Below are positions 1 to 64,000 of a DNA stretch of 64,000 nucleotides, piece after piece (position 1 is the first letter of the stretch; every line of letters starts with the position of its first letter). A program made the position numbers and the translations under genes. Under the pieces are notes generated by a model that ran no database searches, was not told where the DNA came from, and saw only the letters and a list, made by a program, of their open reading frames with translations. This DNA comes from Streptomyces purpureus (GTDB taxonomy: Bacteria > Actinomycetota > Actinomycetes > Streptomycetales > Streptomycetaceae), in NCBI RefSeq assembly GCF_014648195.1, contig NZ_BMQQ01000001.1, forward strand, positions 666,750-730,749, in the 5' to 3' direction.

Positions 1-1626
1 CAGGTCCACCATGCGGAGGAACGTCGCCATGAACTCCTCGGCCCGCTCCGCGGACCACACCTCCCGCTCGTACTGCAGAAGGACGGACGCGCTCGCGTCC
101 GGCCGTGTCTCGATCCGCAGCGTCAGCCCGGCCCGCAGCGCGAGTTGTACGTCCGCGGCCGCGGGCTCGACGCGCACGCCGTGCAGCTTCAGCGGCGTGT
201 CCTCGTACGTGTCGAGCGCCAGGTAGAGCCAGGGACGCCACCTCTGCTCCACGTCGCGGTTGTACTGCAGGTGCTCGAGCAGCAGCGGCAGCGGAACGGC
301 GTTCGCGAGTCCCGTCGCCACCGAGTGCTTCGCGGAACGGGTCACCTCACGGACCGGCAACTGCGCGTTGATCCTGAACCGGTTGATGACGGAGGTGGCG
401 AACCAGTCGACATGGTGCTCCCACCCGGGCGGACGGCCGGACGACGGACTCACCATGCCCGCCACCGTGTGCCCGGCGTCGTCCAGGACCGCGAGGCCGA
501 GCGCGGCGACGAAGCCGCAGAACAGCGTCGCCGACTCGGCCGCGCAGGCGGCGCGCAGCCGCTCCACGGCCTGCGCGCTCAGGTGCCCGTGGCACTGGGC
601 GGCCGTCGTCGGCCAGACCGCGGGGTCGCGCATCCCGGGCAGCCGCACCTCGGGCAGCGCCTCCAGCGGATCCAGCCGGGTGCGCCAGTGGGCCAGGCGC
701 TCCTCAAGGGCCGCGTGCTGCCGGCCCGACTCCTCCTCCGCCCAGCACCGGGCCTCGATCTCCGGGAGCGGGCCGGCCTCGTCGGCCGCCGCGCCGGTAC
801 GCCGGTTGTACAGCGCGGACAGGTCGCGGACCAGGACCGTGAAGGAGTCGCCGTCGCAGACGAGATGTTCCGTGGTGATGACGACGGTGGCCGTCCCCGC
901 GCCCGTGGTGAGCACCAGGACGCGCAGCTTCGCCTCGGTGGCCAGATCGAAGAGGGCTGTCTGCTCCGCCTCCGCCTCGTCCTCCACCGTCGCACCGGCG
1001 GGCAGGGGACGGACGCGGAACAGCCGGTCGACGTTCAGCTCACCGGTGTCGAGGCGGAACGCCCGATGGGCCTCGCCGGCCGGATCCGGCGCGAAGCACG
1101 TGCGCAGTGACGCGTGACGTGCCAGCAGGTCGTGGCACGCGGCCTCCAGGCTCACCAGGTCGAGGAGGCCGGTCAGATGGAAGACGCGGGAGACATGGTG
1201 GGGGATCCGCTGCCCTACGGATTCGGCGTCCCGCTGGAGCCGCCGGAGCTGACCGTACGTCAGTGGTACGTCGCCCGGCGCGGGTTCACGGGTGGGTGGG
1301 GGAGCGGTCCGGGGCGCCGGCACCGTCGGCTCGCCCGGCCCGTCGCCGGATCCGGCGAGGCGTTCCCCCACCCGGGCGGTGAGGGCGGCGAAGTCCTCCG
1401 CATCGAACACGTCCTGGAGCTCGATGCCACCACGGCCCTCCAGGGCGCGGGTGAGCCGCATGACGAACCGTCCTGCTCTCAGGGAATCGCCCCCCAGGGC
1501 GAAGAAGTTGTCCGAGGCGGCGACCGGGCCTCCGAGGACCGCCGTGGCCTGTGCGCACACCAGGTCCTGGAGGTGTCCGTGGTCGAGGTCGGCGGGGGCG
1601 TGCTCATGACGCTGGTTCGTGATCAC
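1..1626 (-). CDS. Non-ribosomal peptide synthetase, PCP-condensation protein (partial, runs off left edge)
   Basis: The reading frame is open from a GTG at 1626 to the window edge, so the C-terminus is missing. An AAGGA ribosome binding site lies 5 nt before the GTG. The first ~75 residues form a peptidyl carrier domain with the phosphopantetheine signature FFALGGDSL. A condensation domain follows, with EHLVCDGDS in place of the usual HHxxxDG: the second His and the DG are kept and the first His is Glu. Starting a protein with a carrier domain means its adenylation domain must act in trans. The MFS remnant ends 23 nt upstream, so the two were probably co-transcribed. Family assignment is firm; the product is unknown and the line may be decaying, given the damage next door. 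Confidence 0.85.
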   Translation of the reverse strand, partial: MITNQRHEHAPADLDHGHLQDLVCAQATAVLGGPVAASDNFFALGGDSLRAGRFVMRLTRALEGRGGIELQDVFDAEDFAALTARVGERLAGSGDGPGEPTVPAPRTAPPPTREPAPGDVPLTYGQLRRLQRDAESVGQRIPHHVSRVFHLTGLLDLVSLEAACHDLLARHASLRTCFAPDPAGEAHRAFRLDTGELNVDRLFRVRPLPAGATVEDEAEAEQTALFDLATEAKLRVLVLTTGAGTATVVITTEHLVCDGDSFTVLVRDLSALYNRRTGAAADEAGPLPEIEARCWAEEESGRQHAALEERLAHWRTRLDPLEALPEVRLPGMRDPAVWPTTAAQCHGHLSAQAVERLRAACAAESATLFCGFVAALGLAVLDDAGHTVAGMVSPSSGRPPGWEHHVDWFATSVINRFRINAQLPVREVTRSAKHSVATGLANAVPLPLLLEHLQYNRDVEQRWRPWLYLALDTYEDTPLKLHGVRVEPAAADVQLALRAGLTLRIETRPDASASVLLQYEREVWSAERAEEFMATFLRMVDL

Positions 1627-1649
1627 GTGAGTCCTTGGGGGGAGGTGGA

Positions 1650-2653
1650 TCAGGCAGGCCAGGTGGCGGTGCGGAGTCTGCGGAAGACGGTCGCCGCGCC
1701 GAGCGGCAGGACGAGGATCAGACACAGCAGTCCGATGGCGGTGTGCGGCGTCAGGTGTCCCAGCAGCACACCGGCCGCGGCGCTGCCGAGCGGACCGCCC
1801 GCGGCGAGGATGGTGAAGCTGCCGGAGATCACCCGCCCCCGCACGGCGTCGGGTTTCCGCCCCGGCATGCTCCTGCCGGGTCACCAGCGCCGCGCCGGTC
1901 AGATATCCGATCGCTTCCCCGGAAAGGGCGAGGCCGATCGTCTTCGCATCGACACCCTTGCTCTGGAAGTAATTGATCAGAATGATGTTGAGCGCGGCGA
2001 AGATGAAATTCTCCAGCGCCATGAGACCGGTGACCGAGCGCAGGACCGGGTCCTTCCACAGCACGCGCGGCCCGACCGCAGAGCCGGCGACCAGCGCACG
2101 GGCCGAGAGCCGGCCGCTGCCCTGCCCGTTCGCCGGAAGCCTGGTCAGGAACGCGGACGCCATGGAGGCGCAGTAGCACGCCAGGACGGCCACGAAGGGG
2201 TGCGCATGGCCCCATGCGAACAGCACACCGGCCGCGGGAGGGCCGGTCAGCATGGCGATGTTGACCCGGATCTCGTCCTGGCTCAACGCCTGCCGGAGCT
2301 GCTCGTCGGGCACGATCGAGCGCAGGGCGAGCCGCCGCACGGGCATCCCGATCGCGCCCGACACACCCAGGACGACGGCCGCCGCGAAAAGTCCGCCGAT
2401 GTCGATCCGGTCCAGCAGCACGGCCGCGAGTACGCATGCGGTCGCCGCCGTTCTCAGCGCTTCCGAAACCAGCAGGAGACGCCGTCTGCTCACATGGTCG
2501 GCCAGAGCGCCCGCGGGAATTCCGAGAACGACCGCGATCGCCGACTGGGTGGCGGCGAGCAGCCCGGCGAGAAGCGGTGAGCCGGTCAGGGAAAGCGCGA
2601 GCAGCGGATAGACGAGAAGCGTGACGGAGGTCCCGACGGCGCCGACCGTGGTG
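1650..2653 (-). pseudogene. MFS exporter remnant (N-terminally truncated, frameshifted)
   Basis: Two reading frames on the minus strand together resemble an MFS drug/siderophore exporter. The upstream part (about 2653 to 1880) covers several membrane helices and begins abruptly at LGTTVGAVGTSVTLLVYPLL, without the usual cytoplasmic N-terminus or a start codon. The downstream part (1868 to 1650) begins near MPGRKPDAVRGRVISG and supplies the last helices, in a frame offset by one base. At the join roughly 50-60 residues expected between the two parts are missing, so this looks like an internal deletion with frameshift rather than a sequencing slip. It lies just upstream of the PCP-C gene, consistent with an exporter of the same peptide. 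A functional transporter is unlikely. Confidence 0.75.
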
Positions 2654-2690
2654 CCCAGACACCCTCGACACCGCACAGGTCTTCGACGCG

Positions 2691-4652
2691 TTGCGGTCGC
2701 GGGGCGTCGACATCCTCGAAGGAGATCTCGCCTCGTTCGAGGCCCGGCTCAAGGTGTTCGGGTCCCTCTGGACGGCGGTGACCGGTCACCGGCCCGAGCC
2801 TCAGGACCTGCCCGTACGGCTCTTCGCCACGCAGGACCGGTACCACCCGCAGGACGTGGCTCTCCTGACCGGCGAGGACCGCGACTGGCCCGAACTCGGC
2901 CTGCGCGACTTCCGTGCGTACGACGTCCCGGTCACCCACCGGGAGATGCTGCGCCACGAGCCGACCCTGCTGGCCATCGAGAGCGCCCTGGTGGAACTGG
3001 ACGCGACGGTCGACCGGCCCGCCGCTCCACCCGCCCCCGCATCCCGCCGCGCGCGGCCCGCTTCGGCGGCCCCTGCCACGCCGGGCACCGACGACGTGCT
3101 GGAACTCGGCCGTGGCCCAGCCCTGCCCGACGAGCGGCGGATGCCCGTCCATGAGCAGATCGCCCTCCACATGAGGGCCCACCCGGAGCGACCGGCCGTC
3201 AGCAGCGGCGACCTCACCCTCACCTACGGCCGGCTCGACGCATGGGCCGCGCGCCTCGCCGGCGAGCTGACCGCCGCCGGTGTCACACCGGAATCCCGGG
3301 TCGGCGTGCTGGCGGAAGCCTCCGCGGCGATGGTGGCCGCGGTCCTCGCCATCCTCCGGTGCGGTGCCGCGTACGTCCCCGTGGACACCGCCCACCCCGA
3401 CCGGCGGATCGACACCGTCCTGTCCGACGCGGGCGTCGCGGCGCTGACGGTGACACCGGCCACCGACACCCGGGCAGTCGCCGCCGGACTGCCCCGCGTG
3501 TGCGCCGACCCCTCTCTCTTGGTGGACGAGACCGCCACCCCGGAGGCCGAGGCCGTGGGCGTGGGCGGCGACGACATCGCGTACCTGATCTACACCTCGG
3601 GCAGCACGGGCGAACCCAAGGGCGTCCTCGTCGGCCACGGCGAGCTGGCGGCCTCGACCCTGGCCCGCCGCACGGTCTACCCCGGCGAGCCGGTCTTCCT
3701 GCTGGTCTCCCCCCTGGCCTTCGACTCCTCCGTGGCCGGCCTGTGGGGCACCCTCACCGCGGGCGGCCACCTCGTGGTCGCCACCGCCCAGGAAGTACGC
3801 GACCCGGCCCTGCTGGCCCGGCTGATCACCCGGCACGGGGTCACCCATCTGCTGTGCGTGCCCTCCCTCTACGCCGTCCTGCTCGACGCCGTGGAACTGA
3901 CCGGCCCCGCGGCCACGGCCACCCTCAGGACGGTGACCGTCGCCGGTGAGCCGCTGCCCGAGCCGCTCATGGAACGGCACTTCGCCGTCCACGGCGACGC
4001 CGTGACGCTGTTCAACGAGTACGGCCCGACCGAGGCCACCGTCTGGGCGAGCTACGCGCGCTTCGACGCTCCCGCGCCCGTCACCATCGGCGGCCCGGTG
4101 CCCGGGACGCGGCTGTACGTCCTCGACGAGGAGCGGCGGCCCGTACCCGTGGGCGTCACCGGCGAGCTCCACATCGGCGGCGCCGGGGTCTCCCGCGGCT
4201 ACCACGGCCGCCCCGAGGCCACCGAACGGGTCTTCCTCCCCGACCCCTTCGCCGACGCCGGACCCGACGGCACGCCCGCGCGGATGTACCGCACGGGCGA
4301 CCTCGTCCGCTGGAACACGCAGGGCACGCTGGACTTCGTGGGCCGCCGGGACCACCAGGTCAAGATCCGCGGGCACCGGGTCGAACTCGGCGCCGTGGAG
4401 GCCCACCTGGCGTCGCTCCCCGGCGTCCGCGAGGCGGTGGTCGTGCCCAACTCCGCGAGCACCGGACTGCTCGCCTTCGCCCTCGTCCCCGGCCCCGACC
4501 AGCCCGATGCGGTGGAGCTGCGCGACCGGCTGACCGACCTCCTCCCCGAACCCATGGTCCCCGAGCGGATCACCGTCCTCGCCGCGTTCCCCCGCACCGT
4601 GAACGGCAAGGTCGACCGGGCCGCCCTGATCCGGCAGGGGGCGGTGGCCTGA
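2691..4652 (+). CDS. NRPS adenylation-domain protein with a truncated thioesterase at its N-terminus
   Basis: The called start is TTG 2691, but homologous coding sequence extends back in frame to about 2652 without a start codon, so the gene is probably 5'-truncated. Residues ~1-105 match the C-terminal half of an NRPS thioesterase, including the catalytic-His region VPVTHREML; the GxSxG half is absent. After a Pro/Ala-rich linker comes a complete adenylation domain: YLIYTSGSTGEPKG (A3), NEYGPTEATVW (A5), YRTGDLVR (A7), KIRGHRVEL (A8) and NGKVDR (A10). The specificity positions read by eye as D-S-A-L-T-A-E-V-W-K, which I cannot assign. There is no carrier or condensation domain; the carrier sits at the start of the opposed gene at 1-1626. 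It may be a working stand-alone A domain or a relic. Confidence 0.8.
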   Translation: MRSRGVDILEGDLASFEARLKVFGSLWTAVTGHRPEPQDLPVRLFATQDRYHPQDVALLTGEDRDWPELGLRDFRAYDVPVTHREMLRHEPTLLAIESALVELDATVDRPAAPPAPASRRARPASAAPATPGTDDVLELGRGPALPDERRMPVHEQIALHMRAHPERPAVSSGDLTLTYGRLDAWAARLAGELTAAGVTPESRVGVLAEASAAMVAAVLAILRCGAAYVPVDTAHPDRRIDTVLSDAGVAALTVTPATDTRAVAAGLPRVCADPSLLVDETATPEAEAVGVGGDDIAYLIYTSGSTGEPKGVLVGHGELAASTLARRTVYPGEPVFLLVSPLAFDSSVAGLWGTLTAGGHLVVATAQEVRDPALLARLITRHGVTHLLCVPSLYAVLLDAVELTGPAATATLRTVTVAGEPLPEPLMERHFAVHGDAVTLFNEYGPTEATVWASYARFDAPAPVTIGGPVPGTRLYVLDEERRPVPVGVTGELHIGGAGVSRGYHGRPEATERVFLPDPFADAGPDGTPARMYRTGDLVRWNTQGTLDFVGRRDHQVKIRGHRVELGAVEAHLASLPGVREAVVVPNSASTGLLAFALVPGPDQPDAVELRDRLTDLLPEPMVPERITVLAAFPRTVNGKVDRAALIRQGAVA

Positions 4653-4657
4653 ACGAC

Positions 4658-5308
4658 CTATGCGGGCAGGAGCAGCGCCTCGGCGCCCACGGGGCGGTAC
4701 CCCGCCGCCTGGAAGGCGCGGATGCTGCGGGCATTGCCGGCCGCCTGCTGCGACCAGACCGGCTCGCCCGGGGGCACGAGGTGGCGGGCGGCGACGGCCA
4801 GTTCCCGGCCGAGTCCACGGTGGCGCGCGTCCTCGTCCACCTCGATCGCCGCTTCCCAGCGGCCTGCCACCCCGCGGCCGAGGACAAGGATTCCGCCGTC
4901 GGCGACCCATACCCGTACGCCGTCGCGGCGCCAGCGCGCGCGGACCACTCGGGGATGGACCGGGTCGGTGATCTCCCGCAGGTCCAGGGCGGTGCGGCCG
5001 GGGAGGGAGTGCGCGACGGTCAGGAGGTCGATCGTGTCGGTGCGGCGTCCGGTCCGGTCGAGGAACGCGTTCAGAAAGCGCGGGTTCATGGTGGCGGCCA
5101 GCTCGTCGCAGTCCAGCGCGGCGAGAGTCGCGCGGACCCATCCGGGGTCCTCGTCGGTGAACACGACCGAGTGCGCGGTGAAGGCGATCACTCCGGTGTC
5201 ACGCCGGCTCGGGGCGGGCACCACGGTGGTGCTGCCGTCAGGTGCTGGGAACTGCCCGTTCGCCGCCGCGTCCAGGATGTCTGCCAGGGTCTGTCGTACG
5301 GTCTTCAC
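4658..5308 (-). CDS. GNAT-family N-acetyltransferase
   Basis: 216 residues starting at GTG 5308 behind GGGAGAAGA. The C-terminal half has the acetyl-CoA-binding signature RHRGLGREL followed by the usual beta-strand and helix containing AAGNARSIRAFQAAGY. The N-terminal ~110 residues are variable, as in many stand-alone GNAT proteins of actinomycetes. The gene is convergent with the NRPS A gene (5-nt gap) and divergent from the two-component system, sharing the 131-bp spacer with its inverted repeat. The substrate cannot be read from sequence. Confidence 0.85.
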   Translation of the reverse strand: MKTVRQTLADILDAAANGQFPAPDGSTTVVPAPSRRDTGVIAFTAHSVVFTDEDPGWVRATLAALDCDELAATMNPRFLNAFLDRTGRRTDTIDLLTVAHSLPGRTALDLREITDPVHPRVVRARWRRDGVRVWVADGGILVLGRGVAGRWEAAIEVDEDARHRGLGRELAVAARHLVPPGEPVWSQQAAGNARSIRAFQAAGYRPVGAEALLLPA

Positions 5309-5332
5309 TCTTCTCCCGCTCGTCGCCGATTC

Positions 5333-5368
5333 TGTTGATCATCCGGTCCGGCGGCGGGAAGATCAACA
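5333..5368. promoter_or_regulatory. Inverted repeat between divergent GNAT and response-regulator genes
   Basis: TGTTGATC at 5333-5340 is matched perfectly by GATCAACA at 5361-5368, with a 20-nt GC-rich spacer. It lies in the shared upstream region of two divergent genes, so it could be an operator for either, possibly for the adjacent response regulator itself. No motif name can be attached. Confidence 0.35.
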
Positions 5369-5439
5369 CCTGAGGCCCGGGGACCGCGGGCCACGGCCCG
5401 GCCGTGACGGGGTCCGGAGCGGCGTGCGAGGCTGACGGC

Positions 5440-6162
<723 letters not shown>

Positions 6163-6167
6163 CCACG

Positions 6168-7289
6168 ATGCGGGAGCAGGACATCGTCCTCATCGCCGGC
6201 TACGCCCTGGGCGGCGCCGCCGCGGCCGGTGCGCTCGGGGCCGTGGTCCTCCGCGCGGTACGGCACCGGTCGGCCGCGGTCTCGCTGGCGGTCGTCGCGG
6301 CCGCCTCCGTGACCACGATGCTCGCCGGGACGCTCGCCGTCGCCTGGGCCATGTTCCTGTCGCGACACGACCTGACCGTGGTCACCACGGTCGTCGCCAT
6401 GGCGGCCGTCGTCTCCTTCACGCTGGCGCTCGTACTGGGCCGATGGGTGGTCGCCCGCAGCGAGGCGCTGGCCCTGGCGGCGCGGTCCTTCGGTGACGGC
6501 GGCTCGTTCTCCGCGCCGGAGAAGGCCGGGACCGCGGAACTGGACGCGCTGAGCCGCGAACTGGCCTCCACCAGTGCCAAGTTGAACGAGTCGCGTGAAC
6601 GCGAGCGGGCGCTGGAGGCCTCTCGGCGTGAGCTCGTCGCATGGATCTCCCACGACCTGCGGACGCCCCTGGCCGGGGTGCGGGCCATGGCGGAAGCCCT
6701 TGAGGACGGTATGGCCGCCGACCCCGAGCGGTACTTCCGCCAGATCCGGGCGGAGGCGGAGCGGCTGAACACCATGGTCGGCGACCTCTTCGAACTCTCC
6801 CGCATCCACGCGGGCGCCCTCGCCCTGATGCCGACGCGCATCTCGACGTACGACCTGGTCGGCGACGCGATGGCCGGCGTCGAGGCGCTCGCCCGGCAGC
6901 GCGGCGTCCGGCTCGTCGGAGAGCGGGTCGCGCCGGTCCCCATCGAGGTCGACGGCAGGGAGATGACACGCGTCCTGTGCAACCTGCTCAGCAACGCACT
7001 CCACCGGACGCCGCCCGACGGCACGGTCGCCATCGCCGCGGAGTCCGGGGAGGACGACACGGTGGTGCTCTCGGTGACCGACGAGTGCGGCGGGATCCGC
7101 GAGCAGGATCTGCCCCGGGTCTTCGACACCGGCTGGCGCGGCACCGAGTCACGCACGCCCCCGGGCGGCGCGGGTCTCGGCCTGGCCATCGTCCGCGGCA
7201 TCGTCGAGGCCCACGCGGGCCGCGCCAGCGTACGCAACGTGGCCGCCGGCTGCCGTTTCGAGGTGACCCTGCCCAAGGCCGGCGCCTGA
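6168..7289 (+). CDS. Sensor histidine kinase
   Basis: 373 residues from ATG 6168, 5 nt after the response-regulator stop. Three hydrophobic segments (~6-28, 41-63, 71-93) form the N-terminal sensor, with almost no extracytoplasmic loop, suggesting it senses the membrane or an intramembrane signal. A linker with coiled-coil character leads to the H box with His162 in WISHDLRTPLAG. The ATPase domain has the N box NLLSNALHRTP, a G1-like DECGGI and G2 GGAGLGLAIV. Forms a two-component pair with the upstream regulator. Confidence 0.93.
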   Translation: MREQDIVLIAGYALGGAAAAGALGAVVLRAVRHRSAAVSLAVVAAASVTTMLAGTLAVAWAMFLSRHDLTVVTTVVAMAAVVSFTLALVLGRWVVARSEALALAARSFGDGGSFSAPEKAGTAELDALSRELASTSAKLNESRERERALEASRRELVAWISHDLRTPLAGVRAMAEALEDGMAADPERYFRQIRAEAERLNTMVGDLFELSRIHAGALALMPTRISTYDLVGDAMAGVEALARQRGVRLVGERVAPVPIEVDGREMTRVLCNLLSNALHRTPPDGTVAIAAESGEDDTVVLSVTDECGGIREQDLPRVFDTGWRGTESRTPPGGAGLGLAIVRGIVEAHAGRASVRNVAAGCRFEVTLPKAGA

Positions 7290-7310
7290 AGGCCGTCCAG
7301 CCCCGGGCGC

Positions 7311-7347
7311 GATCACAGGTGGCTCCCCCGCGCGGGGGAGCGTGATC
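7311..7347 (+). terminator. GC-rich hairpin after the two-component operon
   Basis: GCTCCCCCGC (7322-7331) is directly followed by its perfect complement GCGGGGGAGC (7332-7341), and an outer GATCAC (7311-7316)/GTGATC (7342-7347) pair extends it. It lies 22 nt after the kinase stop and fits a factor-independent terminator without a U tract, as common in Streptomyces. Its right arm contains GTG 7342, which argues against that GTG being the start of the next gene. Confidence 0.6.
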
Positions 7348-7395
7348 GTCCGCGCGGACGACGCCCTGGCGCCCGGGTTCGGCGACGGTGGCGTT

Positions 7396-8010
7396 GTGAC
7401 GATCAAGCATTCTTCGGACGCCGCCGTGCGTCCGGCCCCGGCCTTGGCCCTCCGCCTCCGTCCGGGCATGTGGCCCGGGTTCGCCGTCGCGGCATGGGGG
7501 ATCCTCTTCGCGGTACCCAGTTTCGTCTGGGCGCTGGGTGGCACCTTCGGTGCGCGGTCGACGGTGGCTCCCGCGCTGATGAAGCTTGCTCACGACCGGG
7601 TGCCGTGGTTCCTGGCCGTCTTGTGGGTGACCGGTTTCCTGAAGCTCTTCGGGGCTCTGGTCGGTATCGGCCTGACCCGCCGTCGCGGCAAGTGGACGGG
7701 CCGGTTCATGGTGTTCTGCGGCGGCGGCGCGACCGTGCTGCTCGTCTGGCACGGATGTCTGTTCGTCGTCCACGGAGTGCTGGTCGAGACCGGGGCGCGC
7801 GCCGTCGCACCCGACCTGGCCGGGTTGACCCGCTGGTACCTCTACCTGTGGGGGCCGTGGTTCATCGCCGGTGGTCTGGCCTTCGCCGCGGCCGCCACGC
7901 GCTACGTCCGCCGACACGACGGCCGGCGTGAGCTGAGGCATTACGGCGCCGTAGGGGCGCTGGGCGCGTTGCTCCTGTCCTTGGCCTCGGTGGTCACCGG
8001 TGTCGGCTGA
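7396..8010 (+). CDS. DUF3995-like small integral membrane protein
   Basis: About 204 residues from GTG 7396; GTG 7342 would extend it by 18 residues but lies inside the preceding hairpin. Four hydrophobic segments can be seen, around WPGFAVAAWGILFAVPSFVW, WFLAVLWVTGFLKLF, the middle LLVWHG region and the C-terminal GALLLSLASVV. The pattern resembles DUF3995 membrane proteins of actinomycetes, whose function is unknown. It follows the two-component operon in the same direction but is separated from it by the hairpin. Confidence 0.7.
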   Translation: MTIKHSSDAAVRPAPALALRLRPGMWPGFAVAAWGILFAVPSFVWALGGTFGARSTVAPALMKLAHDRVPWFLAVLWVTGFLKLFGALVGIGLTRRRGKWTGRFMVFCGGGATVLLVWHGCLFVVHGVLVETGARAVAPDLAGLTRWYLYLWGPWFIAGGLAFAAAATRYVRRHDGRRELRHYGAVGALGALLLSLASVVTGVG

Positions 8011-8152
8011 CGAGCCGGTCTCGAATCCTGCGCCCGACACATGGGCGTACGAACAAGCGGTGCTGGAGTTCTTGGACCCCGGGCGCCGCACGACGCGGTC
8101 GCGCGGCGCGTGCTGTGACCCCACGGCGCAGGCCTCGGACCGACTTCCGAGG

Positions 8153-9361
8153 TCAGCAGTCGTTCTCCACCGGCCGGCCTTCGATGCGGTCCGCCAGCCA
8201 CCTGACGGTCGACGGGGCGGCGGCGTAGAAGGTGGCGATATGGGTGGGGACCACGTACGTGTCCCAGTCGACGGACGCGCCGAGCCCGCACAGCCGGTCC
8301 TTGAGCTCGGTGCCCGCCCGGTACGGGATCACGTCGTCCAGGCGCGAGTGGTACAGCTGCACCGGCACCGCCGGTCGGTGGCGTCCGGCCTGCTGCTCGG
8401 TGAGGCGGCCGCGCCAGTCGGCCCGCGTGAAGGGGTCCTCGGTGGTCAGCCGGTCCCAGCTGTGCATGCCGTACTTGGTGGCGATCTCCAGCGTGCAGTC
8501 GTCGGCTATGTCGGCCAGCAGTTCGCGGCCGTGGTCGGTGAACAGCTCCTCCAGCGGGAGTTCGGGGTAGGCGTGCTTGAGGCCGACGGCGGCGGTCAGG
8601 CCGAAGCCGAAGGCCGGGCTGCCGTCCACCCCCTGCGCGACCAGCAGAAGATCGGCGGCGGGCGCCCCGACCGAGGCGCCGCGCAGGTTCAGCTCCGGTG
8701 CGTAGGAGGGCTGCAGCTCGGCCGCCCAGCTCGCCGCCTGACCGCCCTGCGAGTAGCCGGCGATGAGGACCGGGGCGTCGGGGACGATGCCCGTCCCGGG
8801 CAGTCGCTGGGCCGCGCGCACCGAGTCCAGTACGGCCTGGCCCTCGGCGCGCCCGTTGACGTAGCTGTGCCCGCCGGGGGTGCCGAGCCCCTGGTAGTCG
8901 GTGGCGACCACGGCCCAGCCGCGGTCGAGCATCGCCTTGATCACGATGCTCTCGTACTGGCTGCCCTCGGCCAGCGCCCGCGAGGGGGCGCACCTGTCGC
9001 CCAGGCCGTGGGTGCCGATGGCGTGTGCGACCACGGGGCGGGGGCCCGGTCCGTCGTACGGGGCCTCGGGGACGAGGACGGTTCCCGAGACGGCGATCCG
9101 GCGGCCGTCGGTGTCGGTGGAACCGTAGAGCAACTGCCAGGAGCGGACGCGCTGGTCGACAAGGCCGGTGGGCTCGATACGGAATTCGGCGGCCCGGGAC
9201 TGGATCACCTCGCCGGGCCCGGCGCTGAGTTCACCGGCCGGTGGGGTGTAGAAGTCGTCGCGGAGGTCGCCGCTCTCGACGGCGGTGGCCGGAGTGGCGG
9301 TCGCCATCAGGGTGGCCAGCAGCGCGACGAATGTGGGCACGGCGGTGCGCAGGAATCTCAT
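8153..9361 (-). CDS. Secreted lipase, LIP family (triacylglycerol lipase/acyltransferase type)
   Basis: 402 residues from ATG 9361, preceded by AGGGA; an upstream in-frame start at 9424 gives a non-signal-like extension and is rejected. The N-terminus is a Sec signal peptide ending near ATPATA. The enzyme has the alpha/beta-hydrolase nucleophile motif GYSQGG, the Asp region HSRLDDVIPY and a late His in VVPTHIATF, the layout of the secretory lipase family. It is expected to act outside the cell on acylglycerols or esters. It diverges from the PucR regulator gene, which is a candidate controller. Confidence 0.88.
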   Translation of the reverse strand: MRFLRTAVPTFVALLATLMATATPATAVESGDLRDDFYTPPAGELSAGPGEVIQSRAAEFRIEPTGLVDQRVRSWQLLYGSTDTDGRRIAVSGTVLVPEAPYDGPGPRPVVAHAIGTHGLGDRCAPSRALAEGSQYESIVIKAMLDRGWAVVATDYQGLGTPGGHSYVNGRAEGQAVLDSVRAAQRLPGTGIVPDAPVLIAGYSQGGQAASWAAELQPSYAPELNLRGASVGAPAADLLLVAQGVDGSPAFGFGLTAAVGLKHAYPELPLEELFTDHGRELLADIADDCTLEIATKYGMHSWDRLTTEDPFTRADWRGRLTEQQAGRHRPAVPVQLYHSRLDDVIPYRAGTELKDRLCGLGASVDWDTYVVPTHIATFYAAAPSTVRWLADRIEGRPVENDC

Positions 9362-9470
9362 GAGGGTCCCTGGGGAAGTGAGGGTTACGAGGCTGTGCAC
9401 CGATGATCGACCGGATGTGAGCATCCAGTGATGGAGCGTCGGACAGAATGTGAAGCCTGATCATGTGAGC

Positions 9471-9519
9471 AACGACAATGACATCTGTCGTTCGGCAATG
9501 CCGTACGGCTCGTTAAGAT
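9471..9519 (+). promoter_or_regulatory. Inverted repeat and -10-like element upstream of the PucR-type gene
   Basis: AACGACA (9471-9477) and TGTCGTT (9486-9492) form a 7-bp perfect inverted repeat with an 8-nt spacer. Downstream, TAAGAT at 9514-9519 is a plausible -10 hexamer whose start point would fall on the ATG at 9526, suggesting a leaderless transcript. The repeat would overlap the -35 region, a usual place for autoregulation. Confidence 0.4.
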
Positions 9520-9525
9520 GCGGCC

Positions 9526-10719
9526 ATGCCCGACAGCCTCGTCACCACCCACCCGACGGATCGACGAATCGGCTTACTGGCCACCGCCTTGAACGGGCGG
9601 CTGCCCGAACTGAGCAAACGCGCCGTCGACCGGATCCTCGCCCCCGCCGGCACCGTCGCCTACCGCCGCCTGGTCCCCACCGAGGAGCTGCGCGGCTCCT
9701 GTCAGGCCCATCTCACCTTCACGCTCAGCGCCCTGACGGGCCGTCACAGCGCAGCCCCGGCCACCGCCACCGCGCTCCGCCGGGCCGGCCAGGGCGTCCC
9801 GCAGTCCGCCGTGATCGCCGCCTATCACGCGGGCGGGCGGATGCTGCTGGAGGAACTGACCGCCGAGGCGCGCAACGCCGGCCATGGCGGCCTTGAGGCG
9901 CTGCCCGACGGCGCGGCCCGCCTGCTCGGTCTGATCGAGACCGGCGCCAACGAGATCACCGCCGCCTACCAGCACGCGGCGTCGGCCGCCGCCGACCAGG
10001 CGGGCTCCCCGGCCCTGGCCGGCCTCTTCGACGGCACCGCCCGCAGCACAGAGGCGCTCTGGCGGGCGGCGGACACCCTGCGCCTGCCGTACGACGGGCT
10101 GTTCGTGGTGCTGGTCGCCGATCCGCCGCCCGGACCGGCGCCCGAGCTCGGCAACCGGCTCGCCGCCCACGGCATCGCCTCCGCCTGGAGCCGCACCGCC
10201 GGCCTGCTGGCGGGGCTGGTCTCGGTCCGCGACCGCCGCACCCTGGATCGGCTCCTGCTCGTGCTCCAGCGTTCGGCCACCCTCCGCTACGGGGTGAGCC
10301 CGGCCTTCGCCGGCCTCGCCGACTGCGCCACCGGCCTGCGGCTGGCCCGGCTCGCCCTGGCCACGGCCGACCCGGCCGGCCCACCGGTCGCCAGCTTCGA
10401 CGACGGCCCGCTCGCCGGTCTCGTGGTGGACTCCCCGGACGTCGCCGCCCGGATGGCCCGCTCGGTCCTCGGCGCGCTGCTCGATCTCCCGGCCGAGCAG
10501 CGCACGATGCTGATCGGCACACTCACCGCGTGGTACGCGGCCGCCGGCTCCATGGAGGATGCCGCGCAATCCCTGCACTGCCACGCCAACACCGTCCGCC
10601 AGCGACTGCGCCGGATCCGCCGGCTTACCGGACGTACTGTCACCGACCCTGTCGACACGGCGGAGTTGTACGCGGCGCTGCAGGCCGTCCGTACGCTGCC
10701 ACGCTCGGTCCTGCGCTGA
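9526..10719 (+). CDS. PucR-family helix-turn-helix transcriptional regulator
   Basis: 397 residues from ATG 9526. The N-terminal ~165 residues resemble the RsbRD/GGDEF-like helical region found in actinomycete PucR proteins; the middle is a low-complexity sensory-like domain; the C-terminus has the PucR HTH with [20 protein letters not shown] and RRIRRLTGR. Such regulators often control neighbouring catabolic or hydrolytic genes, and the divergent secreted lipase is the obvious candidate target. The gene converges with the STAND gene with a 7-nt gap. Confidence 0.9.
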
Positions 10720-10726
10720 CGGGACG

Positions 10727-13700
10727 TCATGGACAGATCCGGCGGTACGTCACTCCGGCAGGTACGTACCGGTGCCATTCCCGCTCGGTCATGGACCGGC
10801 CCGCGGCCGCGCAGGCCCTGTCGACGAGGGTGCCGAGATCGTTGAACAGGTCGGTGTCCCACAGCCGCGCCGTCGCGTCGTTGCTGCTGGTGGCCAGGGT
10901 CTTCCCGTCCGGGCCGAAGTCCACCCACCACACGGTGCCGGTGTGGCCGGTGAGGATGGCCAGCTGCCGGTGGGTCCGTACGTCCCACAGCCGCACCGTC
11001 CGGTCTTCGCCGCCGGTGGCCACGGTCTGCCCGTCCGGGCTGATGGCCGCCGACAACACGGTGGCGGTGTGGCCGGTGAGGGTGGCGAGCTCACGGTGGG
11101 TGCGTACGCCCCACAGCCGTGCCGTGGTGTCTCTGGCGCTGGTGGCGAGGGTGTTTCCGTCCGGGGTGAAGGCCACCGACTGCACCCAATCGGTGTGGCC
11201 GGTGAAGGTGGCCAGCTCGCGGTGGGTCCGTACGTCCCACAGCCGTGCCTGCCGCCCGTCGCCGGCGGTCGCCAGGATCCTTCCGTCCGGGCTGAAGGCC
11301 ACTGAGTTCACCTGCTGAGTGTGGCCGGTGAGCGTGGCGATCTGGCGGCGTGCCCGCACGTCCCACAGCCGTACCGTCCGATCGACACCGCCGGTGGCGA
11401 GGGTGCCGCCGTCCGGACTGACGGCCACCGAGTTCACCGAGCGGCTGTGGCCGGTCAACGTGGCGCGCAAGGGTGAGCTGAGCGTGGTGAGGAGCCGGGT
11501 GCGGGTGTCGGCGGTGGGGTGGATGCGCTGTGCGGCCAGCGCGAGGCGAGCCGCCAGGGCGGGATCGCTCAAGGCGTGGAGCTGGCTCTGTGTGGTCAAC
11601 CGCTCGACGGCGGCCAGATCCCGTTGCTCGCTGCTGGTCCGGGCGTTGCGGGAAGCCAGACTGGACACGACGAGGACGAGGACGGCCAGGAGGGCGAAGC
11701 CGGCCAGGACGAGGCGGCGCCGGCGGGCGGTGCGGCGCTGGACCTGGATGCTGGCCTCGACGAACTCCGCTTCCTCCGCGGAGATCTCGGCCGCACGCGC
11801 GCCGAGCCACCGCTTCGCCTCGTCGGCCCGGTGCCGGTCGAGGGTGAGTTCTCGCGGCCGGCCCCGTTCCTGCCAGGCCCGCACGGTGCGCCGCAGCTCC
11901 TCCTGCCAGCTGCGGAAGTCGCGGTTGCGCTCGACCCAGCTCTGCAGTCGTGGCCAGCTCTCCACCAGTGCCTGGTGCGCCAGTTCGGCCGTGTCGAGCC
12001 CCGTCGGGCGGCGGGTCACGACGACCAGCCGCGTGCTGGCCAGGCGGTGGATCAGCGACCAGTCGTGCTCGGAGAACTCCGACCGATCGGCGACCCTGCG
12101 TGTGTCGGGGCCGCGTTCGCCGACGTCCAGCCGCTCGGCGGGGCGGACCAGCTGGATGAAGATCCTCTCCAGCGCCTCGTGCTCGGTACTGTCCGCCCAC
12201 TCCCACAGGGTGCGTTCCGCGTTGCCGACCAGTGCTCCTTCGACCCCGCCGAGCTCCTGGTAGGCGCCGGCCGTGAGTACCCCGCGCTCCTGGCGTGCCC
12301 ACAGCTGGCTGAGGGTGTACTCCAGCATGGGCAGCGCGGCCGCACCGTGCGGGGTGTCGTGCAGCAGCCGCTCGACCAGACCGTCGGCGAAGCGGATGCC
12401 GGCGTGCCCGGCCAGCGGACGGGTGATGGCGGCGCACAACTGGTCCCGGGTCATCGGCGGCACCACCACATGGGTCGCTTCCCAGGCGGCACGGAGGTGG
12501 GGGAGCTGCTCGATCTGCGGCAGGAAGTCGATGCGGCTGACGACCACCGCCTGGGCCGGCCGGCTGCCGTCGGTGCGGCGCATGGTGACGACGCCCAGCA
12601 TCGCGTCGAGCTTGCGCGCGGTTTCCGGCGCGTCCGCCAGCAGGGTTTCGAACTGGTCGAGTACGAGCAGGAGCTTGGACCGTTCGTGGTGGCGGGCCAA
12701 GGTCTGCTCGACTGCGGTGCGCAGCCCCTCCTCGTCCGCCAGCCGGCGGGCGAGGGCGGACCAGTGGTCGTGCCAGTCGGCCGTCCTCGTGTCCGCGTCG
12801 CCCGCGGACGCGAGCGCCCAGGCGAGCAGTTCCTCGGCGGTCAGCCGCAGCCCGTGGGGGAGACGGGCGATCAGATGGCGGTCCTGGTCGACACGGGCCA
12901 GCAGGCCGGCGCCGGTCAGCGAGGACTTGCCGACGCCGGAGGCGCCGAGGACCGGCAGGATCGGTACCTGTTGTTCGCCGAGCAGTTCGAGCAGCCGGCG
13001 CGTTTCTTCGGTACGTCCGTGGAACACCGCGCTGTCGTGCTCGGTGAAGGGCAGAAGCTCACGGAACGGACTGTCGTCGAGCAGCCGGGAGCGTAACTGC
13101 GGCCACTCCCGGGCGAGCGACTCCACGGTGAGCGCATAGCCGGTCCGGCGCCGCTGGTCCCCTTCGACGGCGACGACGACTCCGATGACGCCCTGGTACT
13201 CCTCGTCCCACACCGGTGCCCCGCTGAAGCCGCCTGCCAGCGGGAAACCGGCCTGCTCGTCGCAGGTCAGCTGCCACCAGCCGGTTCCCTCCCGGCCCTC
13301 GACGGTGCCGCGGGTCCAGACGCCGGCATCCTTGCTGCCGCCGGCCCCGGGGTACCTCGGGAAGCCGAAGGCGCGCCAGCGGTGTCCGGCGAGGTCGTCC
13401 GCCTCCAGGATCCGCATCGCCACGGCGCCCGTCGGCAGGTCGTCGGTCAACCGCAGCACGGCGACGTCACCGCTGTTGTCGGCGGCCACCGGCACACTGA
13501 AGTGCACGGTGGCCGCCGCCTTGGGGTGGCCCGGCAGCAGGGGGAAGTCGACGGTCACGGGGAAGCGGGCGGGCAGCGGCTGGTCGTCCGGGAGGCCGGC
13601 GAGGGAGGAGATGACGTGCGCGCACGTCAGCAGCAGCCGGCCGGGGATCAGGAACGCGACGCCGACCGGCCGTCCTTCGTGCAGGACTCGCGCCGTCCCG

Positions 13701-13738
13701 CGCTCCCACGCCAGGCCCGGCCCGCCCGGCGAGCTCAC
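10727..13738 (-). CDS. Trypsin-like protease - STAND NTPase - TM - WD40 conflict-system protein
   Basis: 1003 residues from GTG 13738, which overlaps the stop of the upstream small gene by 4 nt (GTGA). Order: trypsin-like domain (~10-210) with His41 in LLTCAHVI, Asp91 in NSGDVAVL and Ser172 in GGFSGAP; STAND NTPase (~225-600) with P-loop GASGVGKSS (265-273) and Walker B KLLLVLDQFETLL (Asp361); a helical region; one transmembrane segment (~676-696); five WD40 repeats (~758-970); and a conserved-looking tail with EREWHRYVPAGVTYRRICP. Known relatives are placed in NTP-dependent conflict/defence systems of multicellular bacteria, where WD40 senses, STAND oligomerises and the protease acts. Five repeats are fewer than the seven of a closed propeller. 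Target and trigger are unknown. Confidence 0.9.
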   Translation of the reverse strand: MSSPGGPGLAWERGTARVLHEGRPVGVAFLIPGRLLLTCAHVISSLAGLPDDQPLPARFPVTVDFPLLPGHPKAAATVHFSVPVAADNSGDVAVLRLTDDLPTGAVAMRILEADDLAGHRWRAFGFPRYPGAGGSKDAGVWTRGTVEGREGTGWWQLTCDEQAGFPLAGGFSGAPVWDEEYQGVIGVVVAVEGDQRRRTGYALTVESLAREWPQLRSRLLDDSPFRELLPFTEHDSAVFHGRTEETRRLLELLGEQQVPILPVLGASGVGKSSLTGAGLLARVDQDRHLIARLPHGLRLTAEELLAWALASAGDADTRTADWHDHWSALARRLADEEGLRTAVEQTLARHHERSKLLLVLDQFETLLADAPETARKLDAMLGVVTMRRTDGSRPAQAVVVSRIDFLPQIEQLPHLRAAWEATHVVVPPMTRDQLCAAITRPLAGHAGIRFADGLVERLLHDTPHGAAALPMLEYTLSQLWARQERGVLTAGAYQELGGVEGALVGNAERTLWEWADSTEHEALERIFIQLVRPAERLDVGERGPDTRRVADRSEFSEHDWSLIHRLASTRLVVVTRRPTGLDTAELAHQALVESWPRLQSWVERNRDFRSWQEELRRTVRAWQERGRPRELTLDRHRADEAKRWLGARAAEISAEEAEFVEASIQVQRRTARRRRLVLAGFALLAVLVLVVSSLASRNARTSSEQRDLAAVERLTTQSQLHALSDPALAARLALAAQRIHPTADTRTRLLTTLSSPLRATLTGHSRSVNSVAVSPDGGTLATGGVDRTVRLWDVRARRQIATLTGHTQQVNSVAFSPDGRILATAGDGRQARLWDVRTHRELATFTGHTDWVQSVAFTPDGNTLATSARDTTARLWGVRTHRELATLTGHTATVLSAAISPDGQTVATGGEDRTVRLWDVRTHRQLAILTGHTGTVWWVDFGPDGKTLATSSNDATARLWDTDLFNDLGTLVDRACAAAGRSMTEREWHRYVPAGVTYRRICP
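10860..11460 (-). repeat. Five in-frame 126-bp repeats encoding WD40 units
   Basis: Within the STAND gene a 126-bp (42-codon) period is visible. Each unit encodes TGH, then SVAFSPDG-like, then a DxTxRLWDV-like ending. The DNA of the units is strongly alike, for example the recurring GTGTGGCCGGTGAG on the plus strand at 10941 and 11067. High identity between units points to recent duplication or exchange. Confidence 0.85.
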
Positions 13739-14061
13739 CCGTCGCCCTCGGGGCGACTCCACTCCAGTTGCAGCGTGATGTGCGCGTCGCCCGACCCCTT
13801 GGCCACGACGAACCCGGCCTCGGCCGTGACCCGGATGCCGAACTCGGCCCGGATGTGGTCGGGGCTCCGCGGCAGGTCCGTCAGCCGCTCCAGCAGTGCC
13901 TCGGCGACGCGTCTGACGCGGGCCATCCCGGCTTCGAAGGTGTCCGCCGAGGACTCGAAAAGCCCTTCGCCGCGGCTGGCCCGGAGGACTCCGGAACCTT
14001 GCCCTTCGCCCAGTTCGACGACCATGGTCTCGCCATTCTCGAAGGGCACACTCATATACAC
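13735..14061 (-). CDS. Trypsin-co-occurring domain (CU044_2847-type) protein
   Basis: 108 residues. GTG 14061 has an AGAGAGG site 8 nt upstream; ATG 14055 is the alternative. The sequence reads as a small beta-rich domain: an N-terminal MSVPFENGETMVVELGEG strand region, a helix with FEAGMARVRRVAEALLERL and C-terminal strands ending in DAHITLQLEW. This matches the small domain that habitually precedes trypsin-STAND genes (trypco1/CU044_2847). It is translationally coupled to the protease-STAND gene through a 4-nt overlap, so the two should be made together. A regulatory or substrate role for the protease is likely but unproven. Confidence 0.8.
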   Translation of the reverse strand: MYMSVPFENGETMVVELGEGQGSGVLRASRGEGLFESSADTFEAGMARVRRVAEALLERLTDLPRSPDHIRAEFGIRVTAEAGFVVAKGSGDAHITLQLEWSRPEGDG

Positions 14062-14267
14062 GCGCGACGCCTCTCTGACGGTCCGTCAAGTCAACTGTAT
14101 TGGGGACGAGTTGACCAGGTCAGTACTGCGCAGCATGTTAGCCCTGATCTTCGCCGGGGACCGTCGGTTCGGGAGTCGTCGGGATTCAACCGGCGTCAAG
14201 AGCGCGTGTCGGGGAAGGCTCGCCGCCGTCCCGTAAGACGCGCGACGTGGTGGCGAGAGGAACCGAC

Positions 14268-14699
14268 ATGAGCCGTCCCCTGGAGAAGACGATCGACGCG
14301 ACACTGCGGTCGGTGATCGGCGAATGGCATGAACTGCTGGTACGCCTGCGGTACGTGCCGCACGACCCGCTGGCCGTTCGGCTGGACTTCCTCGTGGCCG
14401 AGTCCGAGCCACCCGTCGCCACCTGGGTGTTCGCCCGGGACCTGCTCGCCACCGGCCTCACCCGCCCTTCGGGCGAGGGCGATGTGCGCGTCCGTCCGCA
14501 CGGGCAGGACGCGACGGACGTCGAGCTCATCTCAGGACGGGCCCGGTGTCTCGTCAGGATGGCATCGGTCCCCGTGCGTGACTTCGTCGTCAGGACCCGG
14601 CCCGCCGAGGAGCACTGCGACGAAGAGATCGCCACCGCTCTCGGCCGGCTGCTGACCGAGCTCCTCCCGGGCGGCGTGAGGAAGAACGCGGACTCATAG
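14268..14699 (+). CDS. SsgA-like sporulation/cell-division regulator
   Basis: 143 residues from ATG 14268, with GAGAGGA upstream. It shows the SsgA-like (SALP) pattern: short N-terminal helix, LDFLVAESEPPVATWVFARDLL, GLTRPSGEGDVRVRP and a C-terminal helix with CDEEIATALGRLL. SALPs are restricted to morphologically complex actinomycetes and steer septum and spore-wall events. The gene diverges from the conflict module. An 81-nt gap separates it from the gas-vesicle operon and no terminator was seen between them. Confidence 0.9.
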   Translation: MSRPLEKTIDATLRSVIGEWHELLVRLRYVPHDPLAVRLDFLVAESEPPVATWVFARDLLATGLTRPSGEGDVRVRPHGQDATDVELISGRARCLVRMASVPVRDFVVRTRPAEEHCDEEIATALGRLLTELLPGGVRKNADS

Positions 14700-14780
14700 G
14701 GGTAGGCGCTCCCGGCAAGGCCGGTTCATACCAACGGGTTTAGGGCGAAGGGACCCGGCAACGCGAGAAAGGAGAAAGCT

Positions 14781-15119
14781 ATGGCCCATTCATCGAAAGA
14801 CGGGTCGGACAGCAAGGCGGAGCAGGCGGAGCAGGCGGAGCAGGCGGAGCAGGAGCGGCCCGTGCCGGTCGCCACGGTGATCAGGACGGCGACGGAGCAG
14901 CTCGCACAGCTGCTGAACCAGCCGGCGGAGGCCGTCAGTTCCTGCGAGCGGATCGAGAACGGCGACTGGCGTCTGTCGGTCGAAGTCCTTGAACTGCGGC
15001 GCGTGCCGGACACCATGAGCCTGCTCGCGTCGTACGAGGTGGATGCCGATCACGACGGCCAGCTCCTCGGCTATCGGCGCACCCGCCGCTACGAGAGAGG
15101 GCGGGCGGACCGCCGCTGA
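14781..15119 (+). CDS. gvpO: Gas vesicle protein GvpO
   Basis: 112 residues behind a strong AAAGGAGAAAG site. The C-terminal domain (~35-105) carries the GvpO core with WRLSVEVLELRRVPDTMSLLASYEV and a GYRRTRRYERGR tail. The N-terminus holds an acidic EQA repeat encoded by four 9-bp GAGCAGGCG-like units (about 14818-14854), a likely hypervariable tract. First gene of the operon, as in other actinomycete gvp clusters. Confidence 0.9.
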   Translation: MAHSSKDGSDSKAEQAEQAEQAEQERPVPVATVIRTATEQLAQLLNQPAEAVSSCERIENGDWRLSVEVLELRRVPDTMSLLASYEVDADHDGQLLGYRRTRRYERGRADRR

Positions 15120-15186
15120 GCCCCGGGCGACAGCCCTGCGCCTCTCCGTACCCGTCCGTCCCAAGACGAGAGGGAGACCGAGAAGG

Positions 15187-15618
15187 ATGACTGTCGTTCC
15201 CGCCCAGACCGCTCCGGCCGCCTCCGGAGGTGGCTCCAGCGGTCTGTACGACGTGCTCGAACTGGTGCTGGACCGAGGTCTGGTGATCGACGCGTTCGTG
15301 CGCGTCTCCCTGGTAGGCATCGAAATCCTGAAGATCGACGTCCGCGTCGTCGTGGCGAGCGTCGACACCTATCTGCGGTTCGCCGAGGCGTGCAACCGCC
15401 TGGACCTGGAAGCCGGTCCGCGCAAGAACCCCGGCCTGCCCGACCTCGTGGGCGACATGACCGAGTCCGGTGCCCGCGCCAAGACCAAGGGCGCCCTCAG
15501 CGGGGCGGCCCAGACCATCTCCGACGCCTTCACCCAGGCACACGACGAGGCGGCGGAGGAGAAGAGCGGCAGCAGTACGCGTCGGCGCACCTCGACCCGT
15601 CGGGAGGAGAAGGAATGA
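15187..15618 (+). CDS. gvpA: Gas vesicle structural protein GvpA/GvpJ family
   Basis: 143 residues from ATG 15187; an upstream in-frame start at 15043 would overlap gvpO and is rejected. Residues ~18-75 are the GvpA shell fold: LYDVLELVLDRGLVIDAFVR then VSLVGIEILKIDVRVVVASV. The ~70-residue C-terminal extension is charged (KTKGALSGAAQ, then a Lys/Arg/Glu tail) and is longer than the bare ~70-residue haloarchaeal shell protein. As the second gene after gvpO it occupies the gvpA slot. Its stop overlaps the gvpF start (ATGA). Confidence 0.9.
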   Translation: MTVVPAQTAPAASGGGSSGLYDVLELVLDRGLVIDAFVRVSLVGIEILKIDVRVVVASVDTYLRFAEACNRLDLEAGPRKNPGLPDLVGDMTESGARAKTKGALSGAAQTISDAFTQAHDEAAEEKSGSSTRRRTSTRREEKE

Positions 15619-16334
15619 GCACATACGTCTACGGCATCGCCCCCGCCGACCGGACGCTTCCGGAGCCCATCGAGGGCATCGGCGACCCGCCGCGGCCGGT
15701 ACGCACCGTACGCAGCGGCGATCTGGTGGCCCTGTGCAGCGACGCGCCCGCGGAACCCAAGGCCAAGCGCCGCGACCTGCTCGCGCACCAGCACGTCGTG
15801 ATCACGGCGGGCGCGGCCGGCCCGGTCCTGCCCTTGAGGTTCGGCGGCGTCGCCCCCGACGACGCGACCGTCGCCGCGATGCTGGCGGAGCACCATGACA
15901 GCTACCTGGAACGGCTGACGGCGCTGGAAGGCAAGGACGAGTTCAACGTCAAGGTGCACCACGACGAAGAGGCCGTGCTGCACCTGGTCGTCGCCGCAGA
16001 TCCCGACCTGAGGGACCGGCACGCCGCCCAGCGCGCCGCGGGCGGCGGGACCCACGAGGAGAAGATCGCCTTCGGTGAGCGGGTCGCCCGCGCGGTGGCC
16101 GAGCAGGAGAGGACCGACGCCGCGCTCGTCGAGCGGACCCTCGCACCGTACGCCGCGGCGGCGGTGCGCGGACCGGAGGACACCGGCCGGCTCGCCAATC
16201 TGTCGTTCCTCGTGGAGCGTGAGCGGCGGGAGGAGTTCCTGGAGGCCGTGCGCGCCCTGCGGCAGGAGAACGCGCACCTCCGGGAGCAGGTGACGGGACC
16301 GCTGCCCCCGTACAGCTTCGTCGGGACGGGCTGA
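15615..16334 (+). CDS. gvpF: Gas vesicle protein GvpF (GvpL/GvpF family)
   Basis: 239 residues starting at ATG 15615 in an ATGA overlap with the previous stop. It begins MSTYVYGIAPAD, typical of GvpL/F proteins, has VLPLRFGGVAPDD in the N-terminal domain, and ends with LANLSFLVERERREEFLEAV and GPLPPYSFVGTG. GvpF is an accessory protein thought to help nucleate shell assembly. A second family member lies at 17159. Confidence 0.92.
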   Translation: MSTYVYGIAPADRTLPEPIEGIGDPPRPVRTVRSGDLVALCSDAPAEPKAKRRDLLAHQHVVITAGAAGPVLPLRFGGVAPDDATVAAMLAEHHDSYLERLTALEGKDEFNVKVHHDEEAVLHLVVAADPDLRDRHAAQRAAGGGTHEEKIAFGERVARAVAEQERTDAALVERTLAPYAAAAVRGPEDTGRLANLSFLVERERREEFLEAVRALRQENAHLREQVTGPLPPYSFVGTG

Positions 16335-16337
16335 GCC

Positions 16338-16571
16338 ATGGGACTGCTCACGGAGGTCCTCCTGCTGCCTGCCGCGCCCGTGCGGGGCACCGCCTGGGTG
16401 CTGCGGCGGGTCGTCGAGGTGGCGGAGCGGGAGTACTACGACCCGGGCGTCGTCCAGCGCGAACTGTCCGCACTGGTCGCGGCGTTCGAGGCCGGTGAGA
16501 TCGACGAGGAGGAGTTCGACCGCCGGGAGGATGAGCTCCTGGCCCGCCTGGAGGCGAGGGGAGGCCTGTGA
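16338..16571 (+). CDS. gvpG: Gas vesicle protein GvpG
   Basis: 77 residues, starting 3 nt after gvpF. The sequence GLLTEVLLLPAAPVRGTAWV followed by an acidic helix with FEAGEIDEEEFDRREDELLARL is the GvpG pattern. Accessory protein of vesicle assembly. Its stop overlaps the next GTG by 4 nt. Confidence 0.9.
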   Translation: MGLLTEVLLLPAAPVRGTAWVLRRVVEVAEREYYDPGVVQRELSALVAAFEAGEIDEEEFDRREDELLARLEARGGL

Positions 16572-16789
16572 CCGGACACCGTCCGGCCGGCGCGGCCCGC
16601 CGTGGACACGCGCCGCGCGGCCGGCGTCTGGCATCGCTGACCCTGGCGGCCGCCAGAGGGGCCGGCCACGCCAGCGGCGCCCTGCACGCCGCCGTCGCCT
16701 CCGCCGCCGAGCGCCTGCGCCACCTCACCGGGCGGCGCGGGCGACCGGCCGCGGCGCGTGACGACGACGAGGAGGAGAAGAAGGAATGA
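16568..16789 (+). CDS. Small basic protein in the gvpY/gvpZ position of the operon
   Basis: 73 residues from GTG 16568, overlapping gvpG (GTGA) and gvpJ (ATGA) on either side, which strongly supports expression. The N-terminal half is Arg/Ala/Gly rich, the middle is an alanine-rich helix (LHAAVASAAERLRHL), and the end is acidic (DDDEEEKKE). I do not recognise a domain. In other Streptomyces clusters two small genes called gvpY and gvpZ sit between gvpG and gvpJ; here one short gene fills that gap. Confidence 0.65.
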   Translation: MTGHRPAGAARRGHAPRGRRLASLTLAAARGAGHASGALHAAVASAAERLRHLTGRRGRPAAARDDDEEEKKE

Positions 16790-17106
16790 CGATGCCGTCG
16801 GGACTTCCGCGTCCCTACGACGAACAGCCCGCCAACCTCGCCGACATCCTGGAGCGCGTCCTCGACAAGGGTGTGGTGATCGCCGGGGACATCCGTATCA
16901 ACCTCCTCGACATCGAGCTCCTCACCATCAAGCTGCGCCTCGTCGTGGCGTCGGTCGAGCGCGCCAAGGAGATGGGCATCGACTGGTGGGAGCAGGACCC
17001 CGCCCTGTCCTCCAAAGCCCGCCGCGGCGAACTCGGCCGGGAGAACGAAGAGCTGCGCCGCCGTATCTCCGAGCTTGAGGCGAGCGCTGAGGCGAGACAG
17101 CAGTGA
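16786..17106 (+). CDS. gvpJ: Gas vesicle protein GvpJ (GvpA family, minor shell protein)
   Basis: 106 residues from ATG 16786 in an ATGA overlap. Residues ~18-65 carry the GvpA-type fold with NLADILERVLDKGVVIAGDI and LLDIELLTIKLRLVVASV, followed by WWEQDP and a C-terminal coiled-coil-like helix ENEELRRRISELEASAEA. Minor shell proteins of this type are thought to cap or nucleate the vesicle. Confidence 0.9.
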   Translation: MTMPSGLPRPYDEQPANLADILERVLDKGVVIAGDIRINLLDIELLTIKLRLVVASVERAKEMGIDWWEQDPALSSKARRGELGRENEELRRRISELEASAEARQQ

Positions 17107-17158
17107 GGCACGGGCGAGCCAGGAGGCGAGGCAGGAGTGACGCAGGAGGGCAGGACTC

Positions 17159-17950
17159 ATGAAGGACGAACCGCTGTTGTACGTGTACGCCGTCGTCCGG
17201 TCCCCCGGCACCGTGGACCCGCTCTTCGGGGCCACCCTGGGCACCGGCCTCGCCGCCGTCGACCACCGGGGCCTGACCGCTCTCGTCGAACCGGTCCCGG
17301 CGGCCGAGTTCGAGGAAGCGCCCCTGCGCGCAAGGCTGGAGGACCTCGACTGGCTCGCGCGGGTGGCCCGCGCCCACCACGGCGTGGTGGCCGAGGCGGG
17401 CCGGCACTCCACCGTCGTCCCGCTGCGGCTCGCGACCGTCTGCCGCGGTGAGCCGGGCGTACGCCGACTGCTCGAAGAAGGCGAGCACAGCCTCTCCGAG
17501 GCGCTCGACCGGCTGACCGGTGCCCATGAGTGGGGAGTCAAGCTGTACGTCGACGAGCCGGCCGCGAGGCCCGTACCGGAGCACGCCGGGAGCGGGACGG
17601 CCCAAGGCGGCTCCGGACGCGACTATCTGCGCCGCCGGCTGGGGGAGCAGCGGGCCCGTCAGGACGCCGACGACGCGGCCGCCCGTACCGCACGCCACCT
17701 GCACGAGGCGCTCGCCCGCACCGCGGCCGACGCGGTCCTCCACCCGCCCCAGCAGGCGACCCTGTCCCGGGCCCCCGGCCGGAACGTCCTCAACGCCGCG
17801 TACCTCGTTCCCGACGAGAGCCGGCGGAAGTTCCTTGACACGCTGCCCCCGAGCGAAGACGTCCACAACGGCCTGCGCGTGGTGCTCACCGGCCCCTGGG
17901 TGCCCTACTCGTTCACGCGGACCGCGCCCGGGGAGGAGACCGACCGATGA
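17159..17950 (+). CDS. gvpL: Gas vesicle protein GvpL (GvpL/GvpF family)
   Basis: 263 residues. It begins with LLYVYAVVRSPGTVDP, has STVVPLRLATVCRGEPGV in the N-terminal domain, EWGVKLYVDEP at the domain join, and the family C-terminus NVLNAAYLVPDES ... VVLTGPWVPYSFT. A 52-nt gap before it is the largest in the core operon. Paralogue of the gvpF product at 15615. Its stop overlaps gvpS by 4 nt. Confidence 0.92.
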   Translation: MKDEPLLYVYAVVRSPGTVDPLFGATLGTGLAAVDHRGLTALVEPVPAAEFEEAPLRARLEDLDWLARVARAHHGVVAEAGRHSTVVPLRLATVCRGEPGVRRLLEEGEHSLSEALDRLTGAHEWGVKLYVDEPAARPVPEHAGSGTAQGGSGRDYLRRRLGEQRARQDADDAAARTARHLHEALARTAADAVLHPPQQATLSRAPGRNVLNAAYLVPDESRRKFLDTLPPSEDVHNGLRVVLTGPWVPYSFTRTAPGEETDR

Positions 17951-18132
17951 CCGATCAGCGGGAGATCGCCCTGGTCGACCTGCTCGACCGGCTCCTGGCC
18001 GGCGGTGTGGTCATCGCCGGGGACATCACCCTGCGGATCGCCGACGTCGACCTCGTACGCGTCGACCTGAAGGCCCTCATCAGTTCCGTCGGCGACGCCG
18101 TGCCCTCCCCGTGGAAGCAGGTGACACCATGA
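17947..18132 (+). CDS. gvpS: Gas vesicle protein GvpS (short GvpA-family protein)
   Basis: 61 residues from ATG 17947 in an ATGA overlap with gvpL. It consists of little more than the GvpA-type core: ALVDLLDRLLAGGVVIAGD then ADVDLVRVDLKALISSV. Position between gvpL and gvpK fits gvpS of actinomycete clusters. Confidence 0.85.
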   Translation: MTDQREIALVDLLDRLLAGGVVIAGDITLRIADVDLVRVDLKALISSVGDAVPSPWKQVTP

Positions 18133-18404
18133 CGACCCGGCCGCGGCGCGTGGAGCTCGATCCCGACACCGTCGAACGCGACCTGGCCCGTCTGGTCCTG
18201 ACCGTCGTCGAGCTGCTGCGCCGGCTGATGGAAGGGCAGGCCCTGCGCAGGGTCGAGGCGGGAGATCTCACCGAGGAGCAGGAGGAGCGGCTCGGCCTCA
18301 CCCTCATGCTCCTGGAGGACCGGATGGGGCTGCTGCGCGACCGCTTCGGTCTGGAGCCGGAGGATCTGAACATCGACCTCGGCCCGCTCGGCAAACTCCT
18401 GTGA
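18129..18404 (+). CDS. gvpK: Gas vesicle protein GvpK
   Basis: 91 residues from ATG 18129 in an ATGA overlap with gvpS. The sequence shows the GvpK pattern: ELDPDTVERDLARLVLTVVE, LLRRLMEGQALRRVEAGDL and a C-terminus with MGLLRDRFGLEPEDLNIDLG. Last recognised gvp gene of the operon. No gvpN (AAA ATPase) or gvpC gene is present. Confidence 0.93.
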   Translation: MTTRPRRVELDPDTVERDLARLVLTVVELLRRLMEGQALRRVEAGDLTEEQEERLGLTLMLLEDRMGLLRDRFGLEPEDLNIDLGPLGKLL

Positions 18405-18442
18405 AGGGGTTTTGTTCGGAACGGTCCGGCTACACGAGAACT

Positions 18443-18826
18443 ATGAGTGCATCGGAGAAGAGCAACGAGAACCCGACCCGCCGGAACAGTTCGCGTACGG
18501 CCTCCAACGGCGCCGGAACGCGAAGCCGTACGAGCCGCGCTTCCGACGCGGCGAAGAAGCCCGTACAGGCGGCGGAGAAGACCGGAAACGCGGCCACCGG
18601 GACTCTGACCGCGCTTCCCGCTCCTCTCGCCGAGAAGACCCTCGCGGCCGCCCAGGCGGTCCGCGGCACCGGCGAACTGCTGTGGACCAGCGTGCGCGAC
18701 CGTAAGGCGGTCGCCGGCGGCACCGCCGCCGGCGCCTCGGCCGCGGTCATCGCGTACGCCCTGGGACGCCGGGCGGGGCTGCGCTCCCGCGGCCCGCTCT
18801 CCCGGCTCACCGGCGGCCGCATCTGA
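18443..18826 (+). CDS. Hypothetical protein at the end of the gas-vesicle operon
   Basis: 127 residues from ATG 18443; GTG 18401, overlapping the gvpK stop, would add 14 residues and is a fair alternative because this operon uses such overlaps. The N-terminal ~45 residues are a Ser/Arg/Asn-rich basic tail, the middle is an Ala/Lys helix, and residues ~90-110 (AGGTAAGASAAVIAYALGRR) form one hydrophobic segment. A DNA- or envelope-associated small membrane protein is possible, but no family is recognised. A strong hairpin follows 17 nt after the stop. Confidence 0.6.
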   Translation: MSASEKSNENPTRRNSSRTASNGAGTRSRTSRASDAAKKPVQAAEKTGNAATGTLTALPAPLAEKTLAAAQAVRGTGELLWTSVRDRKAVAGGTAAGASAAVIAYALGRRAGLRSRGPLSRLTGGRI

Positions 18827-18843
18827 ACCGCACCCGCCCTGCA

Positions 18844-18890
18844 GCACACGACCTCGCCCGCCGCCGGCCGCGGCGGGCGAGGTCGTGTGC
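18844..18890 (+). terminator. Terminator hairpin of the gas-vesicle operon
   Basis: A perfect 20-bp stem (18844-18863 with 18871-18890) and a 7-nt loop CCGGCCG, placed 17 nt after the last gene. There is no U tract, as is usual for high-GC actinomycetes. Confidence 0.85.
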
Positions 18891-19036
18891 GCTTCAACTT
18901 CTCGGCACTGGCTGTTGATCCGCCCGCGTGCGCCCGTCCGCACGACCAGGTAGCGTCAAAAAGGTGTGTTCCGCCCAAACCGCTGCGGCCTGGCCCGGCA
19001 GGGCCGCCGCCGACGCCGGCAGAGGAACGAGATCAC

Positions 19037-20590
19037 ATGCCGAAGCACAGCATCCACGCGGTGGCTGCCGCGGCGGCTCTGGCCTGCCTGGCAGCGTTCG
19101 GCCCCGTACCGAGCAGCGCCGCTTCAGCCTCCGCGCAGCCCGCCGGGCAACCCAGCCCGGCAGGCTCGCCGCGATTCGTGCCAGGACCCTGTCCAAAACC
19201 CCCTGAGCCCATCGAAGCGCTGAGCGGCGCACGGTGCGGCTTCCTCGAGGTCCCCGAGAACCGTTCCCGCCCCGGCGGCCGCACGATCAAACTGGCCGTG
19301 GCGGTCATTCCGGCCGCTGCGAAGAAGCCCGCGCCCGACCCGGTGGTGTTCCTGGCGGGAGGCCCGGGCGCCGACACGTTCGACGACATCCCGTTCCTCG
19401 TCGACTCCGGCCTGAACAAGGACCGCGATCTGATCGTCATGGGCCAGCGCGGCAACCTCTACGACCAACCGAACCTCGCCTGCCCCGAGGTCGACCGGTT
19501 CAACGCCCAGGCCGTGGGCCTGGGCTACGACTCGGAGCAGGCGGAGAAGATCATGCTGAAGGCGGTGACGGACTGCCGGGCCCGCCTCGTGGCCGACGGC
19601 GCCGACCTGAGCGCCTACAACACCACCGAGAACGCCGCGGACTTCGCCGACCTGCGCAAAGCGCTGAAGATCCCTCAGTGGAACGTCTACGGCTACTCCT
19701 ACGGCACCAACCTGGGGCTGACGTACCTGCGCCTGCACCCCGAGGGAATCCGCTCGGTGGCGATCGACTCGGTCGCGCCGTCCCAGTTCGTGACCCTGCC
19801 GTGGACCTGGGGCAGCACCGCCGAGGGCATCCGCAACATCTTCGAGGCGTGCGCGGCGCAGCCCGCCTGCAAGGACCGGTACCCGGACCTCCCCCGGCTC
19901 CTGACGGAACAGGTGCGCAAGCTGGAGGCGAAGCCCCTGACGCTGAACGTCACGCCGCAGGGCGGGGACAAGCCGGTCAAGACCGTGCTCGACGGGGGCG
20001 CGCTGCTCAACCTCATCGTCGCCTTCACCCCCCGGCCGAAGGACCTCCCGGCGGCGCTCGATGAACTCAGCCGGGGCAACCCGCAGCGCTTCGCCCAGGC
20101 CCGCGCGGCCGGCTCGGTCCAGAACGTCGGCGCGTTCGCGCACGGCCTGACGAACTCGATAGCGTGCGGCGAATGGGCGCCGGGGTACTCGGAATCCGAC
20201 GTGCTGAAGGCGGGCCGGAAGACCTTCCCCGGCTGGCCGGACTCGGTCCTGGCCCAGCCGCCGCAGCTGCCCTTCCAGTACCCGGTGTGCGAGACCTGGA
20301 ACGTTCCGGACCGCGCCGAGATCCAGCGGGTCGCTACCGTCAGTTCCGTACCGGCGCTCGTCGTGTCCGGCACGTTCGACGTGAAGACCGGCGCGAGTTG
20401 GGCGAAGGGCGTGGCCGAGAACCTGTCCAACTCGACCTCCGTGGTGGTCCCCGGAATCGGCCACTGGGTGGTCCCGCAGTCGCCCTGCGCGCAGGACGTG
20501 CTGGCGTCGTTCTTCGCTCGCCCGACCGCTCCCGACACCAGTTGCGTGGACGACCTCGAGCCCGAACCGTTCACGATCATTCCGAGATGA
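19037..20590 (+). CDS. Secreted alpha/beta hydrolase (TAP-like C-terminus)
   Basis: 517 residues from ATG 19037; the longer in-frame start at 18887 lies in the preceding terminator and is rejected. A signal peptide (AVAAAAALACLAAF ... AASA) precedes the mature enzyme. The fold shows the oxyanion region FLAGGPGADTF, the nucleophile motif GYSYGT, the acid in VSGTFDVKTG and His in VPGIGHWVVPQSPC, with paired cysteines. These are features of secreted proline-aminopeptidase/tripeptidyl-aminopeptidase-like hydrolases of Streptomyces. The actual substrate is not deducible. A paralogue follows 13 nt downstream. Confidence 0.88.
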   Translation: MPKHSIHAVAAAAALACLAAFGPVPSSAASASAQPAGQPSPAGSPRFVPGPCPKPPEPIEALSGARCGFLEVPENRSRPGGRTIKLAVAVIPAAAKKPAPDPVVFLAGGPGADTFDDIPFLVDSGLNKDRDLIVMGQRGNLYDQPNLACPEVDRFNAQAVGLGYDSEQAEKIMLKAVTDCRARLVADGADLSAYNTTENAADFADLRKALKIPQWNVYGYSYGTNLGLTYLRLHPEGIRSVAIDSVAPSQFVTLPWTWGSTAEGIRNIFEACAAQPACKDRYPDLPRLLTEQVRKLEAKPLTLNVTPQGGDKPVKTVLDGGALLNLIVAFTPRPKDLPAALDELSRGNPQRFAQARAAGSVQNVGAFAHGLTNSIACGEWAPGYSESDVLKAGRKTFPGWPDSVLAQPPQLPFQYPVCETWNVPDRAEIQRVATVSSVPALVVSGTFDVKTGASWAKGVAENLSNSTSVVVPGIGHWVVPQSPCAQDVLASFFARPTAPDTSCVDDLEPEPFTIIPR

Positions 20591-20603
20591 CCGGGAGGGC
20601 AAG

Positions 20604-22205
20604 ATGACTGTCCACCACGCGCTCCGTCGTCGGAGCACCGTACGACGACTCCGGGCCACCTCGGCCGGCATGGTGACGGGTCTCCTCGTCACCGGTCTGC
20701 TCGCGGGGCCCGCTCAGGCCCAGCCGACCCCCACCGACACCGGAGCGCCGATCGGCACGGCCGCCCGGACGGTAGGCAAGGCCAGCTACAAACCCGGCCC
20801 CTGCCCGAAGACACCGGAACCGATCAAGGAACTCGAAGGGGCCCGCTGCGGAACGCTCACCGTGCCCGAGAACCGCGCCAAGCCGAACGGCCGGACGATC
20901 GAACTCGGTGTCGCCATCGTGCCCGCCGCGGCCGGGACACCGAAACCCGACCCCATCGTGTGGCTCGCGGGCGGACCCGGTGACGACGCGGTCGGGGAAG
21001 CGAAGATGGCGATCGACGGCCACCTGAACCGGGACCGCGACGTCATCCTCATGTCCCAGCGCGGCACCTACTCGGCCGACCCGAACGTCCTCTGCCCCAA
21101 CATCGACCAGTTCAACGCCCGCGCGGTCGGCCTCGTCTACGACGCGCCGTCCACCGAGCGCCTGCACGTCGAGGCCACGAAGGCCTGCCGCGACCAGCTG
21201 GCGGGCCGCGGGATCGACCTCAGCGCCTACAACGACATCGAGAGCGCCGCCGACTACGAGGACCTGCGCGCCGCGCTGGGCCTCAAGCAGTGGAACCTGT
21301 ACGCCATCTCCTACGGCACCCACCTGGCCCTGGTCTACATGCGCCTGCACCCCGACGGGCTCCGCTCGGTGGGCCTCGACGGGATACTGCCGCCGTCCAG
21401 GGGAGGGTCGGCCATGACCTGGAGCAGCGCCCGGCAGGGCTTCGACGGCCTGTTCAAGGCCTGCGCGGACCAGCCGGCCTGCAACAAGCGCTACCCCAAC
21501 CTGAAGGCCACCTTCGAGAAGCTCGTCAGCGACCTCGAAGCCAAGCCGGTCACCACCACCGTCAAGCTCCCCGGCAACGACAAGCCGGTGAAGGTCGTGC
21601 TGGACGGCGGAGCCCTGGTGACCTGGCTGACCTCGGCCACCCACGTGGCGGAGCAGGTACCCGCCGCCCTTGACGAGCTGGCCAACGGCAAGCCGCAGCG
21701 GGTCGCCCAGCAGTGGGCGGGGGGCAAACTCAGCCCGCAGGCCATGGGAAGGGTGGCGCACGGTCTCGTCTACGGCGTCTTCTGCAGCGAGTGGACGCCC
21801 TACGAGAGCCAGGAACAGGCACTCAAGGGCGGCCAGGAGGCGTTCCCGTCGTTCCCTGAATCGGTACAGGCACAGGCCCCGCAGCTCACCTTCCTCCGTC
21901 CGGACTGCGAGGCCTGGGACGTTCCGCCCGCGCCGCGCTCGATCCGCGACGTCACCCGCGGCGACATGCCCACCCTGGCCCTGTCGGGCAGCTTCGACGC
22001 CCAGACCGGGGCGGACAACGGGCCGTACGTCGCCCGGACGCTGAGCAAGGCGAAGGTCGTCACGGTTCCCTACGAGCCGCACGTCGTGTTCGCCACCTCG
22101 AAGTGCGCCCAGGAGATCGCCGTCTCCTTCTTCGAGACCCCGGACGAGCCGAAGACCGAATGCCTGAAGAGCCTCGAACCACCCGAGTTCGAGATCGTGC
22201 CCTGA
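20604..22205 (+). CDS. Secreted alpha/beta hydrolase, tandem paralogue
   Basis: 533 residues with a Sec signal peptide ending near GPAQAQ. It follows the same plan as the upstream enzyme: WLAGGPGDD, nucleophile in AISYGTH, acid in LSGSFDAQTG and His in VPYEPHVVFATSKCAQE. Long collinear similarity to the upstream gene (shared PGPCPKxPEPI, GARCGxLxVPENR, NxRAVGL-like stretches) shows a tandem duplication. The nucleophile elbow differs (AISYG versus GYSYG) and so does the His segment (PHVVFATSKC versus GHWVVPQSPC), so the copies may have different specificities. The pair is probably co-transcribed and ends at a strong hairpin. Confidence 0.88.
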   Translation: MTVHHALRRRSTVRRLRATSAGMVTGLLVTGLLAGPAQAQPTPTDTGAPIGTAARTVGKASYKPGPCPKTPEPIKELEGARCGTLTVPENRAKPNGRTIELGVAIVPAAAGTPKPDPIVWLAGGPGDDAVGEAKMAIDGHLNRDRDVILMSQRGTYSADPNVLCPNIDQFNARAVGLVYDAPSTERLHVEATKACRDQLAGRGIDLSAYNDIESAADYEDLRAALGLKQWNLYAISYGTHLALVYMRLHPDGLRSVGLDGILPPSRGGSAMTWSSARQGFDGLFKACADQPACNKRYPNLKATFEKLVSDLEAKPVTTTVKLPGNDKPVKVVLDGGALVTWLTSATHVAEQVPAALDELANGKPQRVAQQWAGGKLSPQAMGRVAHGLVYGVFCSEWTPYESQEQALKGGQEAFPSFPESVQAQAPQLTFLRPDCEAWDVPPAPRSIRDVTRGDMPTLALSGSFDAQTGADNGPYVARTLSKAKVVTVPYEPHVVFATSKCAQEIAVSFFETPDEPKTECLKSLEPPEFEIVP

Positions 22206-22217
22206 GCCGTCGTACGG

Positions 22218-22257
22218 GCACGCCGGCGGGGCCGGGTCTCCGGCCCCGCCGGCGTGC
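22218..22257 (+). terminator. Terminator hairpin after the hydrolase pair
   Basis: An 18-bp perfect stem (22218-22235 with 22240-22257) closed by the loop GTCT, 13 nt after the stop of the second hydrolase. Confidence 0.85.
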
Positions 22258-22313
22258 GGCCCGGGTACGGGCGGGGGTGTGCCGCGACCGGATCGATGGT
22301 TAGGGTGACAGGC

Positions 22314-23000
22314 GTGGATCGCCTGGCCGCAGCGGATCGGGAAGCCGGCCGGCCGGCGCCCCCGGTGCTGGCCCCGACGCTGCGCGTGTGGTTCGGAATG
22401 ATCGCGGCCCTCGCCGCGTCGGCGGTCGTCGTCCTCGGGGTCCTGCACGCCGATGACAGCAGGCCCGGCACGGTGGACGCGTGGATCGGGGCCGTGGTGG
22501 ACGGTGTGCGCCCGCCGCCGTGGCGGCAAACCGCCCTCGTCACGGACTTCTTGGGGGAGCCCGCCGGAGCGACGACGCTGGTGGTGGCCGCCGTGACGGG
22601 CTGCCTGCTGCTTCGGCGTCCGCGCGCGGCGGTGCTCGTCGTTGCCGGCACCGGCCTGACCGTGGGAACCACGACGCTGCTCAAGCCCCTGGTGGGGCGC
22701 ACCATCAACGGCGGGTACCTGTCCTACCCGAGCGGGCACACCGCCTTCCTCACCGCGCTCGCCCTCGTGCTGGCGCTGCTCGTGACCGGCCGGTGTGGCC
22801 TCGGCAGGACGGCCGGCACGCTCCTCGTGCTCGCCGCCGCGCTGGTCGCGGGCGCCGCCATGGGCTGGGCGCAGGTCGCCCTGGGCGCGCACTACCCGAC
22901 CGACGCCCTCGGCGGCTGGTGCACCGCGCTGGCGGTGGTACCGGCGACCGCCTGGCTGGTCGACCGTACGGCCGACGCCGGTCGCCGGGACTGCCGCTGA
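22314..23000 (+). CDS. PAP2-family membrane phosphatase
   Basis: About 228 residues from GTG 22314; ATG 22296 and GTG 22254 are longer options. TAGGGT at 22301-22306 sits 7 nt before GTG 22314, the arrangement of a leaderless actinomycete promoter, which favours the short start. Several hydrophobic helices surround the phosphatase motifs KPLVGRTING, PSGHT and AHYPTDALGG. The third motif normally starts with Ser-Arg; here it reads AQVALGAHYPTD, with Arg replaced by Gln. It probably dephosphorylates a lipid pyrophosphate such as undecaprenyl pyrophosphate. It converges with the polysaccharide operon. Confidence 0.85.
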   Translation: MDRLAAADREAGRPAPPVLAPTLRVWFGMIAALAASAVVVLGVLHADDSRPGTVDAWIGAVVDGVRPPPWRQTALVTDFLGEPAGATTLVVAAVTGCLLLRRPRAAVLVVAGTGLTVGTTTLLKPLVGRTINGGYLSYPSGHTAFLTALALVLALLVTGRCGLGRTAGTLLVLAAALVAGAAMGWAQVALGAHYPTDALGGWCTALAVVPATAWLVDRTADAGRRDCR

Positions 23001-23007
23001 CGTCTCG

Positions 23008-24333
23008 TCATGCGAGGCGGCGGAACACGGGCTTCACCGGCCGCCCGCCCAGCCAGGGGGTGGGGTCGGTGGCGTCCAGTGCCTTCCGGTACACCGCACA
23101 TGCCTGTGCCACCACCTCGACCGTACGGTCGAGGTCGGCGTCGTCGAGCGCGCTGCTCACCACGAACGACGGTGCCAGCACTCCGCCCGTGAGGAGCCGG
23201 CGCAGGAACAGGGTGCGGTACTCCTGCGACGGCCGCCGGTTCTCGTCGAGGGTGGCGAAGACCAGGTTGCTGGCCCGGCCCCGGACGACGACGTGGTCGC
23301 CGACGCCCATGCCGGCCGCGGCCTCGCGGACACCGGCGGCCAGCCGCTCGCCGAGGGCGTGCAGCCGCGCGGTGACACCCTCCTCGGCATAGGTGGTCTG
23401 CACGGCCATCGCGGCGGCCAGTGAGTGCGTCTCCGCACCGTGCGTTGTGGACAGCAGGAACACCCGGTCCCCGGAGTGCCGCAGCCCGCCCCGCTCCATC
23501 AGGTCGCGGCGCCCGGCCAGCGCGGAGACGGCGAAGCCGTTGCCCAGCGCCTTGCCGAAGGTGGAGAGGTCGGGGACGACGCCGTACAGGCCCTGGGCGC
23601 CCGCCTCGGACCAGCGGAAGCCGGTGATCATCTCGTCGAAGATCAGTACGCAGCCGTGCCGGTCGGCCAGCTCACGCAGGCCGGCGAGGTACCCGGGCGG
23701 CGGCTCGGCATGGCCGGCGGGTTCGAGGATCAGGCAGGCAACCTCGTCCTGGTACCGGGCGAGCAGCTCCTCGGTGGCGGCCAGGTCCCCGTAGGGGAAC
23801 GCCACGGTGAGCTCGGTGGTCGCCGCCGGAACACCGGCGGACATCGGCGTGGTGCCGATGAACCAGTCGTCGACGGAGAAGAACGGGTGATCGCCGCAGA
23901 TGGCCACCCGCGGGCGCCCCGTGACGGCGCGGGCGAGGCGCACCGCGGCGGTGGTGACATCGGATCCGTTCTTCGCGAACTTCACCATCTCGGCGGTCGG
24001 CACCGTGGCCAGGAAGCGTTCCGCGGCGTCGGCCTCCACGACGGACGGCCGGACGAAGTTGCCGCCGCGGTCGAGTTCCCGCCGCACCGCCTCGAGCACG
24101 CGTGGGTGGGCGTGGCCGAGGCTGACCGACCGCAGGCCGGAGCCGTACTCGATGTAGCGGTTGCCGTCGACGTCCCACACGTGGGCCCCGTGGCCGTGGC
24201 TGATGACCGGGGCCAGGTTCTCGGGGTACTGGTCGTCACCCTTGGCGTAGGTGTGCGCGCCCCCGGGGATCAGGGCGTGCAGCCGCTCGTTCGCCGTCCG
24301 CGACCGGGGCAGGTTGAACTCTTCGGCATCCAC
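23008..24333 (-). CDS. Class III PLP aminotransferase (glutamate-1-semialdehyde aminomutase-like)
   Basis: 441 residues from GTG 24333. Typical class III features: GGAHTYAKGDDQYPE at the N-terminus, FAKNGSDVTTAAVRLARA, LILEPAGHAEPPPGYL, FDEMITGFRWSEAG and PLP-binding Lys261 in STFGKALGNGFA. In haem synthesis the enzyme would sit near hem genes; here it is the last gene of a polysaccharide operon, so it more probably transaminates a keto sugar or installs an amino group on a sugar precursor. Such GSA-AM-like enzymes recur in bacterial surface-glycan clusters. Confidence 0.85.
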   Translation of the reverse strand: MDAEEFNLPRSRTANERLHALIPGGAHTYAKGDDQYPENLAPVISHGHGAHVWDVDGNRYIEYGSGLRSVSLGHAHPRVLEAVRRELDRGGNFVRPSVVEADAAERFLATVPTAEMVKFAKNGSDVTTAAVRLARAVTGRPRVAICGDHPFFSVDDWFIGTTPMSAGVPAATTELTVAFPYGDLAATEELLARYQDEVACLILEPAGHAEPPPGYLAGLRELADRHGCVLIFDEMITGFRWSEAGAQGLYGVVPDLSTFGKALGNGFAVSALAGRRDLMERGGLRHSGDRVFLLSTTHGAETHSLAAAMAVQTTYAEEGVTARLHALGERLAAGVREAAAGMGVGDHVVVRGRASNLVFATLDENRRPSQEYRTLFLRRLLTGGVLAPSFVVSSALDDADLDRTVEVVAQACAVYRKALDATDPTPWLGGRPVKPVFRRLA

Positions 24334-24340
24334 GCTGACT

Positions 24341-24892
24341 TCAGCTCTCCTTCTGCTTCAGGACCTCGGCGAGGCTCGGTGCCTCCCGGTCCCGCCGGGA
24401 CATCGACACGACCGGCAGCGGCCAGGGGATGGCGAGTTCCGGGTCGTCGAAGGCGATCGTCACGTCCTCGGCCGGATCGTGCGGGCGGTCGATCCGGTAC
24501 GAGACGTCGGCGGTTCCGGTCAGCGCCTGGAAGCCGTGCGCGCACCCCGCCGGGACGTACAGGGTCGCTTGCGTCTCGCCGGACAGGTCGAAGAAGGCCT
24601 GGCCCAGGTAGGTCGGCGAGCCGGGCCGCAGGTCCACGACGGCGTCGAAGACCTTCCCGTACGAGCACCGCACGAGCTTGGCCTCGCCGGCACCGGAGCG
24701 CAGGTGCAGGCCGCGCAGCACGCCCCGGACCGAGCGGGACACGCTGTCCTGGACGAAGGCGTCCGGGTCGAGCCCCACCGAGCGGACCACGTCGGCGTCG
24801 AAGGTGCGGCAGAAGAAGCCACGCTCGTCGGCGTACGGCGTCGGCTCGAACAGGTACGCGCCGGCGATCGCCGGGACTTCGGTCGCTTTCAT
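24341..24892 (-). CDS. dTDP-4-dehydrorhamnose 3,5-epimerase-like protein (RmlC family)
   Basis: 183 residues from ATG 24892, overlapping the upstream stop (ATGA). The RmlC cupin pattern is clear: DERGFFCRTFD, SVRGVLRGLHLRSG, GKVFDAVVDLRPGSPTYL, LYVPAGCAHGFQAL. The catalytic-His region GLHLR differs slightly from the usual GLHYQ. No rmlA/rmlB/rmlD set is nearby, so the substrate may be another 4-keto sugar nucleotide, likely the CDP-linked sugar made by this operon. Confidence 0.85.
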   Translation of the reverse strand: MKATEVPAIAGAYLFEPTPYADERGFFCRTFDADVVRSVGLDPDAFVQDSVSRSVRGVLRGLHLRSGAGEAKLVRCSYGKVFDAVVDLRPGSPTYLGQAFFDLSGETQATLYVPAGCAHGFQALTGTADVSYRIDRPHDPAEDVTIAFDDPELAIPWPLPVVSMSRRDREAPSLAEVLKQKES

Positions 24893-26094
24893 GGAGCCTC
24901 CCGCGGGGCGTGGACGGTTGCCGGAATCAGCACCTTGGTCAGGGCGGTGAATTGGTCTTCAAGACGCCGTGTGGCGATCTCGTTCCGCTCGGCGAGGGTC
25001 CGCCGCAGCTCCGCCGATCGCTTCTCCAGCTGCCGGAACTGTTCGAGCAGCGCGTCGGCGTCGACCTCGCGAGCCGGGTGGCAGTACGCGCCCAGACCCA
25101 TCCGGTCCATGAGCGCGTCGCTCTTCGCCGCATAGCTGAGCGCGAGCGTCGGCGTGCCGGCCTTCAGGGCGCAGATCAGGTTGTGGTACCGGGTCGCCAC
25201 CACGGTGTCGGCAGCTGCCATCTCCTTCATCAGACCGGTCAGCGAGGGCACTTGGGCGGCGGTGACCAGGGCTGAGTCCACCGCGTCGAGGATGGCGGCG
25301 ACCACCGGCGCGTCGCACTCGTCGCCGGTGAGCAGCCGCACCGGCCTGCCGTCCTCGGCCAGCGCGCGGACGAACCGGATCGTCCCGTCGAGATAGCGCC
25401 GGTGGATCTCCTCGGCCCGCGCCCGGTCGTCGTTGCCGCCGTGGAAGTCCATGACGCCCACGCAGACCCTGCCGCCTGTCGGCGCACTCGCCTGCGGCGT
25501 CGGCAGGGCGAACGCGAGGTCCGGATACACCTCGTCGCGCGCGGTGTCCACGCCCATCGCCCGCATCGCGTCGCGGGACAGGGCGTCCCGGTACGACCGG
25601 TACGCGGCGAGCCGCGCCGACCAGCGCACCAGGGCCCGGGTCGGCCGGTCGCCGATCGGGCCGGCGCCGACGCCGACCAGCGCGACCCGGGTACCGAACA
25701 GCCGGCCGGTCGCGCAGAGCAGGAACAGCGCGTACGGGAAGCCCCACGGCCGCAGCGGCAGCGTGGCCTCCAGCACCCCCATGCCCGGCACGATCACCAC
25801 ATCGTGCCGGCGCACCCAGGCAGCGGTACGGACGGCGTCCACGAGTTTGCCCAGACCCTTCGCCGCGATCGCGCCCGCCCGCGACGCCGTCCGGTATTCA
25901 CCGCGGTACCAGTGCAGCCGCGTCGCGGGGATCCCGTACCGGGCCGTGACGGCCTCGGGTCCTGCGCACAGCGCGTCCACGACCGCCTCCGGGTGCTCGG
26001 CGCGGAGGTGGCCGAGCACGGCCTCCAGCGACCCGTCGTTGCCGAGGTTGCCGGAGCCGAGCAGGCCGAACACCCCCACCCGCACCCGCGTCAC
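24889..26094 (-). CDS. Polysaccharide pyruvyl transferase family protein
   Basis: 401 residues from GTG 26094, coupled by GTGA overlap to the upstream glycosyltransferase. The N-terminal Rossmann-like motif GLLGSGNLGNDGSLEAV and the C-terminal region ATRYHNLICALKAGTPTLAL with YAAKSDALMDRMGL match the polysaccharide pyruvyl transferase family. It would add a pyruvate ketal from PEP to the repeat unit, giving it negative charge. The C-terminal ~40 residues look coiled-coil. Confidence 0.85.
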   Translation of the reverse strand: MTRVRVGVFGLLGSGNLGNDGSLEAVLGHLRAEHPEAVVDALCAGPEAVTARYGIPATRLHWYRGEYRTASRAGAIAAKGLGKLVDAVRTAAWVRRHDVVIVPGMGVLEATLPLRPWGFPYALFLLCATGRLFGTRVALVGVGAGPIGDRPTRALVRWSARLAAYRSYRDALSRDAMRAMGVDTARDEVYPDLAFALPTPQASAPTGGRVCVGVMDFHGGNDDRARAEEIHRRYLDGTIRFVRALAEDGRPVRLLTGDECDAPVVAAILDAVDSALVTAAQVPSLTGLMKEMAAADTVVATRYHNLICALKAGTPTLALSYAAKSDALMDRMGLGAYCHPAREVDADALLEQFRQLEKRSAELRRTLAERNEIATRRLEDQFTALTKVLIPATVHAPREAP

Positions 26095-27038
26095 GCCTGC
26101 CGCCCATCACGGCCGGCGACGAGCGCGTCGACGGACACGGCGAGCCGGTCCGGGCCGACCGGGGCGCGGTCCTCGACGCGCTCGCCGGCGCCCGGCCGGA
26201 TCCGGCCGGCCAGCCACGCGACCAGGTGGCGGTGGCACGCGCGCCGGTCGGCCGCGGACAGCGGCGCCCGCCGCACCGCCGAGGCGAAACCCCAGACGTA
26301 CTCGGCGAGCAGCCGGGGCGTCGGGTGCAGCGGGCCCGCCCGGCGCGGGTCCAGGTTGACGCAGCGGGAGCGCTTGGAAGGGTTCGCCCGCTCGGCGCGG
26401 GTGGGGTGGTCGCGGCGGAAGTACAGCAGCTCCGGCACCTGGTGGAAGGGCCCGTGCAGGGTGATCTCGGCGACGAACGTGCGGTCCGCGTGGTGGTAGC
26501 TGTCGTGCGGCTTCACCCGGCGCAGCACGTCGGCCCGCATCACCCCGTAGAAGTCGTCGCCACCGGGCTCGAACAGCAGACTGCGGAAGCGTTCCGGCGG
26601 GTGCGGCGAGTCGGTGGCGAGCCCGTACTCGTACGGGACCTTCACCTGGCCGTCGCCGTCGATGACCGCCTGCCCGCTGTGCGCGAGAATCACCTCCGGC
26701 CGCTCGTCCAGCGCCTCCACACAGCGCTCCAGCAGACTTCGGGCGTACAGGTCGTCGTGCGAGGCCCACTTGAACAGCTCGCCGCGGCACTCGGTGAACA
26801 CGTGGTTGTGGTTCGGCGCGGCGCCGATGTTCCTGGGCAGCCGGAGGTACCGGATCCGGGAGTCCCGAGCCGCGTACCGGCGGCAGATGTCCCGGGTCCC
26901 GTCGGTCGAGGCGTTGTCGGAGACGACCAGCTCGAAGTCCTCGTAGGTCTGGCCGAGCAGGGCGTCGAGCGACTCGGCGAGGTACTCCTCGCCGTTGTAC
27001 ACGGGCAGGCCGATGCTCAGCCTGGGATGCGCGGTCAT
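26091..27038 (-). CDS. Family 2 glycosyltransferase
   Basis: 315 residues from ATG 27038, overlapping the flippase stop (ATGA). GT2 hallmarks: LSIGLPVYNGEEYLAESLDA, ELVVSDNASTDGT, the DxD-equivalent region WASHDDLYA and ADRTFVAEI. No transmembrane segment, so it is a cytoplasmic, membrane-peripheral enzyme extending the lipid-linked repeat unit. Confidence 0.9.
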   Translation of the reverse strand: MTAHPRLSIGLPVYNGEEYLAESLDALLGQTYEDFELVVSDNASTDGTRDICRRYAARDSRIRYLRLPRNIGAAPNHNHVFTECRGELFKWASHDDLYARSLLERCVEALDERPEVILAHSGQAVIDGDGQVKVPYEYGLATDSPHPPERFRSLLFEPGGDDFYGVMRADVLRRVKPHDSYHHADRTFVAEITLHGPFHQVPELLYFRRDHPTRAERANPSKRSRCVNLDPRRAGPLHPTPRLLAEYVWGFASAVRRAPLSAADRRACHRHLVAWLAGRIRPGAGERVEDRAPVGPDRLAVSVDALVAGRDGRQA

Positions 27039-28333
27039 GAGGTCCTCACTTCGGAGATGGGGTTCTGTCGGCGCTCGCCCAGGGCGGACCGCAGCTGCAG
27101 CCACCACACGGCCGAGCTGACCGACGTCGCGGCGGCGACGCCCCAGGCCGAGCCGACCGCGCCGGCCGCGGCCGCCCCGCCGAGCCCGCCGGTGACGTAA
27201 CAGGTGGAGGCGAACAGCTGGCTGCGCAGACTGCGCCGGGCCGCGCCGAGAGCGCGCAGTCCAGCCGCCGCGCCGGTGCCGAGGCCGGCGCCCGCGACGC
27301 CGAGCGTGGCCGGCACGATGAGCTCCGAGGCGGAAGCCCAGACGCCGCCGAGCACCATCTCGCCGGCCCGGTCCGGCACCAGCAGCAGCGCCGCGCCCCA
27401 GAGCAGCGCGGCGACGGCCTGCCCGCCGCCCAGCAGGAGGCAGAACCTGGCAAGCCGGTGCGGGGCCTGCCGCAGCACACGCGCCGCCTCCGCGACGGTG
27501 ACCAGCGACAGCCCCATCAGCACGGCGAGGAACGGGCCGAGCAGGAGCTCCGCGCCCCGGACCGCACCCACCGCGCCGACCCCGACGAGCGCGCCCAGCC
27601 CGTACGCCCGCAGCTGGCTCGCGCCGCTGAGGCTGACGTTCTCGATCAGGTACCGGTGGCCGAGGTCGCGGTGGTCGCGAAGCCATGTCCGCGCTCCGGC
27701 CGGCCGGGGCAGGATGCCGGACTGGAAGCAGCCGTACATCGCGGCCACCGCGGCGGCCGCGCCCCAGGCGAGCAGATACGCGGCCACGCTGCCCACGCGG
27801 GCCGCCACCACCATGGCCGGGACGAGGGCGACCCCCCACACGACGTCGTTGACGAACGCCTTCCGCCCGGTGCCGGCGGCGAAGAACGCGAACCGCCAGG
27901 CGTCCTGGAGCAGCAGCGCCGGGAGTGCGACGCCGAGGCAGGCGAACGCGGGCCCCAGCCGGCCGCCGAGGCCGAGCCCGACCAGCACACACACCGCGCC
28001 GACGGTGGCGCCGACGCCGAGGGCCGTACCCGACGCCCGGGCCGCCGCCGCGCGCCAGGATGTGTCCGGCACGCCGCTGAAGCGCACCACGAGCGGGTCG
28101 GTGGCCAGCCCTCGGGCGACGTTGAGCACCACACCGTAGGTCAGCCAGGCCAGGCTGAACACGCCGAACGCGGCCGGCCCCAGCGAGCGTGCCACGAAGA
28201 TGCCCACCGCGAAGTTGGTCATGCTGGAGGCCGCCTGGTCGGCCAGGCCCCAGGACAGCCGGCCGACGACGGCCCGCCTGGCGGTCGCCGCCTTCGGCCT
28301 TGTCCTCGCCCCCTCGGTGGCCATCGGCGTCAT
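27035..28333 (-). CDS. Oligosaccharide flippase (Wzx-like)
   Basis: 432 residues with roughly 12 predicted membrane helices, starting near WGLADQAASSMTNFAVGIF and continuing through FGVFSLAWLTYGVVLNVARG, features of the polysaccharide transport/MATE-like flippase family. It would move the lipid-linked repeat unit across the membrane. Together with the Wzy-like protein at 34514 and the Wzz-like pair it defines a Wzx/Wzy-dependent route. Overlaps its neighbours by 4 nt on both sides. Confidence 0.85.
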   Translation of the reverse strand: MTPMATEGARTRPKAATARRAVVGRLSWGLADQAASSMTNFAVGIFVARSLGPAAFGVFSLAWLTYGVVLNVARGLATDPLVVRFSGVPDTSWRAAAARASGTALGVGATVGAVCVLVGLGLGGRLGPAFACLGVALPALLLQDAWRFAFFAAGTGRKAFVNDVVWGVALVPAMVVAARVGSVAAYLLAWGAAAAVAAMYGCFQSGILPRPAGARTWLRDHRDLGHRYLIENVSLSGASQLRAYGLGALVGVGAVGAVRGAELLLGPFLAVLMGLSLVTVAEAARVLRQAPHRLARFCLLLGGGQAVAALLWGAALLLVPDRAGEMVLGGVWASASELIVPATLGVAGAGLGTGAAAGLRALGAARRSLRSQLFASTCYVTGGLGGAAAAGAVGSAWGVAAATSVSSAVWWLQLRSALGERRQNPISEVRTS

Positions 28334-29610
28334 TCCTTGATCAGCCCGGCGCCGTGCAGGGCGCCTGCCGCGCCGGCGACGGTGTCGAACGGCAGCCCGG
28401 ACCGCTCGGCCACGTCCAGCAGACTGTGCTCCCCGTCGGAGAGGCTGAGCACCCAGAGCATGGCCATCTGGGCCTGCTTCGCGTCGCTGCGGCCGCCGAG
28501 CGAGTCGTACAGCCCGCGCCGGCCCAGCTGTGGCTCGCCGTACGGGCTGAGGTTGACGTACAGCCGGTTGCGGTCGAGGACGGCGAACGCCTCGCGGCAG
28601 ACGGCCAGCGTGTCCGCCATCGCCTCCGGGGAGACGAAGTCCAGGTTGTCGGCCGAGGTGTGGTACTCGGGGTAGCCGGCGTACGGGGTCCGGCTGAGCG
28701 AGCCCACGCCGAGATCGAACCCGGGCGAGCAGAACTGCCGCTCGTCGTAGCCGTACGGAGTGAACTCGACGACGCGGTGCGGGCGTCCGGAGGCGGCGAG
28801 CACGTGCCGCAACACCCGGTCGATCTCCGCGTCGCCGCGCCTGCTCCGCTTGTACGTCAGCCGGCCCGAGTCGCCGGCGCAGGCCAGCACCAGGCCGTGC
28901 TTGACCCGCTCGATCCGCTCCGCGTTACGGGCCAGCCAGGTGATCGCCCCGATGGTGCCGGGCGCGAAGAGGAACCGGTAGGTGTAGTACGGCGTCTGCT
29001 GTGCCAGCGCCCTGGCCAGGAACGTCGCCACCGCGACCCCGGCCAGGTTGTCGTTGGCCAGCGACGGGTGGCAGACATGGCAGGAGACGATCACCTCGTC
29101 CGGGACCTGCCCGGGGACCACATGCTCGGCGTAGGTGAGATGGCCGTCCGCGAGTGTGGAGTCGACGACCACCTCGTACTCGCCGTCCGGCAGCGCGTCC
29201 AGGGTCTCCTGGGCCAGGCAGAACCCCCATTCCGGCGTGTAGTAGCTGGTGCGGTACGGCACCAATGCCGGCTGCTCCGGCAGGGTGTGCAGGTGGGCGC
29301 GGAGCTCGGACAGCGGCATGGTCCGCGACACCGGCACGCTGTAGCCGAGCACGTGCAGGCTGGACGCGGCGAAGTCGACGACCCGCCGGCCGGTGCTGTC
29401 GGCGACGTACGCGTCCCGGATGTTCCACTCCTGCGGCACCGTCCAGTCGAGCACCTGCGTCCCGGTCGGCACCTCGTGCACCTGGAGCGGGAGGTACTCG
29501 CCGACGATGTCCAGGGTGGCGCGCACACCGTCCCCGGTGATGCTCCGGCACAGCGGGTACAACCGCTCCACCAGCGCGTACATCTCCTCGCCGAAGCCGG
29601 CCGCGGTCAC
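28330..29610 (-). CDS. DUF4910 / aminopeptidase-like domain protein
   Basis: 426 residues from GTG 29610 in a GTGA overlap with the SDR gene; a longer frame from 29763 is only read-through of the other frame. The central domain resembles M28-type zinc peptidases: CHVCHPSLANDNLAGVAVAT, ACAGDSGRL and PEYHTSADNLDF supply possible metal ligands. The C-terminus is a winged-helix-like segment (LLDVAERSGLPFDTVAGAA). Relatives recur in surface-glycan clusters beside cytidylyltransferases and C-methyltransferases, so a role on a sugar amide or deacylation step is more likely than protein digestion; this is inference. Confidence 0.8.
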   Translation of the reverse strand: MTAAGFGEEMYALVERLYPLCRSITGDGVRATLDIVGEYLPLQVHEVPTGTQVLDWTVPQEWNIRDAYVADSTGRRVVDFAASSLHVLGYSVPVSRTMPLSELRAHLHTLPEQPALVPYRTSYYTPEWGFCLAQETLDALPDGEYEVVVDSTLADGHLTYAEHVVPGQVPDEVIVSCHVCHPSLANDNLAGVAVATFLARALAQQTPYYTYRFLFAPGTIGAITWLARNAERIERVKHGLVLACAGDSGRLTYKRSRRGDAEIDRVLRHVLAASGRPHRVVEFTPYGYDERQFCSPGFDLGVGSLSRTPYAGYPEYHTSADNLDFVSPEAMADTLAVCREAFAVLDRNRLYVNLSPYGEPQLGRRGLYDSLGGRSDAKQAQMAMLWVLSLSDGEHSLLDVAERSGLPFDTVAGAAGALHGAGLIKE

Positions 29611-30632
29611 CGGCGCCACCGCAGGGTGTCGTCGACCGCGCCGGCGTCGGACGCCGCGCGCAGCACGGCAAGCCGGGTGAAGCGCCGCTCGAAGTCCTCC
29701 CGGGTGAGCCCGAACGTCCGGTAGGCGTCGGCGAGTTCGAGAGCGCCCTGCTTCACCGTCCACTCGCAGTCGAAGCCGGGTACCGCGGCGCGGAACCGGG
29801 AGAAGTCCACGCGGTACGACCGCGGATCGGCACCGGTCTCTCCGGTGATCACCACCTTCGCGCCGGACACCGCCTCGGCGACCTGCTCGGCGATCTCGGC
29901 GACCGTGACGTTGTTGCTTTCGCCGCCGATGTTGAACGCCCGGTCGTGCACGGCTTCCCGTGGCGCGGTCAGCGCGGCCGTGAAGGCCCGTGCGATGTCG
30001 GCGGCGTGCACCAGCGGGCGCCAGGGGGTGCCGTCGGAGAGCACCAGTACCTCGCCCGACAGGAGCGCGTGGCCCACCAGGTTGTTCAGCACGATGTCGG
30101 CGCGGAGCCGGGGCGAGTGTCCGAAGGCGGTGGCGTTGCGCATGAACACCGGGCTGAAGTCGCCGTCGGCCAGCGCGTGCAGGTCGTCCTCCACCCGCAC
30201 CTTGGACTCCGCGTACGGCGTCACCGGGCGCAGCGGGGCGTCCTCGCCCACCAGGCCGTCACCGCCGGCGGCGCCGTAGACCGAGCAGGTCGACGCGTAC
30301 AGGAAGCGCCGCGCTCCGGCGTCGCGGGCCAGCCGGGCAAGGCGTACGGAGGCGTGGTGGTTGATGTCGTAGGTGAGCTCCGGCGCCAGCGATCCCAGCG
30401 GGTCGTTGGAGAGCGCGGCCAGGTGGATCACGGCGTCCACCCCGGCCACGTGGTCGGCCGTGACATCGCGCAGGTCCACCCGGTGCCCCCGCGGATCCGT
30501 GGGCGCCGGGCCCAGGACGCAGTCGGCGAACAGGCCGGAGTCGAGCCCGACGACCTCGTGCCCGGCGGCCGTGAGGACCGGGGCCATCACGGTGCCCAGG
30601 TAGCCCTGGTGTCCGGTCAGTAGTACGCGCAA
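29607..30632 (-). CDS. NAD(P)-dependent sugar epimerase/dehydratase (extended SDR)
   Basis: 341 residues. Rossmann motif LLTGHQGYLG at the N-terminus, VIHLAALSNDP, Ser-Val-Tyr in STCSVYG and the catalytic pair PYAESK; the substrate-binding part has RPLVHAADIARAF and FNIGGESNNVTV. A sugar-nucleotide reductase, epimerase or 4,6-dehydratase is expected. Since a cytidylyltransferase is present but no obvious CDP-glucose 4,6-dehydratase, this enzyme is the best candidate for that step. Confidence 0.88.
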   Translation of the reverse strand: MRVLLTGHQGYLGTVMAPVLTAAGHEVVGLDSGLFADCVLGPAPTDPRGHRVDLRDVTADHVAGVDAVIHLAALSNDPLGSLAPELTYDINHHASVRLARLARDAGARRFLYASTCSVYGAAGGDGLVGEDAPLRPVTPYAESKVRVEDDLHALADGDFSPVFMRNATAFGHSPRLRADIVLNNLVGHALLSGEVLVLSDGTPWRPLVHAADIARAFTAALTAPREAVHDRAFNIGGESNNVTVAEIAEQVAEAVSGAKVVITGETGADPRSYRVDFSRFRAAVPGFDCEWTVKQGALELADAYRTFGLTREDFERRFTRLAVLRAASDAGAVDDTLRWRR

Positions 30633-30635
30633 GGT

Positions 30636-31283
30636 TCAACCCCCCAGGTTGAGCGTGAGTTTGGTGACGGCGAACGCCTCGGCGTATCGCTCGTGGCATT
30701 CGATGCCGCGGATCCGTGCGAGGCCGACGAAGGCCTCCCGGTCGTACCAGGGCCGGTGCCGCTGCGAGGGATAGTGCTCCTGCAGCAGCCGCACCTTCTG
30801 TTCGGCGGTCTCCGGCGACAGCGGCTGGTACGCCGTGGGACGGCCGAGATCGCCGTCCCACTTGACGATCTCGTAGCCGAGCACGAGGTGGTCGCGGAAG
30901 GCGGTGGGTATCAGCTTCGCCAGGCCGCGGTGATCCTGGTGCGCGTCGTCGGTACGCGGGGCCAGGATCAGATCCGGTTCGGTCTGCGCGCGCAACTCCT
31001 CGACCGCGGCCTTGGCCTCGTCCCAGTGCACAGGCATCCGGCCGTCCGGCAGCTTGAGGACGGTCAGCCGCAGGTCGGCGCCCGGGCAGAAGGCGGCGAG
31101 CGCGGCCTGCTCCTCCGCCTCCCGCTCGGTGCCGCCGCCGGTGAGCACCAGCGCGTCGATCCGGACACCCGGCCGCGCACGGCACAGGGTCAGCAGCGTG
31201 CCGCCGGCGCCGATGGCGATGTCGTCGCAGTGCGCCCCCACCGCGACGAGCCGGTCCAGGCGCCCGGCCCCGAGCCGGATCAC
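30636..31283 (-). CDS. PIG-L family deacetylase
   Basis: 215 residues from GTG 31283, in a GTGA overlap with the cytidylyltransferase; longer frames upstream are shadow. The zinc site is visible: VAVGAHCDDIAIGAGG (His-Asp-Asp) and the later APRTDDAHQDHRGL. PIG-L enzymes remove N-acetyl groups from GlcNAc-like sugars. In this operon it probably trims an acylated amino sugar, perhaps the product of the aminotransferase at 23008. Confidence 0.88.
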   Translation of the reverse strand: MIRLGAGRLDRLVAVGAHCDDIAIGAGGTLLTLCRARPGVRIDALVLTGGGTEREAEEQAALAAFCPGADLRLTVLKLPDGRMPVHWDEAKAAVEELRAQTEPDLILAPRTDDAHQDHRGLAKLIPTAFRDHLVLGYEIVKWDGDLGRPTAYQPLSPETAEQKVRLLQEHYPSQRHRPWYDREAFVGLARIRGIECHERYAEAFAVTKLTLNLGG

Positions 31284-32074
31284 GCCCCCACTCCGGCGCC
31301 GGCCCGCTCCCACACGGCCCACGGCCGGTCGCCCCGCGCGTACGCGTCGTCCAGCGAGGCCCGCTCCTTCACGGTGTCGGTCGGCTTCCAGAAGCCGCGG
31401 TGCTGATGCGCCACCAGCCGCCCCCGCTTGGCCAGTTGGGCGCATCCGTCGGCGACCAGGTCGCCGTTCTCCGGTATGTGGTCGAAGACCTCCTGGCGGA
31501 GCACGAAGTAGCCGCCGTTCTCCCACAGCGGCAGTTCGCTCACCGGGGTGATGCCCCCCACCAGACCGTCCTCGCCCAAATCCACGCAGTGGAACGACGA
31601 CTGCGGCGGCACCACCATCATCGACGCCCCGGCGTCACGCCGGGCGAACCGGTCGATCATCTCCGGCAGCGGGGCGTCGGTGAGCACGTCGGCGTAGTTG
31701 GCGAGGAACATCTCGTCGCCATCCAGGTGGTGGCGCACCCGGCGCAGCCGCTCTCCGATCGGCGACTCGATGCCGGTCTGCGCGAACGTGATCGTCCAGT
31801 CCGCGATGTCGGTGGACAGCAGCTCCGTCCGCCCGCCCCGCAGCACGAAGTCGTTGGACGTCGTCTCCTCGTAGTTGAGGAAGAAGTCCTTGATGTGGTG
31901 CGCCCCGTACCCGAGGCACAGGATGAACTCCGTATGCCCGAAGTGCGCGTAGTAGCGCATGACGTGCCAGATCAGCGGCCTGGGGCCGACCATCGCCATC
32001 GGCTTGGGCACGTCGTCGGCGGCACCGCTCCGCATCCGCATCCCGTAACCGCCGCAGAACAGTACGACTTTCAT
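31280..32074 (-). CDS. Glucose-1-phosphate cytidylyltransferase-like nucleotidyltransferase
   Basis: 264 residues from ATG 32074, overlapping the methyltransferase stop (ATGA). The N-terminus MKVVLFCGGYGMRMRSG with VPKPMAMVGPRPLIWHVMRYYAHFG and EFILCLGYGAHHIKDFFLNY is characteristic of RfbF-type CDP-glucose synthases rather than RmlA. It also has ENGGYFVLRQEVFDHI and GFWKPTDTVKE near the end. The product, a CDP-hexose, would feed the SDR and C-methyltransferase beside it. Confidence 0.88.
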   Translation of the reverse strand: MKVVLFCGGYGMRMRSGAADDVPKPMAMVGPRPLIWHVMRYYAHFGHTEFILCLGYGAHHIKDFFLNYEETTSNDFVLRGGRTELLSTDIADWTITFAQTGIESPIGERLRRVRHHLDGDEMFLANYADVLTDAPLPEMIDRFARRDAGASMMVVPPQSSFHCVDLGEDGLVGGITPVSELPLWENGGYFVLRQEVFDHIPENGDLVADGCAQLAKRGRLVAHQHRGFWKPTDTVKERASLDDAYARGDRPWAVWERAGAGVGA

Positions 32075-33306
32075 GGCTTGACCTCGACAATGCTGAGTTC
32101 CGGGATGGGAAAGACCAGCCGGCCGCCCCAGGCGTGCACGAAGGACAGCTGCTCGGTCAGCTCGTCGCGCAAATTCCACGGGAGGACGAGCACATAGTCG
32201 GGCCGGTCGGCGGCCATCCGCTCGGGAGGCAGGATCGGGATGCGGGTGCCCGGGGTGAACCTGCCGTGCTTGTAGGGGTTTCGGTCGACCGTGTACGGGA
32301 GCAGGTCGGGCCGGATGCCGCAGTGGTTGAGCAGGGTGTTGCCCTTGCCGGGGGCGCCGTAGCCGACGACCGTCTCGCCGCGCTCGGCCGCCTCGACGAG
32401 GAACCGCAGCAGATCTCGGCGCACCTTGGCCACCCGGGCGGAGAACTCGGTGTACCCGGACAGCTCCCGCAGCCCGGCGGCCTTCTCCCGGTCCAGCACG
32501 TCGGCCACCCGCCGCGTCGGCTCGCCGGCCACCTCGGCCGGCCGGGCCCACAGCCGGATCGAGCCGCCGTGCGTCGGCAGCAACTCGACGTCCACGAGCG
32601 CGAGTCCGCCGCTCGCGAGCGCCCGGATCGCGGAGGCGACCGTGTAGTACTGGAAGTGCTCGTGGTAGATCGTGTCGTACTGATTCTCCTCGATCAGGGT
32701 CAGCAGGTGCTGCACCTCGATGGAGATCCAGCCGTCGTCGGCGACCAGGGCGCGCAGCCCCCGGGTGAACCCGACCACGTCGGGGATGTGCGCGTACACG
32801 TTGTTGGCCACGACCAGGTCCGCCGGGCCGTGCTCGGCGCGGACGGCCGGGCCCGTGTCCGAGCTCAGGAACTCCGTGAGCGTGGGCACACCCTTCTCCC
32901 GCGCCGCGGCGCCGACGTTCACCGACGGCTCGATGCCGAGGCACCGGAGCCCCCGGTCCACGACGTGCTTGAGCAGGTACCCGTCGTTGCTCGCGACCTC
33001 GACCACGAACGCGTCGGGGCCGAGACCGAGGCGCTCGACGGCGTCGGCGACGAAGGCGCGGGCGTGGTCCACCCAGGAGGTCGAGTAGGAGGAGAAGTAC
33101 GCGTACTGCGTGAACGTGTCCTCCGGCGTGATCAGCGGCGGGATCTGCGCGAGCCAGCAGTCCGTGCAGACCCGCAGGTGCAGCGGGTAGGCCGGTTCCG
33201 GCTGATCCAGTTGGTCCGCGGCGAGAAAGCTCTCACAGGGTGGCGTCGCCCCCAGGTCGACGACGCTCGCCATCGCTTCCGAGCCGCAGAGTCGGCATCG
33301 TGTCAT
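32071..33306 (-). CDS. Class I SAM-dependent sugar C-methyltransferase
   Basis: 411 residues. The N-terminal zinc-finger-like part (CRLCG ... CTDCW), the SAM site VVEVASNDGYLLKHV and the C-terminal domain with VVGYGAPGKGNTLLNHCGI are the three-part structure of NDP-hexose C-methyltransferases such as TylC3/CloU. It would add a methyl branch to a keto sugar nucleotide. It lies next to the cytidylyltransferase with a 4-nt overlap, suggesting a CDP-linked branched sugar. Confidence 0.88.
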   Translation of the reverse strand: MTRCRLCGSEAMASVVDLGATPPCESFLAADQLDQPEPAYPLHLRVCTDCWLAQIPPLITPEDTFTQYAYFSSYSTSWVDHARAFVADAVERLGLGPDAFVVEVASNDGYLLKHVVDRGLRCLGIEPSVNVGAAAREKGVPTLTEFLSSDTGPAVRAEHGPADLVVANNVYAHIPDVVGFTRGLRALVADDGWISIEVQHLLTLIEENQYDTIYHEHFQYYTVASAIRALASGGLALVDVELLPTHGGSIRLWARPAEVAGEPTRRVADVLDREKAAGLRELSGYTEFSARVAKVRRDLLRFLVEAAERGETVVGYGAPGKGNTLLNHCGIRPDLLPYTVDRNPYKHGRFTPGTRIPILPPERMAADRPDYVLVLPWNLRDELTEQLSFVHAWGGRLVFPIPELSIVEVKP

Positions 33307-34511
33307 CTACTGCCCCCCATTGATTCCGTCCGCCCCGCGATCGCGGCGCGGTACCCCTCCACCAGGCGCTCCAGGCCGACGGCCGGGCTGAACCCCTGCT
33401 CGTAACGGCGCCGGGCCGCCTGGCCCATCTCCTGGTTGCGGGCTCGCCCGGCCGCGATCCCGCGGATGCAGGACGCGAGCGAGGCGGCGTCGCCCGGCCG
33501 GTGCAGCAGCCCGGTCACCCCGTCCTCGACGAGTTCGACGAAGGCGCCGTGACCGGCGGCGACGGCCGGGACCCCCGCCGCCATCGCCTCCACGACCACA
33601 AGCCCGAACGCCTCCAGCCACGTCGACGGCGCCACCACGGCGACCGACCGAGCGACGGCCTGCCGGCACTGGGCCGGGTCGTACAGGCCGACGTACCGCA
33701 CGTCGTCCCGGTCCGCCGCCCACGCGGCCACCTCTCGTTCCAGCGGCCCCGCCCCGGCGACCACCAGCGGCACGCCCACACCGCCCTCGGCGGCGATCTC
33801 GTCCCACGCGGCCATGAGCAGCCGCACGCCCTTGGCCTCCGCGAGCCGGCCGAGATAGAGCAGATGCTCGCCGGCGCCCGCTCGGTACGTGCCCGGGTCG
33901 GGCACGAAGTTGTGCTTCACCGCCAGCCGCTCGGGCGGCATGCCGGACCGCACCAGGACCTCGCGCTGCGCCGCGGAGATGCAGAAGAACCGCTCCACGC
34001 CGGACCACCAGCGCCGCCGGTTGACCGAGAGGCTGACCGCGAGCGGCACCGTCGCGAGGCGGGAGCCGCGGTAGCAGCCGTGGCGGACGGCGGGCAGCGG
34101 CGCAGACCCGACGCAGTCGGTGCACGGCCGGCCGTCCCGCCGCAGCGTGCCGGGCGGGCAGACCTGGGTGTAGTTGTGCAGGGTGGCGACGGCGGGCACG
34201 CCGGCGTCGGCGCAGGCGGCAAGCACGGCGGGGGACAGGAGCGGGAAGACGTTGTGGACGTGCACCACGTCCGGCCGCCCGGCGCGGAGCCGGGCGGCGA
34301 GCTCCACGCGGACCCCCGGGTTCCACGGCACCAGCAGTGGCACCGCGGCCTTGCCGAACAGGGACCGGGCGGCGATGTCGTCGCTGCGCCGCTCGAACAC
34401 CTCGACCCGGTGGCCGGCCTCGCGCAGCAGCCCCACCTCCTGGTCGACGACCTTGTTCTCCCCGCTCGGCTGCGCCGAGGCGTAGCGGTTGTGCACCACG
34501 AGAACGCGCAT
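33303..34511 (-). CDS. Family 4 glycosyltransferase
   Basis: 402 residues from ATG 34511. GT-B fold with the N-terminal MRVLVVHNRYASAQPSGENK, the domain start LLYLGRLAEAKGVRLLMAAW and the nucleotide-sugar motif EAFGLVVVEAMAAGVPAVA. An intervening cysteine cluster (CPPGTLRRDGRPCTDC, HGC) resembles glycosyltransferases of capsular clusters. Cytoplasmic enzyme building the repeat unit. Confidence 0.9.
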   Translation of the reverse strand: MRVLVVHNRYASAQPSGENKVVDQEVGLLREAGHRVEVFERRSDDIAARSLFGKAAVPLLVPWNPGVRVELAARLRAGRPDVVHVHNVFPLLSPAVLAACADAGVPAVATLHNYTQVCPPGTLRRDGRPCTDCVGSAPLPAVRHGCYRGSRLATVPLAVSLSVNRRRWWSGVERFFCISAAQREVLVRSGMPPERLAVKHNFVPDPGTYRAGAGEHLLYLGRLAEAKGVRLLMAAWDEIAAEGGVGVPLVVAGAGPLEREVAAWAADRDDVRYVGLYDPAQCRQAVARSVAVVAPSTWLEAFGLVVVEAMAAGVPAVAAGHGAFVELVEDGVTGLLHRPGDAASLASCIRGIAAGRARNQEMGQAARRRYEQGFSPAVGLERLVEGYRAAIAGRTESMGGSR

Positions 34512-34513
34512 GC

Positions 34514-35755
34514 TCAAGGCACCTCCGAGGTCCGGGCCGTCAGCAGCGAGGCGGCCACGGTCAGATGCAGCAGGTACGGAGAGGCGTCGCCCAGCCCGGC
34601 CTCGGTGTACGACGCGATCGCGCAGTAGCTGATCAGGAAGATCGCGCAGGCCCTCGGCAGCGAGGGCGGCCGCAGCAACGCGACACCGCCCAGCACGGCG
34701 ACCATCGCCGCCACGATGACGGCGCCGGTCAGACCCTGCTCGTGGTAGACGGCCAGCCAGCTGTTGTCGATCGGCAGCCCGCCGAAGGACTTGTCCCCAA
34801 GGCCCGCCCCGAGCAGCTGCTCCGAGGCCGTCCGGGGGGCTGCCAGCAGGGCGTCCCAGACCTTGGCCCGGCCGGTGAGGTTGGAGAAGTTCTCCTGGCT
34901 CTGTCCGCGCAGGAACCACGCCTGTAACGCGGAGTTGAACGCCACCGCGGCCACCGTGACGCACAGCACCGCCCAGGCGAAGAACCGGCGGGCGGCGGCG
35001 CTGGTCAGGACGAGTGAGCCGATCGCCAGCATCAGCCCGATGAGCAGGCCGAGCGTGGCCGTCCGGGTGTGGGTCAGCGCGAGCAGGACGAGTGCCGGCA
35101 CGACGACCACCGCCGCGCTGACCCGGTCGGTCCGGCGGCCCAGGACGAGCAGCACGGTGAGCCCGGTGATCACCGCGGCGTACTGTCCGATCTGCGGCGG
35201 GGTGAGCGGCCACAACGCGCCGACCAGGCGTCCGCCGTACAGCTCGGGCATGGCCGCGCCGGGGGAGATGAGCAGGCCTGCGGCCACCGACGCCAGCACG
35301 GCGAAGTACAGCCGGATGTGGTGCCGGACCAACGTCGCACTCCCGTCCCACCAGTGGCTGAGCAGCCACAGCGTGCCGACGAAGAGAGCAAGCCGGGCGC
35401 AGCGGAACAGCGCCCCGAAACCGGAGTCCAGGTCCGCGCTGGAGAGCACGCTCGGCACCAGCAGCAGGGTGAGCAGGAACAGGAAGGCGCTGGGCCGGAC
35501 GCGCAGCCGGAGATTGAGGGCGAGCGCCAGCGCGAACGCGGCGACCAGCGCCCCCATCGTGATCATCTGGATGAGGGAGCGGGGCAGCGGGACGATGGTC
35601 TTCGCCCCGGCGGAGCCGAGCGTGTTGAGGATCAGCAGCCCCCAGACGACCCCGACCAGCTTCGGTGTGCCAGAAGGGCGCGGTGCGGCGGCGGGCCCCG
35701 TGCCTTCGGTATCGGGTCCGCCCGGCAGCCCCTCGCGCGTCAGGGCACGGTCCAT
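34514..35755 (-). CDS. O-antigen ligase/polymerase-like membrane protein (Wzy candidate)
   Basis: 413 residues from ATG 35755, one nucleotide after the upstream stop; GTG 35764 is the alternative. About ten hydrophobic segments surround a larger loop (~280-330) with FLRGQSQENFSNLTGRAKVW and LLGAGLGDKSFGGLPIDNSW, the extracytoplasmic region seen in the O-antigen ligase/polymerase family. Expected to polymerise flipped repeat units on the outer face of the membrane. Confidence 0.83.
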   Translation of the reverse strand: MDRALTREGLPGGPDTEGTGPAAAPRPSGTPKLVGVVWGLLILNTLGSAGAKTIVPLPRSLIQMITMGALVAAFALALALNLRLRVRPSAFLFLLTLLLVPSVLSSADLDSGFGALFRCARLALFVGTLWLLSHWWDGSATLVRHHIRLYFAVLASVAAGLLISPGAAMPELYGGRLVGALWPLTPPQIGQYAAVITGLTVLLVLGRRTDRVSAAVVVVPALVLLALTHTRTATLGLLIGLMLAIGSLVLTSAAARRFFAWAVLCVTVAAVAFNSALQAWFLRGQSQENFSNLTGRAKVWDALLAAPRTASEQLLGAGLGDKSFGGLPIDNSWLAVYHEQGLTGAVIVAAMVAVLGGVALLRPPSLPRACAIFLISYCAIASYTEAGLGDASPYLLHLTVAASLLTARTSEVP

Positions 35756-35756
35756 C

Positions 35757-37295
35757 TCAACCACCGGCCCGTGGCTGGAAGGTGCTGCCCGCGTCCTGCC
35801 GGTACGGCGCGCCCCGCCACTGCCCGAAGTCGAGTTCCCGGCTCGGGTCGTGGGCGACGAAGCTCCATGGTCCGACGTAGACGTTGTCGTGCCAGCGGTT
35901 CTGCTGCTTGTGGGTGATCGCCTCGGCCACCGGTTCGCCCTTGTACGGTGACCAGTCCGGATAGGTGCCGTAGTTGGCCAGCACCGCCATGCGACCGCAC
36001 TTCACCGTGCACCCGACGACGGACGTGTCCAGCACGAAGCGGTTGCTGTGGATGTCCACCCGCTGTGTCTTCCACCGGCAGTCGGCGTGGAGCGGTGCGG
36101 CGGCGATCCCCGGTTGTGCGCAGCGGTCGGTGCTCTTCACCAGCAATGTGCAGGCACCGGAGGAGGTGTTGGCCGGGCTGTTGCAGAACCGGTCGGCGTT
36201 CTCCCACAGGGTGATCCCGGACCAGTTGTTCTCCAGCACGTTCTGGTAGATCTCGATCTTGTCCGTGCGGGCCCTGACGCGTGGTTCGCCGCCGGACTCG
36301 GACAGATAGATGGTCGCGAACGGGAAGGAGTCGCCGCGGTCGGCCTTCGCGCGGCCCTCGACCCAGTTGTTCCGCCGGATCGTGTTCTTCCGGATGACCG
36401 CGTTGTAGCTGGTCTCGTAGATGAGCGCGGCGCCGTCGTTGGCCTCCAGCACGTTGTCCTCGATGCGGAAGTCGGTGTTGTTGGTGTCCGCCCACAACCC
36501 GGGTCCCCGGTTGTCGTGCACCCAGTTGCCGCGTACGTCGGCGCCGTCGACGGCCCAGAACTTGACGCCTCCGGTGCAGCCGCAGCCCGGCTTCCGCCGC
36601 TCCCAGCCGTCGGTGTTGTTGGCCACGATCTCGTTGCCCTCGACCACCAGGTCGCGGATGGGGCCGCCGGCCTTGTACGCGTTCAGTCCGTACTGTCCGT
36701 TGCCCCGCAGGCAGCTGGCGCGGACCCGCTGGCGGGCACCGGCCATCAGCCCCGCGCCGGAGTTGTTCTGGATCGTCGCGTGCTCGATCACCCACCCGTC
36801 GGCCGAGTCATGGTTGACCACCCCCTCGTTCTGCGGCGCCACGAAACCCTGCACGGTCAGGTGCCGGATGGTGACGTCGCGGGCGGTGCCGCCGAACGCG
36901 TACTGGTTGGTCTTCCGGCCGTCGAGCACCGCGCCTGGCGCGCCGAGGTAGCGGTTGCCCTCCTTGGGGACGACCTGGGCGTAACGGTCCGGCGCGAGCC
37001 TGTGCGTCCCCGGTCGAAGCCAGAACGTGGTGTTCGGCGGACTGCTTCTGGTCTTCTCCGCCAGGTCCCCGACCACCGCGGGGTCGACCGTCACCGCCCC
37101 CGCCGGCGCCTTCGCCGGCCCGGCCGCGGGCCTGGCGCACACCCGGGCCACGGACGTGGCGGGCGCCCCGGACGTGGCGGGCGCCGCGGACGGCTCCGCC
37201 CGGGGGCCCGGAGTGCTCGTACAGCCGGTCGCCGCCAGCAGGGCCAGCGCCAGCGGTGCCGCCGCCGACGCCCAGGGCCGCCTCGTGTTCCCCAC
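35757..37295 (-). CDS. Secreted right-handed beta-helix lipoprotein
   Basis: 512 residues from GTG 37295 behind AGGGGGG. The N-terminus RRPWASAAAPLALALLAATGC is a lipoprotein signal with the lipobox ending at Cys, followed by an Ala/Pro/Ser linker. The body has repeated short Asn-rich turns (for example NNSGAGLMAGAR, GNEIVANNTDGW, NVLEANDGAALIYETS, NTIRRNN) typical of a pectate-lyase-like parallel beta-helix. It may bind, trim or epimerise the exported polysaccharide at the cell surface; no catalytic residues can be named with confidence. Confidence 0.85.
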   Translation of the reverse strand: MGNTRRPWASAAAPLALALLAATGCTSTPGPRAEPSAAPATSGAPATSVARVCARPAAGPAKAPAGAVTVDPAVVGDLAEKTRSSPPNTTFWLRPGTHRLAPDRYAQVVPKEGNRYLGAPGAVLDGRKTNQYAFGGTARDVTIRHLTVQGFVAPQNEGVVNHDSADGWVIEHATIQNNSGAGLMAGARQRVRASCLRGNGQYGLNAYKAGGPIRDLVVEGNEIVANNTDGWERRKPGCGCTGGVKFWAVDGADVRGNWVHDNRGPGLWADTNNTDFRIEDNVLEANDGAALIYETSYNAVIRKNTIRRNNWVEGRAKADRGDSFPFATIYLSESGGEPRVRARTDKIEIYQNVLENNWSGITLWENADRFCNSPANTSSGACTLLVKSTDRCAQPGIAAAPLHADCRWKTQRVDIHSNRFVLDTSVVGCTVKCGRMAVLANYGTYPDWSPYKGEPVAEAITHKQQNRWHDNVYVGPWSFVAHDPSRELDFGQWRGAPYRQDAGSTFQPRAGG

Positions 37296-37303
37296 GCGCC
37301 CCC

Positions 37304-39277
37304 CTAGCCGCGGAACCTGAGCACGGTGGTGAACTCCCGCGCCCGCGCAGGGCCGTCGGTGAAGCCGGTGCCGACCAGCGTGGTGGCGGGTTCCTTGCGC
37401 CCGAATCCGGCGGAGTACCAGCCCAGTGGAGGGTCGGTCTCGCCCCGATGCGCCTGCCAGGAGAGTTGCCCGGGCAGGTCGAGCACCGCGGAGCGGTCCT
37501 CGCCGTCCCGGGTCCAGGTGAGCACCGCCCGGTTCGCCACCAGGTCGGCGGCGATCGCCGGGCCCAGGTGGAACGCCAGGTGTACGGCCCGGCGCGGGCC
37601 GCGTACCTCGTCGACCACCCGCAGCTCCTGGCTCGCGGCGGTCAGCTCCACCCGGCGGCGGTGCACGGAGGGCTGGTAACCGTGGTGCTCGGCGCACCAG
37701 CGGGCCGTACCCCCACCGGAGGCGTCGGCTGTCTCCGCGAACAGGACACGGCTGCGGGCATGACGGGTCCACAGGAACGGGCCGCCGGAGACGGACTGGT
37801 CACGGCCGTCCAGGCGCAGGGTGTTGTGGCCGAGGGTCGACCGGAAGTACTGCCGCCACTCGGGCTGCCCGTGGTAGCAGTACGTCCCCGGGTCGGCCAG
37901 CACGTCGACGCCGTCGTGCCGGACCTCCACGGACAGCGCGTCTGCGTGGGCATGCGCGGCGATGGAAAGGAACCCGTGCGGACCACCGTCGCAGCGGCAC
38001 CATATCTTCTCTGCCGGACCGCGCAGGATGGTGAGCCCCGCGTCGGCGAAATGGGCCGGCCGGCGTGCCGGGCGGGTCACGGACAGTCCAGCGGGCTTGA
38101 TGAGCGCGGCCAGGAGCGGGGTGCGCACATCGGTGCCGGTCACCGCGGGCCACCAGTCGAGCCTGCCGAACACGGCGTCCCCGGTGGCCAGCAGCGAGGC
38201 CCAGCGGTCGGTGCCCGTGCCGTCCACGACCAGGCCGTGCCCGTCGTCCGCGTCCCCTTGGCGCGGTGGCCGTAACCGGTTGTCCACGACGGCCGCGAGC
38301 GCGTCGGTCTTCCGCAGCAGCACCAGCCGGATCGACGCGGGAACCGGCCTTCCCGCGGCATCCGCCTCGGCCACGGCGGCCAGGCCGAGCTCCAGCACGA
38401 GTCCGTGGTACTCGGTGGCCAACTCGCGGTTGAGGCCGGAGCCGAAGGTGTTGCCGCGCAGATGCCGCTCCAACGACCGCAGCGCGTCGGCTGCCCAGCG
38501 CGCCGAGGAGGGGAACCATCCGAACGCGCAGGCCGCCGCGTACTGCCCGGCGGCCTCGGCGATGACGTGGTTGTTCGCGGAAGAGCCCCGGCTGGGGAAG
38601 GCGGCCAGCCAGCGCTGGTGGTGCCAGATCTGGTTCAGCGCCACCGGGTTGCCCTCGAACAGCCCGGCCGCGCCCGGCCAGCCGTCGAGCAGCCGGCGGA
38701 TCCACACCCAGGACAGCAGCCGGATCCCCAGCTCGATGCCGCTGGTCCAGTGCACTCCGCGCAGCGGCGCGTTGGCCGCCCACCACGACCGCAGATGCTC
38801 GGCCACGCGCTCGGCGTACCGCCCGTCCCCGGTGATCGCGTAGGCGGCGGCGAGCACGGTGAGGTACTGGTGCCGGGACAGCTCCCAGATCTGCTTGACG
38901 TCCCCGACCGCGTCCTCGTTCCGGTACGGCACGTCGAAGGCGTAGCCCCACGGCGCCCGGCGCCCGGTCTTCGGGTCGTACCACCAGTCCGGGTCGGCCA
39001 GGTCCTCACGGACCACACCGAAATACTCGACGTGCCCGGCCATCAGCCGGTCCGCCTCGGCGACGAGCCGTTTCGCGGCGTCCGGAGGTATCGCGGCGAT
39101 CGTCCCGGCGGGCAGTACGGCGGTGAAGCGGGCGCCGGTCACGCTCGGGCAGTCCGGCGGCGCCGACCGCCACCGCCGCCTGCGCACCGCGTCGCCGACC
39201 CGGCCGCCGACCTCCCGCGGTCCCATCCTCGACAACCGCCGCAGGTACCAGCCCGCACTGCCCGCGCTCATGGTCAT
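37304..39277 (-). CDS. Heparinase II/III-family (alginate-lyase-like) protein
   Basis: 657 residues from ATG 39277 in an ATGA overlap; no signal peptide is apparent. The N-terminal half is an alpha/alpha-toroid (WELSRHQYLTVLAAAYAITGD, HWTSGIELGIRLLSWVWI, SSANNHVIAEAAGQYAAA) and the C-terminal half a beta-sandwich with GGPHGFLSIAAHAHADALS and DPGTYCYHGQPEWRQYFRST. Relatives lie in exopolysaccharide operons and cleave uronate-containing chains. With the uronate-forming dehydrogenase at 47573, an acidic glycan substrate is plausible. Confidence 0.88.
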   Translation of the reverse strand: MTMSAGSAGWYLRRLSRMGPREVGGRVGDAVRRRRWRSAPPDCPSVTGARFTAVLPAGTIAAIPPDAAKRLVAEADRLMAGHVEYFGVVREDLADPDWWYDPKTGRRAPWGYAFDVPYRNEDAVGDVKQIWELSRHQYLTVLAAAYAITGDGRYAERVAEHLRSWWAANAPLRGVHWTSGIELGIRLLSWVWIRRLLDGWPGAAGLFEGNPVALNQIWHHQRWLAAFPSRGSSANNHVIAEAAGQYAAACAFGWFPSSARWAADALRSLERHLRGNTFGSGLNRELATEYHGLVLELGLAAVAEADAAGRPVPASIRLVLLRKTDALAAVVDNRLRPPRQGDADDGHGLVVDGTGTDRWASLLATGDAVFGRLDWWPAVTGTDVRTPLLAALIKPAGLSVTRPARRPAHFADAGLTILRGPAEKIWCRCDGGPHGFLSIAAHAHADALSVEVRHDGVDVLADPGTYCYHGQPEWRQYFRSTLGHNTLRLDGRDQSVSGGPFLWTRHARSRVLFAETADASGGGTARWCAEHHGYQPSVHRRRVELTAASQELRVVDEVRGPRRAVHLAFHLGPAIAADLVANRAVLTWTRDGEDRSAVLDLPGQLSWQAHRGETDPPLGWYSAGFGRKEPATTLVGTGFTDGPARAREFTTVLRFRG

Positions 39278-41451
39278 CGCGCCCTCGCCAACGTCACCGG
39301 AGCGCCGCCGGCCAGGGCGGCCTGGACGGCGAGGGTGGCTGATGTGGTGGCGACCAGCGACTCCAGCGGCACCGGCATCGGCCCGCCGGTCCGTACGGCC
39401 TTGACGAACGCGGCCAGCTCGGCGGACTGGCCCTTGTCCCGGGTCTTGGGCAGCCGCGAGCTGACCCACCGCCTGCGGCGGCCGTCGTACACCGTGGCGC
39501 GGACGAAGTCGTCGAGTTTCAGGACCTTGCCGTCCGCGACAAGGTCGAGTGTCTCCTTGGGGAAGCCGGCCGGGCCGCTGGTGACGTAGCTGAGGGTGGC
39601 GGTGGAACCGTCCGGGTAGCGGAGCACGACCTGCAGGTCGTCGTTGCCGGAGGTGGCGGCCGCGTACACCGACACCGGGTCGGCTTCGAGCAGCCAGCTC
39701 GCCGTGTCGATGAAATGTCCGCCCTCGCCGGCGAACCGCGTGCCCTCGGTGCCTTGCCGGAGGTACCAGCTGCCGTGCCCGAGCCGGCCCGCGTTGACCA
39801 GGTAGCGGAGGCTCGCCGGTCCGGTACGGGCGCCGAACCGTTCCCTCGCCTCCCGCAGCAGGGGCGCGAACCGACGGTTGAAGCCCACCTGCAGCCGGTC
39901 GTTGCCGGACTCCTCCACCGCCGCGAGGACACCGGCCAGCTCGTCCTCGGTGAGGGCGAGGGGCTTCTCGACGAACACCGCCTTGCCGGCGAGCAGTGCC
40001 TTCCGGGTCAGTTCGGCGTGCGAGCTGTGCCGGGTGACCACGAACACCGCGTCGATGGACGTGTCGCCGAGGACGGCGTCGAGATCGGTGGTCGCCGCGG
40101 CGAAGCCGAACTTCCGCTTCGCGTTGGCCGCGGACAGCGCCGTCGTGGTGACGACGGTCGACAACTCGACGCCGTCGCGCTCCGCCAGGTGGGGCAGCAG
40201 CATCGACGTCGCGTAGTTCCCGGCGCCGACGAACGCGAGGCGCACCGGCGTCTTGGCGGCCCGGACCGGACCCTGCTGCACGTTCACGGCGGGCACGGCC
40301 AGCTGCGGGGCAGCCGCCTCCACCGCCTGTTCCGGGTACTGGAACAGCACGGCCACGGCCTTCAGTTCACCGTCCTTCAGGCGCTGGTACGTCTTGACGG
40401 CATCGTCGAAGTCGGCGATGTGCGAGATCAGCGGCTCCACGTCGACGCCGCCACGGGCGACGAGATCGAGGAAGCAGGCCAGGTTGCGGCGCTCGGTCCA
40501 GCGCACATAGCCGATGGGGTAGTCCCGCCCCTCCAGCTCGTACTCCGGGTCGTAGCGCCCGGGGCCGTAGCTGCGGGAGAACCGGACGTCGAGCTCCTTC
40601 TCGTAGTACGCGTTCCACGGCAGGTCCAGGCGGCACTTGCCGATGTCGACGACCCGGCCCCGGTCCCGGCTCAGCCGGGCGGCAAGCTCGACGGGCTCGT
40701 TGCTGCCGCCGCCGGCTGCCAGGTACACCTGGTCCACGCCGTGACCGCCGGTGAGCTCGGCGACGGCGGCTTCCACGGCCGGGGACGCGGGATCGCCGCA
40801 GGCCGCCGCGCCCAGACGCGCCGCCAGCTCGCAGCGCACCGGGTCGGGGTCGACGCCGACGACGCGGACCCCCGAGGCGGCGAGGAGCTGCACCACCAGC
40901 TGCCCGATCAGCCCGAGGCCGATGACCAGCGCCACCTCACCGAGCTGGGGCTCGCCGCGGCGGACACCCTGCAACGCGATCGACCCGACGGTGCCGAAGG
41001 CCGCGTGCCGTGGCGCGAGACCGTCCGGCACCGGCGAGTAGAGGTTCTTCGGCACCCAGTTCAGCTCGGCGTGCAGCGCGTGCTCGTTACCGGCGCAGGC
41101 CACGAGGTCGCCGACCGCCACGTCGTCGATGCCGGCCCCGACCTGCTCGACCACCCCGCACAGCGAGTAGCCCAGCGGCGTGTAGGAGTCCAGCTTGCCC
41201 ATCACCTTGCGGTAGGTGGCGGGGACCCCGTTGGTGGCCACGCTCTGCATGACCTTGGCCACCTGGTCGGGCCGGGAGCGAGCCTTGCCCAGCATCGACA
41301 TGCCGGCCTCGGACACCTTCATCAGCTCGGTCCCGGTGGATATCAGCGAGTAGGCGCTGCGGACCAGCACACCGCCCGGCTTGCACCCCGGCACCGGCAC
41401 GTCGAGCACCGCCAGCTCGCCGCTCCTGTAGTTCTGCACAACCTGCTTCAC
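39274..41451 (-). CDS. Bi-domain oxidoreductase (zinc-type dehydrogenase fused to Gfo/Idh/MocA)
   Basis: 725 residues from GTG 41451 with AAGGAG upstream. Residues ~1-350 are a medium-chain alcohol-dehydrogenase-like domain (VIGLGLIGQLVVQLLAASG NAD site; SLCGVVEQVGAGIDDVAVGD). Residues ~400-725 are a Gfo/Idh/MocA oxidoreductase (RLAFVGAGNYATSMLLPHL; FVEKPLALTEDEL; EGGHFIDTASWLL). This fusion recurs beside heparinase and asparagine-synthase-like genes in polysaccharide clusters and probably makes or modifies a keto or uronic sugar nucleotide. The exact reaction is not established by sequence. Confidence 0.88.
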   Translation of the reverse strand: MKQVVQNYRSGELAVLDVPVPGCKPGGVLVRSAYSLISTGTELMKVSEAGMSMLGKARSRPDQVAKVMQSVATNGVPATYRKVMGKLDSYTPLGYSLCGVVEQVGAGIDDVAVGDLVACAGNEHALHAELNWVPKNLYSPVPDGLAPRHAAFGTVGSIALQGVRRGEPQLGEVALVIGLGLIGQLVVQLLAASGVRVVGVDPDPVRCELAARLGAAACGDPASPAVEAAVAELTGGHGVDQVYLAAGGGSNEPVELAARLSRDRGRVVDIGKCRLDLPWNAYYEKELDVRFSRSYGPGRYDPEYELEGRDYPIGYVRWTERRNLACFLDLVARGGVDVEPLISHIADFDDAVKTYQRLKDGELKAVAVLFQYPEQAVEAAAPQLAVPAVNVQQGPVRAAKTPVRLAFVGAGNYATSMLLPHLAERDGVELSTVVTTTALSAANAKRKFGFAAATTDLDAVLGDTSIDAVFVVTRHSSHAELTRKALLAGKAVFVEKPLALTEDELAGVLAAVEESGNDRLQVGFNRRFAPLLREARERFGARTGPASLRYLVNAGRLGHGSWYLRQGTEGTRFAGEGGHFIDTASWLLEADPVSVYAAATSGNDDLQVVLRYPDGSTATLSYVTSGPAGFPKETLDLVADGKVLKLDDFVRATVYDGRRRRWVSSRLPKTRDKGQSAELAAFVKAVRTGGPMPVPLESLVATTSATLAVQAALAGGAPVTLARAR

Positions 41452-41469
41452 CCGAACTCCTTCGGATTC

Positions 41470-43392
41470 CTAAGCCGTCGACCGAGTGCTCTGGCCGGAC
41501 CCAGAGGTCGCGTCGCGATACCAGTACTCGAGAGTCAGCACATGCCACAGATGCTTGGAGAAGTCCCGCCGCCCGGCGGCGTCCTCGGCGACCATGCGCG
41601 CCAGCGCGTCGCGGCGCAGGAGCCCGGATCCGACGAGCACACCGTCGTGCACCACCTCGCGCACCAGCGGTGCCAGGTCCCGGCTCATCCAGGCGCGCAG
41701 CGGGGCGCTGAAGAGGCCCTTGGGCCGGTAGACGGTCTCCCGGGGCAGGACCGAGGTGGCCGCCTCCTTGAGGACGGCCTTGCCCTGCCGTCCGACGATC
41801 TTGCGATCGCCGGGCACGGCGAACGCCGCCTTGACCACCTCGACGTCCACGTACGGCACGCGCACCTCGGTCGACGCGGCCATGCTGGCGCGGTCCGTGT
41901 ACGTGAGGTTCAGGCCCGGCAGGAACATCCTGGCGTCGCCCAGGCACATGCGGTTGACGAAGTCGTCGAGGTCGTTGTCCTGGTAGACGTCCGCGTGCTC
42001 GGTCAGCACGTCCTCGACCGTCCCGGCCAGGTCCGGATCGACCAGGGCCAGCAACTCGTCCTGGTCGTACATGGTGTAGCTGCGCCGGAACGCGGTCTCC
42101 TCCGGCAGATCGGCGAAGGAGAGGAACCGCTTCGCGAACCGCACCGACCGGTAGCCCCGGCGGGCCGTCGCGACCGGCAGCCGGTCCACGGCCGCGGACA
42201 CCCCGCGCCGAAGGGGCCGAGGGACGCGCCGGTAGCGCACGGCGAGCAGGTTGGCCAGGTGTTTGCGGTAGCCGGCGAACAGTTCGTCGGCGCCCATCCC
42301 CGAGAGCATCACCTTGACCCCGGCCTCGCGTGCGGCCGAGCAGATCAGGAAGGTGTTGATCGCGGCGGGATCGCCGATCGGCTCGTCCAGGTGGTACGTC
42401 ATCCGCGGCAGCAGGTCGAGCACGTCCGGAGCGATCTCGATCTCATGCAGGTCGACGCCGAACCGCTCGGCCACCCGCCGTGCGTGGCGAAGGTCGTCCG
42501 GCATCGCCTCGAACCTGGCGTCCTCGGCGCGGAACCCGATCGTGTAGGCGGAGATCCCGGGCTGGTCGCGGGCCGCCAGCGCGGTCAGGTAGCTGGAGTC
42601 GAGACCGCCGGAGAGAAAGGTCGCCACGGGTACGTCGGAGAGCAGGTGGCGCCGGGTCGACTCCTCGACGACGGCGGCCAGGTCGGGTGGCGCACTGTCG
42701 CGGGCCTCGTGGGCGACGTCCCGGAGGTTCCAGAACCGGCCGCGCTCCACCCGGCCGTCGGGCCGGCATCGCAGCCAGCTGCCCGGCGGCAGCTTCTCCG
42801 CCTCGCGGAGAGCGCAGCGCGAGTCCGGCACCCAGTAGTAGAGCAGCGAGGCCACCAGCGCCGCATGGTCCACCTCCAGCGACCCGCCGGTGGCGGCAGC
42901 GAGCGCCTTGAGCTCGGAGGCGAACACCAGACCCCCACCGCGCCGGAGCAGGAACAGCGGCTTGACGCCGAGCTGGTCGCGGGCGAGCACCAGGTCACCG
43001 GTTCGCTCGTCGAAGATCCCGAACGCGAACATGCCGCGCAGCCGGGGCAGGCAGTCCGTGCCCCAGCGCCGCCATGACTCAAGGAGCACCTCCGTGTCGG
43101 AGGTCCCGCGAAAACGCACCCCGGCGGCGGCCAGTTCGGCACGTAGCTCGGGCGCGTTGTACAGCTCGCCGTTGTACGTCAGGACGAGGCCGCCCGAGGC
43201 CATCGGCTGGGCGCCCGTCTCGGACAGGTCGACGACGGCCAGCCGGCGATGCCCGAGGTGAACTTCGGCGTCACCGGCTGGGTGGCTGTACCGGCCCGCC
43301 CCGTCCGGGCCGCGGTGGGCGAGGGTGTCGGTGAGCCGGTCGGTCACGGCCTTCCCGTCCGGCCATCGGTACGTGCCTGCGATGCCACACAT
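41470..43392 (-). CDS. Asparagine synthase-like glutamine amidotransferase
   Basis: 640 residues from ATG 43392. Cys2 in MCGIAGTYRWPDG is the N-terminal nucleophile of the glutaminase domain, with RRLAVVDLSETGAQPM and LTYNGELYNAPELR. The synthetase domain has the pyrophosphate loop ATFLSGGLDSSYLTAL and MLSGMGADELFAGYRKH. Inside a glycan operon such AsnB-like enzymes are thought to amidate uronic acids rather than aspartate. A housekeeping role cannot be ruled out, but 2-nt spacing to its neighbour argues for glycan modification. Confidence 0.88.
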   Translation of the reverse strand: MCGIAGTYRWPDGKAVTDRLTDTLAHRGPDGAGRYSHPAGDAEVHLGHRRLAVVDLSETGAQPMASGGLVLTYNGELYNAPELRAELAAAGVRFRGTSDTEVLLESWRRWGTDCLPRLRGMFAFGIFDERTGDLVLARDQLGVKPLFLLRRGGGLVFASELKALAAATGGSLEVDHAALVASLLYYWVPDSRCALREAEKLPPGSWLRCRPDGRVERGRFWNLRDVAHEARDSAPPDLAAVVEESTRRHLLSDVPVATFLSGGLDSSYLTALAARDQPGISAYTIGFRAEDARFEAMPDDLRHARRVAERFGVDLHEIEIAPDVLDLLPRMTYHLDEPIGDPAAINTFLICSAAREAGVKVMLSGMGADELFAGYRKHLANLLAVRYRRVPRPLRRGVSAAVDRLPVATARRGYRSVRFAKRFLSFADLPEETAFRRSYTMYDQDELLALVDPDLAGTVEDVLTEHADVYQDNDLDDFVNRMCLGDARMFLPGLNLTYTDRASMAASTEVRVPYVDVEVVKAAFAVPGDRKIVGRQGKAVLKEAATSVLPRETVYRPKGLFSAPLRAWMSRDLAPLVREVVHDGVLVGSGLLRRDALARMVAEDAAGRRDFSKHLWHVLTLEYWYRDATSGSGQSTRSTA

Positions 43393-43394
43393 GT

Positions 43395-44924
43395 CTACCG
43401 CGCCTCCTCGTCGCTGTCCGGGACGCGGGTGGCCCGGACCGGCAGTCGCTCCGTCCGTGGCCGGCCCACCCCGTTGTGCCGGGCCGGCCGCTCGTTCCGG
43501 CCGCTCGGCGCGGTGTGCGGCCCGTCCCACAGCGTGCCGTCGGTCCGGTCGAGCGGATCGGGGTCGATCAGCACGACACCGATCACCGTGATGCTCCGGT
43601 CCGCGAGGTGCCGTGCCACGGTGTGCAGCCACGCCGCGCTGCCGTGTCCGGCGCGCACGACGAGCACGGTCCGGGTGCCGAGGTACGGGAGGCCGGTCCA
43701 CGCCGCGCCGGGTGCCACCGAGCCGACACCCAGCTGGCGCTCCTGATGCGACACGGCTGCGGCCCGCTCGTCGCCGACCACGGTGGGGTCTCCCGGTTTC
43801 GGCCGGCGGTTGGCGAGCCGCCGGCCGGGCAGACCGTCGATGATCACCACCGGCCCCTCGTCCTTCAGCGCACGGGCGAGGTCCAGGGCGATCGCACTCG
43901 TGCTGCGCGCACAGCCCAGTTCGAGCAGCGACACAGGCTCCGCCGAGCCGCGCACGGTACGGGCCAGAGACGCGGTGAGCCTCGTCCGTGCCGCGCGGGT
44001 CTTCCGGCGGTGCCACAGCCCGGCCGGCCGGCGGGGTGTGCGGCGCAGCTCCGCGACGACCGAGGCGCCGAGGTTCGCCGCGATGTCCCGGCGCAGCACC
44101 GGGCGGTCCGCCACCACCGCGCCGACCGCGGCCACCCCGAGCCCGAGGACCAGCCCGAGGGCGAGCCCGATCGCGGCGTCGGTGACAGCGGTCCTGGGCA
44201 GGGAGTGCCGCACCGCGCGCGGCGCGTCCACGATCTGCGTGCCGGCGACGAGCCGGGGCGTGCCGACGCGCGCCTCCGCGGCGCGCCGGCCGAAGTCGGT
44301 GATCCGCGAGGTGAGTTCGGCCCGCCGGGCGAAGAGCGACTCCATGGTCGCCGACGCCTTCGGCCCGCTCTCCGGCGGTCCGTCCCCGATCGCCTTGTTG
44401 ACCCGGGCGAGTTCGTCCCGCATGCGGTCACGCTGGTCGAGCAGGCCGGCGGCCTCGGCGTCCGCGGTCTGCCGTATCCGCTTCACATGGTCCGCGACGA
44501 ACGCGTCGGCCAGCGCCTTGGCCCGGGCCACCGCTTCCGCGTCGCTGTCACCTGTCGCCTCGATCCGCAGCAGGTTGTTGGTTACGCCGGTGCCCACGTA
44601 GTCCCGCATGAAGTCCTCTGGTTGTTCCGTGGATCCGAGGGAGCGCAGAGCCTCACCGGCGATCCGCGTGGTGTGCAGCAGCGCGACATCGGTACGGATC
44701 AGCGTTCCGGGGTCGTTCGGCTGGTCCGCCTGATGTGCGACCAGCACCTTGGTCACCGCGGTCGGCGGTGGCGGCATCAGGACCGCCACCCCCGCGCCGA
44801 TCAGCAGCCCCAGCAGAGCCAGGGAGCACCACAGACGGTGGCGCCTGCGCACGGCGACGACCAGCGCCTGGAGGTCCAGCAGCGGAGCGGCGGTCGACGG
44901 CTCCGCGGTCGTGCTCGTCGTCAC
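43395..44924 (-). CDS. Wzz/chain-length-determinant-like membrane protein, second copy
   Basis: 509 residues from GTG 44924 in a GTGA overlap with the first copy. It starts with a cytoplasmic tail, a membrane helix (HRLWCSLALLGLLIGAGVAV), a periplasmic-type coiled-coil region (VARAKALADAFVADHVKRI ... RDRMRDELARVNKAI), and a second membrane segment (AIGLALGLVLGLGVAAVGAV). The cytoplasmic part resembles a tyrosine-kinase-type P-loop domain (VVIIDGLPGRR, VLVVRAGHGS) but no canonical Walker A is visible. It probably pairs with the neighbouring copy to set chain length. Confidence 0.8.
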   Translation of the reverse strand: MTTSTTAEPSTAAPLLDLQALVVAVRRRHRLWCSLALLGLLIGAGVAVLMPPPPTAVTKVLVAHQADQPNDPGTLIRTDVALLHTTRIAGEALRSLGSTEQPEDFMRDYVGTGVTNNLLRIEATGDSDAEAVARAKALADAFVADHVKRIRQTADAEAAGLLDQRDRMRDELARVNKAIGDGPPESGPKASATMESLFARRAELTSRITDFGRRAAEARVGTPRLVAGTQIVDAPRAVRHSLPRTAVTDAAIGLALGLVLGLGVAAVGAVVADRPVLRRDIAANLGASVVAELRRTPRRPAGLWHRRKTRAARTRLTASLARTVRGSAEPVSLLELGCARSTSAIALDLARALKDEGPVVIIDGLPGRRLANRRPKPGDPTVVGDERAAAVSHQERQLGVGSVAPGAAWTGLPYLGTRTVLVVRAGHGSAAWLHTVARHLADRSITVIGVVLIDPDPLDRTDGTLWDGPHTAPSGRNERPARHNGVGRPRTERLPVRATRVPDSDEEAR

Positions 44925-46321
44925 CCCGAACCTCGCCTCGCGTCGTCCCCACCCGCGAGCGCCGGCGTGGCGCCGTCCGGAGGGTGGCCGGCAGTCCGTG
45001 CCGGACGGGCCTGGACCGGGCAGGCGAGGACGGTGCCGACGAGCTCGTACTCGGCGTCCGCGCACGCCTCGGCGATGCCGGCGAGCTCCGCCGCGGTCCA
45101 GCTGCCCGCGCTGAGTACGACCAGGGCACCGGCTTCGGCGCCGTCGTCCGGCACCAGCGGCCGCGACACCGAAACCTCCACCACCCGCGTTTTCACGGAG
45201 GACCTCTCGCCCGAAGTGCTGGGCGAAGGATCGCTCTTGGCCTCGGCGACGAGGTGCGCGGCGGCCCGGCGGGCGATCTCGTCGCCGTCCGGGACCACGA
45301 CCAGCAGCCGCCGAGGGGCAGGCAGCCGGTCCCGGACGCGGGCGCACACCCGCCGGTAGCGGATCCGCCTGCCGGCCTCGTCGCCGGAGGCCTGCGGGGT
45401 CGGTACGTCCCACCGGACGTCGACGCCCAGCAGTCGGCGGATCCGGCCCAACGGGTCCCGGTCTTCGGGCCGGTGCGCGGGCCGTTCGGCGGGTACGTCG
45501 ACGGCACCCAGCACCGCCGAGCCCAGCGCCGCGGCGATCTCCGGTTCGGTGCGCAGTCTGCGACTCATCCGCGCTGCGGTGAGATGGCCGACGACCGCCA
45601 GCAGGACGAACAGCAACGCCCCCGCCACGGTGAGCTGGACGCTCGTCGGTGGTGCCTCGCCGGCCGGCCTGGCCGCCGGCCCCATGACAACCATGTTGGC
45701 CTTGCGGGTCGCCGGGTCGGCCTGGTCCAGCTTGCTGACCGCCTCCTGCAGCGCGGTGCGCAGCTTCGCGAGCTCGGTGCGGGTCTGTACGCTCTCGACC
45801 GTCCGCGCCGGATCGGCCGCCTCGGCCAGGTCGGAGATGCGGCGGTTGGTCTGCACCACCATCTTCCGCAGCGCCTCGGGCCCCGCCGCTGCTTCCGGGC
45901 CGGTGTCGTCGCCCGCGATCCGCGCGGCGAAGGTGACGAACTGCTGGGCCACCTGGTCGGAGAGTTGCTGTGCGCGCTCCGGGGTGTCGGCCGTACCCGA
46001 GATCTTGATGATGTTCCCGTCGTCGGCCTTGGCGCTCACCCGATCGCGCAGCTCACTGCCGCCGGCCCCGGGCCGCCCGAGCGTGGCAGCCGCCCGGTCG
46101 AGCACCACCGAACTGGTCGCGATCTCTGCCTGGGTCAGCAGCTCGCGTTCCTCCCACGCCCCGGGCAGCAGTACCGATGCGGTTGTCGTGTAGCGCGGCG
46201 GAAACAGCAGGGAGGTGCCGTGGCCGACGAGCGCGCCCACCACGGCGAGGATGGTGAGAAGCCGTCGGCGCCGACGGAGAATCCGGCCGATCGTGACCAG
46301 CCGTATCGTGTCATCGCTCAA
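44921..46321 (-). CDS. Wzz/chain-length-determinant-like membrane protein, first copy
   Basis: 466 residues. N-terminal Wzz domain with a first membrane helix (LLTILAVVGALVGHGTSLLF) and FPPRYTTTASVLLPGAWEERELL, a coiled-coil middle (GDDTGPEA ... TRTELAKLRTALQEAVSKLD) and a second membrane helix (SVQLTVAGALLFVLLAVVGH). The cytoplasmic C-terminus carries a degenerate BY-kinase-like region without an obvious P-loop. It forms a duplicate pair with the gene at 43395. Confidence 0.82.
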   Translation of the reverse strand: MSDDTIRLVTIGRILRRRRRLLTILAVVGALVGHGTSLLFPPRYTTTASVLLPGAWEERELLTQAEIATSSVVLDRAAATLGRPGAGGSELRDRVSAKADDGNIIKISGTADTPERAQQLSDQVAQQFVTFAARIAGDDTGPEAAAGPEALRKMVVQTNRRISDLAEAADPARTVESVQTRTELAKLRTALQEAVSKLDQADPATRKANMVVMGPAARPAGEAPPTSVQLTVAGALLFVLLAVVGHLTAARMSRRLRTEPEIAAALGSAVLGAVDVPAERPAHRPEDRDPLGRIRRLLGVDVRWDVPTPQASGDEAGRRIRYRRVCARVRDRLPAPRRLLVVVPDGDEIARRAAAHLVAEAKSDPSPSTSGERSSVKTRVVEVSVSRPLVPDDGAEAGALVVLSAGSWTAAELAGIAEACADAEYELVGTVLACPVQARPARTAGHPPDGATPALAGGDDARRGSG

Positions 46322-47583
46322 CGGCGCGGACTCCTCCTCGCCCGGTTGGTCCCGCCCGTCGGCAGCGGAGCCTGGTCACGGCAGGCGGCGGCGTAGGCGG
46401 CGAGCAGCGACGCCTGCGAGTTCTTCCAGGAGAGCGGTCCGCCGATCCGCTCCTGGCCGATCTTGCCCATCCGGGCCCGCTTCTCCGGATCGTCCAGCAG
46501 CAGCGCGATGAGCCTGGCGAACTCGGTCTCGTCGTTGGCGGGCGCGTAGACGGCGGCGTCACCGGCGGAGACTCGCGCCTCCCGGAGGTCGAACGAGACG
46601 ATCGGCCGGCCCATCACCATGTATTCCAGGACCTTGTTCATCGTCGACACGTCGTTGAGCGGATTGCGGGGGTCGGGGGAGAGGCACACGTCCGCGGTGG
46701 ACAGGTAGCGCACCAGGTCGGCGTCCGGAATCCGCCCGGTGAACTGCACCTGCTCCGAGATCCCGAGCCTCCGGGCCAGCTCCACCATCGCGTCGAAGGT
46801 GTCGCCGGCGCCGACGAAGACCGCGTGCCAGTCGGTCCGCCCGAGCTCGTCGCGCAGCTTCGCTAGCGCCCGTAAGGCGTAGTCGACTCCGTCCTGAGGG
46901 CCCATGACGCCGAGGTAGCACAGCAGATGAGTCTTGCCGCGCTTCAGTTCCTGCTCGGGCGGTACGGGCTGGAACCGTTCGGTGTCGGGCGCGCTGCGCA
47001 CCACGAAGACGTCCGACGGCCGCCGGCCGCCACGGCGCAGCGCGACGTCCCGGTAGCTCTCGTTCGTGGCCAGCACGACGTCCGCGGCCCGGTAGGTCCG
47101 CCGTTCCAGCGCGCACACGGCGCGGTGGAGCAGATCCTCGCCGCGGTCGAACCGGGAGAGGTAGAGCTCGGGTACGAGGTCGTGCTGGTCGAAGACGAAC
47201 CGCGCCCCGCGCCGCTTCAGCCAGAGCGCCGGCAGGAACAGCAGGTCCGGCGGATTGCAGGCGTGGACGACCTCGACCGGGCCGACCTTGCGGGCCAGCC
47301 GGACCGTGTGCCACAACGCCGCTCCGTACTCCCGCAGATAGCCGGCCGGTCCACCGGTGGCGGCGCGCAACGGGTAGCGGTGGATCCGAACCCCGTCGAT
47401 CAGCGCCTCCGGCTCCGTGTCCCGCGTTCCCCCCTGGGGGCAGATGACATGCACCTCCCAGCCCGCGTCGCGCAGCGTGGTGCACTCCTGCCACACCCGC
47501 CGGTCGAACGGCACCGACAGGTTCTCCACGAGAATCAGCGCGCGCCGGGCCGGGCCGGCGCCTGTCGTCGCGTTACCAGGCAA
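46318..47583 (-). CDS. Family 4 glycosyltransferase
   Basis: 421 residues; the called start is TTG 47583, overlapping the dehydrogenase by 11 nt. GT4 features: ALILVENLSVPFDRRVWQEC, VEVVHACNPPDLLFLPALWL, LLCYLGVMGPQDGVDYALRA and NKVLEYMVMGRPIVSFDLRE. As the gene after the nucleotide-sugar dehydrogenase it may transfer the uronic acid. Cytoplasmic, membrane-associated. Confidence 0.88.
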   Translation of the reverse strand: MPGNATTGAGPARRALILVENLSVPFDRRVWQECTTLRDAGWEVHVICPQGGTRDTEPEALIDGVRIHRYPLRAATGGPAGYLREYGAALWHTVRLARKVGPVEVVHACNPPDLLFLPALWLKRRGARFVFDQHDLVPELYLSRFDRGEDLLHRAVCALERRTYRAADVVLATNESYRDVALRRGGRRPSDVFVVRSAPDTERFQPVPPEQELKRGKTHLLCYLGVMGPQDGVDYALRALAKLRDELGRTDWHAVFVGAGDTFDAMVELARRLGISEQVQFTGRIPDADLVRYLSTADVCLSPDPRNPLNDVSTMNKVLEYMVMGRPIVSFDLREARVSAGDAAVYAPANDETEFARLIALLLDDPEKRARMGKIGQERIGGPLSWKNSQASLLAAYAAACRDQAPLPTGGTNRARRSPRR

Positions 47584-48898
47584 GGCCCATGTACCCCGGT
47601 TCGGCCCGGCGCGCCTCGGCGTCGGGAAGGCGGATGAGGTCGACGATCAGCGGTCCTTCGCCATGGGGCAGCGCCGACAGCACGGCCGGATCCCCGGTCC
47701 CGACCAGGCACACCTCGGCATGGTCGAGGACCTCGCCGACGGACTCCGTGAGCAGCTGCGCGAGGTGTGGCAGCCGGGTCTCGATGTACTCGCGGTTCGC
47801 GCCGAGCAGCCGGGAGAGGTTCACGTTGGGGTCGTAGATCCGCAGGTCGTAACCCTTGCCGAAGAGCCTCTCCGCCAGCTCGACGAGCGGGCTTTCGCGG
47901 AGGTCGTCGGTGCCTGGTTTGAACGACAGTCCGAACAGGCCCACGCGACGCGTGCCGGTGCGCTCGACCAACTCGACGGCGCGCTGCAGATGTTCGGAGT
48001 TGGAGGGCAGTACGTGGGCGAGGATGGGCACCGAGACGTTGGCCTGCCGCGCCGCGTGGACCAGGCTGCGTAAGTCCTTGGGCAGGCAGGAGCCTCCGAA
48101 GGCGAAGCCGGGCCGCAGGTAGGCGGGGCTGATGTTCAGCTTGCGGTCGGCCAGGAACACGTCCATCACCTGGTGCGAGTCCACCCCGAGGGCCTGGCAC
48201 ACGGCGCCCAGCTCGTTCGCGAAGCCGATCTTGAGGCCGTGGAACGCGTTGTCCGCGTATTTGATCGCCTCGGCCGTCGGCACGGGCACCCGGAACACCG
48301 CCCCGGGCAGACCGTCGTACAACGCCGCCACCACGTCGCCGCCGGCCGGGTCGAGCTCCCCGATGACGGTCTTGGGCGGGTCGAAGAAGTCCCGCACGCT
48401 GGTGCCTTCCCGCAGGAACTCCGGGTTGACCGCGACGCCGAAGTCCACCCCGGCCGTGCCGCCGACGTACTTCTCCAGGATCGGTACCAGCAGGTTCATG
48501 CAGGTGCCCGGGAGCATGGTGCTGCGGAACACGACGGTGTGCCGGCCCTCCTGCCCGGCCCGCTCGGCCAACGCGGCACCGATCTGCTCGGTGACCCGTT
48601 CCAGGTACGTGGTGCACAGGCTGCCGTTGGGCTCCGACGGCGTTCCCACGCAGACCAGCGACACCTCGCTGCTCATGACCGCCTCGTGGACGTCGCCGGT
48701 GGCGCGCAACGCCCCGTCCCGCACGACCTCGGCGACGAGCTCGCCGATCCGCTCCTCGACCACCGGGGCCCTGCCGTCGTTGACCAGGTCGACCTTCACC
48801 TGGTTCACGTCGACCCCGACGACCTCATGGCCCAGGCTGGCCAGGCACGCGGCCGACACGCAGCCCACGTAGCCCAGCCCTAAGACGCTGACCTTCAT
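47573..48898 (-). CDS. UDP-glucose/GDP-mannose 6-dehydrogenase family protein
   Basis: 441 residues from ATG 48898, preceded by GGAGGAACGGG; a longer frame from 49048 is not needed. The N-terminal NAD fold is MKVSVLGLGYVGCVSAACLA, followed by VCVGTPSEPNG, the central helix region PTAEAIKYADNAFHGLKIGF and the catalytic Cys motif FGGSCLPKDLRSL; FGLSFKPGTDDLRESP closes the C-terminal domain. It oxidises a nucleotide hexose to a uronate. The overall pattern is closer to GDP-mannose dehydrogenases, but UDP-glucose cannot be excluded. First large gene of the operon. Confidence 0.92.
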   Translation of the reverse strand: MKVSVLGLGYVGCVSAACLASLGHEVVGVDVNQVKVDLVNDGRAPVVEERIGELVAEVVRDGALRATGDVHEAVMSSEVSLVCVGTPSEPNGSLCTTYLERVTEQIGAALAERAGQEGRHTVVFRSTMLPGTCMNLLVPILEKYVGGTAGVDFGVAVNPEFLREGTSVRDFFDPPKTVIGELDPAGGDVVAALYDGLPGAVFRVPVPTAEAIKYADNAFHGLKIGFANELGAVCQALGVDSHQVMDVFLADRKLNISPAYLRPGFAFGGSCLPKDLRSLVHAARQANVSVPILAHVLPSNSEHLQRAVELVERTGTRRVGLFGLSFKPGTDDLRESPLVELAERLFGKGYDLRIYDPNVNLSRLLGANREYIETRLPHLAQLLTESVGEVLDHAEVCLVGTGDPAVLSALPHGEGPLIVDLIRLPDAEARRAEPGYMGLAW

Positions 48899-48984
48899 GA
48901 CCCGTTCCTCCCCCCGGGCAGGCCCTCGCTGCCCTGGTGGTGAACGCGATCGCCCGCCGCCCCCGGCCCCGCCGAAAACGGCAT
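48895..48984 (-). CDS. Candidate 29-residue leader peptide of the polysaccharide operon
   Basis: An ATG at 48984 preceded by AAAGGGA with suitable spacing opens a 29-codon frame whose TGA overlaps the ATG of the 6-dehydrogenase (ATGA). The peptide MPFSAGPGAAGDRVHHQGSE... is Gly/Pro/His rich with no domain. Its last codons also form the dehydrogenase ribosome binding site. The overlap matches the coupling used throughout the operon, but the length is short enough to arise by chance. Confidence 0.4.
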   Translation of the reverse strand: MPFSAGPGAAGDRVHHQGSEGLPGGRNGS

Positions 48985-49609
48985 GACTAATTCCCTTTGC
49001 TGCACAGGACCCCCCCAGGTCACCAGTGATTCGGCGAGTCCGCCTCACACTGTTTCTCCCTCGGGAGGTCCCGCCCCCCGAATGGAATACCGGCTATTGC
49101 AGCGCCGAACAAAAGATCAATTTTGTCGCCTCGTGCCCAGGTATCTGAAGCACGCGTCAATCTAGACCATCGGGACCCGTCTGTAGAGGGGATGTGTGCA
49201 ACTTGCGCCCAAGCTGCGAAGGCGGATCCGTCGAGGGGCGCCCGCCGTCGATCCGTTCACAGCGGACGTATGCCGTGTGACCTGCGGCGACGATAGTTCC
49301 CCGGGCTGTCGGCACCAGCATCCCCCGGCGGTTGTCGAGGGGTGAATTCGACAGAGTCTGGCCGAAAGGAAGCGGTGATTGCCTTTATGATCGCGCCAAG
49401 AATTCGGCGGTCCGGAAATGGCTTCAGCTGTCTGGAAAAACACCCATGGGGACCGGTCAAAAACGGCGCCACCTGCGGCTTCTTGGAGGTGCCTGGTCCG
49501 GAAATCGTAATGTGGCCGCGAGCGCGCGACGGCGTGCGTCCGGTTGCTGATGCCCCGTCCGGATGGGTCCATGGAGGGGACACCGGAACGGCGCTGAGGC
49601 GGGTGGCGT
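48985..49609. other. Long divergent intergenic region upstream of the polysaccharide operon
   Basis: About 625 bp with no convincing gene. Base composition is more AT-rich than the surroundings (for example around 49090-49170 and 49370-49460). Candidate frames here lack third-position GC bias and recognisable motifs. The region should hold the promoter and untranslated leader of the 26-kb operon and the promoter of the SRPBCC gene. TTGATC at about 49122-49117 (minus strand) with TAGCCG 18 nt downstream is a weak promoter-like pair only. Confidence 0.6.
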
Positions 49610-50059
49610 GTGGGCATCGACGTGACGGCGGAGCGGGTGATCCCGCTGCCGTGCGAGCGGGTCGCGTCCTACGCGATGGACTGGCGCCATGACGCGGAGT
49701 GGACGCAGGGCATCCGAACGGCGGAACTGACCCGCCAGGCCGACGGGGGCGGCTTCGGGGTCGGTGCCGAGGTCACCCGGACCGCGTACTTCCTGGGCAA
49801 ACGGATCGCCTACGTGCTGCGCGTCGCCGACTACGAGCCCCCGCGGCTGCTGGACATGGTGTCCGTCGCGGGCCCGATGCCGATGCACGTGACGTACACC
49901 TTCACCCCGACGTCGGACGAGAGCACCGTGGCCCGCATCCGCGTACGGGGTGACCCATCCGGACTGTACGGCCTCGCGGCGCCGCTCATGGGGCGTAAGG
50001 TGCGATCCTCGCTGGTCAAGGACCTCCGGGACCTGGAACGGCGGTTGAGCGGGGCTTAG
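49610..50059 (+). CDS. SRPBCC-family (START-like) protein
   Basis: 149 residues from GTG 49610. The helix-grip fold is suggested by VTAERVIPLPCERVASYAMD, the beta-strand region RTAYFLGKRIAYVLRVADYEPPRLL, and the long C-terminal helix GRKVRSSLVKDLRDLERRL. Such proteins bind hydrophobic ligands or act as polyketide cyclases. It stands 365 bp before the Rieske/radical SAM pair in the same direction; a functional link is possible but not shown. Confidence 0.8.
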   Translation: MGIDVTAERVIPLPCERVASYAMDWRHDAEWTQGIRTAELTRQADGGGFGVGAEVTRTAYFLGKRIAYVLRVADYEPPRLLDMVSVAGPMPMHVTYTFTPTSDESTVARIRVRGDPSGLYGLAAPLMGRKVRSSLVKDLRDLERRLSGA

Positions 50060-50064
50060 ATCAC

Positions 50065-50343
50065 TCACGGTTGGGACGTCCGTGGTGCGCTCAGGGTGAA
50101 GTCCGCGGACCCGTGCTGCCGCCCGTTGACCTGGAGGCGGGACCAGGCGTGGTGCTCGGTCGGCTGTGGCAACCGGGCCAGGGCGCGGGCCGCGCGCCGG
50201 AGCGGCCGGCCCGCGGACTGAACCGTCCCTCGCGACCCCGGCCGCTCACCAGGGTCGCGTCGCCGGGCGTCGGCCGGCGCGGCCGAGCCCGTGCGCTGCT
50301 CCTCGTCCACCGCCCAGAAGTCGTCGAGGGTGCGGACGGCCAC
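50065..50343 (-). CDS. Possible small hypothetical protein
   Basis: A 92-codon frame from GTG 50343 to TGA 50065 with strong GC bias at third positions, which makes it look coding. It begins AVRTLDDFWAVDEEQ and ends LPQPTEHHAWSRLQVNGRQH. No domain is recognised. The ribosome binding site is unclear because a G run abuts the GTG. It is convergent with the SRPBCC gene and divergent from the Rieske gene. Confidence 0.4.
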   Translation of the reverse strand: MAVRTLDDFWAVDEEQRTGSAAPADARRRDPGERPGSRGTVQSAGRPLRRAARALARLPQPTEHHAWSRLQVNGRQHGSADFTLSAPRTSQP

Positions 50344-50424
50344 CCCCCTATTCGGACGCCTTGAACAGAGCACGGAAAGCGGGCGCCGATCAGGATGAGC
50401 GGAGCGCCCACCAAGAGGAGAGAT

Positions 50425-51639
50425 ATGACCGACTTCGACAGGATGGAGAGCGGTCGCTTCTCGGGGGGCCGCGAGCCGGGCTCCGGCACGATCGATCTTC
50501 GGCGCGTGGGGGCGAACCCCGATCACTGGTACCCGGTCGCCCTGTCCCGGCGGGTGCCCGGCCGACGGGTGGTCGGGACCGCGTTCGCGGGTCAGCGAAT
50601 CGCTCTCTACCGGGGGCAGAGTGGTGCCGTTCATGCGCTGGAGGATCGGTGCGCTCACCGCCAGGTGCCGTTGAGCATGGGTGTCGTGGAGGGCGAGACG
50701 CTGCGCTGCTGCTATCACGCGTGGGCCTACCGTGGCGACGGCCGTATCTCCCAGATTCCCTACCTTGCCAAGGGTGACGGCCGGCCACCGCGTGGCGTCC
50801 GCGCCTACCCCGTCCGTGAGGCGTACGGCCTCGTGTTCGTCTTTCCGGGGGATGCCGGGAAGGCGGCGGTCACACCGCTGCCCGAGCTGCCGGCCTTCGG
50901 CTCGGTCAGGTACAAGACCATGACCTTCTCGCGGCGCGTCTGCTGCCACTACTCATTCATGCACGAGAACCTGCTGGACATGAACCACCAGTTCCTCCAC
51001 CGGGGCGTCGTCGGCAAACTCCACCCTGAACTGCTGGGGTACGAGACCGGCCCGGGATCGGTGGAGGCCAGGTATCTGTTCACGCACGCCGGAGGCAAGC
51101 GGAACCGCGGCGCGGGCCTGCTCGCTGCCGAGGGTGTGCGCGGTAGCGACTCCGCCGACGTCATGACCATCCGCACCGAATACCCGTATCAGACGCTCGA
51201 TCTGGTCCCGGAGAACGCCGAGCGTCCGTCTTTCCGGCTCTGGGCGGTGTACGTACCCGAGGACGCCGAGCAGCGCACATGCCACGCCTACGGCCTGCTC
51301 ATGATTGAGAAGCCCCGCCTCCCCGGCGCCCTTCATCTGGCCTGGCCGCTGATCAGGCGCTTCGCCGAACGCGTGTTCGCCGAGGATCGTATGGCCGTCG
51401 AGGCCGAGCAGCGGGCGTGGGACGAGCAGGGCGAGGACCGTAATCACGAGGTGTTTCCCCTGATCCTGGACGTCCGCCAGGTGCTGCGAAGGAACGGTGT
51501 TCCTCTTCCGGTGGCAGCTTCCTCCGGCGAGGCGGCGGCCCCCATGTGCGACGGCGTCGAGTCGATGCCCGGCCATCGCGACGTAGACGGGCAAGCGTCC
51601 GATGAGCCAGAGCGCACCGATGGGTCGGCCGGTGGGTGA
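50425..51639 (+). CDS. Rieske-type aromatic-ring-hydroxylating-like oxygenase
   Basis: 404 residues from ATG 50425 behind AAGAGGAG. The Rieske [2Fe-2S] site is Cys76-x-His78 in DRCAHRQ with Cys95-x2-His98 in RCCYHAW. The catalytic domain carries the mononuclear-iron site in HENLLDMNHQFLHRG (His188, His192, with Asp185 nearby). A ferredoxin or reductase partner is not encoded nearby. The next gene, 76 nt downstream, is a B12 radical SAM protein resembling hopanoid C-3 methylase, suggesting a terpenoid or lipid substrate rather than a small aromatic. Confidence 0.88.
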   Translation: MTDFDRMESGRFSGGREPGSGTIDLRRVGANPDHWYPVALSRRVPGRRVVGTAFAGQRIALYRGQSGAVHALEDRCAHRQVPLSMGVVEGETLRCCYHAWAYRGDGRISQIPYLAKGDGRPPRGVRAYPVREAYGLVFVFPGDAGKAAVTPLPELPAFGSVRYKTMTFSRRVCCHYSFMHENLLDMNHQFLHRGVVGKLHPELLGYETGPGSVEARYLFTHAGGKRNRGAGLLAAEGVRGSDSADVMTIRTEYPYQTLDLVPENAERPSFRLWAVYVPEDAEQRTCHAYGLLMIEKPRLPGALHLAWPLIRRFAERVFAEDRMAVEAEQRAWDEQGEDRNHEVFPLILDVRQVLRRNGVPLPVAASSGEAAAPMCDGVESMPGHRDVDGQASDEPERTDGSAGG

Positions 51640-51715
51640 ACGCACGCCGCCTGCTTCAACCTCCTGACAGCCGCCACCTGGCCGCCGTCCCCGTTCTTAC
51701 TCCACCGAGGTGACC

Positions 51716-53203
51716 ATGCGCCTGCTGCTCGTCCATCCCAGCGCCCTGATGTACTCGGAGATCTTCCTGCGTCTGGAGCCGCTCGGCCTGGAACGGGTGG
51801 CCGGCGCGGCCCGCGACGCGGGCCACGAGGTCAGGATCGTCGACCTGCAAGTGTCCAACGTACGGGAGCTTGCCCGCGAGTTCAGCTCCTTCCGCCCCGA
51901 CGCTCTCGGGGTGTCCCTGAACTACCTTGCCAACATCCCCGAGGCGATCGGCATCGCCCACTCGGCGAAGCGCGCGTCCCCGAACTGCTTCGTCTTCTTC
52001 GGCGGGCACAGTGTGTCCTTCGTGGCGGAAGACGTTCTCGCGCAGGCGGAAGGATCGGTGGACGCGGTCGTGCGGGGCGAAGGCGAACCAGCTGTGGTCT
52101 CCCTGCTGGCGGCGGTCCAGGACGGCGGCGTGGAGAAGGTGCCGGGGATCGTCACACAGGCGGGCCGTGGCCCCGGACCGAGCATGCTGCACAGCATCGA
52201 CACCCCCGTTCCGGCGCGCGACCTGACCCGGCACCGGCGTCGCTACTTCATCGGGGAACTGGATCCGTGCGCGTCCATCGAGTTCACCAGAGGCTGTCCG
52301 TGGGACTGCTCCTTCTGCTCTGCCTGGACCTTCTACGGCCGCAGCTACCGAAAAGCCTCTCCGGAAGCGGCCGGAGCGGAGATGGCAAGCATCCAGGAAC
52401 CGAACGTGTTCATCGTCGACGACGTCGCGTTCATCCGGCCGGAGCACGGGCACGCCATCGCCGCCGAGCTGGAACGCCGCAGAATCCGCAAGCACTACTA
52501 CCTGGAGACCCGCAGTGATGTACTGCTGCGCAACGAAGAGGTCTTCCAGCGCTGGACCCGGCTCGGCCTGAAATACATGTTCCTCGGCATGGAGGCCATC
52601 GACGCCGAGGGACTGGACCTGTATCGCAAACGCGTCAGCCCCGACGACAACTTCCGAGCCCTCGAAGTGGCACGCCGACTCGGCATCAACGTCGCGATCA
52701 ACCTCATCGTCGATCCGGCCTGGGACGAAGAACGCTTCCGCGTCATCCGGGACTTCGCACTCGCCGTCCCGGAGATCGTGCACCTGACGGTGATGACGCC
52801 CTACCCAGGGACGGAGATCTGGCACACCGAATCTCGCAGGCTCACCACCCGCGACTACCGGCTCTTCGACATCCAGCACGCCGTAGTGCCCACCACCCTG
52901 CCCTTGGACGTCTTCTACCGCGAACTCGTCAAGACCCAGGCCGTCATCAACCGCAAACACCTGGGCCTACGGACCGCGGCCGGCGCCCTGCGAGTACTGG
53001 GCGGAAACCTCGCCCGCGGACAGACCAACTTCGCCCGGATGCTCTGGAAGTTCAACCGCGTCTACAACCCCGCACGGCAGTTTGCCGACCACCAGCGCCA
53101 AGTGCGCTACCAACTCCCGCTGCCGCAGCACCTGGATGTCGGTGACCGCCGGAAGCTGTACGTGCACAGTCGCCCACTGCGTGAGGCCGGAACGGCGGAG
53201 TAG
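51716..53203 (+). CDS. hpnR: B12-binding radical SAM protein, hopanoid C-3 methylase (HpnR)-like
   Basis: 495 residues from ATG 51716 with GAGG upstream; GTG 51710 is an alternative. An N-terminal cobalamin-binding-type domain (~1-150) starts MRLLLVHPSALMYSEIFLRL and includes FVFFGGHSVSFVAEDVL. The radical SAM core has Cys194-x3-Cys198-x2-Cys201 in RGCPWDCSFC. The C-terminal region (LDVFYRELVKTQAVINRKHLGL) also fits HpnR, which methylates C-3 of hopanoids. No squalene-hopene cyclase or other hpn gene is in the window, so the symbol rests on overall resemblance. Confidence 0.75.
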   Translation: MRLLLVHPSALMYSEIFLRLEPLGLERVAGAARDAGHEVRIVDLQVSNVRELAREFSSFRPDALGVSLNYLANIPEAIGIAHSAKRASPNCFVFFGGHSVSFVAEDVLAQAEGSVDAVVRGEGEPAVVSLLAAVQDGGVEKVPGIVTQAGRGPGPSMLHSIDTPVPARDLTRHRRRYFIGELDPCASIEFTRGCPWDCSFCSAWTFYGRSYRKASPEAAGAEMASIQEPNVFIVDDVAFIRPEHGHAIAAELERRRIRKHYYLETRSDVLLRNEEVFQRWTRLGLKYMFLGMEAIDAEGLDLYRKRVSPDDNFRALEVARRLGINVAINLIVDPAWDEERFRVIRDFALAVPEIVHLTVMTPYPGTEIWHTESRRLTTRDYRLFDIQHAVVPTTLPLDVFYRELVKTQAVINRKHLGLRTAAGALRVLGGNLARGQTNFARMLWKFNRVYNPARQFADHQRQVRYQLPLPQHLDVGDRRKLYVHSRPLREAGTAE

Positions 53204-53505
53204 CGGCGGTGTGCCGTGGCACCAGCGGCCGGCCATGTCTCATCCGGCAAGGCCACCCCTGACTGGCCACGCCTTCGCCGACGTGGGCCTGAAGCGTGTG
53301 GTTTCTGGTCCTGGTCGACGCCTGGGGGAGGAGGGTCGGCCTCCCTGGGGTTCGGGCGCGTGCCGTGCTGAGACCCGTGGGCGTCCCGCTGGTGGACGTC
53401 AGGGATGCCGTCCGTGTTCTGGTCGGCGGTCTCTGTCTCGTACAGGCGCCGATATTTGTTGTTTCGCAACCTCAGCAGCAGACAGGCGACGCCGGCGGAA
53501 GTCAG
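53107..53505 (-). other. Possible small membrane-protein frame coupled to the DUF2180 gene (CTG start or decayed)
   Basis: A frame overlapping the DUF2180 stop as CTGA encodes a hydrophobic start (LTSAGVACLLLRLR) and then NNKYRRLYETETADQNTDGI PDVHQ, which looks like real protein. No ATG, GTG or TTG precedes it before TTG 53469. Beyond about 53388 it becomes low-complexity and runs into the antisense of the radical SAM gene. This suggests a small membrane protein that has lost its normal start or stop. Confidence 0.3.
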
Positions 53506-53669
53506 AGAGCCGAGGAGGACGTGGTGCTCTTGGCCAGCCCCGCCGCCTCTTCATGCAGTTCCTGTCTTTCGACATGGGCGTGCCGCCGGCACACGGCCAC
53601 GCCACACTGGCGACATATAGCCTCCGCCACCTCGTCCTTTCCCGACTGGCGACACTCGAAGCACCACAT
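53502..53669 (-). CDS. DUF2180-family small zinc-ribbon-like protein
   Basis: 55 residues from ATG 53669 with GGAG 8 nt upstream. Two CxxC pairs (MWCFEC and CRQCGVAVCRRHAH) plus histidines form a B-box-like metal site, as in DUF2180 proteins of Streptomyces. Its function is unknown. In other genomes it accompanies universal stress proteins, and one follows here at 54024 in the opposite direction. Confidence 0.75.
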   Translation of the reverse strand: MWCFECRQSGKDEVAEAICRQCGVAVCRRHAHVERQELHEEAAGLAKSTTSSSAL

Positions 53670-54023
53670 CCTGGAATCTCCGATCCCCGAGCCGCCTGTA
53701 CGCCATTGGCGTCGGTACACAGCGGCCGGCGTCGATGGGGCGTTTCCCTCTTCATACGAGCACCTGTCCGCACGGCGGCGGCCGAACCATGACGGAGCGC
53801 GGGGCGCCAGAAAGGCCTCCCCGTAAACGCCCGGCCACGGGGACCGGCGCAGCACTCTGAGGCGATGAGGCGACAGAGGGGTGACACCCGGTGAGAGGAG
53901 ACAGGCTGTCCGCGCTCAAGGAATTGGGGAAATTCAGGACGTGCAAGCCGCCGAAGCTGGGTAGTCGCCGTGCATCCGAAGCGCCATGTCATCGCCGGAG
54001 CGAACCCGAAGCGGAGCGCCAAC
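53670..54023. other. Intergenic region between DUF2180 and universal stress protein genes
   Basis: About 354 bp between divergent genes. I see no gene, strong hairpin or recognisable operator. It must contain both promoters. GTG 53970 is an in-frame alternative start for the stress protein. Confidence 0.5.
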
Positions 54024-54920
54024 ATGCCGAACCCGATGCCTCAGAAGGACCGGCCCGTCATCGTGGGAATCGACGACGGCCCGCATCAAGATGAGATCGT
54101 GCGCTTCGCGGCGCGGCAGGCGGAGCTTCGCGGGCGCCGGCTCCACATCGCTCACGCCATCCGTCTCCCGCTGCCAGGCGGTTGGGCGACGGACGGTGGG
54201 GAGGAGGACTCTGCCGCTCACGCCGGGGGACGGCTCGTGGACCGATATGAAGACCTCGTACGCCACGAGTTTTCCGGCCTCACTGTGGCGGGCGAACTCC
54301 CCATGGGGCACGCGGCGGCGGTGCTGATCGAACGCTCATCGGAGGCCGAGCTGCTCGTGATCGGCCACCGAGGCAGCGGCGGGTTCCCCCGGCTACCACT
54401 CGGCTCGGTCAGTTGGCAGGTCGCCACGCACGCCCAGTGCCCGGTGATCGTGGTCCGCCCCAGGGACACCAGCGGGCAGACGGAGAACCGCGTCGTGGTG
54501 GGAGTAGATCTGGAAGATCTCTCACCGGACGCCCTGGACTTCGCCTACGAGCAAGCCGAGGCGTCGGGCGCACGACTGGAGCTGGTGCACGGCGTCTTCC
54601 ACCTGGGAATGCTTCCCACCGGTCCGATCGGCATGGTGCCTCCCGACTTCGCAAGCCTGGACCGTGGGGCGCGCGACCTCCTGGAAAAGGAGATCTCCGC
54701 GCGACGGGCCCGCCATCCCTTGGTGCAGGCGACCTTGCGTATAGAGCGCACAAGGCCGGCGACGCTCCTGGCGGAGGCCGCCCGCGACGCGGACCTCCTG
54801 GTCGTCGGCTCCCGGGGACGCTCAGGGGTGAAGCGGCTGCTTCTCGGGTCGGTCAGCGCCGAGGTACTGCATACAGCCGAGTGCCCCGTAGCTGTCGTCC
54901 CCGGACGGGGCGGCGATTGA
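54024..54920 (+). CDS. Tandem-domain universal stress protein (UspA family)
   Basis: 298 residues from ATG 54024 with GGAG upstream; GTG 53970 would add 18 residues. Two Usp domains (~8-145 and ~152-298) each keep an ATP-binding loop: GHRGSGGFPRLPLGSVS and GSRGRSGVKRLLLGSVS. Starts are PVIVGIDDGP and NRVVVGVDLED. Two-domain Usp proteins of actinomycetes are commonly induced by hypoxia or nitric oxide; the neighbouring cysteine-rich copper protein and DUF2180 gene fit a redox or metal stress group. Confidence 0.92.
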   Translation: MPNPMPQKDRPVIVGIDDGPHQDEIVRFAARQAELRGRRLHIAHAIRLPLPGGWATDGGEEDSAAHAGGRLVDRYEDLVRHEFSGLTVAGELPMGHAAAVLIERSSEAELLVIGHRGSGGFPRLPLGSVSWQVATHAQCPVIVVRPRDTSGQTENRVVVGVDLEDLSPDALDFAYEQAEASGARLELVHGVFHLGMLPTGPIGMVPPDFASLDRGARDLLEKEISARRARHPLVQATLRIERTRPATLLAEAARDADLLVVGSRGRSGVKRLLLGSVSAEVLHTAECPVAVVPGRGGD

Positions 54921-55121
54921 CTGGGCCGCGGAGGCAAAGCGGCTGACCGATCACATCCTGCGCGAAGCATGGTGCCGGTTCCCACACGGCAGGCGCTGAC
55001 TCCGGCGGCCGCGACTGCCCGGCCTGGAACGAAGCACATGGTTTCGTGCCCGCTCTTTGGTGTTACCCGTACACGGTGACAACCGCCACGCCAGTACATC
55101 AACGCATCTTGAGAGGCAGCC

Positions 55122-55532
55122 ATGGCCACTGCTGTGAAAGACATGCTCGACACGTACCCCGCCGACCTGGGCGGCGTGGACCGCGAGAAACTGGCGCGCT
55201 GCATTGAGGAATGCATCGCCTGTGCGCAGGCATGCACGGCCTGTGCCGACGCCTGCATGTCGGAAGACATGGTGCATGAGCTGACCAAGTGCATCCGCAC
55301 GAACGCGGACTGCGCCGACATCTGCAACGCCACCGCTGCCGTGCTGTCCCGGCACACCGGCTACGACGCCAATATCACCCGCGCGATCCTCCGAGCCTGC
55401 GCCACCGTCTGTAAGGCGTGCGCCGACGAGTGCGCAAGCCATGCCGACCAGCACGACCACTGCCGCGTGTGCGCTGAAGCGTGCCGTCGCTGCGAACAAG
55501 CCTGCAACGACCTGCTCACCTCACTTGGCTGA
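55122..55532 (+). CDS. Cysteine-rich four-helix-bundle copper-binding protein (Csp-like)
   Basis: 136 residues with GAGAGGC before ATG 55122. Eighteen cysteines lie mostly in CxxxC or CxxC spacing along predicted helices (CIEECIACAQACTACADAC; CATVCKACADEC; CRVCAEACRRCEQAC), the pattern of copper storage proteins that bind many Cu(I) ions inside the bundle. No signal peptide, so it is cytosolic. It follows the stress protein after 201 bp. Confidence 0.9.
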   Translation: MATAVKDMLDTYPADLGGVDREKLARCIEECIACAQACTACADACMSEDMVHELTKCIRTNADCADICNATAAVLSRHTGYDANITRAILRACATVCKACADECASHADQHDHCRVCAEACRRCEQACNDLLTSLG

Positions 55533-55743
55533 CAGACTCGGCACCGCGCATCGTCGCGTCTGGTGGGCCCGACCATCGCCGCACCCTTGAGGCGATTGCA
55601 TGGTGGGCGGACGGCACCGGCGGCTCTTGCCCAGGGCGGCAGGCAGACCGGGCGCGACGCCCGCCCCGTCCGCCAGGTCGGTCAGCCGACCGTGTCGTCG
55701 GAGCAGGGCCGCAGCAGATACGAGAGGAAGCGGCCGCCTTCCG

Positions 55744-56421
55744 TCAGCCGACTTCGCGTGCCGGGCAGCCCGAGACGGCTGCCAGGGCGTCCTTGACCTC
55801 GCGCGCCACGCGGGCCGCGTCCTCGGGGTTGTTCACCACGTCCGTGCTGTTCATGTCCACGACGAGGACCTCACTGGCCGAATAGTGCTTGTGCACCCAG
55901 TCGTCGTAGCCGGACCACAGCGTCCGGTAGTACTCGATGAGATTCTCGTCCTGCTCGAAAGCGCGTCCCCGCAGTCCGATGCGGTGCAGCACGGTCTCGA
56001 AGTCCGCCTTGAGGTAGACCATGAGGTCGGGTGCCTTGCGGTACGGCAGGCCGTCGATCTCTCGCATCATCTCGTTCAGCAGCCCCTCGTACACCTGCAT
56101 CTCCAGGGAGCTGATGCGGCCCAGGTCGTGGTTGACCTTGGCGAAGTACCAGTCCTCGTAGATCGAGCGGTCGAGGACGTTGTCGCCTTGCCTGTAGGCC
56201 TCCTTGATCGAGGCGAACCGCGTCTGCAGGAAATAGAGCTGGAGCAGGAAGGGGTAGCGCTTGGCCTGGATCTCTTCGGGGCTCGCCGTGTAGAAGAGCG
56301 GCAGGATCGGGTTGTCGTCGACGCTCTCGTAGAAGACGTCGCTGCCCAGCTCCTTGGCGAGCAGCTCGGCCACACTCGTCTTGCCGATCCCGATCATCCC
56401 ACCGACGCAGATCACCGGCAT
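55744..56421 (-). CDS. Deoxynucleoside kinase
   Basis: 225 residues. P-loop VGGMIGIGKTSVAELL, the DRS motif LDRSIYEDWYF and the LID-like Arg region RIGLRGRAFEQDENL identify the deoxynucleoside kinase/thymidylate-kinase-like family. It salvages deoxynucleosides by 5'-phosphorylation; the exact base preference is not visible. A 211-bp spacer separates it from the convergent copper-protein gene. Confidence 0.9.
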   Translation of the reverse strand: MPVICVGGMIGIGKTSVAELLAKELGSDVFYESVDDNPILPLFYTASPEEIQAKRYPFLLQLYFLQTRFASIKEAYRQGDNVLDRSIYEDWYFAKVNHDLGRISSLEMQVYEGLLNEMMREIDGLPYRKAPDLMVYLKADFETVLHRIGLRGRAFEQDENLIEYYRTLWSGYDDWVHKHYSASEVLVVDMNSTDVVNNPEDAARVAREVKDALAAVSGCPAREVG

Positions 56422-56535
56422 ACCTCACTTCTCCCTGGGGGTCCTCTACCCGTGGTCGGTGAGCGGCGCGCCCACTCCATACGAATGAGACGTGGCCGAC
56501 GGTCACCCGATTCCCCGGGAGCCTCGTGATCAGCG

Positions 56536-57235
56536 TCACGCGGTCCCGGTCAGAGCGAGGCTCCGATCCGGGCCGCTCTCATCGACCCGGCCTGACGATT
56601 CCGCCGTCGTGGTGCCCGGCGAGGTGAGGGCGCGAGCGACCCGGACCGCGTCCGCCGTCGCCCGCACCTCATGGACCCGGACGGCCCAGGCGCCCTGGTG
56701 GGCGGCGATCGTCGAGAGGGCTGCCGTGGCGGCGTCCCGTCCATGCGCGGGGGTCGGCGTACCGTCCGCGCCGGCCAGGATGCGGCCGAGGAACCTCTTG
56801 CGGGAGCCGGCGATCAGCCCGGGGCGGCCAGCGAACGCAGCTCGGCCAGTCCGGCGACCAGATGGAGGTCGTGCTCCGCGCGTTTGGCGAAACCAGCCCC
56901 GGGTCGACCACAAGTCGCTCCGGCGGGATGCCTGCGGCCACCACTGTCTCCACACGGGCGCTGAGTTCCGCCACGACCTCGCGCACCACGTCCACGTACA
57001 CCGCCCGCACGGTGGTGCATGCCGTGGCTGACGCCCCGCCAGTGCATCACGACGAAGGGAACGCCGCCGGCCGCGACAGCCGGGACCATCCCGGGGTCCG
57101 CCAGGCCCCCGCTGACGTCGTTGACGAGGACCGCGCCCGCGTCGACCGCCCCCGCTGCGACGGAGGCACGCATGGTGTCGACCGACACGAGGACCCCTTC
57201 GGCCGCCAAGTCCCTGACCGGTGACCTGTTGCCAG
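56536..57235 (-). pseudogene. folP: Dihydropteroate synthase (folP) pseudogene, truncated with several frameshifts
   Basis: Pieces in different minus-strand frames line up with DHPS. One frame gives VRDLAAEGVLVSVDTMRASV and LVNDVSGGLADPGMVPAV, up to VVMHWRGVSHGMH. A second gives AVYVDVVREVVAELSARVE and PPERLVVDPG. The first frame resumes at GFAKRAEHDLHLVAGLAELR. A third gives GSRKRFLGRILAGADG and HGRDAATAALSTIAAHQGAW to the C-terminus. At least three shifts near 57015, 56905 and 56820 are needed, and about 90 N-terminal residues are missing. It lies between metE and the nucleoside kinase and is clearly not functional. Confidence 0.85.
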
Positions 57236-57264
57236 GCCGCGCCGCTCCTGTTCCGGTCGTGGTC

Positions 57265-57298
57265 GTCCGGGCCGGACGGCGAAGCGTCCGGCCCGGAC
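57265..57298 (-). terminator. Terminator hairpin of metE
   Basis: A perfect 14-bp stem (57265-57278 with 57285-57298) and a 6-nt loop lie about 10 nt past the metE stop in its direction. Confidence 0.8.
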
Positions 57299-57307
57299 TT
57301 CAGCCCC

Positions 57308-59632
57308 TCAGCCCTTGTCCGGCGTCAGCTCCGCCCTGAGTTCGCGTGCGGCGGCGACGAGGTTCTCCAGGGAGGCGCGGGTCTCGGGCCAGCCGCGCGT
57401 CTTGAGCCCGCAGTCGGGGTTGACCCACAGGCGCTCGGCCGGGATGGCCTCAAGTCCCTTGCGCAGCAGCGCGGCGGCCTCCTCCGTGCTCGGGACGCGC
57501 GGGGAGTGGATGTCCCAGACACCCGGACCGGCCTCGCGCGGGTAGCCGTGCTCGGCGAGTTCGCCGGCGACCTGCATGTGGGAGCGGGTTGCCTCCAAGC
57601 TGATGACGTCGGCGTCGAGGTCGTCGATGGCCTGGACGATGTCGCCGAACTCGGCGTAGCACATGTGGGTGTGGATCTGGGTGTCCGGCCGCACGCCGCT
57701 GGTGGTGAGCCGGAAGGACTCGGTCGCCCAGGCCAGATAGGCGGCGTGGTCGGCGGCGCGGAGCGGCAACGTCTCGCGGAGCGCCGGCTCGTCGACCTGG
57801 ATGACCGACGTGCCGGCGGCCTCCAGGTCGTTCACCTCGTCGCGCAGGGCGAGTGCCACCTGCCGGGCGGTCTCGCCGAGCGGCTGGTCGTCGCGGACGA
57901 AGGACCACGCGAGCATGGTGACCGGACCGGTCAGCATGCCCTTCACCGGCTTGCTGGTCTGCGCCTGCGCGTATGCCGTCCAGCGCACCGTCATCGGCTC
58001 GGGGCGCGAGATGTCGCCGGCCAGGACCGGCGGACGGACGTACCGGGTGCCGTACGACTGCACCCAGCCGTGCTGCGTGGCGACGTAGCCCGTCAGCTGT
58101 TCGGCGAAGTACTGCACCATGTCGTTGCGTTCGGGCTCGCCGTGCACCAGCACGTCGACGCCGGTCTTCTCCTGGAAGGAGATGACCTCGCGGATTTCGT
58201 CCTTGATCCGCTCCTCGTACCCGGCGGCGTCGATCCTTCCGGCCCGGAGGCCGGCGCGTGCCACGCGGAGCTCGTCGGTCTGCGGGAACGAGCCGATGGT
58301 GGTGGTCGGCAGCACGGGCAGGCCCAGGTGGGCGCGCTGGGCGGCGGAACGCTCGGCGTACGGCTGGGAGCGTCGGCCGTCCGCTTCGGTGATCGCGGCG
58401 GTCCGGGCGCGCACGGCCGGGTCGCGGGTGATGGCGGAGCCGGCGCGGGAGGCGAGATCGGCCCGGTTGGCGGCCAGCTCGGCGGCGATCACGTCGGTGC
58501 CCTGGGCGAGGCCGCGGGCGAGGGTGGCGATCTCGACGGTCTTCTGCCGGGCGAAGGCGAGCCAGCGCCGGATCTGGGGGTCGATGTCGCGCTCGGCGGT
58601 CGCGTCCAGCGGGACGTGCAGGAGCGAGCACGACGCGGCCACATCGACCCGGTCGGCGAGACCGAGGAGGGTGCCGAGGGTGGTCAGGGACTTCTGGTAG
58701 TCGTTGATCCAGATGTTGCGGCCGTTGACGACGCCCGCGACGAGGCGCTTGCCCGGTAGCCCGCCGACCGCGGCGAGGTCGTCGAGGTTGGCGGCGGCGG
58801 AGTCGGTGAAGTCGAGGGCGAGACCCTCCACGGGGGCGGCGGCAAGCACCTGGAGGGCGTCCCCGAGCCGGTCGAAGTACGAGGCGACAAGCAGCTTCGG
58901 CCGGTCGGCGGCACTGCCCAGCTCACGGTAGACGCGGGCTGCGGCGTTCAGCTCGGCCGGGGTGCGGTCCTGGACCAGGGCGGGCTCGTCGAGCTGGACC
59001 CAGTCGGCACCGGCCGCCCGCAGGTCGGCCAGCACCTCTGCGTACACCGGCAGCAGCCGGTCGAGGAGGGTCAGTGGCTCGAAGTCCGCGGACACTCCCG
59101 GGGCGGGCTTGGCCAGGAGGAGGTAGGTGACGGGGCCGACGAGGACCGGACGGGCGGTGTGCCCGAGTGCCAGGGCCTCCTTCAGCTCGGCGACCTGCTT
59201 GGTGGAGTCGGCGGCGAAGACGCTGTCGGGGCCGAGCTCGGGGACCAGGTAGTGGTAGTTGGTGTCGAACCACTTGGTCATCTCCAGAGGCGCCACGTCC
59301 TGTGTGCCGCGGGCCATGGCGAAGTAGCCGTCGAGCGCGTCGGCCTCGACGGCGGCGCGGTGGCGTGCGGGGACAGCGCCGACCATGACGCTGGTGTCCA
59401 GGACGTGGTCGTAGTACGAGAAATCACCGGTCGGCACTTCGTGGATGCCGGCGTCGGCCAGCTGCTGCCAGTTCGAACGGCGCAGTTCGGCGGCGGTGGC
59501 CCGGAGGGCGTCGGCGGTGACGCGGCCCTTCCAGTACCCCTCGATGGCCTTCTTCAGTTCGCGGTTCTGCCCCTGGCGGGGGTAGCCGTACACGGTGGCT
59601 CGTGCTGCCGCGGCTGCGGGCTTCGCTGTCAC
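57308..59632 (-). CDS. metE: Cobalamin-independent methionine synthase MetE
   Basis: 774 residues, full length for MetE. The N-terminal domain begins [24 protein letters not shown]. The C-terminal catalytic domain has the zinc ligands in THMCYAEF and [11 protein letters not shown], and [20 protein letters not shown]. It transfers methyl from methyltetrahydropteroyl-triglutamate to homocysteine in the cytoplasm. A cobalamin riboswitch upstream should shut it off when B12 allows the MetH route. It ends at a 14-bp hairpin. Confidence 0.97.
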
Positions 59633-59804
59633 GGAACTCTCCTTCGCGAGATGTCCAGAACGTCCCGGCGATGGGACGTGAACGCGAAGGAACGGCAGAA
59701 CGTGCGGACCACGTCACGGACATGCCGCACGTGCCGCTCGATATGCGCGCCGACCCGCCCACGAGGTCACCGGGTATCCGCGCGCGGAATACGTCCGCGT
59801 GCGG

Positions 59805-60005
59805 GCAACGGGCAGGTCTTCGGACTCGCGGGCACACCCTCCTCGTGGAGGACACCTACTGGCCGTCGCTTCCCAGGACCGTTGTCCGGTCCCAGTGCGT
59901 ATGACGGCGGTCGTTCCCGCTCACCGCTGCGGGGCAGTCCCGGATTCCCACCGGGTTCCCTCTTGCGACGCATCCCGCCTGGCGGACGGGGCGAACCAGC
60001 TGCAG
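59805..60005 (-). promoter_or_regulatory. Cobalamin (B12) riboswitch upstream of metE
   Basis: Read on the minus strand, the leader contains GGGAACCCGGTGGGAATCC, then GGGACTGCCCCGCAGCGGTG, and at its end the B12-box-like GAGTCCGAAGACCTGCC (around 59813-59830). This order is that of the AdoCbl riboswitch core. It ends about 170 nt before the metE ATG, as in other actinomycete metE leaders. Exact limits and the mode of control were not determined. Confidence 0.9.
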
Positions 60006-60122
60006 CTGCCACCCTAGGGCGCGCAGACGCTCAGCGGCGAAGGCTTTCCAGCATTCGGACGCGAGATTGAGACGGATCTGTAGTTGCCGACGTCCTCCTG
60101 TACAGGTCGGCCGTACGGGAGC

Positions 60123-60206
60123 TCAGTGCTGGGAGACCACCGGGTACGGCACGAGGGTGCGGCGGTCGGGGTCGAGCCCGACACCCCACGGGGCGGAAAC
60201 GCCCAT
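60123..60206 (-). CDS. Candidate 27-residue small ORF between metE riboswitch and Zur-type promoter
   Basis: ATG 60206 with a G-rich ribosome-binding-like run 7 nt upstream opens a 27-codon frame beginning MGVSAPWGVGLDPDRR and ending PYPVVSQH at TGA 60123. Third-position GC is high and the residues look protein-like. It may be a real small protein, the C-terminal stub of a lost gene, or a transcript part of the metE leader. No family is recognised. Confidence 0.3.
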   Translation of the reverse strand: MGVSAPWGVGLDPDRRTLVPYPVVSQH

Positions 60207-60243
60207 TTCATCCCCCAGTGTGGAGATCACCGTCCCGCAGTAG

Positions 60244-60273
60244 TTGAAAATGAGTGTCATAATCGGATAGAAG
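60244..60273 (+). promoter_or_regulatory. Zur-box-like operator overlapping a possible leaderless promoter
   Basis: TGAAAATGAGTGTCA (60245-60259) is a near palindrome (5 of 7 arm positions pair) matching the actinobacterial Zur pattern TGAAAATNATTTTCA closely in its left arm. TTGAAA (60244-60249), an 18-nt spacer and TAGAAG (60268-60273) form a promoter whose start point would fall at the GTG 60280, giving a leaderless mRNA. The operator covers the -35, the expected position for a repressor. Zur assignment is by eye. Confidence 0.55.
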
Positions 60274-60279
60274 TACGGG

Positions 60280-61677
60280 GTGCTTATCCCACGACAAGTG
60301 CTGGAGCGCCCGACGGCCGGAGTCCGGCCCTTCGTGCTCACCGCGCTCCGGCATCCCATCGTCTCCGCGCTCCTTGCGGATCACCGCGCACTGTTGGGCG
60401 ACCTCCTGGACGGCCTGGGGTCCCCGCTGCACGTCGCGCTGCCCGAAGTGTTCGAGGAGAACGTCTTCAGGCTTCGCCGAGCGTTCGCCGAGACCGGCAC
60501 CGACGCCGAAATCCTCTTTGCCAAGAAGGCGAACAAGGCCGACTGCTATGTCAGTTCGGCCGCCGCCCTGGGTGTCGGGGTCGACGTCGCCAGCACCCCC
60601 GAACTGGTCAAGGCGCTGGCCGGCGGAGTGCCCGGACACCGGATCGGAGTGTCCGGACCGGAGAAGGACGACACGCTGCACGCTCTCGCCGTTCAGCATG
60701 GCTGCCTGGTCGCCGTCGACTCGATCAGCGAACTCCGTCGGCTCGCCGCCACCGCCCGGCTCGCACGGCGACAGGCCACGGTGCTCCTGCGATCCCGGAC
60801 AGCCGGCCAACCGCGAAGCCGCTTCGGGATGTCCGCCGCTGAGCGTGGGACCGCCGTCGGCCTGTGCGCGGAACTCGCGGACCACATCCGCCTCCGAGGC
60901 TTCTCCTTCCACCTCAACGGCTACTCCGGCGCCGAACGCGCGACGGCGGCGAGCGAGATGATCGAGCACTGTCTCGACGCCCGGCGGCGCGGCTCGGCAA
61001 CCGCCGAACTGGTCGACATCGGCGGCGGATTGCCGGTCCGCTACGTCGAGCCGCGGCTCTGGAACGAGTTCCTCGCACAGAACGAACCGGCCCACTACCA
61101 CGCGGCGAAGGACTTCGAGGACTTCTACCCGTACGGCGGCCAGTCCGCCGACCAGGCGATCCGCGCGATCATGGCGCACCCGGTCGACGGTGGCGGGAGT
61201 CTCGCCGCGAAGGCGGAACGCCACGGCATCCGGTTCGTCGTGGAGCCCGGCCGGGCCCTGCTGGACCAGGCGGGTTTCACCCTGTTCCGCGTACAACAGG
61301 TCGACGACCGGCGGGAGTCCGACGGGTACGCGATCGTCACCGTCGCAGGCAGCAGCTTCAGCCTTTCCGAGCAGTGGTTCAACAGCGACTACCTGCCCGA
61401 CCCGCTGCTGATGTCCGCACAGCCCGCCGCCGACGAGCTGTTCCCGGCCTGCGTCGCCGGCTCGACCTGCCTGGAGAGCGACCTGGTGACCTGGCGGAAG
61501 ATCGGCTTCCCGCGGCCCGTACGGCGCGGTGACCACCTGGTCTACCTCAACACCGCCGGATACCAGATGGACTCCAACGAGTCACCGTTCCACGACGCCC
61601 CACTGCCGTCGAAGGTCGTTCTCCGGCTGGGTGACGACGGGGCCTCGCCGCGCTGGCGACTGGACGGAATCCGATGA
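60280..61677 (+). CDS. Fold-type III PLP decarboxylase-like enzyme (Y4yA-like)
   Basis: 465 residues from GTG 60280. The DAP/ornithine-decarboxylase-like fold is visible: PLP Lys83 in LFAKKANKADC, His in FSFHLNGYSG, the phosphate loop DIGGGLPVRY, FVVEPGRALLDQAG and the C-terminal active-site Cys/Asp region AGSTCLESDLV. The family decarboxylates diamino acids; SbnH in staphyloferrin B synthesis is a related case. Position behind a Zur-type operator and before a dehydrogenase and an exporter suggests a metallophore building-block enzyme. Its stop overlaps a GTG/ATG of the next frame. Confidence 0.85.
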   Translation: MLIPRQVLERPTAGVRPFVLTALRHPIVSALLADHRALLGDLLDGLGSPLHVALPEVFEENVFRLRRAFAETGTDAEILFAKKANKADCYVSSAAALGVGVDVASTPELVKALAGGVPGHRIGVSGPEKDDTLHALAVQHGCLVAVDSISELRRLAATARLARRQATVLLRSRTAGQPRSRFGMSAAERGTAVGLCAELADHIRLRGFSFHLNGYSGAERATAASEMIEHCLDARRRGSATAELVDIGGGLPVRYVEPRLWNEFLAQNEPAHYHAAKDFEDFYPYGGQSADQAIRAIMAHPVDGGGSLAAKAERHGIRFVVEPGRALLDQAGFTLFRVQQVDDRRESDGYAIVTVAGSSFSLSEQWFNSDYLPDPLLMSAQPAADELFPACVAGSTCLESDLVTWRKIGFPRPVRRGDHLVYLNTAGYQMDSNESPFHDAPLPSKVVLRLGDDGASPRWRLDGIR

Positions 61678-61724
61678 GACCTCGCACCGATCCGATCACA
61701 CCCCCCAACAAGGAGAAGACCCCC

Positions 61725-62705
61725 ATGTCCCAGACCTATGCCCCGCCCGGGCAGTTGTGGCTGTTGCCGCAATCGCAGCAGGAAGGACTGGACCTCGACC
61801 ACCGGCAGGTGATCGCGGTCGTGGAGCAGGCCTACCGCGCGCTGCGCGAAGGCGGCTCGAACAACCCGGTCAAGACGATCATCGACGATCCCGGCCACCA
61901 CTCGCTCAGTTACTCGATGGTGGCGAGGGACGGCGGCAGCGGCACCGTCTGCTTCAAGGCCGTCTACGAGTTCGACCCGCGCCGCAGCCGGGACAGCTAC
62001 CGGTTCCACTCGTTCGTCTTCCTCGTCGACGACACCACCGGCGCCCCCATCGCGCTGATGGACGTGGTGAAGCTCGGCCCCCTGCGGTCCTCGGCCACCA
62101 CCGCCCTGTTCGCCCGCGCCGCATGCCCCGACGCACGGACCGCCCTCGTCGTCGGCACCGGCGTCCAGGGGCAGGCGGCCCTGCCGATGCTGGTCGCGGC
62201 GATGCCGGAGCTGGAGCGGTTGCAGGTGTTCGGGACGTACCCCGACGGCCTGCGCGCCGTCCAGGACAGCGTCGACGGCCGCGAGGTCGAGATCGTCAAG
62301 GATCTCCGTGGGGCCGCCGGTGAGGCGGACATCGTGATCGGCGCCTCCGGCCTGTCCGCCACGGAGGAGGTCCGGCGCGACTGGATGAAGCCGGGCTCGG
62401 TCGCCGTACTCCTCGGGTACGGCGTGCACGCCGACGTGTGCCACGGCGCGGACTACCGGATCGCCACGGACACCGCCCAGATGCACGCCACCTGCGACGA
62501 CCTGCGGGGCGAGGACGGCAGCCTGCCGTCGGTCGACGCCCAGCTCCCCGACATCCTGCTCGGCCTGGCACCCGCCCGACGCCACCGGGACGACGTGGTC
62601 TTCGCCTACAACAGCGGCATGGCGGTCACCGACGCCGCGCTCGGCCGGTACATAGCCGACCTCGCGCGGGCGGACGGGCGCGGAGAAAAGGTCAACTTCT
62701 GGTGA
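61725..62705 (+). CDS. Ornithine cyclodeaminase / SbnB-like NAD-dependent enzyme
   Basis: 326 residues from ATG 61725, behind AAGGAG; an ATG at 61674 overlapping the previous stop would add 17 residues of poor composition. The mu-crystallin/ornithine cyclodeaminase family features are the NAD site LVVGTGVQGQAALPML, the N-terminal NNPVKTIIDDPG and LMDVVKLGPLRSSATTALFA. Members include SbnB, which makes diaminopropionate precursors for a siderophore. Together with the upstream decarboxylase it resembles the SbnB/SbnH pairing, though with a different partner set. Confidence 0.85.
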   Translation: MSQTYAPPGQLWLLPQSQQEGLDLDHRQVIAVVEQAYRALREGGSNNPVKTIIDDPGHHSLSYSMVARDGGSGTVCFKAVYEFDPRRSRDSYRFHSFVFLVDDTTGAPIALMDVVKLGPLRSSATTALFARAACPDARTALVVGTGVQGQAALPMLVAAMPELERLQVFGTYPDGLRAVQDSVDGREVEIVKDLRGAAGEADIVIGASGLSATEEVRRDWMKPGSVAVLLGYGVHADVCHGADYRIATDTAQMHATCDDLRGEDGSLPSVDAQLPDILLGLAPARRHRDDVVFAYNSGMAVTDAALGRYIADLARADGRGEKVNFW

Positions 62706-64000
62706 GTACCGATACGACCGACACGACCAGCACGAGCCGCGCGGAGGCGAGCGGCGCCGCCTGGTGGGTCAAGAACTCGCGTGCGCTGCTCAGGCTCGCG
62801 TTCCCGTTGATCCTGACCAACTTCGCCTATGTCGCGCTGACCACCGTCGACATCGTCATGCTGGGCAGGCTCGGCGCCGTCGAGATCGCCGCCGCCGGTC
62901 TGGCCATCGCGCTGTTCAACCAGTTGCGCACCACCGGCACGGGCCTGGTGACCGGGGTCAGCAACCTGGTCGCCGAAGCCCGGGTGCGGGACGACCGCGA
63001 ACGCGTCGGCGCACTGCTGTTCGCGGGCTTCTTCTGGGCGACCGTCTGCGGTGTGGTGTTCTGCGTGGCGCTGCTGCTGATCGGCCCGCTGCTCGTCCTG
63101 CTGGGCCAGGACCCCACGGTGGTCGACAGGGCGGGCGAGTTCCTGATGGTCCTGGCGCCGGGCATGCTGCCCTGCCTGTGGTTCCAGAACCTGCGGCACT
63201 TCACCACCGGCCTCAAGCGGCCCGGCCCGCTGCTGGCCATCACGCTGGCCTCGGTCGGCGTCACCATCGGCCTGAACTACGTCCTGATCCACGGCAAGTT
63301 CGGCCTGCCCGCGTTCGGCTTCGTCGGCGTCGCGATCGCCACCGTCACGGTGTTCCTGCTGTCCTTCCTGGCGTTCGTCGCGGTGATCCTGCGCGACAGC
63401 ACCCTCCGCCCGTACCTCACCTCGCCCCATGCGCGGCGCTGGAACGGCGACGCGGTCCGGTCGGTCTGGCGCCTTGGCCTGCCGATCTCGGGCACCTACG
63501 CCTCGGAGGCTGGTTTCTTCAGCGTGCTCACCCTGGTCATCGGTTCCCTGGGCGTCGAGGCCCTGGCCGCGCAGACGGTGCTCAACCAGATCGTCTACAT
63601 CGTCTTCATGATCTCCGCCGGCCTCTCCCACGCGGCGTCGATCCTCATCAGCGAGGCCGACGGCGGCAACGACTACCGGGAAGCCCGCAGGACGGGGTTG
63701 CTCGGCACCGCCTGGGGTGTGATCGCGACGCTGCTGGTCGCCGTCGTGTACCTGGTGGTGCCGGAGGCGATCGTGTCCCTGTTCATCTCCGCGGAGCACG
63801 CCGACAACGCGGACATCATCGCGCTGACCGTGACCGGACTGCTCATCGCCGCCCTCATGCAGGTCTTCGACGCGACCCAGAACATCGGCAACGGCATCCT
63901 GCGCGGCATCGGCGACACCGCCGGCCCCTTCCGGATCTCCCTTGTGGGGTACTGGCTGATCGGTCTGCCTGCGGGCTACCTGCTCGGGGTCACCGCCGAC
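62702..64000 (+). CDS. MATE-family multidrug/metabolite exporter (partial, runs off right edge)
   Basis: 433 codons from GTG 62702, which overlaps the previous stop by 4 nt, open to the window edge. About twelve helices begin with LLRLAFPLILTNFAYVALTTVD; the family markers are VDIVMLGRLGAVEIAAAGLA and LGLPISGTYASEAGFF. Translational coupling to the biosynthetic genes makes it the likely exporter of their product, as in other small-metallophore operons. The C-terminus and any further genes lie outside the window. Confidence 0.88.
   Translation, partial: MSTDTTDTTSTSRAEASGAAWWVKNSRALLRLAFPLILTNFAYVALTTVDIVMLGRLGAVEIAAAGLAIALFNQLRTTGTGLVTGVSNLVAEARVRDDRERVGALLFAGFFWATVCGVVFCVALLLIGPLLVLLGQDPTVVDRAGEFLMVLAPGMLPCLWFQNLRHFTTGLKRPGPLLAITLASVGVTIGLNYVLIHGKFGLPAFGFVGVAIATVTVFLLSFLAFVAVILRDSTLRPYLTSPHARRWNGDAVRSVWRLGLPISGTYASEAGFFSVLTLVIGSLGVEALAAQTVLNQIVYIVFMISAGLSHAASILISEADGGNDYREARRTGLLGTAWGVIATLLVAVVYLVVPEAIVSLFISAEHADNADIIALTVTGLLIAALMQVFDATQNIGNGILRGIGDTAGPFRISLVGYWLIGLPAGYLLGVTAD

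Follow-up and report, generated by a model that had tools for sequence, protein, structure and literature searches.

Trypsin-like proteins accompanied by the small protein Trypco1 have already been predicted to serve biological conflict (Kaur et al. 2020, PMC7159879). In AVAST type 1 (Avs1a/Avs1b), as described in PMC12799240, cleavage by the Avs1b trypsin activates the upstream gene's product, and oligomerization awakens the protease; the bacterial STAND defense proteins covered by the same source recognize phage proteins made inside the cell. Recently amplified STAND-WD40 (WRAP) proteins have been implicated by their authors in prokaryotic innate immunity (PMC6805158, PMC9218822).

The window analyzed here is a stretch of 64,000 nucleotides from Streptomyces purpureus, in which a Trypco1 gene and the gene of a large multidomain protein lie together on the minus strand, a strand that the original prediction had not given. 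The features of the locus are as follows.

10727..13738, minus strand: trypsin-nSTAND1-TM-WD40 protein, 1003 amino acids, GTG start
13094..13738, minus strand: trypsin-like protease domain, residues 1-215, with His41, Asp91 and Ser172
11852..13069, minus strand: nSTAND1 NTPase, residues 224-629, with Lys271 in the P-loop and Asp361 in Walker B (motifs read by eye)
11657..11716, minus strand: single transmembrane helix, residues about 675-694, with an Arg-rich stretch before it
11480..11632, minus strand: helical spacer from membrane to propeller, residues 703-753
10838..11467, minus strand: five WD40 blades of 42 amino acids each, residues 758-967
10730..10837, minus strand: C-terminal tail with Cys976 and Cys1002, a candidate disulfide
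13735..14061, minus strand: Trypco1 gene, 108 amino acids, GTG start and TGA stop (PF19493, 82.6 bits; NCBIfam NF041216, 62 bits)
13735..13738, minus strand: GTGA stop/start overlap of 4 nt, with the GTG start of the downstream CDS at 13738
14090..14115, minus strand: upstream element GTCAACT-N12-AGTTGAC, an inverted repeat read by eye in the window copy

The resemblance to predicted conflict systems of multicellular bacteria that had been claimed for this pair is supported by the systems of Kaur et al. (PMC7159879), with which it shares a Trypco1 beside a trypsin-like peptidase, a multicellular actinobacterial host, an NTPase core and a variable C-terminus. While Trypco1 lies beside VMAP (MoxR-vWA) in the systems described there, the protease in the window is fused to nSTAND1, a membrane helix and a propeller. 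No VMAP, MoxR or vWA genes were found among the scanned window neighbors, or in the annotated features, from incomplete gene tables, of five plasmid loci and the related locus L100. The EACC1 two-gene system of the same source also has a small constant upstream gene, an N-terminal peptidase, a variable C-terminus and a link to the membrane; however, it pairs the EACC1 transmembrane protein with a caspase instead of Trypco1 with Trypsin_2, which places the window pair outside that system, and its C-terminus is an effector according to the authors, whereas that of the window protein reads as a sensor (PMC7159879). AVAST type 1 likewise fuses a trypsin-like protease to a STAND-type protein with a partner immediately upstream, but that partner is described as an MBL-fold pro-nuclease, while the gene upstream in the window is Trypco1, and the window protein has in addition a membrane helix and WD40 blades (PMC12799240). 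In PADLOC, Avs1b gave a weak match (E 0.023) restricted to residues 25-129 of the trypsin part, and the best match was RT-Protease_XI (27.7 bits), also in the trypsin part. The original prediction of an uncharacterized immunity design thus stands for the exact pair, but not for the general plan, since a trypsin-STAND protein with an upstream partner has already been proven antiphage as AVAST type 1 (PMC12799240). WRAP proteins share the STAND NTPase, the C-terminal WD40 repeats (14 in relatives) and blade turnover; their blades are described as near-identical, whereas those of the window protein are not, so it is not WRAP-type, and it differs further in its membrane helix, trypsin domain and naturally five blades (PMC6805158, PMC9218822). 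Podospora HET-D/HET-E are also NLRs with a WD40 sensor in which blade number and content change specificity, but they are fungal and intracellular and carry a HET domain and high internal repeat identity, unlike the window protein (PMC12222747).

Pfam matches and hydropathy bear out the claim that a protease, a STAND NTPase, a membrane segment and WD40 repeats are joined in one protein. Trypsin_2 (PF13365) matched residues 28-187 with 48.7 bits (cut-off 27.6) when the protease part was scanned alone; nSTAND1 (PF20703) scored 288.4 bits (cut-off 27.1), which together with the intact P-loop assigns the NTPase to that family; and WD40 (PF00400) scored 197.8 bits (cut-off 27). The membrane segment, with a mean hydropathy of 2.83 over 19 residues, is the sole strongly hydrophobic one. 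The intact Ser-His-Asp triad and P-loop were located where they had been placed, and His41, Asp91, Ser172 and Lys271 are kept in all 45 of the wider trypsin-containing homologs. These come from 88 wider loci, 28 taken from a homology search and 60 chosen among its matches listed; nine had no main ORF by the P-loop rule (L046, L137, L143, L146, L148, L149, L154, L168 and L175), leaving 79, and since three more lack their C-terminal end, cysteines were counted in 76.

The original prediction overlooked that the transmembrane segment would separate the protease from the propeller across the membrane. Because an Arg-rich flank precedes the helix and the C-terminal tail contains a cysteine pair, the protease and NTPase probably lie inside and the propeller outside. 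A Lys/Arg excess N-terminal of the helix was found in 78 of the 79 wider homologs, the sole exception being L173, in which the helix was mis-placed. All 76 complete homologs have two tail cysteines; the cysteine number is even in the outer half of 69 of them versus the inner half of 45, and additional outer cysteines are mostly paired. In the window protein and 14 near-orthologs, exactly two cysteines follow the helix, both in the tail, and Cys976-Cys1002 is a probable disulfide. The NTPase requires cytosolic ATP. Sister proteins carry other N-terminal domains on the same nSTAND1-TM-propeller scaffold, namely HTH_31 (L043 and the own-genome paralog L022) and a caspase domain (own-genome L023); these and the ATP requirement were counted for an N-terminal half inside the cell. 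L022 has four outer cysteines but not the tail pair, an observation against this topology. Cys39-Cys159 of the trypsin domain was considered as a mark of a protease outside the cell and rejected: in the alignment of wider homologs, Cys39 is present in 44 of 45 and Cys159 in none of 45.

Terminase and other intracellular phage proteins are what known STAND defense proteins sense (PMC12799240), and the WD40 sensors of fungal NLRs are described as intracellular (PMC12222747), so the helix might merely anchor a cytosolic NLR-like sensor with the propeller inside, recognizing intracellular phage proteins as Avs does. With one membrane pass between NTPase and propeller, and a charge bias and cysteine pattern that fit a propeller outside, we consider such a sensor very unlikely. 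Since the propeller probably faces outward, its ligand would be expected at the cell surface, and the large protein probably senses something there.

The upstream gene belongs to the Trypco1 family in that its PF19493 score exceeds the curated Pfam cut-off (24.6 bits) and it adjoins a Trypsin_2 protein. Its predicted overlap of 4 nt with the large gene was confirmed, GTGA being common to both at 13735-13738, and suggests that the two genes are translationally coupled. A 4-nt NTGA overlap was found in the 11 orthologs whose junctions were inspected; three more have a full Trypco1, which is full-length in 14 of the 15 near-orthologs. Upstream of the pair, CAACT is conserved among the orthologs (present in 14 or more of the 16 upstream regions aligned), and the inverted repeat is tentatively a promoter or operator. 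Trypco1 has no transmembrane helix, and its structure was poorly predicted (AlphaFold2 with ten close sequences, pLDDT 52.5). Profile and sequence searches against solved structures returned no credible match, and viral-contig scans no distant relatives.

Judged by gene neighborhood, Trypco1 follows the protease: it is adjacent in 29 of the 45 trypsin homologs versus none of the 34 trypsin-less ones (Fisher p 2.7e-10, with loci that are not independent). In a mirror-tree comparison of 12 sequences, with the two sensor-swapped ones left out, Trypco1 distances correlated better with those of the protease (Spearman 0.77) than with those of the propeller (0.40), which is weak evidence, as such a correlation is expected for any linked gene pair. 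A small upstream partner with a 4-nt overlap and such tight linkage could also make Trypco1 an inhibitor of the protease and the pair a toxin-antitoxin unit. However, 16 of the 45 wider homologs, with their triads intact, have no adjacent Trypco1, and in the ortholog L093 (genome G175) the triad and P-loop are intact and 14 blades are present, with a Trypco1 remnant only. The intact triad that L093 kept after losing most of Trypco1 argues against an obligatory antidote, and we regard the antitoxin role as unlikely. Six of the 16 have a Trypco1 elsewhere in the fetched stretch. A second Trypco1 could act in trans in genomes without an adjacent copy; G175 has two matches. The 16 homologs and L093 are also observations against the conflict module proposed below.

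Five of the fifteen near-orthologs are on plasmids, one of which was typed as conjugative, and the flanks of the near-orthologs are mostly unrelated. Their effector halves are alike, while their propellers have been exchanged: L097 and L098 have 96-98% DNA identity over codons 1-400 versus 62-85% over the propeller, and the differences between L089 and L096 fall mostly within the first propeller half. The cysteine, dN/dS and blade counts do not include L090, whose propeller is frameshifted. Values of dN/dS were 0.03-0.22 for the protease and 0.12-0.30 for the NTPase (13 pairs) versus 0.40-0.54 for the propeller (11 pairs sharing a sensor type), so by this measure the propeller is under looser constraint than the protease. 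Phage records gave three weak matches, to the NTPase part only. When the gas-vesicle flank was used to look for an empty site across 61 genomes, none of the long matches was a non-self relative exceeding about 73%.

Plasmid near-orthologs, sensor exchange and the looser constraint on the propeller support a conflict role indirectly, and an antiphage or conflict role of the pair is plausible. We propose, being slightly more inclined to accept this than to doubt it, that the two genes form a mobile conflict module, NLR-like but membrane-spanning with its sensor outside. The sequence itself shows the domains, the intact active sites, the coupling of the genes, the link of Trypco1 to the protease, the exchange of sensors and the carriage on plasmids; the topology is strongly inferred, and the working steps from surface signal to cell arrest or death are proposed by analogy only. 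The outer propeller would meet a surface signal, which may be a phage (the particle or its adsorption), a protein of a rival, or conjugation or contact. The signal would pass through the single helix to the cytosolic nSTAND1 NTPase, whose nucleotide exchange and clustering would switch on the attached trypsin-like domain. The protease would then act jointly with Trypco1, which it most likely cuts or uses as a guide to other substrates, and the cell would be arrested or die while neighboring hyphae are spared. In the window copy with its five-blade propeller, the sensing step may be altered (as a dimer) or lost.

The same receptor could instead serve ordinary outside-in signaling, its protease freeing or destroying a regulator of development, wall stress or antibiotics. 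HTH_31 on the nSTAND1-TM-propeller scaffold in L043 as well as in the own genome is probably for transcription, and the scanned window neighbors are a lipase, a PucR-type regulator, a sporulation-type SsgA-like protein and gas-vesicle genes, with no defense genes among them. These neighbors, and HTH-bearing sisters that suggest a scaffold able to serve ordinary signaling, are observations against a conflict module. However, distribution in Streptomyces is patchy, with identity above 60% only in the own genome and G175 among the matches listed from 199 genomes. Because of this patchy presence, together with plasmid carriage and sensor exchange, a core developmental gene fits poorly, and we consider ordinary signaling rather unlikely.

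The original prediction also overlooked the low number of blades in the window protein, which has only five WD40 units versus 13-15 in the 12 WD40-type near-orthologs counted. The region after its helix (309 aa) is the shortest measured, compared with 687-748 aa in 14 orthologs and 392-773 aa in the 76 complete wider homologs. A collapse during assembly is unlikely, as the units share only 62-76% of their DNA and no exact repeat in the CDS is longer than 26 bp. The full-length structure model has a mean pLDDT of 60.8, with values under 50 across much of the trypsin part, and only the propeller is usable (residues 761-960, block pLDDT 76-93); spacer helices were predicted at 703-721, 726-739 and 743-753 with low to middling confidence. 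Foldseek with this model gave WD40 propellers of every kind as best matches; matches to Apaf-1 were set aside with rmsd near 30. The five-blade fragment 6r60 resembles the propeller closely in structure (TMt 0.89) and fits in length, which is no proof of dimerization. Because laboratory five-blade WD40 fragments dimerize, the window allele may be a re-wired or a blunt sensor. If re-wired, its five blades could complete the fold only by pairing with a second copy, and it would be a natural counterpart of the laboratory-made five-blade propeller dimer.

The short propeller may instead belong to a decaying allele whose array has collapsed and whose sensing is lost. Broken relatives exist (the reading frame of L090 breaks within the propeller, and L100 is both truncated and disrupted), and Podospora het-d/het-e alleles with fewer than 10 WD40 repeats are described as non-reactive (PMC12222747). 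On the other hand, the reading frame is open, the window protein has exactly 9 x 42 residues fewer than L093, and the window branch shows no surplus of amino-acid changes (synonymous to non-synonymous codons 50 : 26 versus 45 : 28 on L093; p 0.61), although a very recent change would be invisible in this comparison. We take decay seriously without thinking it quite probable.

The topology, the survey of near-orthologs, plasmids and sensor exchange, the Trypco1-protease linkage and the five-blade form are new in this analysis. All three outputs on one scaffold, namely trypsin with Trypco1, caspase and HTH, occur in the window's own genome. Animal surface receptors judge threats before entry. 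The architecture found here resembles the immune receptors of animals and plants and probably looks outward. Streptomyces may have a repertoire of outward NLR-like receptors with exchangeable, disulfide-held propellers traded by plasmids, of which the window copy would be a dimeric form re-wired after the loss of nine blades; we put forward this wider view tentatively, as falling a little short of an even chance. If true, an outside sensor on the switch that known bacterial STAND proteins use inside would let filamentous bacteria judge phages, rivals and mating partners before entry. What makes the receptor idea directly testable is its strong and simple topology prediction, along with active sites that are intact and the swap pairs L097/L098 and L089/L096, and the Trypco1 loss in L093 is a natural experiment on the role of Trypco1.

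Lipoprotein genes were seen beside a few of these loci. An automatic scan of the wider loci found them near 1 of 45 trypsin and 0 of 34 trypsin-less homologs, a result that speaks against the proposed module but carries no weight either way, as the scan missed a case seen by eye in G050, where a weak lipoprotein match (32%, E 9.1e-5 within that genome) lies upstream of the pair. Counted in favor of the outward topology is a lipoprotein-like gene, with the lipobox read by eye, that lies directly downstream in both sensor-swapped orthologs.

The pair of genes lies on the minus strand, and the two genes share GTGA, a stop/start overlap:

13735-14061, minus strand: Trypco1 gene (108 aa)
10727-13738, minus strand: large gene (1003 aa)

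The large protein contains, in order, Trypsin_2, nSTAND1, a single transmembrane segment flanked on its N-terminal side by an Arg-rich stretch, a helical spacer, five WD40 units of 42 residues each, and a C-terminal tail carrying two cysteines. The sequence of the large protein confirmed the residues named in the original prediction (His41, Asp91, Ser172 and Lys271), and all four are retained in 45/45 wider trypsin-containing homologues.

The relatives of the pair that we found belong to Streptomyces. A scan of genome contigs gave 10 near loci, among which L093 shares a contig with the copy of Streptomyces genome G175. A plasmid protein search listed five near copies (H1-H5, 73-82% identity) and two Streptomyces anthocyanicus plasmid records with 42% query coverage; the plasmid loci retrieved were L095-L099 and L100, one of these two records. 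Mobility typing of five plasmids classed one as conjugative, one as mobilizable and three as non-mobilizable. Full-length Trypco1 (71-79% identity) is present in 14 of the 15 near-orthologues (L085-L099); in L093 it is reduced to a short in-frame remnant, and L090 has lost its reading frame within the propeller. In L100 (plasmid NZ_CP109572.1, S. anthocyanicus) the module is disrupted, Trypco1 and the protease part were not found at the locus, and there is an IS701 transposase gene in the vicinity. When flanks of 17 loci (136 pairs) were compared by tblastx, taking 6.5 kb on the upstream side and at most 5 kb on the downstream side (little downstream sequence at two loci), only 6 pairs had upstream and 4 had downstream sequence in common. 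Because few pairs share flanking sequence, the two genes are the conserved unit. Among the matches listed for 199 Streptomyces genomes, only the window's own genome (7.5 Mb, 94 contigs) and G175 have a copy above 60% identity, while 159 have some relative at E up to 1e-30; Trypco1 is present in 156.

Trypco1 follows the protease. A wider set of 88 loci matching the large protein had a clear main ORF in 79. Trypco1 is directly upstream in 29/45 loci with the trypsin domain versus 0/34 without, and anywhere in the retrieved stretch in 35/45 versus 0/34. Fisher's test of adjacency against the trypsin domain gave p = 2.7e-10, for loci that are related and in some cases have only 1.5 kb of flank. 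In two near-orthologues (L085 and L095) the propeller has been swapped and Trypco1 remained beside the protease. This linkage agrees with a statement in PMC7159879 that one of two Trypco genes often adjoins trypsin-like peptidases. The own genome has another Trypco1 gene in the L021 region (G000:C9:28442-28747); the ORF after it is a separate trypsin-like one (GVSGGP by eye) with no WD40 part in view, and the stretch partly reads N.

The propeller has been exchanged among the near-orthologues. The plasmid-borne L097 and L098 have a DNA identity of 96-98% for the first 400 codons, 87-94% from there to roughly codon 720 and 62-85% in the propeller; their dS, 0.12 for the protease, reaches 0.50 for the propeller. 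Since dS rises along with propeller divergence, the difference reflects an exchange of DNA and not selection alone. Between L089 and L096 most differences fall in the first half of the propeller, and the two are alike again in the second half. In 13 pairs, dN/dS was 0.03-0.22 for the protease and 0.12-0.30 for the NTPase; for the propeller it was 0.40-0.54 among the 11 pairs whose members share a sensor type, with no sign of values above 1. Downstream of the sensor-swapped L085 and L095 is a gene resembling a surface lipoprotein (lipobox by eye), which had no Pfam match:

L085, about 11300-11844: lipoprotein-like small gene
L095, 12344-12871: lipoprotein-like small gene

Its product is a possible surface partner of the propeller. 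Another Streptomyces genome, G050, has a weak relative of this gene upstream of its Trypco1 (L178).

The protease and NTPase most probably lie inside the cell and the propeller outside. In 78/79 wider loci the 15 residues that precede the helix contain more Lys/Arg than those that follow it (means 5.8 and 2.3). Among the complete wider loci, 76/76 have a cysteine pair within the last 60 residues, spaced 21-30 residues apart; the number of outer cysteines is even in 38/42 trypsin proteins and 31/34 trypsin-less proteins, that of inner-half cysteines in 27/42 and 18/34. Outer cysteines beyond the tail are absent from 20/42 and 31/34, respectively, and the extra ones are mostly paired. The window copy and 14 orthologues have exactly two cysteines after the helix. 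The own-genome paralogue L022, with four outer cysteines and none in the tail, counts against this topology. HTH_31 at the N-terminus of L022 and of L043, a sister protein with this scaffold, a caspase domain in L023 and the need for ATP place the N-terminus in the cytosol. Both L022 (G000:C1) and L023 (G000:C5) are in the own genome and share the nSTAND1-TM-propeller scaffold but differ at the N-terminus, so that one genome holds three output types.

The window copy has a short propeller. Blade anchors numbered 13-15 in the 12 WD40-type orthologues counted, and the window protein has 309 aa after the helix versus 687 in L093, a difference of 378 (9 x 42); 76 complete wider homologues have 392-773. 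The effector part on the window branch is constrained with no visible relaxation. According to PMC6805158, five-blade fragments of the bacterial WD40 proteins PkwA and WRAP dimerise, and the WRAP structure, 6r60, was at Foldseek rank 9 (TM-score 0.89 over target) in a search with the predicted structure of the large protein. Fungal NLR alleles with fewer than 10 WD40 repeats are described as non-reactive in PMC12222747. The five-blade copy may thus have been re-wired as a dimer, or its sensor may be blunt.

The best precedent for the mechanism is AVAST type 1 (PMC12799240), where a STAND-type protein bears a fused trypsin-like domain that cleaves and activates what the adjoining upstream gene encodes. 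By analogy, the module might be activated and reach its outcome in a similar way: the trigger would be located outside the cell, and Trypco1 would be the protease's substrate, guide or regulator. A Trypco1 and trypsin-nSTAND1 pair with an outward propeller was not described in the portions consulted of the Trypco1, nSTAND1 and trypsin-STAND-WD40 literature and of a small part of the membrane/extracellular literature. Membrane-proximal and periplasmic sensors were proposed earlier for related systems (PMC7159879 and PMC10907252).

Upstream of Trypco1 is an inverted repeat, GTCAACT-N12-AGTTGAC (14090-14115), whose CAACT half is conserved upstream of orthologues and is a candidate promoter or operator. 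Beside the module (14277-16331) are an SsgA-like gene and then gas-vesicle genes (GvpO, gas vesicle protein, GvpL/F), and a cobalamin riboswitch (Rfam RF00174, 83.7 bits) is at 59806-60002 on the minus strand.
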